Shown piece after piece: positions 1 through 23,715 of a DNA stretch of 23,715 bases. Numbering within the stretch: the stretch's first letter is position 1; every line of letters begins with the position of its first letter. The notes below the pieces were generated by a model. That model was not told where the DNA came from. It worked only from the letters and a program-made list of their open reading frames with translations, and did not search any database. The DNA comes from a virus. The DNA lies in the IMG/VR virus record IMGVR_UViG_3300033553_000792, positions 1 through 23,715 of that record; one strand, written 5' to 3'. The translations under genes were made by a program, and so were the position numbers.

Positions 1-123
1 TTATCCCTGTCCTCTTGATGCTTTTATTAACCCCTTAATAAAACTATTAATCTTTGTAAGCTCCGAGATTGTTAAGTTATCATTTAGTCTTTCCATTATC
101 TCTTTTAACAATCTAATTCTCAT
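1..123 (-). CDS. 40-residue SOS-controlled peptide, unknown function
   Basis: Small open frame that starts with ATG eight bases after an AAGGGAG ribosome binding site and ends with TAA at the very edge of the window. The peptide begins MRIRLLKEIMERLNDN and is charged and probably helical, with no membrane segment or signal peptide, so it does not look like a hydrophobic SOS toxin. What makes it credible is its promoter: about 45 bases upstream lies a near-consensus sigma-A promoter whose spacer is a perfect LexA box. It is therefore likely expressed on DNA damage, and may be the first gene of an operon continuing outside the window. It lies beyond the probable attachment site, so it could be a host gene. 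I do not recognise the family. Confidence 0.55.
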   Translation of the reverse strand: MRIRLLKEIMERLNDNLTISELTKINSFIKGLIKASRGQG

Positions 124-169
124 CTTGCTGTCTCCCTTCATCCATTTCTATGTCGATTTCTTGTTTTTA

Positions 170-198
170 ATTATAGCACGAACATATGTTCGTGTCAT
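170..198 (-). promoter_or_regulatory. Sigma-A promoter for the 40-residue peptide
   Basis: On the minus strand the -35 element is ATGACA (193-198, five of six consensus bases), the spacer is exactly 17 bases, and the -10 element is a perfect TATAAT (170-175). It points at the 40-residue frame at 123-1. The spacer is filled by a LexA operator, so repression by occlusion of RNA polymerase is expected. Confidence 0.8.
177..194. promoter_or_regulatory. LexA (SOS, Cheo-type) operator
   Basis: The core CGAACATATGTTCG (179-192) matches the Gram-positive LexA/DinR consensus CGAAC-N4-GTTCG exactly, and the perfect palindrome extends to 18 bases (177-194). It sits between the -35 and -10 elements of a near-consensus promoter. 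Seen directly: palindrome and placement. Known: this motif is the SOS box of Bacillus and Clostridium relatives. Inferred: DNA damage derepresses the gene to its left. Confidence 0.85.
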
Positions 199-218
199 TA
201 TTTTTAAATATAAAATTT

Positions 219-275
219 ATAGAGCGTCTGGCTTCTGATCAGAATGTTGTGGTTTCAAATCATACTGCGTGTGCA
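219..275 (+). other. Degenerate tRNA-Arg(UCU) 3' part, candidate phage attachment site
   Basis: Read on the plus strand this aligns with the part of a tRNA from the end of the D arm onward. The end of the D stem (GAGC, 222-225) is followed by an anticodon arm with a 5-bp stem (227-231 with 239-243) and a seven-base loop CTTCTGA carrying anticodon TCT (234-236). Next come a 5-base variable region and a T arm with loop TTCAAAT (254-260). Two of five T-stem pairs are broken and there is no 5' acceptor or D-loop half, so it is not a functional tRNA. Temperate phages often integrate in the 3' part of tRNA genes and leave such copies at the far end. Its place between the lysogenic exclusion gene and a LexA-controlled gene fits an attL/attR core. 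Confidence 0.5.
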
Positions 276-280
276 AAAGA

Positions 281-325
281 AAAAAAGCTGTAAAACCTTT
301 TTTCTATAATGGTTTACAGCTTTTT
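281..325. terminator. Bidirectional rho-independent terminator
   Basis: The arms AGCTGTAAAACC (286-297) and GGTTTACAGCT (311-321) pair with one extra A in the left arm. They are flanked by an A-run on the left and a T-run on the right, so the hairpin is followed by U-rich RNA on either strand. It lies just downstream of the Ltp-domain gene (minus strand) and can end its transcript while insulating it from the region to the left. Confidence 0.7.
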
Positions 326-384
326 GTTGTTTTCATTTCTTTGTTGTTTTTCTTTTTTTATCGTTTTTTGACCTAAATCTTATA

Positions 385-1074
385 TTATAATCCTGTTGAA
401 TCAGTTCCATATGTTGCTTGTTCCACTGTGAATCCTTCATATATTAATTGATCAATTAGTCCGCTTCTAGAAAAAGAAGTATAATCCAAATAGTCTTGTG
501 CGCTTTTTTCTGCTTGTTCCATCCAATCAGCTCCGGAATTATCAACACCATATATGGCATCTTCTTCATCGAAACCTTCGTACTTTAATTGCTCTATTAA
601 ACCGCTTCGTGAGAAAGAAGTATAATTCAAATAGCTTATAGCGCTACGCAAAGCATTTTTTTGAGCTACTGTCTCACTAGAAGTTTCTATGCTAGTAACT
701 TGCGGTGCTTCTACTGGTTGTTCAGATACAGGCTCGCTTACTGTTTCTACTACAATTACTTCTGTATCAATTGCTTCCGTTTCAGTTTGTTCAGGTAAAT
801 CTTCTTCAGCAGGTTCTGTTTGCACCGGATCTGCTTTTTCAATACTAATCGTTTCACCGTTTGCTTCTTCATTGGCTAAAGTATCTGTACTGGTATCACC
901 TTTTTCACCTAAATTTCCTAACATACCTAGTACAATAAAAACCATTAAAACCATAAACCACGTTCTTTTGTAGATTGGCTGTTTGTTAACTGCTCCACAA
1001 CTTGGACATGTTATCTTCCCCTTAGCAGATATTTCATGATCACATGACTTGCATTTTCTTAATTTCTTGTCCAT
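385..1074 (-). CDS. Zinc-ribbon membrane protein with two Ltp superinfection-exclusion domains
   Basis: The 229-residue protein has three parts. An N-terminal zinc ribbon has Cys8-x2-Cys11 and Cys23-x2-Cys26. One transmembrane segment follows at about residues 38-55, then a long acidic linker (about 58-138) rich in Glu, Thr and Val. Two near-identical C-terminal repeats (about 141-182 and 189-229) share the motif YTSFSRSGLI with a following YEGF. These repeats match the host-cell-surface Ltp family, known from streptococcal phage TP-J34, where Ltp blocks DNA entry of related phages. There the protein is a lipoprotein; here there is no lipobox, and anchoring is by the membrane helix, with the zinc ribbon likely inside the cell and the repeats outside. 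It starts after AGGAGT, has its own promoter, and lies beyond the late terminators, as expected for a gene expressed in the lysogen. Exclusion is inferred from family and position. Confidence 0.8.
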   Translation of the reverse strand: MDKKLRKCKSCDHEISAKGKITCPSCGAVNKQPIYKRTWFMVLMVFIVLGMLGNLGEKGDTSTDTLANEEANGETISIEKADPVQTEPAEEDLPEQTETEAIDTEVIVVETVSEPVSEQPVEAPQVTSIETSSETVAQKNALRSAISYLNYTSFSRSGLIEQLKYEGFDEEDAIYGVDNSGADWMEQAEKSAQDYLDYTSFSRSGLIDQLIYEGFTVEQATYGTDSTGL

Positions 1075-1117
1075 TATTCAATACTCCTCTCCCATTTTTA
1101 TATATAGTTACCTATTA

Positions 1118-1146
1118 ATTTTATAGTATTTTTTCATCAATCACAA
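1118..1146 (-). promoter_or_regulatory. Putative sigma-A promoter of the Ltp-domain gene
   Basis: On the minus strand TTGTGA (1141-1146) and TAAAAT (1118-1123) are separated by 17 bases, about 45 bases before the ATG at 1074. The elements match four of six and five of six consensus bases. Because two hairpin terminators lie upstream, an own promoter is needed for expression in the lysogen. Confidence 0.5.
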
Positions 1147-1216
1147 TATACGTTTAGGACCTTTTAACTGTCATAAATCTCAAGGATAGATTTTTAACTT
1201 GATTTCATTATAAAAA

Positions 1217-1246
1217 TAAGGTCCTTGAAATTAATCAAGGACCTTA
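1217..1246 (-). terminator. Rho-independent terminator of the late operon
   Basis: A perfect 11-bp stem (TAAGGTCCTTG at 1217-1227 with CAAGGACCTTA at 1236-1246) has an 8-base loop. On the minus strand it is followed at once by TTTTTAT, and there is no T-run on the plus side, so it ends leftward transcription coming from the endolysin gene. Confidence 0.85.
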
Positions 1247-1259
1247 AGTGGAGAGTCAG

Positions 1260-1278
1260 ATATAATCGGGGATTATAT
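1260..1278. repeat. Short perfect dyad between the two terminators
   Basis: ATATAATC (1260-1267), GGG, GATTATAT (1271-1278) form perfect 8-base arms, and the outer bases GTCA and TGAC extend the symmetry with a two-base offset. No T-run follows on either strand. It could be an operator upstream of the exclusion gene or a hairpin extending the termination region. The function is not known. Confidence 0.4.
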
Positions 1279-1346
1279 GACTTTTATTAGTATAATGTTT
1301 TTTATCGCATTTTTCAACTATTTTTTTCATCTTTCAAGTAACTAAA

Positions 1347-1378
1347 AAGGGGTATCCTCAATTTTAGACAGACCCCTT
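1347..1378 (-). terminator. Terminator-like hairpin just after the endolysin
   Basis: The 7-bp GC-rich stem AAGGGGT/ACCCCTT (1347-1353 with 1372-1378) has an 18-base loop. On the minus strand it runs directly into T residues. It starts ten bases after the endolysin stop. The large loop makes it weaker than the hairpin at 1217-1246, with which it is in tandem. Confidence 0.55.
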
Positions 1379-1388
1379 ATAGTTTTAT

Positions 1389-1811
1389 CTACTTGGTTCT
1401 TTTATCTTCAAACCATGTTCCTCTTTTTCGACTATCCATGTGCATAAAAGTATCGTACATTCCAAACCCTCTACCGCCTAGTAATATCCATTTTCTATAG
1501 CAATTAAATAGATATTCGTTTTGGCGTTCTTTTGGCATAGTGAAGAATATCGAAGGTAAGGCTATGTCTGTTGCTACACCTATCAGGTGTTGGCTGTTTG
1601 ATGCGCCGCCTTCATTTTTGTTGTGTATTACGTCACGGTACCAACTATTGACTGGCATGGCTCTCTTGTACCAGTTTCTAAACTCTTGTAAACGTTGAGC
1701 GTGTTCTATTACATCCGGATTTATGAGTATTTCTCCGTTACCTTTACTTTTTATTTCAAATAGCCAAAAGTTTTCTGTTATTCTTCCGTCCGATATTTTT
1801 GCATTAAGCAT
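1389..1811 (-). CDS. Endolysin, M15-family zinc peptidase
   Basis: The 140-residue protein has the zinc peptidase M15A signature. The segment GGASNSQHLIGVATD gives ligands His75 and Asp82, and the C-terminal FMHMD gives His124, followed by Arg residues and RGTWF as in the family. Known members cleave stem-peptide bonds in peptidoglycan (D-Ala-D-Ala carboxypeptidase or L-Ala-D-Glu endopeptidase type), and phage copies act as endolysins. No signal peptide is visible, which fits release through the holin encoded immediately upstream. There is no separate wall-binding domain, so it is a minimal catalytic lysin. It is the last gene of the late operon, followed by two terminators. Confidence 0.85.
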   Translation of the reverse strand: MLNAKISDGRITENFWLFEIKSKGNGEILINPDVIEHAQRLQEFRNWYKRAMPVNSWYRDVIHNKNEGGASNSQHLIGVATDIALPSIFFTMPKERQNEYLFNCYRKWILLGGRGFGMYDTFMHMDSRKRGTWFEDKRTK

Positions 1812-1826
1812 TGTTACACGCTCCTT

Positions 1827-2138
1827 TTATTTTGCTTGATCTATAGGCCGCTTCACTGTTATTTGCTGTATGCTCTCATGACCAAACACGGCTAAAGCTG
1901 CTATGATTGTTCCCTGTATGATTGCCGAGACTATTACTGTAGCTATAAATCCTTCAGCTAAGATGATGGCCAGGTATAACACGGTAATGATAATGCTAGT
2001 AAACAAAAGAATGAATGGTATCTTCCACTCCCCAGTGAACCAAGGTGCTTTTTTGAGAAACAGGCCAAGGGCCCATATAAATACAATCAAGATTAATAAC
2101 TCCGGTCTTATAAAATCTAATACTACTTTCCAATCCAT
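1827..2138 (-). CDS. Holin with three membrane segments
   Basis: The 103-residue protein has three strongly hydrophobic stretches at about residues 12-28, 40-61 and 64-85 and a charged C-terminal tail. The start and spacing resemble the clostridial Hol44-type holins of holin superfamily V, with PELL in the first helix and IIQG in the third. Holins oligomerise in the cytoplasmic membrane and set the time of lysis by opening it to the endolysin. The gene lies between an XhlA-like membrane protein and the M15 endolysin, completing a lysis cassette. The exact holin family is an inference from pattern only. Confidence 0.75.
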   Translation of the reverse strand: MDWKVVLDFIRPELLILIVFIWALGLFLKKAPWFTGEWKIPFILLFTSIIITVLYLAIILAEGFIATVIVSAIIQGTIIAALAVFGHESIQQITVKRPIDQAK

Positions 2139-2149
2139 TTTTTATCCTC

Positions 2150-2530
2150 CTAATTTGCAATCAACGCCCACACTACCCCTGCAATACCAACAGTAATGAG
2201 ACCAATTAATATATTACGTACTTGATTGATAAGTTGCTCTGCTCTTTTTCCATCCTTTTTTTCCAAGTCATCAATCCTCTCATGTAGTCTTAAGACAGTG
2301 TCTTTAGTCTCCATTTTTGCCTGTATATGATCTATTTTTTCCTCGTGTTGTTTTTGAGTCTCAACCATAATACTTAAATCTTTAGCTTGACTGGTAAATG
2401 CCATAGATAGATTGTGTACAGACTCAACTAACTTTTCCATGTTATCTAGCCTAAGCTTATTTGATTTAGATCGTGACTCGTTGTCTGCTATTAATCTTAT
2501 GTGCTCGTGTACCATATTGTCGTGGTCCAT
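2150..2530 (-). CDS. XhlA-like coiled-coil membrane protein of the lysis cassette
   Basis: The 126-residue protein is mostly amphipathic helix (about 10-100, rich in Glu, Lys, Leu and His). It ends with a single transmembrane segment at about 105-124 (ILIGLITVGIAGVVWALIA). This layout matches haemolysin XhlA-type proteins, which in PBSX-like phages sit before the holin and endolysin genes and help lysis. It is longer than typical XhlA proteins (70-90 residues), mainly in the coiled coil. It follows the protease gene by 17 bases and precedes the holin by 12. The start ATG at 2530 has GGGAGGTGAAGT upstream. Confidence 0.7.
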   Translation of the reverse strand: MDHDNMVHEHIRLIADNESRSKSNKLRLDNMEKLVESVHNLSMAFTSQAKDLSIMVETQKQHEEKIDHIQAKMETKDTVLRLHERIDDLEKKDGKRAEQLINQVRNILIGLITVGIAGVVWALIAN

Positions 2531-2546
2531 ACTTCACCTCCCGGAG

Positions 2547-3497
2547 TCATAGCTTAATAGTAAACTCTTTCTTTGCTGCATCCCACTTCACTTCTCCACC
2601 AAATGCTTCTCCTATTGCCCTAAGTGGTACCAGAGTTCTTTTGTTCGAGTCAATGATGGCTGCCGTGTCCATGATTACTTTCTTTCCGTCTACCTTAAGA
2701 TGTTTATCACCTATTACACCTTTTATTTCCATATACATCCTTTCTGGCAAGGTAAATAATCCATGCCCACTCTTATTGTCAAATTCCGGTTCTAGCAAGT
2801 CTATACAGTTTATGTGTATTAAATCTCTTGCTTGCTGCCTGGTTAATTTTTTGCCTTTACGGCTCATGTATAGCCAAAGCATGCCTGCAGCTACTGGTCC
2901 TGATGTTGATGTACCATTAAACCAATGTAATTTGGAGTAATCAGCAGTTACTGGGAACCATATGTCTGTGAAGGCAACTGCATCAAGTCCTTCACCACCG
3001 TTTGAGTAGTCTGCTACCTGATTACGATTATCTTCAAATGCTCCAATTGATATTATCCAAGGTAATTGTGATGGGTAGCTTATAATATTTTCATTTCCCT
3101 TGTTGCCAGACGATGCTATTACGATGATATCATGTTCTTCAAGGCGCTCAATTTCACTGTCTGTCGGACCACTAAAACTACAATTCACAACGGCTATATC
3201 TTTTTTGTTTTCTATAATCCAGTCTACTATTTCTTTTTTCTCTGAGCTAAAAAAATTAAAGCTTACTATTCTGGCGTTAGGTATTACTTGTCTAGCTACA
3301 GCACATACATTTGTGTTATGACCACTCTTACCATCTAAGCGGAAGTTATCCAGGACTATATCTACGTTGTCATGAGGCCTGGGCTTACCATTACTATCTA
3401 GGATTACATACATGCCAGGGTCTTTCTTTATGGGTAGATCTTGATATTTTGATATTCGTGCTTGGTCAAATTCAGCCTTATTTTCTTTTATCATCAT
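2547..3497 (-). CDS. Subtilisin-like (S8) serine protease with C-terminal copper-amine-oxidase-N domain
   Basis: The 316-residue protein carries a recognisable subtilase triad. The Asp is probably Asp34 in YVILDSNG (Asp50 is an alternative). His60 lies in GHNTNV, Asn132 in the oxyanion-site motif SSGNKG, and Ser197 in NGTSTSGP. The last 60 or so residues (about 260-316) match the copper amine oxidase N-like domain found on many clostridial surface proteins, including the hallmark RTLVPLRAIGEAFGGEVKWD. No signal peptide or propeptide is seen. The gene lies between the tail-tip protein and the lysis genes, so the product may ride on the virion and cut host surface protein, process a tail protein, or aid lysis. 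Enzyme class is well supported; target and location are inferred. It starts after AGGAGGAGG; a second ATG one codon later is equally possible. Confidence 0.85.
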   Translation of the reverse strand: MMIKENKAEFDQARISKYQDLPIKKDPGMYVILDSNGKPRPHDNVDIVLDNFRLDGKSGHNTNVCAVARQVIPNARIVSFNFFSSEKKEIVDWIIENKKDIAVVNCSFSGPTDSEIERLEEHDIIVIASSGNKGNENIISYPSQLPWIISIGAFEDNRNQVADYSNGGEGLDAVAFTDIWFPVTADYSKLHWFNGTSTSGPVAAGMLWLYMSRKGKKLTRQQARDLIHINCIDLLEPEFDNKSGHGLFTLPERMYMEIKGVIGDKHLKVDGKKVIMDTAAIIDSNKRTLVPLRAIGEAFGGEVKWDAAKKEFTIKL

Positions 3498-3509
3498 AAC
3501 CTCCTCCTG

Positions 3510-5705
3510 TTATCTTGTTGTTTCTGCATTTGCATTTTCAAGCTTTGATTTTAGTTTTTCTGTTAGTGTTGGAAGTTTGTTTCCAAATACAGCCCTTAAC
3601 TTAAATCCATCCGGTTCATAAATCTCAATGACTTCTGTTATTCTTGCATCCATGGACAAGCCCCATTTTTTGTTTTGAATGGTTACTATATCACCCAGAG
3701 ACCAATCTATACCGTATTTAAATGTTCCGGTGTTTGATATCTCACATTCAAATGCTTCAGCTGCTATTAATTCTGCTAGCTTTTGTTCTCCTCTAGCAAT
3801 TAACCGTGCTTCAATTTCTTCTGGTGACGGTGGCGGTTCTTCTTCTCCGGCACCTACGTCTCTTGCGTCTACAAACTCTTCATAACGATTTAGACCGCTT
3901 TCGCTTCCCACTTCTACTATCACACGGTCCGTTCCTTCACCTTGTCCTGCTACATAAGCAACATTGACGTGACCTATTAAAGAATCGGTGTACTCCTGAC
4001 TTTCTACATTATCAAACTCAACCGAGAATATAACCGGTGGATTAATCTCTTGTCCTGAAGTTAGGTCTTTTCCTTCATATACATCAAATACCCACTTTTC
4101 AAGTTCAATGTCTATGCTTATTTGCCATCCAATACCGGTTGTTCTTGAAATTGATTCAAGTTCTTCATCTAGTTTTTTAAGTCTAGTCTGCCAAGGTAAT
4201 GATGGGCCTCTTCCTAAGTCTTCTTTATTGATTAACATAGAAAAAACCCTATTAGGGTTTGATGGGTTGATACAATTATGATCAATATAGGTTTTCATGA
4301 TTGTCTCTGCATTTGATGTTAATCTGTCATATGCTTGTCCAGTAGGTGGAATGGTCTGACGTTGTTTTGTGATGCCTGATAGTGTATACCCTTTTATCGT
4401 TAGGACTTCATCCTCTCCTTCAAGAAAGTGACGGTGCTTTATGATGTGTACATTTTTAAGATCAGAACCAACTAATAATAAGTTATTTTTCTGAAGTAAC
4501 TCTGTGCCCTTTTTGTTTAGATTGATGATTAGTTCAAATTCTCCCGGTGCATGATATCTGTATGTCGGATAAAATGACTCGTAATCATCAATTTCATCTA
4601 GTAGTTCAAGCCCCGGACTTAGAATTCTGATGGGCTTAAAAGGGGTCACTTCTGTTTCTTTTTCAAGATTTAATCCTGTGTCTGGTTCTGGTTCTGGTTC
4701 TGGTTCTGGCTCTGGTTCTGGCTCTGGTTCGGGTTCAGTACTAGGAAAAACAGCCGTTATAATTCCTGAATCAGTTTCATTTGTTGCGGTTGCCCCTGAA
4801 ACAGTAAAGAAGTCTGCTGTTACTCCAGTTAAGGTGAATCCTTCTTTAGGTGTTAAATTGATTATTGCTGTATATACTGTGTCTGCGTCAAACATGGCCA
4901 TTTCTGGAATCCACGAGACAGTACCTGTATATTGATCTGTTTCAGTTATGGTTGTTACCGGCGTTTCATTTTTTACCGGTGCTGTTATTCCTGGTATCGA
5001 TGCTATATCAATTGTTGTATCAACTGCCGAATCCTCAAATGGAATATCTGTTGAATAAGTTACTCCACCATTTAGCGTGCCGTGCATGTCGTTACCTGAA
5101 TAGTCTAGGGCATCATTGTTGAATGGCCAGTAAGCAACTAGGTGTGGATCAGCAAGCTCTGTTACACTAAGTGACCTGTTTTCCATATCCAGAGCTTCTG
5201 CCTCAGATATTACCTTACTCCATATGCTCATTTCATCTAGAAAACCATTGACTCTTCTATCACTGGAAAACGGTATTCTTGCACCTGCTATTAAGTCTTT
5301 CGCATTTGCAAGGCTAAAGTTCGATGCTGAGAAAGTATCTGTAATAACGCCACCTATTAAAAATTTAACGGTTGTACCAGATCTTGTAACTATTACATAT
5401 TTCCAAACACTGCCGTTCATAATTATTCCCGAACTGGACATAAGCGTCGTGCCATCATAATGGAATGACAGTCTATGATCATCGTAATAACCATTAAGCA
5501 TAAAGCCCCAGTCACCGGTTGCAAATGTTGACTTTATAAGAATAGGCTGGTGATTATTAGAAGATACAACCGTGTTTCTACATTTGATTCTAGCAACAAT
5601 CGAGAAATCACCTGTACCGATGTTGTTAACAGGCGCCGGATTACCAAAGTTAACATAACCATCAATGCCGTCGAGCTCTAGAGAATGTGTATTAAATATA
5701 CTCAT
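3510..5705 (-). CDS. Tail-tip Gp37-like protein fused to LamG and Ig-like domains
   Basis: The 731-residue protein shows four parts. Residues about 8-222 form a LamG/concanavalin-A-like domain (LDGIDGYVNFG at the start, GFLDEMSIWSK and VAYWPFNNDALDYSG near the end). Residues about 235-322 resemble an Ig-like repeat of clostridial surface proteins (YTGTVSW, LTPKEGFTLTGV). Then come nine Glu-Pro pairs (324-341). Residues about 355-731 match the siphovirus ReqiPepy6 Gp37-like tail family, with the start ILSPGLELLDEIDDYESF. Gp37-like proteins normally occupy the tail-associated (Tal) position at the tail tip. The N-terminal fusion suggests carbohydrate or surface binding carried on the tip by a stiff Glu-Pro spacer. 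It starts two bases after the stop of the 34-residue gene, with AAGGTGA upstream. Fold calls are from motifs seen by eye. Confidence 0.8.
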   Translation of the reverse strand: MSIFNTHSLELDGIDGYVNFGNPAPVNNIGTGDFSIVARIKCRNTVVSSNNHQPILIKSTFATGDWGFMLNGYYDDHRLSFHYDGTTLMSSSGIIMNGSVWKYVIVTRSGTTVKFLIGGVITDTFSASNFSLANAKDLIAGARIPFSSDRRVNGFLDEMSIWSKVISEAEALDMENRSLSVTELADPHLVAYWPFNNDALDYSGNDMHGTLNGGVTYSTDIPFEDSAVDTTIDIASIPGITAPVKNETPVTTITETDQYTGTVSWIPEMAMFDADTVYTAIINLTPKEGFTLTGVTADFFTVSGATATNETDSGIITAVFPSTEPEPEPEPEPEPEPEPEPDTGLNLEKETEVTPFKPIRILSPGLELLDEIDDYESFYPTYRYHAPGEFELIINLNKKGTELLQKNNLLLVGSDLKNVHIIKHRHFLEGEDEVLTIKGYTLSGITKQRQTIPPTGQAYDRLTSNAETIMKTYIDHNCINPSNPNRVFSMLINKEDLGRGPSLPWQTRLKKLDEELESISRTTGIGWQISIDIELEKWVFDVYEGKDLTSGQEINPPVIFSVEFDNVESQEYTDSLIGHVNVAYVAGQGEGTDRVIVEVGSESGLNRYEEFVDARDVGAGEEEPPPSPEEIEARLIARGEQKLAELIAAEAFECEISNTGTFKYGIDWSLGDIVTIQNKKWGLSMDARITEVIEIYEPDGFKLRAVFGNKLPTLTEKLKSKLENANAETTR
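4683..4736 (-). repeat. Nine six-base repeats coding a Glu-Pro linker
   Basis: Nine in-frame copies of a hexamer (mostly GAACCA on the coding strand, with GAGCCA and GAACCC variants) encode (Glu-Pro)9 between the Ig-like domain and the Gp37-like part. The near-identical units could change in number by slippage in steps of two residues without breaking the frame. Confidence 0.9.
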
Positions 5706-5707
5706 GA

Positions 5708-5812
5708 TTACTCACCTTCTAACGCCGCTATAACAGCATCTCGCCAATATGACGGAACATCATCGATAGTTATATCCCCGTTTTTAATTTTACGTACATA
5801 GAAATTAACCAT
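5708..5812 (-). CDS. 34-residue conserved small tail-region protein (CD1375-like)
   Basis: A short frame with sequence MVNFYVRKIKNGDITIDDVP followed by a Trp-Arg-x-Ala-Val helix. It resembles the small CD1375-type phage proteins found beside baseplate genes of clostridial phages. Its start overlaps the end of the 81-residue gene by 8 bases and its stop lies two bases before the Gp37-like start, so all three are probably translationally coupled. The position is the one usually held by XkdX-like small tail proteins. Function is unknown, and no membrane segment or cysteine is present. Confidence 0.75.
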   Translation of the reverse strand: MVNFYVRKIKNGDITIDDVPSYWRDAVIAALEGE

Positions 5813-6050
5813 TCATCATCACCCCACTTAATAGTTCAGCAAGTTCCATGATTGCCTCATCTTGAGCATCTAGTTTTTCTTGCATAAGTTCTTTTTCAGT
5901 TGGTGGACTTGGTATTGGTGCATCTTCTGTCCATTCATCTAATAAGTTACTCTCTCCATCATAATGTTTAAAGTAAACTATGTTGTCAATAATTTCTTTC
6001 GTTGTGTATTCTAAAAGTTTTCCATCTTTGAATATTTCGTTTTTATCCAT
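5805..6050 (-). CDS. Small tail-region protein, XkdW-like position
   Basis: The 81-residue protein has an N-terminal part rich in charged and aromatic residues (YFKHYDGESNLLDEW) and a C-terminal helix of the form LDAQDEAIMELAELLSG, a pattern common at the end of small proteins coded between baseplate and tail-tip genes in Firmicute phages. Its ATG overlaps the stop of the preceding baseplate gene (TAATG), and AAGGTGG precedes it. I do not know its role; by position it may be a minor tail or assembly component. Confidence 0.65.
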   Translation of the reverse strand: MDKNEIFKDGKLLEYTTKEIIDNIVYFKHYDGESNLLDEWTEDAPIPSPPTEKELMQEKLDAQDEAIMELAELLSGVMMNG

Positions 6051-7243
6051 TAAGAAACCACCTTCCTTAGTTCTATAGGGCCTACTCTGGATATAGTAGA
6101 CTCAAAGGATACTGCTGGGGCTGGGTCAGTGGGGGCACCTGCGGACTGATAGGCTAGATAAGCATAAGTAGTCTGCACGTCGTCCCTTGTAACTGATATA
6201 GGAGCAGTAAAACCCAAACTACTATCAGCATCTATAGCGGTGAATACGACATTGACACCTGAGGTGTTTGTAGCAGCTATAAAATACCAACCTGACTCTA
6301 GGGTAAAGTTTGCTAACCCTATCTTATCACCCGTCGTACCAGTGTCCAATACAGGTAAATCCACAATCTTCACTGTGGGTAGCATGTTTTCGCTCTTATA
6401 TATAGCTCCTCGTAGATTTGATCCCGCTGCACTAACAGGTACTTTTAAGCCATAAGCATCAAAAGAGGTTTCTTTGGATATATATATTGGAGTCCAGTTT
6501 GTGACTCCAGCCATCACAGTACCATTACCAGTCCTATAACACCACCACCCCGGCAAGCCCCATAGACCTTTTAACCCTGGCATGTTCTCGTGTAATTCTT
6601 CCCTCAAGTTTTTAAGACCCGATGAATTAACAATCGCCATTAATCCAGCATCTGCCTCAATTGCCGATATTTCTCCTACTGTAAGTTGGTCTTTAAAGTG
6701 AACATACATCCAAGCGTCCATAGGTACTTGTCCTTCTGGATACCATGCTGGTTTAGTTTGATATCTGGCATATTCTCTTAAGTCCGTGATTTCTGATGTT
6801 TCAATGAAGCTTTTACCCGCTATTATTAAAACTTCTGCTAGTTCTATCTCATAAACATCTATGTTTTGTGTTAAAGTCGGTGCCGTTCCACCTGGTGTTC
6901 CAGTAAGCACAAATGCTTTAATGTATCTATTTTCTACATTTCTATCCATTCTTAAGACAACTAAATCGATTCGGTTTTGAGATGGATCCGGAAGCTCATG
7001 ACTTAATTCTAAGGCTTCATCGTTTTCATAATACTTCCCTTTTATGAAAGCTTTTCCTGTAGATAAGATTGTTTTCATTTGGGATCCGTGTCCGGTAACT
7101 TCTAAAGAGTTTAGTTGTTCAGCAAATACACCTGTTGTAACGAGCGTATCAAAATAATCGTCGTATTGTTCTACATCGTATTCTAAATCTGGTGTTCCCT
7201 GCGGTGTAAGCACTGCATTAAAAAACCTTGATTTTTCTGCCAT
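6050..7243 (-). CDS. Baseplate / receptor-binding tail protein
   Basis: The N-terminal half (from MAEKSRFFNAVL through about residue 165) matches the baseplate-associated structural proteins of Gram-positive siphoviruses: a jelly-roll-like region with RIDLVVLRMD, then APTLTQNIDVYEIELAEVLI and ITDLREYA. The C-terminal part (about 240-397) starts with a WWCYRTGNGTVMAGVTNWTP segment and looks like a beta-rich carbohydrate-binding tail domain. I chose the ATG at 7243 because AGGAGGTGC lies six bases before it; the frame stays open for 27 more codons but only inside the distal tail gene. It follows the distal tail protein gene, as expected for a part that docks on it. Receptor binding is inferred. 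Confidence 0.75.
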   Translation of the reverse strand: MAEKSRFFNAVLTPQGTPDLEYDVEQYDDYFDTLVTTGVFAEQLNSLEVTGHGSQMKTILSTGKAFIKGKYYENDEALELSHELPDPSQNRIDLVVLRMDRNVENRYIKAFVLTGTPGGTAPTLTQNIDVYEIELAEVLIIAGKSFIETSEITDLREYARYQTKPAWYPEGQVPMDAWMYVHFKDQLTVGEISAIEADAGLMAIVNSSGLKNLREELHENMPGLKGLWGLPGWWCYRTGNGTVMAGVTNWTPIYISKETSFDAYGLKVPVSAAGSNLRGAIYKSENMLPTVKIVDLPVLDTGTTGDKIGLANFTLESGWYFIAATNTSGVNVVFTAIDADSSLGFTAPISVTRDDVQTTYAYLAYQSAGAPTDPAPAVSFESTISRVGPIELRKVVS

Positions 7244-7253
7244 AAGGCACCTC

Positions 7254-8120
7254 CTACATTCCTGAGAATCTATTCTTCCATGTGATATTAACTTTGGCCT
7301 GATTTTCACCGGCATCCGCTTCATATGATATTGTATTTTGACCTGGTTCCAAGCTCCAAAACTTACTATCTAAATCTATATAGTTCATAGCGTTTGTGGT
7401 TATTCCATCACCATCTATAAGCTGTACTGATTTTTTCCCATATTCGGTATTAATACTTAGTCTCTGACCTTCTAGCAAATCACGTTTTACTCGTATAAAT
7501 TCATCTGTGGTCACATTTTTTATTTTGGGATTTGTGGATGGACCATAAAAATCAATATGCACTGGTGCGTCAACGTCTCCATTATTAGTTACTGCTATTG
7601 TTTTGCCTTGCATTGCAAAGCTCATGGGAAATGATAACGGAAAGCTTAATCCACCAACCCATGCTGCCATTTCAGCGCTGTTACTTGTTGGGCTTATCCA
7701 AAGCGGATTAGGTGCAATGAGGTTGATTATGAAGTCTTGGTACTTAAAGCTTCTTGTTTTTTTGCTGAATATCGGAGCTTCTTCTACTTGGCACCTTATT
7801 TGCCCAACAACATCACCGTATTCATATTGAATCCAACCTCTTACTTTTTGCGTGAACACTTTAAGGAGTATGGCACGTTGTGCTGCCATCTCCTCTTTGG
7901 TATCACCTTTTATGGATCCAAATATTGCTAGCGGTCTATCTTTAAGAGTCACGCTTGATATTGTGGTACCGTCTTGACCCACCCCTTTTGTTTTGTTGAC
8001 ATTTGCGCTTAATCCATCTGCACCTTCAAATTTTTGAAGAAAAAATGGAAATGATTGTGTCATCTCTACGCTTTGGCCTTTGTCATTTTCGTAAATTAAT
8101 TTTTCATGTCTTCCTTCCAT
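7254..8120 (-). CDS. dit: Distal tail protein (Dit, Sipho_tail family)
   Basis: The 288-residue protein has features of the siphovirus distal tail family: an N-terminal segment with a reference to a tail-tube-like fold (FPFFLQKFEGADG, GQDGTTISSVTLKDRPLAIFGSI) and a beta-rich C-terminal galectin-like half with NNGDVDAPVHIDFYGP and a closing ITWKNRFSGM. Dit forms the hexameric hub linking the tail tube to the baseplate and tail-tip protein. The gene comes directly after the tape measure gene and before the baseplate protein, the canonical place. It starts with ATG after AGAGGTGA. Confidence 0.88.
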   Translation of the reverse strand: MEGRHEKLIYENDKGQSVEMTQSFPFFLQKFEGADGLSANVNKTKGVGQDGTTISSVTLKDRPLAIFGSIKGDTKEEMAAQRAILLKVFTQKVRGWIQYEYGDVVGQIRCQVEEAPIFSKKTRSFKYQDFIINLIAPNPLWISPTSNSAEMAAWVGGLSFPLSFPMSFAMQGKTIAVTNNGDVDAPVHIDFYGPSTNPKIKNVTTDEFIRVKRDLLEGQRLSINTEYGKKSVQLIDGDGITTNAMNYIDLDSKFWSLEPGQNTISYEADAGENQAKVNITWKNRFSGM

Positions 8121-8133
8121 TTTTTCACCTCTT

Positions 8134-10683
8134 TTAGAATGATAGTGCTAGTTTTTGACTTGCTTTTTGATTTTCTCTAGCTGTTTCAGATGGGCTCAGA
8201 GCTTTAGGGCTGTTGATGGTTATTTTTTGATTAATCTGTGTCTTGTACATTTCTGTTGCTACACTTGTTGTTACGCCTTTTTCTTGTGATATCTTATCAA
8301 TGGCTGATTTGTTGCCCGAGTAAAGAGCTGCATTCGCTTCCATAAAACTTGTATTTCCACCACTGAAGGTTTTGGATACCGTATTCCCTATGTCTTTTAC
8401 AGCTTCTCCAATACCGCCTATGGACGCTTTGATTCCTTCGATAAACCCGGCTATTAGATCTTTACCCCAATCTATCGCACTTTTGGCTAAGTCTGCAAAC
8501 CAACCACTAATGTTCTTTTTTAGTTCATCAAAGGATTCTGTTAAATTTGTCCAGGCATTACTAACGAGCGAGCCTAACCCAATCCACATATCAGACCACA
8601 TTGTTTTTATTGTCTCTGTAAATGTTGTCCACGCTCCACTAAATGTAGTTACTAATATGGTTAATAGATTGAGTATTATATCTCTAGCACCCACTAATAT
8701 TGCCCCTATTCCTGACCAAATACCTTCCCATATCTTACTTAGACCCTCACCCATGCGTTCCCAATCACCAGTAAGGAGTCCTATAAATACATCAAGTATT
8801 CCACTTATGATTGATAAGGCCGCTTCAATGAGTCCAGTTATGAGATCCCATGTTGCTTGGGCTATTGCTTTTAACTGTTCACTGTTCTCATTCCAAAACT
8901 CTCTTATCCTTTCAAGCTCTTTTTCTATGAAGCCTGTTATGAACGTGAGGGCCAGACTGAATATCTCTTTAATCTGTTCCCATAATTCTTTTACATTGTC
9001 TCTAAATTCTTCATTAGTGTTCCACATAGTGACCACTATTGCTATAAGTCCTGCGACGGCTGCTACTACTAATCCGATAGGTCCTGTTAATGCACCTATT
9101 ACAGCACTAAGGCCACCCGTTGCTCCCATCGCCGCTCCCATACCACTTACTAATGGCCCAATTAGGTTTGTTATTGCTCCAAGTCCTGTGGCCATTTTCC
9201 CTATGACAATTAGTGCTGGTCCTATGGCTGCCACTATACCGGCTATCATTACAATCATTTGCAATGTGTTTTCATCTAAAGATAATAGATATTCTGATAA
9301 GTCACTTATTTTTTCTGCAATCATTTCAACAATAGGGAGTAATACGTTGCCAAGTTCTATGGCTACGTTTTTTAATTTGTTAAATGCAATTCTTGCTTCT
9401 TCTGTTGGCGTTTGTAGCTTTTCGAAAGCCTCTTCTGTTGCTCCTGTAGAATTCTGCATTTTAACAACTTTGTCATTAAACTCATCTGCTCCATCTCCAA
9501 GTAGTGTTAATGCAGCTTTGGCCGCTTCCGCGCTTCCAAACATATCTCCAAGAGACATGTTGTTTTTCTTTGCGTCTTCATCTAGCAGCGCTAGGATGTC
9601 TCCTACTGACCTACCTTCTTCAACAAGTCCTTTGAATCCTTTTCCTGTTAATTCTTTTAAAGTATCATCCGTTTTACTTCCTGTTTTTCCAAGTTCATTA
9701 AACATGGAATTCATATAGGTTGTGGCTTCGGCTGATTTGATACCGTTTGAAGTCAATATTGCATATCCTGCGGCCACTTGTTCAAGCTCCACACTATTGG
9801 CTTTTGCTGTAGGGATTATTTTACCCATGGCTGCAGAAAGTTCTCCAACTGTGGTTTTGCCTTCGTTTTGTGTTTGAATTAAAACATCAGAAACTCTACT
9901 AACATCTTCTGATTCTAATTTGTATGCGTTCATGATTGTTGTTAGAAGGTCCAATGATTCTCCGGACTCTGCGAATCCTGCTTTTGCAAGTTTGTTGGAT
10001 TTTTCAAGGTATGCTATTGCATCTCCTGTGCTTTGTCCTGCTGATATCGCGTCATAAACGTTGTTTGCAATTTCATCAGCTGCTATGCCACTATCATTAG
10101 AAAGATTCATAATGGCATCTCTTAAATCTTCCAGCGGTACTTGAGTTGTATCTGCTATTGTGGATACCTTAGCTATAGCATCATCCACTTTACCACTCAT
10201 TAATGTTGCGGCTCCTCCGGCTCCTACTATGGCGCCTGTAATTGGCAACATCTTTTTTCCAGCCGTTTCTGCTTTCGAACCAAAATCTTTCATCTTGTCT
10301 GATGCATTCTGCCATTTCGAATTGACATCCTCTACTTGACTTTCAAGCTTTTTCAAGTCTTGTTCTGTCTGAACTACTTCTCTTTGAATGGCCCGGTATT
10401 GTTCTTCACCGACTTCTCCTCTTTCAAATTGCTGTTGTACTTGCCTTTCAGCTTCTTTTAAGGTATCTAGCTTGTTTTTTGTGTCGCCGACCGCATCGCC
10501 TAATAACTTTTGTTTTTGAGCGAGAAGTTCAGTATTTTTAGGATCTAATTTTAGCAGTCTTTCAACTTGCCTTAGTTCTGTTTGGGTTTCTTTTATGTTT
10601 TTATTTGTGTCTTTTAAGGCTTGTTGAAGCTTGGTGGTGTTGCCTCCAACTTCAATTGTTATACCTTTGATTTTGCCTGCCAT
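8134..10683 (-). CDS. Tail tape measure protein (TP901 type)
   Basis: The 849-residue protein begins with a long coiled coil (about 15-130, rich in Leu, Lys, Gln and Glu). A TP901-type core follows at about 150-440 (ADEIANNVYDAISAGQS, AVGYAIL-like and GKIIPTAKANSVELEQVA motifs). Then come Gly/Ala/Ile-rich hydrophobic segments (about 475-560) and a Trp-containing helical C-terminal region. Such proteins fill the tail tube, set its length and are ejected into the membrane during DNA entry. At about 1.5 angstroms per residue the tail would be near 125 nm. It is the largest gene of the window, directly after the G/GT chaperone genes as in most siphoviruses. Ltp-type exclusion proteins of other phages act on this protein, a relevant link to the exclusion gene at 385-1074. 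Confidence 0.92.
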   Translation of the reverse strand: MAGKIKGITIEVGGNTTKLQQALKDTNKNIKETQTELRQVERLLKLDPKNTELLAQKQKLLGDAVGDTKNKLDTLKEAERQVQQQFERGEVGEEQYRAIQREVVQTEQDLKKLESQVEDVNSKWQNASDKMKDFGSKAETAGKKMLPITGAIVGAGGAATLMSGKVDDAIAKVSTIADTTQVPLEDLRDAIMNLSNDSGIAADEIANNVYDAISAGQSTGDAIAYLEKSNKLAKAGFAESGESLDLLTTIMNAYKLESEDVSRVSDVLIQTQNEGKTTVGELSAAMGKIIPTAKANSVELEQVAAGYAILTSNGIKSAEATTYMNSMFNELGKTGSKTDDTLKELTGKGFKGLVEEGRSVGDILALLDEDAKKNNMSLGDMFGSAEAAKAALTLLGDGADEFNDKVVKMQNSTGATEEAFEKLQTPTEEARIAFNKLKNVAIELGNVLLPIVEMIAEKISDLSEYLLSLDENTLQMIVMIAGIVAAIGPALIVIGKMATGLGAITNLIGPLVSGMGAAMGATGGLSAVIGALTGPIGLVVAAVAGLIAIVVTMWNTNEEFRDNVKELWEQIKEIFSLALTFITGFIEKELERIREFWNENSEQLKAIAQATWDLITGLIEAALSIISGILDVFIGLLTGDWERMGEGLSKIWEGIWSGIGAILVGARDIILNLLTILVTTFSGAWTTFTETIKTMWSDMWIGLGSLVSNAWTNLTESFDELKKNISGWFADLAKSAIDWGKDLIAGFIEGIKASIGGIGEAVKDIGNTVSKTFSGGNTSFMEANAALYSGNKSAIDKISQEKGVTTSVATEMYKTQINQKITINSPKALSPSETARENQKASQKLALSF

Positions 10684-10695
10684 CTTCTCACCTCG

Positions 10696-11246
10696 CTAAA
10701 AGTTATCATAGTCATCTTGACTTGCTGTGCGAATGGTTTTTTCTTCTTCATCATTAAGCTCGATGTTGTTATGCTCTGTTATCAACCCAATGATCATGCC
10801 TGTTGTTAGTATTTCGTAGTCGCTTAATGAAATACCCCTTTTTAATGAGTGATAGATTAGGTTCTCCGTCGTCATTTTAAAAGGGGCATCTTCTTCAATT
10901 TCTATTTTTTTTTAGAGTTAATTGTTGGTTTGATTGTCGCCATTAATAAATCCATGGTTTCAGGTATGATGTCCATTAAGGGAAACTCGCTGAAGGTGTC
11001 AAGCCAAGTAATCGGATCACTGATTTCGTTGTTTGCCGTCTTGGCAAGTGTCCAAATCAGGTTGTAAAAGACCTCTAAGTCAAACTTGTCAATTTCAATT
11101 TCGTTTGTTTCTTTATTAAAGGCTTTTTCAATTTTAAAGATGTCTTGTAAGGCATCGCGTCTGAACTGTGCTTTATACCTTAGGAGCGTTGCACCTGTTG
11201 ACTTAAATTTGATGTCTCTACCATCAATAGTGATTATTTTTTCCAT
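10696..11246 (-). CDS. Tail assembly chaperone GT made by -1 ribosomal frameshift
   Basis: The G frame (11246-10902) ends in AAC TCT AAA AAA AAA TAG. A -1 shift on the nine-A run (10905-10913) enters a frame that stays open for 69 more codons and stops at 10696, 12 bases before the tape measure ATG. The extension begins IEIEEDAPFKMTTENLIYHS, has the helical content typical of the T domain, and ends QDDYDNF, close to the usual ending of T parts in Firmicute phages. The result is a 183-residue fusion. In lambda and most siphoviruses the same shift makes G and GT in a fixed ratio; they hold the tape measure and recruit tail tube protein. Stimulating RNA structure downstream was not identified. 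Confidence 0.85.
10902..11246 (-). CDS. Tail assembly chaperone G
   Basis: This is the unshifted 114-residue product. It starts MEKIITIDGRDIKFKSTG, with the conserved small beta-hairpin then LLRYKAQF, and continues into helices (LEVFYNLIWTLAKTAN, ITWLDTFSEFPL), as in Gram-positive tail assembly chaperones. It ends in three Lys codons on an A-run that serves as the slippery site for GT. It lies between the major tail protein and the tape measure gene. It starts with ATG after AGGGGTG, beginning four bases past the major tail protein stop. Confidence 0.88.
   Translation of the reverse strand: MEKIITIDGRDIKFKSTGATLLRYKAQFRRDALQDIFKIEKAFNKETNEIEIDKFDLEVFYNLIWTLAKTANNEISDPITWLDTFSEFPLMDIIPETMDLLMATIKPTINSKKK
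10905..10913 (-). promoter_or_regulatory. Slippery A9 site for -1 frameshifting
   Basis: The nine consecutive A residues on the coding strand contain A AAA AAA in the zero frame directly before the TAG of G. This is a classical heptamer for -1 slippage, and the adjoining -1 frame encodes the T domain. Transcriptional slippage on the same run is an alternative way to the same product. Confidence 0.8.
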
Positions 11247-11249
11247 CTA

Positions 11250-11813
11250 TTACACCCCTGCTATTGTTTTTTTGTAAACTGATGTATACCAAGTTTCATA
11301 TGGTGCATCTTCTACTTTTGCTTTTGCTTTAACATCTCCGGTGTCGATCGCGGCAGAAGCACTCATCGTTAAGGACTCTGTTTGTACTTCTAGGTTTTCG
11401 CCTTTTGTTTTTGATGTGATGCTTGGGCGACTGGCGCTTGTGTTGTAAAGTATATGTCTTGTTGCGTTTTTGTCTCCATTAAACTCAAATAACAAAGCGA
11501 AATTATTTGTTTTTCCACTTGTGTTTTCAAATAGAACGCCATTGTCATCAACTACGTCTCCCAGTACTGCTACTCTGAAATCGTCGGGTATTAATGCCAT
11601 CTCTAAATCTCCGGCATAGCCATTATTAGCAAATTGATTGAAGTATTTTATGTCATCCGCATAAAAACTTGATTCTTCACCTTCTGCGCTCAAACTAATG
11701 GATACTGCTCCTGGTATTTTTACAGGTGCAGCGTAAGTGATTACCCCTTCTGTTTCTGTAGTCACTGCATAGTGCACGTTCTTTAATCCAAACTTTACTT
11801 TATTTTCTGGCAT
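11250..11813 (-). CDS. Major tail (tube) protein, phi13 type
   Basis: The 187-residue protein begins MPENKVKFGLKNVHYAV and contains the family's conserved features: GVITYAAPVKIPGAVSISLSAEGEESSFYADD, a central NNGYAGDLEMALIPDDFR, and FALLFEFNGD. Members of the phi13-like major tail family polymerise as hexameric rings forming the tail tube. Length is near the usual 190-200 residues and there is no C-terminal Ig-like extension. It precedes the G/GT chaperone genes, the standard order. Start ATG follows TAGGAGGAA. Confidence 0.9.
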   Translation of the reverse strand: MPENKVKFGLKNVHYAVTTETEGVITYAAPVKIPGAVSISLSAEGEESSFYADDIKYFNQFANNGYAGDLEMALIPDDFRVAVLGDVVDDNGVLFENTSGKTNNFALLFEFNGDKNATRHILYNTSASRPSITSKTKGENLEVQTESLTMSASAAIDTGDVKAKAKVEDAPYETWYTSVYKKTIAGV

Positions 11814-11824
11814 TTTTATTCCTC

Positions 11825-12136
11825 CTAAATGTTAAAATAATAATAGATTATGAATAGTTTTTGGTTATCATCGTAGGTTTCATCAAATTCCCAAATTAAC
11901 CCACTGTTTTCAAGCGTATTTTCTATGGTTTCTTCAAGTGATTCGTCCTTGATTTTCGTATATAATTCAATACGTATGGATTTTTCTTTTAGATAAATTG
12001 AATCATCTGCTTTGAAAGTTTCTTTTCCTTCGTTTATGTACACTAGATATGGTGGTGAGACTGGGTTATTAAAGTGGCTGTATCTGACAGGTATTCCGAT
12101 GCCTGCTAATACAATGTATAATTCTTCTAATGTCAT
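11825..12136 (-). CDS. Tail completion / tail terminator protein
   Basis: The 103-residue protein (starts MTLEELYIVLAGIGIPVRYS, ends LFIIYYYFNI) matches the small alpha/beta tail-completion proteins coded just before the major tail protein in Firmicute siphoviruses. These cap the head-proximal end of the tail tube and help join tail to head. Its ATG overlaps the stop of the HK97 gp10-like gene (ATGA), suggesting translational coupling. The call rests on size, fold pattern and position. Confidence 0.75.
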   Translation of the reverse strand: MTLEELYIVLAGIGIPVRYSHFNNPVSPPYLVYINEGKETFKADDSIYLKEKSIRIELYTKIKDESLEETIENTLENSGLIWEFDETYDDNQKLFIIYYYFNI

Positions 12137-12516
12137 GACCCACCTCTTATGATTCTTTCAATATTGCTTGTAAAGTTCTTTATAACTTCATTTTCGACAA
12201 TACCAATATGTGGTTGACCAGGTACGCGACCACCGTTTACTTTTGCATGTCCTCTTTCTAGTAGATGTGTTAATTGATAATGATCTTTGTTGCGTACTGT
12301 GTAAGTATTTGGACTTCCCCAGTTTTTATGCGTTACATATCCCCAACTTTTTGCATAGTCTCCTGTATCCTTAGGGCTATTTTGCTTAAGTTTTTTTACG
12401 CCTTCTGCTGCGGTTTTTTTTGCTTCTTTTTCGAGTCCGTCGTTGATGTCATCCGTATACGCTTTTAATTGCTTATTGACTTCTTTTTCAAGGTCGTCAA
12501 TTCTTATATTCGCCAT
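12133..12516 (-). CDS. HK97 gp10-like head-tail joining protein
   Basis: The 127-residue protein begins with a Lys/Glu-rich helix and then shows the gp10-like core: QNSPKDTGDYAKSWGY, HLLERGHAKVNGG and PHIGIVENEV. This family occupies the head-tail junction or tail completion position in HK97-like phages. The gene overlaps the preceding head closure gene by 20 bases and the following tail completion gene by 4, so the connector genes form a tightly coupled string. Confidence 0.85.
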   Translation of the reverse strand: MANIRIDDLEKEVNKQLKAYTDDINDGLEKEAKKTAAEGVKKLKQNSPKDTGDYAKSWGYVTHKNWGSPNTYTVRNKDHYQLTHLLERGHAKVNGGRVPGQPHIGIVENEVIKNFTSNIERIIRGGS

Positions 12517-12790
12517 ATAATTCGATCATCTCATTTCTTACCGGGTATACACGATAGATGTGGTACCTTTTTTCAGAGTGTTTGAAGTACAGCTCATCCG
12601 AGTAATCCGCTTCTCTTACTTCAAAGCATTTGATCTTTTCTATACCCGCTTGTCTTGCTTCGAAATATTCACTTCTGGCGATACCCTTTTCTTTTGCAAA
12701 TACTTCTTTTAGCGTTTCTATAGATCCAATTTCTTGACCTATTCCATCAATTTCAGGCTCTATTGTTATTAATGATATTACGTCATTCAT
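12497..12790 (-). CDS. Head closure / head-tail adaptor protein
   Basis: The 97-residue protein has the SPP1 gp16/HK97-like head-tail adaptor pattern: an opening loop, EVFAKEKGIARSEYFEARQAG, VREADYSDELYF and RYHIYRVYPVRN, a small beta barrel. Such proteins sit below the connector ring and prevent leakage of packaged DNA. It starts with ATG after GGAGGCGATTGA; this ATG overlaps the TGA of the preceding connector gene. Confidence 0.8.
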   Translation of the reverse strand: MNDVISLITIEPEIDGIGQEIGSIETLKEVFAKEKGIARSEYFEARQAGIEKIKCFEVREADYSDELYFKHSEKRYHIYRVYPVRNEMIELYGEYKN

Positions 12791-13065
12791 TCAATCGCCT
12801 CCGCCTTATATTTTCCGGACAATGCTAGGCTGTCTCTAAGGTCTTCGTATGCTTTTCTCCATTTTTCAGCGTTTGGATTGTCATTTCCAAAATTAGCTTT
12901 TGAATACATTTTTATGGCTTCGCCAATTAAATTGTCTGACTCATTAATAACTTCTACGCCTCTCATTGACATGTCCGCCTTGGCCGCTCCAATGAGTTCT
13001 AATACTTCTTGATTATATGCATTGCTTTTAATTCTTAAGGCTAGTTTAACTGCCTCTAACATCAT
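12787..13065 (-). CDS. Head-tail connector (gp6-like adaptor)
   Basis: The protein starts MMLEAVKLALRIKSNAYNQEVLELIGAAKAD and is all-helical, matching the HK97 gp6/SPP1 gp15-like adaptor family that attaches beneath the portal. The frame is open back to a TTG at 13077, but the ATG pair at 13065/13062 is preferred because GGTGGTG lies just before it. It overlaps the end of the HeH-domain gene by about 20 bases. Final length is about 92 residues, typical for the family. Confidence 0.8.
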   Translation of the reverse strand: MMLEAVKLALRIKSNAYNQEVLELIGAAKADMSMRGVEVINESDNLIGEAIKMYSKANFGNDNPNAEKWRKAYEDLRDSLALSGKYKAEAIE

Positions 13066-13312
13066 TATCACCACCAAGCAATTTGATTAGTTCATCCTTT
13101 TTGGCTTTTGGGCTATATTCGATTCCTTGTTCGTCTAAAAGCGCCATGATTTCTTTTTTAGTTAACTCTGTAGACGGGATAGGTTTATCCGCGTCCACAA
13201 AGCCTTTTTCAACTAAAGTTTCAATCCTTCTAATGTCTGCGCTTTCAAATTCTTCACCGGCTATCATTATCTTGCCGGTGTTTTTGCATCTAAAATTCTT
13301 AAGCACTTTCAT
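13046..13312 (-). CDS. HeH/LEM-domain protein of the head module
   Basis: The 88-residue protein has an N-terminal part (MKVLKNFRCKNTGKIMIAG through about residue 45, with RRIETLVEKGFVD). A C-terminal helix-extended-loop-helix motif spans about 50-80 (LTKKEIMALLDEQGIEYSPK, KKDELIKLLGG). The motif is DNA-binding-like and is common in small proteins between major capsid and connector genes of Firmicute phages, where the role is unknown. Start ATG follows AGGAGTAATAC, nine bases after the capsid gene stop. Confidence 0.75.
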   Translation of the reverse strand: MKVLKNFRCKNTGKIMIAGEEFESADIRRIETLVEKGFVDADKPIPSTELTKKEIMALLDEQGIEYSPKAKKDELIKLLGGDNDVRGS

Positions 13313-13321
13313 GTATTACTC

Positions 13322-14569
13322 CTAACCAGCGTTTTCTTCTAACAACGCAAATGCTTTCGTGTCAAGTGGTCCGCCATCAATGATTGTGTATGCTGCATAG
13401 TCAACTTTTCTAGCTTTAACATGCTCTTCTGTCGCTATGCTCATAGGCTCGTTGGTGTTCATAACGTAACCTTTGAGCGCATTTCCAATAACTACAGAAC
13501 CAGGTGTCACGCCGGCATCCGGTTTAACTGTCATGCCAAACATACGTCCTACACCACCACTTGTTGCATCAGGGATAAAGATTGGTCTACCTGTTTCATC
13601 TACAATGTTTGCAAGTTTTGCCCAGATGGTTGCGTTGCTTGCATAGATGGCCGCTCCTGCAATATAAGATGAATGAATCTTAGATATTGTTGTGGTTATG
13701 TTTGCATAGGTGATTCCAGTAACCGGATCATAGCCAACTACTTGAGGTTTTAACGTTTCGGCAAGTAATGCCGTTTCTACTCCAAGTGGCTCTGCTTTAA
13801 ATGTGTCAAGTTCTCCTGGCTTGCCTTTACCTCTTGCTACTGCTGTACCTGCAGCTGCACCAACTCTGTCGCCTAATTCGTTTTTGATATAAGGAATAAA
13901 GTCTTCTGTTGCCATAGATCTTAATTTCCAAGTGACTGTGATTGCTTTTGATAATTCACATCCAGATAAGGTAAGTTGACCAAATACATTCTTCTCATCG
14001 GCTGTAGCGGTTTCTTCATCGTAAAACGCTGCGTCGCCTTCTTCGATGGATTCATGCTTGTTGATGACTAGGGTTCCTTTAACGTTGTATTTTTTGACGT
14101 CAGCAAGTAATGGATATGATTCTTCTGCCCTTTTCCAAATTCCTGCAATTACGGCTTGAGGTATTAAAGTAGCAATGTCACCGGTGTCATGGGTATAAGC
14201 GTTTTGAAATTCTGTGTTAACTGTGTTGAACACTTCTGTTTCTTTTGCATCAAGGGCTTTACCTTGCAATGTTTTTGCCCAGGCATTTAAGTAGATGTCG
14301 TCATTCGTGTTTACTTGTGTCTCATCAATCTTTGCAACTGGTGTTAAATTTACTACTGCTTCTGATAAATTCACGATGTTGGTAACGTTTGTTTTTTCTT
14401 TTAACGCATTTAGGTTTGCGTTGGTTAACTTTGCCGCTTCAAATTCATTGTCTAGCTGCTCGATTTCTTTCATTTTTGCATTGGCTTCATCTGTTTTTCC
14501 TTCTGCTAAAAACCCCTCAGCTTCTGCCATTAACTCGTTTCTCATTTTCAAATACTTTTCTTTATTCAT
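13322..14569 (-). CDS. Major capsid protein, HK97 fold
   Basis: The 415-residue precursor has an N-terminal coiled-coil delta domain (about 1-60, rich in Glu, Lys, Ala and Leu). A linker follows, then the HK97-fold body from about residue 90 (DDIYLNAWAKTLQG, LIPQAVIAGIWKRAEESYPL, SKAITVTWKLRSMATEDFIPY, RGKGKPGEL, GPLDTKAFALLEE). The delta domain acts as built-in scaffold and is expected to be removed by the ClpP-type protease coded upstream. The exact cleavage site cannot be read from sequence, but probably lies near residues 80-110. The gene overlaps the protease gene by 8 bases and has AAGGAGATC upstream. Confidence 0.92.
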   Translation of the reverse strand: MNKEKYLKMRNELMAEAEGFLAEGKTDEANAKMKEIEQLDNEFEAAKLTNANLNALKEKTNVTNIVNLSEAVVNLTPVAKIDETQVNTNDDIYLNAWAKTLQGKALDAKETEVFNTVNTEFQNAYTHDTGDIATLIPQAVIAGIWKRAEESYPLLADVKKYNVKGTLVINKHESIEEGDAAFYDEETATADEKNVFGQLTLSGCELSKAITVTWKLRSMATEDFIPYIKNELGDRVGAAAGTAVARGKGKPGELDTFKAEPLGVETALLAETLKPQVVGYDPVTGITYANITTTISKIHSSYIAGAAIYASNATIWAKLANIVDETGRPIFIPDATSGGVGRMFGMTVKPDAGVTPGSVVIGNALKGYVMNTNEPMSIATEEHVKARKVDYAAYTIIDGGPLDTKAFALLEENAG

Positions 14570-15242
14570 CTCTTTGATCTCCTTTTAGTTTTAATAGTTT
14601 TATTTTTGCATCAAAAAAGGCCCTATTTTCTAGCGCCTTATCTTCGGTTATTAAGTTTCTTACTTTTTCAATTACTGCTTGAGGTAACATGCCACCAATA
14701 TCTGCTACCAGGTTAAGTTCTTCAAACATGATTTCATCTGCTAATCCCATTTCAACCGCCTTCGAGGGTGTTAGCCATGTTTCATTGTCCATTAACTCAA
14801 GTAGTTCCTCTTGCGTTTTACCACTTTTGATCATGTAGGCGTTTGCGATTGTTTCATTTGCCCCCTTCAATACATCTGACATATGACTCATGTCTCTGTG
14901 GTCTCCGCTTGCCATGGCTGATACATTGTGCACCATCATTTGAGAGGTTGGCGACATGATGATTTTCTTTCCCGCCATGGCGATTACACTGGCTGCACTT
15001 GCGGCTATTCCCATTATTTTGACTGTTACATTTCCTGTGTAGGATTTTAGGGCTGTGTAGATTTCTGATCCAGCAAATACCGAACCACCGCCACTATTGA
15101 TTTCTACCTCTAAGTCGTCACCTTCCGCCGAATTAATGACATTCATGACCGACTTAGGACTTGTAGCTTCTATCCCAAACCATTCATATATCCTTTGTTC
15201 GTTGCTTGAGACGATTGGACCCCTTATGCTTACCTTCTTCAC
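14562..15242 (-). CDS. Prohead protease, ClpP (S14) type
   Basis: The 226-residue protein carries the ClpP-like nucleophile motif MGIAASAAS (Ser82), the His motif MMVHN (His105), and the conserved SGGGSVFAG and WLTPSKAVEMGLADEI segments. The acid should be near residues 152-154. In HK97-like phages this enzyme assembles inside the prohead, removes the capsid delta domain and digests itself. Its place between portal and capsid genes is canonical. It starts with GTG after AGAGGTGATTAA. The C-terminal tail (about 195-226, rich in Lys and Leu) may help prohead incorporation. Confidence 0.9.
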   Translation of the reverse strand: MKKVSIRGPIVSSNEQRIYEWFGIEATSPKSVMNVINSAEGDDLEVEINSGGGSVFAGSEIYTALKSYTGNVTVKIMGIAASAASVIAMAGKKIIMSPTSQMMVHNVSAMASGDHRDMSHMSDVLKGANETIANAYMIKSGKTQEELLELMDNETWLTPSKAVEMGLADEIMFEELNLVADIGGMLPQAVIEKVRNLITEDKALENRAFFDAKIKLLKLKGDQRDE

Positions 15243-15252
15243 TTAATCACCT

Positions 15253-16413
15253 CTATTCATTTGTCGGCCTCGTGTCAAGTCGTCTGATGTATTCATCTCC
15301 GCCCTCTCTTGGTGCCATATTGAGTACTGCTCTTACTTCGTTTGGATTCATGATGCCTCTATCAACAAATTGAACTAGGCTCAATTTGGTTTGCATGGAC
15401 GCGAATGTCAGATTTGCCGACTCAAAGATTATTTTGTTTCCAAATCCTCTTTCCCTTCGTCTAAAAATCAATCTTGTATATTCGTTGCTTATTTGGATAA
15501 TGTCCGGTTCTATTGTTGATTCATAATAAGCTATCCACTCATTTTCCGAATATTTTCCTTGTATAATCTTTTCGTTTGTGTTGAAAAACGAATAGATTCT
15601 TTGGGTTGTTTTATCCATTTGCGTTGCATTTGGCACGTAGTCCTTTGGATCTACTTGTTGTGCGTCAAATTTTGAATCTGTCGCCGCAGCTCCTACTGAT
15701 TCTGATGTTTCTGTGTTTAAAAAACTGTCAACGAACTCCTTAGTCTGTTTCTTTATGTCTTCCGGTCTTAGGGATTGTTGGAATTTCAGCAACCATTTAA
15801 CTAAGTTTGAATTTTTTATAGCTTTAACTATCCCTTGATCTGTTGTTGTTACTATTTCCATGAGTGGTACTAATGCTTTTGCCGGTGAGTCTCCAAAGAT
15901 TTCATTTTCATTGAAGTCTTTACGTAAATGAATGATATCTGTGTATTTAAACGTCGAAACCTTTCCACTTCTTAGTGAAAACCTAAGAAATAAAGCACCA
16001 TTTTTGTCTTGTAGTGCTTCTGCTGATGTGGCGTTGATTGGATAGATCTCTGTTGGATATCCATTTTCATCTCTGACAACTAGAGCAAAGGCATTGTTGT
16101 TAAGTTCTAACTGTGTTGCTAATTTTTCCTGTAGTAACTGTCCGCTCATGTAAGGGTTAGGTTCTTCAAGCAAAAATCTAATGTAAGCATCTGGATTTAC
16201 TTTTGTTTCGGTTGCATTTTCTTTAATCGTGGTCCGGATATGTTTTCCTACTGCCTTACCAATTGCTCTTGCTTTGGGCCTTATGGCGGATCTTATGATG
16301 TCACTCTGATATATGTTGCCATTCCACCCATAGTAGCCGCTTCCTTGGTCAACGACCATTTTGTATGTCGTTGCTGTAATTAGATTGCTTTTAAATTTGT
16401 CGAATATTCCCAA
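15253..16413 (-). CDS. Portal protein, HK97 family
   Basis: The 386-residue protein matches the HK97-type portal family: ATTYKMVVDQGSGYYGWNGN, SDIIRSAIRPKARAIGK, EEPNPYMSGQLLQEKL, the ELNNNAFALVVRDENGYP segment, and the helical C-terminal region with MAPREGGDEYIRRLD. The dodecameric portal forms the DNA entry vertex and docks terminase. It starts with TTG, chosen because AGGAGGTGAAAAA lies directly before it and no ATG is near. It follows large terminase with a gap of 14 bases. Confidence 0.92.
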   Translation of the reverse strand: MGIFDKFKSNLITATTYKMVVDQGSGYYGWNGNIYQSDIIRSAIRPKARAIGKAVGKHIRTTIKENATETKVNPDAYIRFLLEEPNPYMSGQLLQEKLATQLELNNNAFALVVRDENGYPTEIYPINATSAEALQDKNGALFLRFSLRSGKVSTFKYTDIIHLRKDFNENEIFGDSPAKALVPLMEIVTTTDQGIVKAIKNSNLVKWLLKFQQSLRPEDIKKQTKEFVDSFLNTETSESVGAAATDSKFDAQQVDPKDYVPNATQMDKTTQRIYSFFNTNEKIIQGKYSENEWIAYYESTIEPDIIQISNEYTRLIFRRRERGFGNKIIFESANLTFASMQTKLSLVQFVDRGIMNPNEVRAVLNMAPREGGDEYIRRLDTRPTNE

Positions 16414-16427
16414 TTTTTCACCTCCTC

Positions 16428-18209
16428 TCAGATTAAAGACATGTATTCATCAAAATTGTTTTCATATACAATAAAAGCATCCATAAAGGATGCCGTTCCG
16501 TCTATTCTTCTTCTTTGATTGCTTGTTTTGATTAATGCTATATTGTCATTTGTGTCTCTTTTTATTGCTGAGTTCGATAAACACCATTTGAAAATAGGAT
16601 TGTTGTTATAATTTATCTTCTTGGCCGCCAAGTCAGACTCAACTCTTTTTAGTGGGCTTGAAAATGTCTTTGGACCTTGTATTACTGCTTCCGTTGTTGC
16701 TTTCCCAAAGTTTTGTTTCAGCTCATCAACCAGGTATGTCGATGACCAGCTGTCATATCCTATTTTTGTTATGTAGATGTCATTTTCTTGCTGCACTTCC
16801 AAAAACCATTTCGTTACGTCCTTGTAGTCAACTTTGTTTTCACCGCTTAGCCTTATGTGCCCATGATCTAGCCATATGTCATAAGGTATTTTATCTTCTT
16901 TGACTCTTTGGTCAAATAAGTCTGTTGGTAACCAATACATTTGTTTGACGTATAGGATAGGATCATCAATCACGTTAAAGATTATTGTTGCACATGTTAA
17001 GTCTGTTGTGGCTCCAAGGTCTATGCCGCCCATACCGTACCGTGGTTTCAATGCCTTAATGTCGTATGTGGCTGTGTTGTTGAGTGTTGCAAAATCAAGC
17101 CATGATTCTGCGCTCGTTTCTCTTATATTAAATTCTTTACATACAAAGTTCTTTTCAAGTTTTGGATTGTTATCCACTCTTTTTGCTTTGTCTTGCAGGG
17201 CAACGAGTTTCTTAATGGTTCCAATGCCTGGATTGGCTTTTATCCAGTTGTTTGCATCTCTCCATTCGTCTTTTTTATCAAGTTCATATATATAAAAAAG
17301 CGTCCTGTCGTCCACTTCGTTTTTTAACTTATAATTATTAAGTTGTATCTCGGCCTCTTCATAGATTTCATCGAAGATGTCTTCTCTGATGGTTCCGGCT
17401 GTTGATGTCATTATAATAAGTGGTTGATCTCTGGCACTTGTACCGTCAGCCATGATGTTATACAGAGCTCTACCACTTTTCCATTGATGCCATTCATCCA
17501 TAACAACGACATGAACGTTGAGGCCATCTAAGCTATCGCTGTCGCTTGCCAGTGCTTTGAATATTCCATCGTTAAACTCACTGGATATTTCACCGACTAA
17601 TGTTTTTATTCTTTTCCTTAACGTTGGCGACTTTCTGACCATCCTCTTTGCTTCAAGCCATACTATTTTAGCCTGGTCTTTCTTGGTGGCTACCGCGTAA
17701 CACTCTGGTCCACCCTCACTATCTCCAACCAGACCATATAGGGCCATGATTGAATCTAGTAATGACTTACCATTCTTTTTTCCTACGATCAGTACGACTC
17801 TTTGATGTTTTCTAAATCCTTCGATATCTATAAAGCCATATACTGATGCAAGGTAAGCTTTTTCCCATAACTCAAGCTCTATTTTCTTGCCGGCCATTTT
17901 ACCTTTTGAGTGGCAGCAATAATTTTCCGCAAATTCAATGACATGGTTTGCGCGTTTGTTCGAGTAAAACCATTCTCCATAATCGTTATCTATCCATGAT
18001 GCGATTTGCTCATACTGTTCATACACTTTTTTTGATACTAAGGTGGTACCGTTTTGTATTTGCTCCCAGTATTCTTTTATTGGATTGTAATCTTCCGGAT
18101 ATTTCTTTTTTCCTTTTAGGATATTAGGCTTTACTTTACCAAATATTACATCCGGGTCCGTCCTTGGATATTTAGTCGGTTCTAGAATTAACGAAGTCTT
18201 CGAACTCAT
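16428..18209 (-). CDS. terL: Terminase large subunit
   Basis: The product is about 593 residues from the ATG at 18209. The ATPase half has Walker A VGKKNGKS and Walker B VVVMDEW, followed by the coupling motif region TSTAG. The nuclease half has MGGIDLGATTDLT, KIGYDSWSS and a late DAFIVYE acidic motif, as in RNase-H-fold terminase nucleases. It is a Terminase_1-type motor that packages DNA into proheads and cuts it. The frame is open back to 18272, but the ATG at 18209 is preferred because GAAGGTGG precedes it at proper distance; the extra residues would lie only inside the small terminase gene. The overlap with that gene is 38 bases. Confidence 0.93.
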   Translation of the reverse strand: MSSKTSLILEPTKYPRTDPDVIFGKVKPNILKGKKKYPEDYNPIKEYWEQIQNGTTLVSKKVYEQYEQIASWIDNDYGEWFYSNKRANHVIEFAENYCCHSKGKMAGKKIELELWEKAYLASVYGFIDIEGFRKHQRVVLIVGKKNGKSLLDSIMALYGLVGDSEGGPECYAVATKKDQAKIVWLEAKRMVRKSPTLRKRIKTLVGEISSEFNDGIFKALASDSDSLDGLNVHVVVMDEWHQWKSGRALYNIMADGTSARDQPLIIMTSTAGTIREDIFDEIYEEAEIQLNNYKLKNEVDDRTLFYIYELDKKDEWRDANNWIKANPGIGTIKKLVALQDKAKRVDNNPKLEKNFVCKEFNIRETSAESWLDFATLNNTATYDIKALKPRYGMGGIDLGATTDLTCATIIFNVIDDPILYVKQMYWLPTDLFDQRVKEDKIPYDIWLDHGHIRLSGENKVDYKDVTKWFLEVQQENDIYITKIGYDSWSSTYLVDELKQNFGKATTEAVIQGPKTFSSPLKRVESDLAAKKINYNNNPIFKWCLSNSAIKRDTNDNIALIKTSNQRRRIDGTASFMDAFIVYENNFDEYMSLI

Positions 18210-18528
18210 CTGCTTCCACCTTCTTTGCTTCTGCTTTTGGTAGCAGGCCAAGGATTTCTTTGCAAACCGCATTATATCTTTGGATCATTGTGTTGTAGCT
18301 TCTAAGTGCCGGATGCTCTCGCAAGATTGTGTAGTCGCCTTGTTGCATTTCGTCAATCGGTCCGTTTTCATCTATTGATATCTTGAGTTCTTGCAACGTG
18401 GCTCGCATAAAAGCCGCTTCATGTATGAGGCCTTCGACGGATTTCTTTTTATTTATGTCTACTTCTTTCAATATCCGATTAAGTCTAGATATCTCTTTTT
18501 TGATTACCTTATCTTTTTCTAAACTCAT
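18172..18528 (-). CDS. terS: Terminase small subunit, P27 type
   Basis: The product has about 118 residues from MSLEKDKVIKKEISR. It is helical throughout and contains the P27-type pattern of a basic helix, LIHEAAFMRATLQELKISI, HPALRSYNTMIQRYNAVCKEI and a Glu-rich end. P27 proteins recognise the packaging site and load large terminase. I chose the ATG at 18528 because GAGGTGATTTAT lies before it; a GTG three codons earlier falls inside this ribosome binding site. It starts just after the likely cos region. Confidence 0.88.
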   Translation of the reverse strand: MSLEKDKVIKKEISRLNRILKEVDINKKKSVEGLIHEAAFMRATLQELKISIDENGPIDEMQQGDYTILREHPALRSYNTMIQRYNAVCKEILGLLPKAEAKKVEADEFEDFVNSRTD

Positions 18529-18540
18529 ATAAATCACCTC

Positions 18541-18646
18541 ATTTTTTGGGGAGGGGGGTTATGTGAAAATTTCCTGCGCATCAAACTAAGGTTATCTCTC
18601 GGTCTTAGTCCTTTGGGTATTCCTTGTTTTTATAGGGGGGACTAGG
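18541..18646. other. Probable cos / packaging initiation region
   Basis: The stretch between the HNH nuclease and small terminase genes has no reading frame. It has unusual composition for this AT-rich genome: G-runs at both ends (GGGGAGGGGGG near 18548-18558 and GGGGGG near 18635) around a middle with GATGCGCAGGAAATTTTC on the coding strand. Short inverted repeats ACTAAG/CTTAGT and TAGTCC/GGACTA are present. In Firmicute cos-type phages the cohesive-end site lies exactly here, and the adjacent HNH protein takes part in cutting. The cut positions cannot be read from sequence alone. Confidence 0.5.
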
Positions 18647-18958
18647 CTAATCTCTCACAATCAACTCACCCATCTCATTAAACATTACGTCAGTACCTGT
18701 CACTCTTGCTTCACCAAATGTCTTCCTGTTATGACAGATTAAACAAAGGTATCTAAAGTTCTCTTGATTAAGTGTTATGTTTGGGTCATCTATGTTGATC
18801 GGTTTTATCTCTTCGACATGGTCAACAATATATCCTAAGTCTTTCTTACACTCTTGGCATATCCCACCGTCTATTGATACTCTCAATGATATAAAGGACT
18901 TCCTAGCCTTTATCCACTCTTTGCTGTTGTAAAATTTCTTTGCATATGCTTTGGCCAT
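18647..18958 (-). CDS. HNH endonuclease of the packaging machine
   Basis: The 103-residue protein has a classical zinc-stabilised HNH module: CQEC, then VDHVEEIKPI with the catalytic His, Asn residues in the central loop (DDPNITLNQENFRYL), and CLICHNRKT. HNH proteins of this type coded next to terminase genes in cos phages are known to be needed, with terminase and portal, for specific cutting at the packaging site. Directly downstream lies the probable cos region. Start ATG follows AAAGGTAGAG. Confidence 0.88.
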   Translation of the reverse strand: MAKAYAKKFYNSKEWIKARKSFISLRVSIDGGICQECKKDLGYIVDHVEEIKPINIDDPNITLNQENFRYLCLICHNRKTFGEARVTGTDVMFNEMGELIVRD

Positions 18959-19062
18959 CTCTCTACCTTTGTGCGTCCGTCTCCCACCCCTGACTCACTA
19001 CTCTGTAGCTTTGACGCATTCATTCCCTTTTACCCTCTATCTCTAAATCGTTTTGTTTTATT

Positions 19063-19097
19063 AAAAAAGCACATATGCAAATTACTTGCATACATGC
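19063..19097 (-). terminator. Rho-independent terminator between early and late modules
   Basis: The arms GCATGTATGCAA and TTGCATATGTGC (19086-19097 and 19069-19080, minus strand) pair over 12 positions with two G-U wobbles and a five-base loop. TTTTTT follows. On the plus strand the wobbles would be A-C mismatches, so the structure favours leftward RNA. It lies downstream of ssb and before the HNH and terminase genes, a natural border between early and late transcription. Confidence 0.75.
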
Positions 19098-19110
19098 TTC
19101 TTGGGATTTG

Positions 19111-19140
19111 GTTATACTTTAACTAATGTAAGTCTAACAC
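19111..19140 (-). promoter_or_regulatory. Possible weak late promoter
   Basis: On the minus strand TATAAC (19111-19116) has no good -35 element at normal distance; GTTAGA or TTAGAC are the nearest candidates. Such a promoter would need an activator. A tandem direct repeat lies about 30 bases upstream, where activators commonly bind. Transcription would begin just before the hairpin at 19069-19097. This is a suggestion only. Confidence 0.25.
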
Positions 19141-19146
19141 AAAAAA

Positions 19147-19164
19147 CGTATCATTTCGTATCAT
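19147..19164. repeat. Tandem 8-base direct repeat after ssb
   Basis: ATGATACG occurs twice with two bases between (19157-19164 and 19147-19154, minus strand), so the units are ten bases apart, one helical turn. It lies directly after the ssb stop and upstream of the possible late promoter. This is a plausible binding site for a dimeric regulator. Confidence 0.55.
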
Positions 19165-19166
19165 GT

Positions 19167-19592
19167 TTAAAATGGTAGATCATCATCATCAAAGTTCTGT
19201 ACTGCTACAAATCCTTCTTCATCTCTACTTTCTTGTGGTTCCGAATTGTTTCCGGTTGCTTCATGATTCCTTTTACTTTCTGCAAAGTGCTGCTCTTCTA
19301 TGACAACATCTGTTGTGTATCTTTTGACACCTTCTTTGTCTGTAAAGGATCCTGTCTGTAGTCTTCCAACTATTGATACCATCTGACCTTTCTTGAAGTA
19401 CTTTTCAGCAAACTCTCCTTCACGACCAAAGGCCACGATGTTAATAAAGTCCGCGTCCGGTTGCCCTTCTTTCTTAAATCGTTTGTTAACTGCTAGAGAA
19501 TACCTTGCTATAGCCAATGGTTCTGCTGCCTGTGTGTATCTTACTTCTGGATCACGTGTTAGTCTTCCCATCAATATTACTTTGTTCATCAT
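19167..19592 (-). CDS. ssb: Single-stranded DNA-binding protein
   Basis: The 141-residue protein has the OB-fold start NKVILMGRLTRDPEVRYT, the core AVNKRFKKEGQPDADFINIVAFG and YFKKGQMVSIVGRLQTGSF, and a flexible acidic tail ending DDDDLPF. That tail is the SSB tip that binds partner replication and repair proteins. Phages use it to coat single-stranded DNA during their own replication and recombination. Start ATG (19592, or 19589) follows AAGGAGAT. It is the last early gene before the terminator at 19063-19097. Confidence 0.95.
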   Translation of the reverse strand: MMNKVILMGRLTRDPEVRYTQAAEPLAIARYSLAVNKRFKKEGQPDADFINIVAFGREGEFAEKYFKKGQMVSIVGRLQTGSFTDKEGVKRYTTDVVIEEQHFAESKRNHEATGNNSEPQESRDEEGFVAVQNFDDDDLPF

Positions 19593-19647
19593 TTTATCTC
19601 CTTCGTTATTTTATTAGCCGCTTCATATTAATTTTTATTAGACTTGA

Positions 19648-19950
19648 TTAACATGTGTTTCTTATCCGTATATCGGGCTTTCTGATTATTATAAAGTTCT
19701 TCATGTTTGTTCTTGGTGGTGCTTTGTGCCGCTTCAATTTGGTTTCTTGTCTAACCTCTTCCTGATATTGGAATATTTCATTTGCTATTTTCTTAATAAC
19801 TTTAAAGGCTTCACTGAATTCTTTGGCAATTGCATATACTAGATTTTCAAATACTTTTTTTATAATCTCAGCTAGATCACATAATTGTGTAAGTCCTTTT
19901 TCTAATCTTTCTTGAACTTCTTTCCATTCTTCTTGTGAGCTCCATTCCAT
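19648..19950 (-). CDS. Unknown helical phage protein
   Basis: The 100-residue protein begins MEWSSQEEWKEVQERLEKGL. It forms a long predicted helix over about 1-70 (CDLAEIIKKVFENLVYAIAKEF, then AFKVIKKIANEIFQYQEEV) and a basic C-terminal tail with RIRNTC at the end. No catalytic motif or membrane segment is clear. It lies between ssb and another unknown gene, in a small-gene zone. The ribosome binding site lies within a 19-base segment identical to that before the 102-residue gene at 20794. Confidence 0.6.
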   Translation of the reverse strand: MEWSSQEEWKEVQERLEKGLTQLCDLAEIIKKVFENLVYAIAKEFSEAFKVIKKIANEIFQYQEEVRQETKLKRHKAPPRTNMKNFIIIRKPDIRIRNTC

Positions 19951-19969
19951 TTTTCTTTACCTCTCAATC
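19951..19969 (-). repeat. Copy 1 of a repeated translation-initiation segment
   Basis: GATTGAGAGGTAAAGAAAA (minus strand) directly precedes the start of the 100-residue gene. The same 19 bases occur at 20794-20812 before the 102-residue gene. It contains the ribosome binding site GAGAGGT. Confidence 0.8.
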
Positions 19970-19981
19970 TATTTCGCTCAA

Positions 19982-19995
19982 TCTGTGACTATTGT
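19982..19995 (-). repeat. Copy 1 of a repeated stop-codon segment
   Basis: ACAATAGTCACAGA (minus strand) spans the last codon, the TAG stop and the following bases of the 152-residue gene. The identical 14 bases span the stop of the 102-residue gene at 20479-20492. Confidence 0.8.
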
Positions 19996-20447
19996 GTTGT
20001 TGTTTCGTAATATTTTTTAAATAGTTCAGACATTTTTATACCATTTATTTTTGCTAAATCTACACATATTGCACATACGTTTCTAGGCTGACTAGCCCCA
20101 ATTTCTTTGGATAAATATTCTAATAAATCAGAGTATCTTCTTGGATGATAACCATCATCAAAACCACTGTCACTATCGCTTCTATTCATGCCGTCGAACG
20201 CCTTTATGTGTTTTCTGTTTATATTATATCTTTTAGGTATAGTGCAAGCCATATTACTTCCTAGTGCATATCTCCACATACCCCATTCTTTTTTCCATTC
20301 ATTTTCTTTTATGTTACAAATACGTTCAAAGTCATCTTCTTCAATTTCCCATACTTGATATTCTTTACTATCAAATGTCTTAACCGCTTTTAATTTTAAA
20401 TCAATAACAGCTTGCTCTAAACTTTCCGCTAATACTTCTACTGTCAT
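19989..20447 (-). CDS. Unknown phage protein, 152 residues
   Basis: The N-terminal part has LAESLEQAVIDLKLKAVKTF. The middle is aromatic and charged (ENEWKKEWGMWRYALGSN), followed by an acidic Ser/Asp stretch (NRSDSDSGFDDGYHPRRY). The C-terminal helical part has LLEYLSKEIGASQPRNVCAICVDLAKINGIKMSELFKKYY. The last part has the look of a conserved phage domain, but I do not recognise the family. It starts after AGAGGTGAAA. Its stop codon lies in a 14-base repeat shared with the next gene to the right. Confidence 0.6.
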   Translation of the reverse strand: MTVEVLAESLEQAVIDLKLKAVKTFDSKEYQVWEIEEDDFERICNIKENEWKKEWGMWRYALGSNMACTIPKRYNINRKHIKAFDGMNRSDSDSGFDDGYHPRRYSDLLEYLSKEIGASQPRNVCAICVDLAKINGIKMSELFKKYYETTTQ

Positions 20448-20478
20448 ATTTTCACCTCTAAATCTCTTTCAATCGTTG

Positions 20479-20492
20479 TCTGTGACTATTGT
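20479..20492 (-). repeat. Copy 2 of the repeated stop-codon segment
   Basis: ACAATAGTCACAGA (minus strand) spans the Gln codon and TAG of the 102-residue gene. It is identical to the segment at 19982-19995. A related GATTGA and AGAGGT follow, as in the other gene junctions of this zone. Confidence 0.8.
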
Positions 20493-20794
20493 CCTTTAAT
20501 TAACTGTTTAAATCTCACCCATCTTGATTTTTGTTCATCTACCACTGGTGAAAATTCATTAAAATGCGGAACACTTACATACTCGTTTTGCACTGATGTG
20601 ATTTTGCATCTCATTTCTCTAACCATATAAGGAGTATCTCTATCGTTGAAATATTCCTCTTTAATTTCAATTACTACCGGAGTTTCTTTTGGTATAGATT
20701 CAAATAATCCTTTTCCTAATTCAGCATACATATGTTTAGTAGAGTGTTCGTCTTTTATTACTTCTAATGGGCCTTTTAATTTATATGCAATCAT
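20486..20794 (-). CDS. Unknown phage protein, 102 residues
   Basis: The protein begins MIAYKLKGPLEVIKDEHSTK and looks mixed alpha/beta, with a strand-rich centre (TPVVIEIKEEYFNDRD, MVREMRCKITSVQNEYVSVPHF) and a basic C-terminal helix (SRWVRFKQLIKG). It has no recognisable motif. It lies between the compact HNH-like gene and the 152-residue gene. Its start follows a 19-base segment copied before the gene at 19950. Confidence 0.6.
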   Translation of the reverse strand: MIAYKLKGPLEVIKDEHSTKHMYAELGKGLFESIPKETPVVIEIKEEYFNDRDTPYMVREMRCKITSVQNEYVSVPHFNEFSPVVDEQKSRWVRFKQLIKGQ

Positions 20795-20812
20795 TTTCTT
20801 TACCTCTCAATC
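20794..20812 (-). repeat. Copy 2 of the repeated translation-initiation segment
   Basis: GATTGAGAGGTAAAGAAAA (minus strand) precedes the ATG of the 102-residue gene and is identical to 19951-19969. The repeat is longer than a ribosome binding site needs to be, which hints at duplication or recombination of gene cassettes. Confidence 0.8.
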
Positions 20813-20824
20813 ATCTTTTTATTC

Positions 20825-21127
20825 TTATAGATAGCTTTTGTAGAATAGGACTCTAAATTCATCTTCAGTCATGTTTTCTTCTTCCATGATTCTGATTTGG
20901 TGCTCTTTTTTGAGTCTTAGTCTTAGCTCGGCGTCGTTATGTATTGAGTCATCATTGGTCTCATGGCAAGCCCAGCACCAATATATTACAGCCTTATATT
21001 TTTCAGATTTCTTTTTTAATGCTCCGTTAAATACATGGTGCCAGTAATGCTTACCATACGTTCCACATTTAGGACAGTTACACCATTTATACTTTAGGTC
21101 CGCTTCTCTTTGGCTTTTATTTATCAT
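20825..21127 (-). CDS. Compact HNH-like zinc protein
   Basis: The 100-residue protein has Cys16, Cys18-x2-Cys21, the His pair His30-His31 in YWHHVFNGALKKKSEKY, then CWACH (Cys51, Cys54, His55) and a further His63. It ends TEDEFRVLFYKSYL. This arrangement resembles small HNH-type nucleases found in phage recombination or replication modules, with HHVFNG and SEKY as family-like signatures. Whether it cuts recombination intermediates or acts otherwise cannot be told. It overlaps the regulator gene by 11 bases and has no good ribosome binding site, so coupled translation is likely. Confidence 0.65.
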   Translation of the reverse strand: MINKSQREADLKYKWCNCPKCGTYGKHYWHHVFNGALKKKSEKYKAVIYWCWACHETNDDSIHNDAELRLRLKKEHQIRIMEEENMTEDEFRVLFYKSYL

Positions 21128-21539
21128 CTAGGAAGTTTAGCGCCTCGTAGTAAAGACGTTTAGCATGACATTCGCTGTAATTGGCTAATCTCTTAACCAT
21201 GTGCCAACTCATGTTTTTTATTGCTCTGTACTCGACTACTTGTCTTTGATTATCCGGTAAGCAATCTAGCCACGCCATTATCTGCATCTCTTGATCACAA
21301 TAACCTTTTAATTTATCATTCCATGATCTTAGGTTGATATATTCTTGTTCAATTCTGTCTATAGCTGATTCAACTACTGAGGATATAACCTTAGCTTTAG
21401 GCATGTCATTGTAAGAAACAGCACTTAAACCTCTAATGGCTTCTATCGTGTCTTTTATAACTTCTACTTGCTTTCTGGCTTCTTCGATATTTCTTTTGAT
21501 CCAGTTATAGTCCCTTAACTGCTTTTCAACTTCTGTCAT
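21117..21539 (-). CDS. Sigma-region-4-like phage regulator, candidate late activator
   Basis: The 140-residue protein has an N-terminal coiled coil (about 1-70: MTEVEKQLRDYNWIKRNIEE and following) and a C-terminal helix-turn-helix at about 94-138 (LPDNQRQVVEYRAIKNMSWH, LANYSECHAKRLYYEALNFL) like region 4 of sigma factors. Phage proteins of this type (ArpU, RinA and DUF1492-like groups) sit at the end of early modules and often activate late genes. The tandem repeat and weak promoter at 19111-19164 could be its target. It starts after GAGGAGGTAGGCG. DNA binding is well supported by pattern; the late-activation role is inferred. Confidence 0.7.
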   Translation of the reverse strand: MTEVEKQLRDYNWIKRNIEEARKQVEVIKDTIEAIRGLSAVSYNDMPKAKVISSVVESAIDRIEQEYINLRSWNDKLKGYCDQEMQIMAWLDCLPDNQRQVVEYRAIKNMSWHMVKRLANYSECHAKRLYYEALNFLDDK

Positions 21540-21741
21540 CGCCTACCTCCTCATGCCAACATCCCTTGCATATTTCATATGCTTCATCTGGATGTGCTCC
21601 CAATTCTTGGAGTTTACATTTACCTGATCTTGCACTGGGTAATGATTCATCGTAGAATCCTGGGCATCCTTTAATTAGGTCATCTTCCGGTATTGGTCTT
21701 TCTGTTTCTATCATGCTTATTATCAAGTCAATTCTTTTCAA
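21526..21741 (-). CDS. Small cysteine-containing phage protein
   Basis: The 71-residue protein has Cys26, Cys42, Cys58 and Cys61 with His63 (ICKGCWH), a possible zinc site. The rest is short and acidic. It starts with TTG after AGAGGAG, spaced six bases; no ATG is available in frame nearby. It overlaps the regulator start by 14 bases. I do not recognise a family. Confidence 0.55.
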   Translation of the reverse strand: MKRIDLIISMIETERPIPEDDLIKGCPGFYDESLPSARSGKCKLQELGAHPDEAYEICKGCWHEEVGDDRS

Positions 21742-21830
21742 TTTTTTCTCCTCTCTTTTTCAAGCAGTTCTTCTTCGCGATCACATTGATTTCATCTTGA
21801 GCATTCATTGTTCTCTCTCTTCCTAGATTT

Positions 21831-22001
21831 TTAGTGCTGTAACATAGTCATGGTTATTGCTGCAATGATCACTAGTGCTAATCCAATTTTTATCGCTTGT
21901 AGTTTGTGGTTTCTATCTTTTACCTTGATGCCTACATTTGCTATGTAGCACATCCAGAGGATTGTTGTCATTAGCAGGTAATAGCATATAATTTTAAACA
22001 C
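21831..22001 (-). CDS. 56-residue membrane peptide
   Basis: The frame starts with GTG, which overlaps the TAG of the preceding gene by one base (TAGTG), and AAAGGGGG lies ten bases upstream. Two hydrophobic helices are seen: about residues 4-24 (IICYYLLMTTILWMCYIANV) and about 37-54 (IKIGLALVIIAAITMTML), joined by a short basic loop (KVKDRNHK). This is a typical small phage membrane protein in the early region, perhaps affecting host membrane functions. Codon use and coupled start support a real gene. Function unknown. Confidence 0.65.
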   Translation of the reverse strand: MFKIICYYLLMTTILWMCYIANVGIKVKDRNHKLQAIKIGLALVIIAAITMTMLQH

Positions 22002-22351
22002 TATTTCTTTTCCCCCTTTATCTCTCTTAGTAGTTTTACGACTTCATTCGCTTTGGCCCATAATATTAGCTCATCGGTGCTTTCAAAAGAGATTGGTTGT
22101 ACTACGTATTCTTTTTCCTTAAAATATTCTGATTCAAGGTACCCTAATGTTTCTAATGCTAGTTCTGTTGCTTTTCCTATTTCTGCTAGTTTGTTGAGCT
22201 TTTTGAATTCATCAATACTCATATTGCATGTTATAACCGTTAAGTCTTTACCTTCTGTGAAATCTACGCCTATTATTCTGTCTTCATCTTCCATTGGCCC
22301 TATTGCTTTAACAAGTTTTTTTAGTCCTTCTGCATAATCTCTCATTTTCAT
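22001..22351 (-). CDS. Unknown early phage protein, 116 residues
   Basis: The protein begins MKMRDYAEGLKKLVKAIGPM, with a central strand-rich segment (RIIGVDFTEGKDLTVITCNM). Two helical parts follow (IDEFKKLNKLAEIGKATELA and TDELILWAKANEVVKLLREI). It has no recognised motif. The start ATG follows AGGAGGTCATCAA, a strong site. It overlaps the end of the HNH_3-like gene by 44 bases, a larger overlap than elsewhere, which suggests that the HNH gene was inserted or its end changed. Confidence 0.6.
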   Translation of the reverse strand: MKMRDYAEGLKKLVKAIGPMEDEDRIIGVDFTEGKDLTVITCNMSIDEFKKLNKLAEIGKATELALETLGYLESEYFKEKEYVVQPISFESTDELILWAKANEVVKLLREIKGEKK

Positions 22352-22925
22352 TTGATGACCTCCTGCTTATTGCTTGTTTTACTTTGACAATATTGATTCC
22401 TGCCTTTGTGATCTCCGAATCGTTTTTTATGAGGCTGTATCTGTTGAGTGTGGCCAGTTCTCCCCTGGTGACTAACAAAAGGTTATTGATGTCGAAGTTC
22501 CTGTTGTTTTTATCTCCAAATATGATTACTTTGCCTTCCGGTACCGGTCCGTTATGCTTTTCCCATGTTAATATGTGCTTGCCCTTCCATACATCGGGAT
22601 CTGCAATCTTGATATCTACATAGTTATCACCATTGACTCTTTCTGTTCCTACCGGAAGATAGTTGTGGGGCTTTTGACCTTTTTTAAATTGATTTGCTTT
22701 CCATCCTTTTGTTGCCGGCTTCCCTTTAGTGTAAGGCGTATGCCCCTTTTTATACTGGCCATTTAATCCACTTGATATTTTGTTATTTTTTTTGAAGGAT
22801 CTTATCTGACTAGGTTCTAGGTTGATTCCGAATTTTGTATTGATTAATACTGTTAGTGGTAGTGTTCCTAATCCTACTGCATTTTCTTTTATGAATTCTT
22901 TTTGCTCCCTAGTATACCTATGCAT
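22308..22925 (-). CDS. HNH_3-type endonuclease-like protein with N-terminal helix-turn-helix
   Basis: The 205-residue protein starts MHRYTREQKEFIKENAVGLG, a helix-turn-helix seen in many phage homing-type nucleases. It continues through a Lys/Gly-rich linker (YKKGHTPYTKGKPATKGWK) and then shows the HNH_3 region: HILTWEKHNGPVPEGKVIIF with GDKNNRNFDINNLLLVTR. The usual first catalytic His before the Asp is Phe (IIFGDKN), as in a known phage variant, so activity is uncertain. The last 30 residues are basic (SRRSSNENERLCRRTKKTC). Free-standing HNH proteins of this kind are often selfish insertions. The 44-base overlap with the next gene is unusual. Confidence 0.75.
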   Translation of the reverse strand: MHRYTREQKEFIKENAVGLGTLPLTVLINTKFGINLEPSQIRSFKKNNKISSGLNGQYKKGHTPYTKGKPATKGWKANQFKKGQKPHNYLPVGTERVNGDNYVDIKIADPDVWKGKHILTWEKHNGPVPEGKVIIFGDKNNRNFDINNLLLVTRGELATLNRYSLIKNDSEITKAGINIVKVKQAISRRSSNENERLCRRTKKTC

Positions 22926-23156
22926 CTACGCCTCCAACATCTTGGGAAGCTTATTATCTGCATCCAGTCTGTTATCAACCATTTTCTTGGCTTCAAGTAC
23001 GAGTGATCCGTTGTTTATTATCTGACTGGCTACGCTTGTTATTGCTTTGCTCCTTAGTATTTCACTTTGAAGCTCTTCACCTTTTAGGTCTTCATCGCCT
23101 AGTCTTTCTAGCTGTGCGAATAAGTGATTGTTTAAGTCTCCTAGAGTATTCTTCAT
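22926..23156 (-). CDS. Conserved small phage protein of early region
   Basis: The 76-residue helical protein with pattern MKNTLGDLNNHLFAQLERLG, LQSEILRSKAITSVASQIIN and NGSLVLEAKKMVD belongs to a widespread group of small phage proteins with no known function, seen near replication or late-switch genes. It starts with ATG after GGAGGTAAACC and ends right next to the HNH_3-like gene start. No zinc site or membrane part is present. Confidence 0.65.
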   Translation of the reverse strand: MKNTLGDLNNHLFAQLERLGDEDLKGEELQSEILRSKAITSVASQIINNGSLVLEAKKMVDNRLDADNKLPKMLEA

Positions 23157-23159
23157 GGT

Positions 23160-23489
23160 TTACCTCCTGCGTCTTTGTTTTAATATCATAGTTTTTTCAT
23201 AGCACTCTTGACACATTCCATCAATGAAGCTTCTTGCATAACTATTGCATTTCCAGCAAGCAAATACTTTATGACGTACTTCATCATTTTTTGCCTTTGG
23301 GTTCAGTACTAATAATCTGTTGCATTCGATTTTTTCAGCTATGATCAGATGTTCGATTAGAATCAGGATGTCTATTACCGGTCTTTCTAATTCTTCTGTT
23401 AGTTCAACAAGGCTTGCATTGCCGTTGTAGAGCATAATGACTTCACTGATTTCTGTTTCTGTCCATATATGTTCAATTTCAATTTTCAT
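23160..23489 (-). CDS. Zinc-finger protein of unknown role
   Basis: The 109-residue protein has an N-terminal region that could hold a helix-turn-helix (about 25-50: ASLVELTEELERPVIDILIL). A C-terminal zinc knuckle pair follows (Cys78-x2-Cys81 and Cys93-x2-Cys96: ACWKC and MCQEC), and the end is basic (LKQRRRR). These features suggest nucleic acid binding. The start ATG follows GGAGGGTAAGA. It overlaps the RNase H-like gene by 11 bases. The family is not recognised. Confidence 0.6.
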   Translation of the reverse strand: MKIEIEHIWTETEISEVIMLYNGNASLVELTEELERPVIDILILIEHLIIAEKIECNRLLVLNPKAKNDEVRHKVFACWKCNSYARSFIDGMCQECYEKTMILKQRRRR

Positions 23490-23715
23490 TCTTACCCTCC
23501 ATGGTTCCTATTTCCGCTTTTATCATTGGATTGATTTTTATGTAGTTCCAGATCTCTTGCCATAGCTCTTTGTTTTTGATTTCTTGACCTTTTGCATTTT
23601 CCCAGTTGTTTCTTTGCCATGTCTTTAAGAGTTCATTGATGCCACGATTAATATAGTGGTTTTCAGTGATTATGGTGATAGCTTTAGTCTTTCCGCTATT
23701 TGTGAGTGATTTTAG
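23479..23715 (-). CDS. RNase HI-like protein, 5' part outside the window
   Basis: The last 78 residues of a gene that enters from the right edge. The segment ITIITENHYINRGINELLKT aligns with the RNase HI stretch that carries the catalytic Asp (TDSQY), but here the position is Glu. WQRNNWENAKGQEIKNKELW aligns with the basic handle and DLW motif. After IKAEI the protein ends (GTMEGKNEN) before the usual WVKGHAGH and final Asp. It is therefore an RNase H-fold protein with an altered and truncated active site. Substrate and activity are unknown. It overlaps the next gene by 11 bases. Confidence 0.6.
   Translation of the reverse strand, partial: LKSLTNSGKTKAITIITENHYINRGINELLKTWQRNNWENAKGQEIKNKELWQEIWNYIKINPMIKAEIGTMEGKNEN

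What the first reader, a model, noticed from the sequence alone, without database searches (positions are those of the whole stretch)
385..1074. Superinfection-exclusion repeats on a zinc-ribbon membrane anchor
Two Ltp repeats sit on an acidic stalk after a transmembrane helix and an N-terminal Cys4 ribbon, unlike the known lipoprotein form. With its own promoter behind the late terminators, it looks like a lysogenic exclusion gene. The inside zinc ribbon suggests a link to an intracellular partner, which would be new for Ltp proteins.
Basis: partly seen in the sequence, partly recalled or inferred. Interest (0 to 1): 0.6.

Follow-up and report, generated by a model that had tools for sequence, protein, structure and literature searches.

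The report
Ltp exclusion protein with zinc-ribbon anchor
A bacterial virus resident in its host carries a gene that probably keeps rival viruses out; the known blocking domain is held in the cell membrane by a general-purpose zinc-ribbon anchor instead of a fat molecule, a variant that turns out to be fairly common.

Summary
The minus-strand gene at 385-1074 (229 aa) encodes a Cys4 ribbon (C8, C11, C23, C26), a basic patch, one membrane helix, an acidic stalk of about 80 residues and two Ltp repeats (PF07553, E 3e-29). The modelled repeat pair superposes on phage TP-J34 Ltp (4eqq) at 1.0 A. Best reading: a lysogenic-conversion gene whose outward-facing Ltp pair blocks DNA entry by incoming siphophages. 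No activity was tested. The ribbon-Ltp order is not unique: 16 of 80 viral Ltp loci examined have it, the ribbon label changes about 11 times on a 94-row Ltp tree, and the same kind of ribbon plus helix carries unrelated outer domains. So the ribbon looks like a swappable membrane anchor and does not by itself point to an intracellular partner. It is nevertheless under strong purifying selection (dN/dS 0.03). In 11 of 14 ribbon-Ltp records the gene lies within 1.3 kb of a repressor-type or integrase gene (2.7 expected). In a sister prophage integrated at the tmRNA gene it lies at the end far from the integrase, behind lysis. The "own promoter" match is no better than chance. Verdict: new variant of a known kind, moderate interest.

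The parts
385..1074 (-). gene for a 229-aa membrane-anchored Ltp-repeat protein (start ATG at 1074, stop included)
1084..1093 (-). ribosome-binding site GGGAGAGGAG
   Evidence: read; present in similar form in L003
973..1074 (-). residues 1-34: cytoplasmic Cys4 ribbon (C8, C11, C23, C26) and basic patch, net charge +5
   Evidence: the four Cys are invariant in 10 of 10 aligned anchors
910..972 (-). residues 35-55: single membrane helix (signal anchor), no lipobox cysteine
   Evidence: (helix 35-55)
670..909 (-). residues 56-135: acidic disordered stalk, net charge -21, dN/dS 0.51 and indels against the sister
538..663 (-). Ltp repeat 1 (PF07553)
   Evidence: (E 5.6e-16)
400..528 (-). Ltp repeat 2 (PF07553)
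   Evidence: (E 3.2e-16)
1217..1246 (-). intrinsic terminator that ends the late/lysis operon upstream of the gene
   Evidence: z -5.4
282..325 (-). terminator-like hairpin behind the gene
   Evidence: inverted repeat I1; z -3.6; kept in L003
1118..1146 (-). weak promoter-like match TTGTGA-17-TAAAAT upstream of the gene; not better than chance
   Evidence: 7 found in the region, 5.9 expected; no counterpart of the same sequence in L003

Best explanation
A prophage-borne superinfection-exclusion protein of the Ltp-repeat family, anchored as an uncleaved N-in/C-out membrane protein. The Cys4 ribbon and basic patch stay in the cytoplasm, one helix crosses the membrane, and an acidic flexible stalk of about 80 residues holds two helix-turn-helix Ltp repeats outside. 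In a lysogen the repeats would catch the tape measure protein of an incoming siphophage as it leaves the tail, so that the DNA channel does not form. The ribbon plus helix does the job of the lipid anchor of TP-J34 Ltp and is an exchangeable generic anchor. Shown here: domain order, predicted fold of the repeats, constraint, location. Inferred: topology, zinc binding, expression in the lysogen, exclusion and its target.
For: PF07553 at 101 bits; PHROGs 4980 and 15667, both labelled superinfection exclusion, match nearly full length without the ribbon. The modelled repeat pair fits 4eqq, Ltp of TP-J34: Z 17.1, 1.0 A over 96 residues. Ribbon-Ltp genes lie within 1.3 kb of a repressor-type or integrase gene in 11 of 14 records, 2.65 expected, 0 of 200,000 simulations as high. 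The sister prophage sits at the tmRNA gene with recombinase and repressor at one end and the Ltp gene at the other, behind lysis. Purifying selection on ribbon and repeats. Anchor exchange: 11 label changes on the tree; a near-identical anchor on a tRNA_anti-like domain and a ribbon-TM on a thermolysin. Published: the repeat domain is the active part, and a secreted form without lipid anchor excludes more phages (PMC3952083, section 16 and passages).
Against: No activity, expression or topology is measured. The Ltp domain also occurs in CbpL of pneumococcus, a choline-binding surface protein for which no exclusion role is reported in the passages read (PMC5137146). No convincing promoter of its own. 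In the window record itself I recognised no integrase or repressor, so the prophage state is inferred from the sister. One ribbon-Ltp gene lies in a tail operon (L098) and one near nothing telling (L105).
Confidence: 0.7

Rival explanations
1. The ribbon binds a dedicated cytoplasmic partner (repressor, protease, DNA or another prophage protein) and couples exclusion outside to a response inside.
For: The ribbon evolves under the same strong constraint as the repeats (dN/dS 0.03); the four Cys are invariant in 10 of 10 aligned anchors.
Against: Ribbon-TM modules carry unrelated outer domains; of 9 genome ORFs that match nearly the whole anchor profile, only 1 (the sister itself) has Ltp. Many Ltp proteins keep the basic patch and helix without a ribbon. 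Folding of the ribbon alone would explain the constraint.
Confidence: 0.12
2. A surface protein with another role (cell-wall binding, adhesion, host fitness) carried by the prophage as cargo; exclusion is not its function.
For: Ltp domain in CbpL, which is tied to colonisation and is not a lipoprotein (PMC5137146, passages); varied outer segments beside Ltp in the survey.
Against: Closest solved fold is the exclusion protein itself; gene location next to lysogeny-type genes in 11 of 14 records; sparse in genomes, 11 of 398 and 11 of 198.
Confidence: 0.13
3. A late or lysis-phase protein: made during lytic growth to keep released progeny from being wasted on the dying cell and its neighbours.
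For: It sits directly behind the lysis genes, same strand; no convincing promoter of its own.
Against: A strong terminator separates it from the lysis operon; the sister keeps the gene while the lysis cassette upstream is different (Amidase_3 instead of subtilase and M15).
Confidence: 0.08
4. An intracellular regulator: zinc ribbon plus helix-turn-helix repeats with a RecX-like arrangement, next to an SOS-controlled gene.
For: RecX is the next fold after Ltp (Z 7.1 to 9.3); a LexA-type box lies at 179-192.
Against: A membrane helix and an acidic stalk lie between ribbon and repeats; Z under 13 for helical folds may be only a common arrangement (note); the PDB sequence search returned Ltp alone.
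Confidence: 0.02

Closest known systems
Ltp of Streptococcus thermophilus phage TP-J34 (PDB 4eqq; PF07553)
   Same: Two HTH repeats with the same fold (Z 17.1, 1.0 A), acidic, flexible spacer, prophage gene.
   Different: TP-J34 Ltp is a lipobox lipoprotein with a serine-rich spacer and its gene sits in the lysogeny module (PMC3952083, passages); here ribbon plus helix, long acidic stalk, and a place behind the lysis genes.
Ltp-domain protein CbpL of Streptococcus pneumoniae
   Same: Ltp domain on a surface protein without lipobox.
   Different: CbpL has an Excalibur domain and choline-binding repeats and is held by teichoic acid; its authors present it as unique among reported Ltp members in lacking the anchoring cysteine (PMC5137146, passages).
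Lactococcal Sie2009-type exclusion proteins
   Same: N-terminal membrane-spanning helix for display outside the membrane (introduction of PMC3952083, passage).
   Different: Not related in sequence as far as tested: the only Sie-like family that rang is PHROG 8545, weakly and over the helix region (8e-6, residues 30-85).
gp41 of Cutibacterium acnes phages
   Same: Claimed Ltp-like, N-terminal helix and a disordered stretch.
   Different: Its outer domain is predicted mostly beta, cystatin-like (PMC11480721, section 20), not the Ltp fold.
Generic ribbon-TM surface proteins of Bacillota (for example L131 with a tRNA_anti-like domain, L132 with a thermolysin)
   Same: Cys4 ribbon, single helix; L131 also has the basic KKPIYKR patch.
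   Different: Unrelated outer domains.

Membership tests
Ltp repeat family (PF07553) | PF07553 repeats above the curated cut-off | tested here: met
   101.2 bits against 23.2, two stretches
Ltp repeat family (PF07553) | two HTH repeats with the fold of 4eqq | tested here: met
   predicted model, Z 17.1, rmsd 1.0 over 96 residues
Ltp repeat family (PF07553) | acidic character | tested here: met
   repeat part net -10, stalk net -21
Ltp lipoproteins in the strict sense | lipobox cysteine and lipid anchor | tested here: not met
   the only four Cys are in the N-terminal ribbon; so it is filed as a PF07553 repeat protein, not as an Ltp lipoprotein
Ltp superinfection exclusion | carried by a temperate phage, in or near the lysogeny functions | tested here: inconclusive
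   no integrase or repressor recognised in the window record; the 80% sister is in an integrated prophage at the tmRNA gene; 11 of 14 ribbon-Ltp records close to repressor-type/integrase genes
Ltp superinfection exclusion | blocks DNA injection of siphophages | not testable with these tools
   needs plating and DNA-entry assays
Ltp superinfection exclusion | acts on the tape measure protein | not testable with these tools
   no complex prediction offered; own tape measure protein has only a slightly basic last stretch (+3, residues 801-849)
Zinc-ribbon proteins (Zn_Ribbon_1/3, DZR) | CxxC-x(n)-CxxC ribbon | tested here: met
   pattern and predicted strands
Zinc-ribbon proteins (Zn_Ribbon_1/3, DZR) | match to a Pfam ribbon model above its cut-off | tested here: not met
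   window protein: only ZNF512_C2HC, 21.5 of 27 bits; of eight other ribbon-Ltp proteins scanned only L010 passes (Zn_Ribbon_1 26.4 of 25); short models, so this says little
Zinc-ribbon proteins (Zn_Ribbon_1/3, DZR) | binds zinc | not testable with these tools
   needs metal analysis

The most novel reading that the evidence does not exclude
The ribbon is a working cytoplasmic half: it senses or reports, through the membrane helix, that an incoming tail has been caught outside, or it ties the exclusion protein to a prophage regulator, so that exclusion and prophage control are coupled across the membrane. The conserved ribbon in several separately arisen ribbon-Ltp lines would then be selected for this and not only for anchoring.
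Probability: 0.1. Interest if true: 0.65.

Novelty: new variant of a known kind. Interest (0 to 1): 0.36.

Why it matters
The papers read describe Ltp exclusion proteins as lipobox lipoproteins, with CbpL presented as the exception (PMC5137146, passages). Here 16 of 80 viral Ltp loci have a ribbon-helix anchor and only 18 of 80 look like lipoproteins by a simple rule, so the anchor is evidently exchangeable while the repeats are kept. That makes a clear experiment possible: the same repeats on lipid, helix or ribbon-helix anchors, to see whether anchor and reach set which phages are excluded, as the published secreted form already hints. If the ribbon matters beyond anchoring, exclusion would have an inside half that, as far as the papers read go, has not been looked for.

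Tried and rejected
Unique domain order: rejected, recurrent. Ribbon as a sign of an Ltp-specific partner: weakened by ribbon-TM modules on other outer domains. Own promoter: not supported above chance. Search for the right attachment site in the sister: no direct repeat of the tmRNA end found within the 477 bases behind the gene, so the prophage's right end is not reached. PDB profile search with the anchor alignment gave only scattered zinc-finger, ribbon or RING pieces (best 1.8e-4), nothing informative. NCBIfam had no model for the protein. Megablast of the whole window against the phage collection: no match. A Rfam hit in L182 (SurA, 22.5 bits against a gathering score of 100) was discarded. 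Literature: searches for Ltp with zinc ribbon returned no paper that joins the two by its listing; the one paper that holds all three terms is on Campylobacter and was not opened. This covers only the open-licence PMC library. Bebeacua 2013 and Sun 2006 were not read, only as cited in the papers read. A search for papers on zinc-ribbon membrane proteins such as TcaA (a name I recalled) gave nothing useful.

Limits: anchor classes come from a simple hydrophobicity and pattern rule. The 80 viral loci are the best 80 of 232 ranked by likeness to the window protein, which favours ribbon proteins. The 1.3 kb threshold was chosen after the distances were seen; at 600 b 9 against 1.42 expected, at 3 kb 11 against 4.73 expected (P 1e-4). 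Three near-copies (L088, L095, L109) were dropped before that count; L042, whose ribbon stands before an in-frame stop, was kept in it and counted as ribbon in the tree. Only 23 of 88 inner branches of the tree are starred, the bootstrap had not settled, and starred branches force only 4 ribbon changes.

Full report
What is there. The minus-strand ORF 385-1074 (229 aa) is the first gene behind the lysis end of a siphophage-like late region: terminase, portal, head protease, capsid, major tail protein, tape measure, Dit and minor tail proteins are recognisable, followed by a subtilase, a holin and an M15 peptidase. The protein has C8-x2-C11-x11-C23-x2-C26, the basic stretch NKQPIYKR, one helix (35-55), an acidic stalk (56-135, net -21) and two Ltp repeats. 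Pfam PF07553 scores 101 bits. PHROGs 4980 and 15667 (superinfection exclusion) match from residue 28 or 36 to nearly the end; PHROG 14275 (no function) matches residues 4-90, the anchor half. The record is an IMG/VR virus record, here without a recognised integrase or repressor and so probably a fragment.

Fold. AlphaFold2 with a 24-row alignment gives pLDDT about 98 for the repeats, about 80 for the ribbon and under 60 for most of the stalk. Foldseek and VIA-align place the repeats on 4eqq, the solved Ltp of phage TP-J34 (E 6e-6; Z 17.1, 1.0 A over 96 residues); RecX follows far behind (Z 7.1 to 9.3), within the range that the tool warns is common for helical folds.

Selection. Against the sister in L003 (an 80% identical protein in the Firmicutes bacterium HGW-Firmicutes-2 assembly) dN/dS is 0.03 in the ribbon part (34 codons), 0.15 in the helix, 0.51 in the stalk and 0.03 in the repeats (94 codons; 92 identical residues). 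The ribbon is therefore really translated and constrained. The stalk behaves as a spacer. This is one pair of sequences with few changes per region.

Survey. A scan of viral contigs with an alignment of relatives found 232 stretches that encode relatives; the best 80 loci were returned. By a simple rule, 16 of 80 (16 of 74 distinct proteins) have a Cys4 ribbon before the helix, 18 look like lipoproteins, 35 have one helix or signal, 10 several helices and 1 has no helix found. In L042, counted among the 18, the ribbon is present before an in-frame stop. Three of the 16 ribbon proteins also have a lipobox-like Cys at the helix. The ranking favours likeness to the window protein, so 16 of 80 is not an unbiased rate. 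In genomes, 11 of 398 in the sister's phylum have PF07553, at least two of them with a ribbon (G001, G235), and 11 of 198 in the phylum of the Myceligenerans genome. On a 94-row tree of the last two repeats the ribbon label needs 11 changes (shuffled mean 17.5, 0 of 500 as low), of which well-supported branches force 4: clustered, but gained or lost several times.

Is the ribbon special to Ltp? A profile of ten ribbon-helix anchors rings in 80 of 199 genomes of the phylum, mostly on the ribbon alone. Among the loci returned, 9 ORFs match from profile position 6 or earlier to 47 or later; one of them is the sister Ltp itself (L130), the other eight carry no Ltp. L131 has almost the same anchor (CKHCGAEIAASAKTCPQCGGKNKKPIYKRPWF) with a tRNA_anti-like outer domain, and L132 has a ribbon-TM before a thermolysin. 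Conversely several Ltp proteins keep the basic patch and WWF helix without a ribbon. The simplest reading is an exchangeable anchor that fixes N-in topology.

Where the genes lie. Repressor-type (HTH_3), tyrosine integrase and serine recombinase genes were mapped in 14 ribbon-Ltp virus records (14 of 17, three near-copies left out). In 11 of 14 the Ltp gene is within 1.3 kb of one of them; random placement gives 2.65, and none of 200,000 simulations reached 11 (the threshold was picked after seeing the distances, other thresholds are given under Tried and rejected). Examples: L010 between an HTH_31/HTH_3 repressor and a serine recombinase; L108 between an S24-type repressor and an integrase. 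The exceptions are L009 (gene at the end of a linear record), L105 (nothing near) and L098 (directly behind tape measure genes). L009 and the sister in the HGW-Firmicutes-2 contig look like the same prophage: 100% identical over the 5,000 and 1,225 bases compared. There the recombinase abuts the 3' end of the tmRNA gene beside smpB (SmpB and RNase R recognised by eye), with an HTH repressor next to it, and the Ltp gene is at the opposite end, behind lysis genes. That is the place where many phages keep lysogenic-conversion genes (recalled; PMC3952083 also gives lysis and finally lysogenic conversion as the end of its module order). The lysis cassette upstream differs between window and sister (subtilase, holin and M15 against Amidase_3/NAGPA), while the Ltp gene and the stretch behind it are kept.

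Mechanism. Published work on TP-J34 Ltp, as reported in PMC3952083 (passages and section 16) and PMC4737114 (passages): Ltp outside the membrane stops DNA injection, escape mutations map to the tape measure gene, direct binding was not shown, and a secreted form without lipid anchor excludes more phages. A helix-anchored form with the same fold should therefore work in the same way. This is inference; nothing here measures activity. The tape measure protein of the window phage has a slightly basic end (+3 in its last 49 residues), which says little.

Verdict. Observation confirmed; exclusion is the likeliest function (0.7); a dedicated inside partner is possible but not indicated (about 0.1). 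It is a PF07553 repeat protein, not an Ltp lipoprotein in the strict sense. CbpL's authors state that all other reported Ltp members carry the anchoring cysteine (PMC5137146, passages), and two searches found no paper that joins Ltp with a zinc ribbon, so the ribbon-anchored form seems undescribed in the library searched: a new variant of a known kind.

Noticed in passing
window 1-198 (-): A perfect LexA/SOS-type palindrome CGAACATATGTTCG (179-192; expected 0.01 by chance; the box consensus is recalled) sits inside the 17-base spacer of an 11-of-12 promoter (ATGACA/TATAAT, 198-170) in front of a 40-aa ORF (123-1, MRIRLLKEIMERL...). The ORF is 100% identical in the sister, where a strong hairpin follows it, and was found in 1 of 101 genomes (the sister only); no PHROG. 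It looks like a tiny SOS-controlled prophage gene.
   Followed up: partly
L098:2451-6786: A ribbon-Ltp gene lies directly behind tape measure genes, inside the tail operon: the exclusion-type domain next to its presumed target.
   Followed up: no
L184:512-861 and L183: The sister prophage is integrated at the 3' end of the tmRNA gene (tag AEDNLAFAA) beside smpB, with a serine recombinase abutting it.
   Followed up: partly
L131:1072-1668 (-): Nearly the same ribbon-KKPIYKR-helix anchor carries a tRNA_anti-like domain; BFVD also lists a phage tRNA_anti-like protein and a double-zinc-ribbon phage protein as weak neighbours.
   Followed up: partly
L090:7546-8910 (+): A TIR-domain protein (TIR_2, ThsB_TIR) is the next called gene behind a ribbon-Ltp gene and an integrase, possibly a second defence gene.
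   Followed up: no
window 2547-3497 (-): A subtilase with a copper-amine-oxidase-type N domain (PF07833) is encoded between the tail genes and the holin; an unusual protease for a phage lysis region.
   Followed up: no
L010:5995-6753 (+), L051:5977-6624 (+), L086:5758-6777 (+): Three ribbon-Ltp proteins also have a lipobox-like Cys in or behind the helix, as if both anchors could be used.
   Followed up: no

Follow-up and report, generated by a model that had tools for sequence, protein, structure and literature searches.

The minus-strand gene at positions 2547-3497 of the window, which is the whole 23,715-nucleotide stretch analysed here (a 23.7 kb IMG/VR virus record from a siphovirus of Bacillota), encodes a leaderless S8 subtilase that is probably a member of the phage lysis module and would act as a soluble, wall-held enzyme cutting an envelope protein during lysis. 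The basis for this reading is the intact catalytic residues, the predicted fold, the exchangeable gene block, the lysis-gene neighbours, the fusions to hydrolases and the envelope-type C-termini of the family. From these we infer that the gene is expressed late and that its product exits with the help of the holin, binds the wall and is an active protease, and we also infer its likely substrate.

The list of open reading frames and the translation indicated a product of 316 aa on the minus strand, and the plus strand across 2547-3497 was riddled with stops. A strong ribosome-binding site, AGGAGGAGG (3508-3500, minus strand), lies 5' of the ATG, which is 12 bases past the end of the tail-tip stop codon. 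The subtilase gene is followed after 16 bases by the XhlA gene. The terminase, capsid and tail-tip proteins of the window were closest to those of Terrisporobacter, Lactobacillus and Paenibacillus phages.

Pfam Peptidase_S8 (PF00082) matched residues 65-246 (2760-3305, minus strand) at 1.4e-19, with a score of 71 bits against a curated cut-off of 21.8. The catalytic domain that was aligned with the relatives comprises residues 1-250. In this family alignment and in an alignment with 16 ordinary subtilases, Asp34 (codon 3396-3398), His60 (3318-3320), the oxyanion-hole Asn132 (3102-3104) and Ser197 in the motif NGTST (2907-2909), all on the minus strand, matched the Asp, His, Asn and Ser of the ordinary enzymes, giving the S8 order D-H-S together with the oxyanion Asn. 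All four residues were unaltered in the relative L002 (65% identical), and the comparison with this relative gave a dN/dS of about 0.08 at nearly saturated synonymous sites. The AlphaFold2 model, based on an alignment of 15 sequences, had a pLDDT of 87 and a pTM of 0.79, and placed D34 at a strand end and H60 and S197 at helix starts; the closest solved structures were of the subtilisin BPN' type (Foldseek 6e-16). By residues, profile and predicted fold, we assign the window protein to the S8 subtilases. It resembles subtilisin BPN' and other S8 subtilases in the Asp-His-Ser triad, the oxyanion Asn, the motif order and the predicted fold, but it differs in its identity of only ~22%, its short Asp-His segment, its C-terminal envelope domain, its phage lysis context and the lack of a signal peptide and an I9 propeptide.

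No secretion leader was found in the window subtilase, as the best 12-residue hydropathy within the first 30 residues was -0.67, and hydropathy gave no membrane segment. The protein starts about 30 residues ahead of the catalytic Asp34, and the I9 propeptide is absent. The hallmark of intracellular subtilisins (ISP) is an N-terminal LIPY/F inhibitory extension, and this extension is also absent from the N-terminus MMIKENKAEFDQARISKYQDLPIKKDPGMY. At the other end, a Cu_amine_oxidN1 ('stalk') domain occupies residues 257-314 (2556-2729, minus strand; Pfam 4.5e-12, above the curated cut-off), and we presume from the sequence that it is an envelope or wall anchor. The protein is not a copper amine oxidase, since the catalytic topaquinone domain is absent and Pfam finds just the end of the N1 stalk domain. 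The preliminary description of a full S8 triad followed by a copper-amine-oxidase-N domain without a signal peptide thus agreed with Pfam, the alignments, the model and the hydropathy, and the strand is the minus strand.

The gene order in the window also bore out the placement between tail tip and lysis genes that had been proposed earlier. The tail-tip gene (Laminin_G_3 + Sipho_Gp37 by Pfam; 3510-5705) is followed by the subtilase gene and then by genes for an XhlA/hemolysin-like lysis accessory protein (2150-2530; phrog_937, 1.2e-5), a Hol44-type holin (Phage_holin_5_2; 1827-2138; Pfam 5.5e-11, phrog_1129) and a Peptidase_M15_3 endolysin (1389-1811; Pfam 7.2e-12, phrog_894), for which Pfam gave no wall-binding domain of its own. 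An Ltp-type superinfection-exclusion-like gene (385-1074; Pfam PF07553 3.3e-29, phrog_4980) forms the downstream flank, and all of these genes lie on the minus strand. Comparison with the sibling phage L081 showed that subtilase, XhlA, holin and M15 are swapped as one unit (about 1133-3510). The tail genes and the Ltp gene of the two phages were 75-84% identical (window 6621-9750 and 3511-4991 at 75-80% nucleotide identity, window 186-1132 at 84%), while window 1133-3510 had no match in L081 by blastn or tblastn. The breakpoints are the tail-tip stop codon and a point upstream of the Ltp gene. Because similarity to L081 breaks off at that stop codon, the protease travels together with XhlA, holin and M15. 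The preliminary description had called such proteases rare in siphovirus structural regions, and here the location was misplaced because the subtilase is part of the lysis block rather than the structural one.

In L081, the block is replaced by an Amidase_3+NAGPA endolysin, a 99-residue protein and an r1t-type holin. In the replacement endolysin (L081:6546-7904), Amidase_3 is joined to a NAGPA (phosphodiester glycosidase) domain, and by its sequence this protein is possibly another second-layer envelope enzyme within a lysis cassette. A peptidoglycan hydrolase combined with an enzyme for a different bond would fit the view that a second activity against the envelope is a feature of these cassettes.

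A search of 50,697 annotated phage records gave no close member, with just four weak partial matches to the protease at 27-28% identity. IMG/VR contained one close relative, L002, which is 65% identical over the alignment, carries two stalk domains and belongs to an otherwise different 68 kb phage with the order tail gene, S8, small protein, M23 endolysin. The putative receptor-binding proteins of these otherwise different phages (L002:6730-7650 and window 6050-7324) looked alike by eye in their C-terminal parts, and there the protease and the tail-end genes may have been transferred jointly. Peptide-pattern searches from single proteins mostly found nothing. Most relatives came from a hand-made DNA motif for WH..G.TGKG, which was scanned in viral contigs regardless of context and hit 19 loci, comprising 14 clear members and two more that were the cut-off start of a member; a second DNA motif added L063. 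Profile searches of genomes gave the prophage members L013/L027, L014, L038, L035 and L039. As whole-protein profiles were swamped by Cu_amine_oxidN1 matches in host proteins, the S8 domain alone was used in the later searches. L012 was rejected as a member because it is an ordinary secreted subtilisin, and chromosomal or plasmid subtilases were likewise rejected.

About 25 relatives were obtained, and almost wherever the flank sufficed they lay beside or within holin, XhlA, BhlA or endolysin genes, with a lysis gene fused or a few genes away in nearly every case. The order of the window recurs in a phage-plasmid of Tepidibacter hydrothermalis, NZ_CP120734 (tail gene, S8+SLH, XhlA, holin, M15), whose S8 protein carries Gly instead of the catalytic Asp. 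In prophage L013/L027 the order is holin, S8+stalk, M23, and in L014 it is holin, S8+stalk, one ORF, M23, where the S8 gene has an in-frame TGA and only the gene order was used. L038 has S8, an XhlA-like protein, a small putative holin and an amidase; L049 and L053 have S8, BhlA and amidase; and L050 has XhlA and, further on, S8 followed by M23. A holin adjoins S8+Amidase_2+stalk in L035, precedes S8+Amidase_3+SLH in L039 and follows S8+glucosaminidase+SLH in L063. Because the motif scan that found most relatives ignored context, this neighbourhood is unlikely to be a selection effect. There were two exceptions: L028 (2539-3450, S8+stalk) showed no phage genes over the 20 kb surveyed and lies between a gene for a stalk-domain protein and a FeoB-like gene, and on the 3.8 kb contig L037 an M23 fragment is three ORFs away. 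The flanks of L040, L042, L047, L052 and L057 were cut off too near to judge the context. None of the 22 members tested had a signal-peptide-like hydrophobic core.

In six members, the S8 domain is fused to a peptidoglycan hydrolase, which is Amidase_2 in four (L035 with a stalk, L056 with SLH, and L041 and L045), Amidase_3 in one (L039) and glucosaminidase in one (L063), the last two with SLH. The fused state is scattered over the tree and needs six changes, and the stalk/SLH state needs five. The C-termini of the family are mostly envelope domains, and in relatives SLH sits where the window subtilase has its stalk domain. The tree placed 23 phage S8 domains on one side of a branch and 17 other subtilase domains on the other, with modest support (75/72). 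The window subtilase grouped with L002 (100/100) and next with the S8-Amidase_2-SLH protein L056 (99/92). The window subtilase itself contains no peptidoglycan hydrolase domain, with Pfam giving S8 and Cu_amine_oxidN1 only, but it has other endolysin-type traits, being a leaderless product of a lysis-cassette gene with a wall-binding-type domain by sequence. Taken together, the cassette exchange, the lysis neighbours of the relatives and the six hydrolase fusions favour progeny release at lysis among the three roles proposed in the preliminary description.

We propose that the subtilase would be made late as a soluble, leaderless protein alongside the endolysin, accumulate in the cytoplasm like a canonical endolysin and cross the membrane once the holin opens. 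Against this model, a cytoplasmic subtilase would have to be kept from acting until the holin is triggered, and the analysis found neither an inhibitor nor a propeptide. After exit, the stalk domain may tether the enzyme to the cell envelope or wall, where the subtilase domain would cut envelope protein, most likely the S-layer or another surface protein bound to the wall. With peptidoglycan left to the M15 endolysin, progeny would then not be held back by the protein part of the envelope. Peptidoglycan stem peptides contain D-residues, and a subtilase is an unlikely cutter of them. By analogy, we favour an S-layer or S-layer-associated protein as the substrate, because SLH, the alternative domain at the stalk position, anchors many S-layer proteins, which bind secondary wall polymers through it (PMC12285257). 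It was also reported that an amidase-SLH endolysin binds cells via its SLH domain (PMC12285257) and that the wall-binding domain of a clostridial phage lysin is blocked by the S-layer from outside until this layer is stripped (PMC9368847). Of 299 genomes sampled in the phylum searched, 248 had SLH proteins, and with such proteins in 83-100% of the sampled genomes, host SLH counts are uninformative on an S-layer association.

The gene order, the lack of a leader and the envelope domains would fit equally well with a protease that is freed at lysis and strips surface proteins off debris and neighbouring cells, leaving progeny untrapped in a neuraminidase-like manner, rather than one that helps to break the envelope. 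S-layer protein is reported to be a phage receptor in Clostridioides difficile (PMC9615553). The repeated fusions to peptidoglycan hydrolases, however, point to action at the wall in lysis more than to a diffusible enzyme, and we regard receptor or debris clearance as unlikely.

The position of the gene directly after the tail-tip gene could instead suggest a virion-associated protease that cuts a surface protein on entry or matures tail proteins, and a prodomain-bearing subtilase does occur among the baseplate and tail-fibre genes of Baoshanvirus phages. A tail or baseplate role is thus possible for other phage subtilases, but the Baoshanvirus protein fell outside the family in the tree. The window protease goes with the lysis genes at the L081 breakpoint, its relatives in L027, L014, L039 and L045 come after the holin and away from the tail genes, and fusion to endolysin domains speaks against a virion component as well. 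Nothing was found for this S8 family in support of the entry or tail-processing roles put forward earlier, and we consider them quite improbable. The Baoshanvirus case is a different subtilase, encoded between tail fibre and baseplate genes in staphylococcal phages (L073:3452-4546 in phage Golestan101, and L072).

The leaderless state of the window subtilase would also agree with a protease that works inside the cell, either activating lysis proteins or setting their timing, for example through endolysin maturation or inhibitor removal, or degrading host proteins late in infection, and both large Bacillus phages and a Moorella phage have intracellular-type subtilases. Those genes, however, are located in early or replication regions, where neither lysis neighbours nor envelope domains accompany them, and we rejected them as lysis-cassette cases because of these other gene contexts. 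SLH and stalk domains would moreover have no clear use in the cytoplasm, and we find this explanation highly doubtful.

Variation at the catalytic Asp suggests that some members of the family may have little or no proteolytic activity. The set D-H-N-S is complete in 13 members, that is, the window subtilase and 12 others, and Ser197 and Asn132 were present in every aligned member. In seven members of one clade (support 98/99; L035, L040, L041, L044, L046, L057 and L063), Glu replaces the catalytic Asp and the His, Asn and Ser are intact, so a Glu-His-Ser triad is possible. Three members of another clade (support 100/99; L010:7833-8834, L049:2066-2941 and L051:8669-9544) have Gly at this position and the serine motif THTSG. 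The dN/dS of the pair L049/L051 was 0.06, indicating purifying selection and therefore retention for some use even if activity is altered, and the Gly-clade proteins are probably maintained pseudo- or altered proteases. That the S8 domain serves, as a pseudo-protease, mainly to bind the wall or proteins and so helps to place the endolysin, as this Gly and Glu variation might suggest, is extremely improbable given the intact residues of the window protein and its 12 fellow members.

The S8 family, phage subtilases in other settings and the modular logic of endolysins were already known, and the combination and setting are new; no description of a subtilase within a lysis cassette or endolysin was found in the open-access literature searched. 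LysBT1, an amidase-SLH endolysin of a Brevibacillus prophage (PMC12285257), is a leaderless lysis enzyme with a C-terminal envelope domain like the window subtilase, and its amidase family and SLH domain are common to L056, but LysBT1 lacks a protease domain and the window subtilase lacks a peptidoglycan hydrolase domain. Gp42 of Brevibacillus phage Jimmer1 is tabulated as a 'subtilisin-like serine protease' with no function given (PMC4168068). Its gene comes four genes after a BhlA-holin-glucosaminidase lysis set, but the protein has a long N-terminal extension ahead of S8, carries no envelope domain and fell outside the family in the tree. The best viral predicted-structure match (1.2e-15) was A0A8S5T9E9 of Siphoviridae sp. 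ct0Wl9, a 350-aa 'S-layer homology domain' protein that is not named as a protease and that, judging from its predicted structure, probably represents a member of the S8-SLH type already in the databases. Phage tail sheath proteins also show a subtilase-like fold (PMC13118943), but one that has no triad and no relation to the window subtilase.

Gram-positive lysis is usually described as the work of a holin and a peptidoglycan hydrolase. Spanins and LysB-type auxiliary lysis proteins add a further step to lysis, directed at an envelope layer beyond peptidoglycan, namely the outer membrane or the mycolate layer. The window subtilase would provide an analogous step against a protein layer, but the proteins are unrelated, and the window subtilase is not a spanin, as it lacks a membrane segment and was modelled as a globular protease. 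A subtilase that recurs in lysis modules and is fused to varied hydrolases suggests that some phages must also handle envelope protein, and widens the modular repertoire of endolysins by an enzyme class that was not expected there. The S8 family thus suggests a so far undescribed phage-release step, the cutting of the protein part of the cell envelope, and makes the S-layer or another protein coat testable as a barrier to progeny release. More tentatively, and with somewhat less than even confidence, we suggest for Bacillota phages a dedicated protein-envelope-cutting lysis step in which a leaderless subtilase family, occurring either as free-standing wall-anchored proteins or as an additional catalytic domain within endolysins, may breach the S-layer or the coat of surface proteins, much as spanins do with the Gram-negative outer membrane.

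The two flanks of the lysis block showed further features. The tail-tip protein (3510-5705, minus strand) consists of an N-terminal LamG/lectin-like domain, a (PE)n linker and then the Sipho_Gp37 domain; its C-terminal part is 79% identical to that of L081, and the N-terminal part has no match there. The Ltp-like protein (385-1074, minus strand) combines two Ltp repeats with a membrane segment and an N-terminal stretch resembling a zinc ribbon, and a nearly identical protein follows the lysis cassette of L081.
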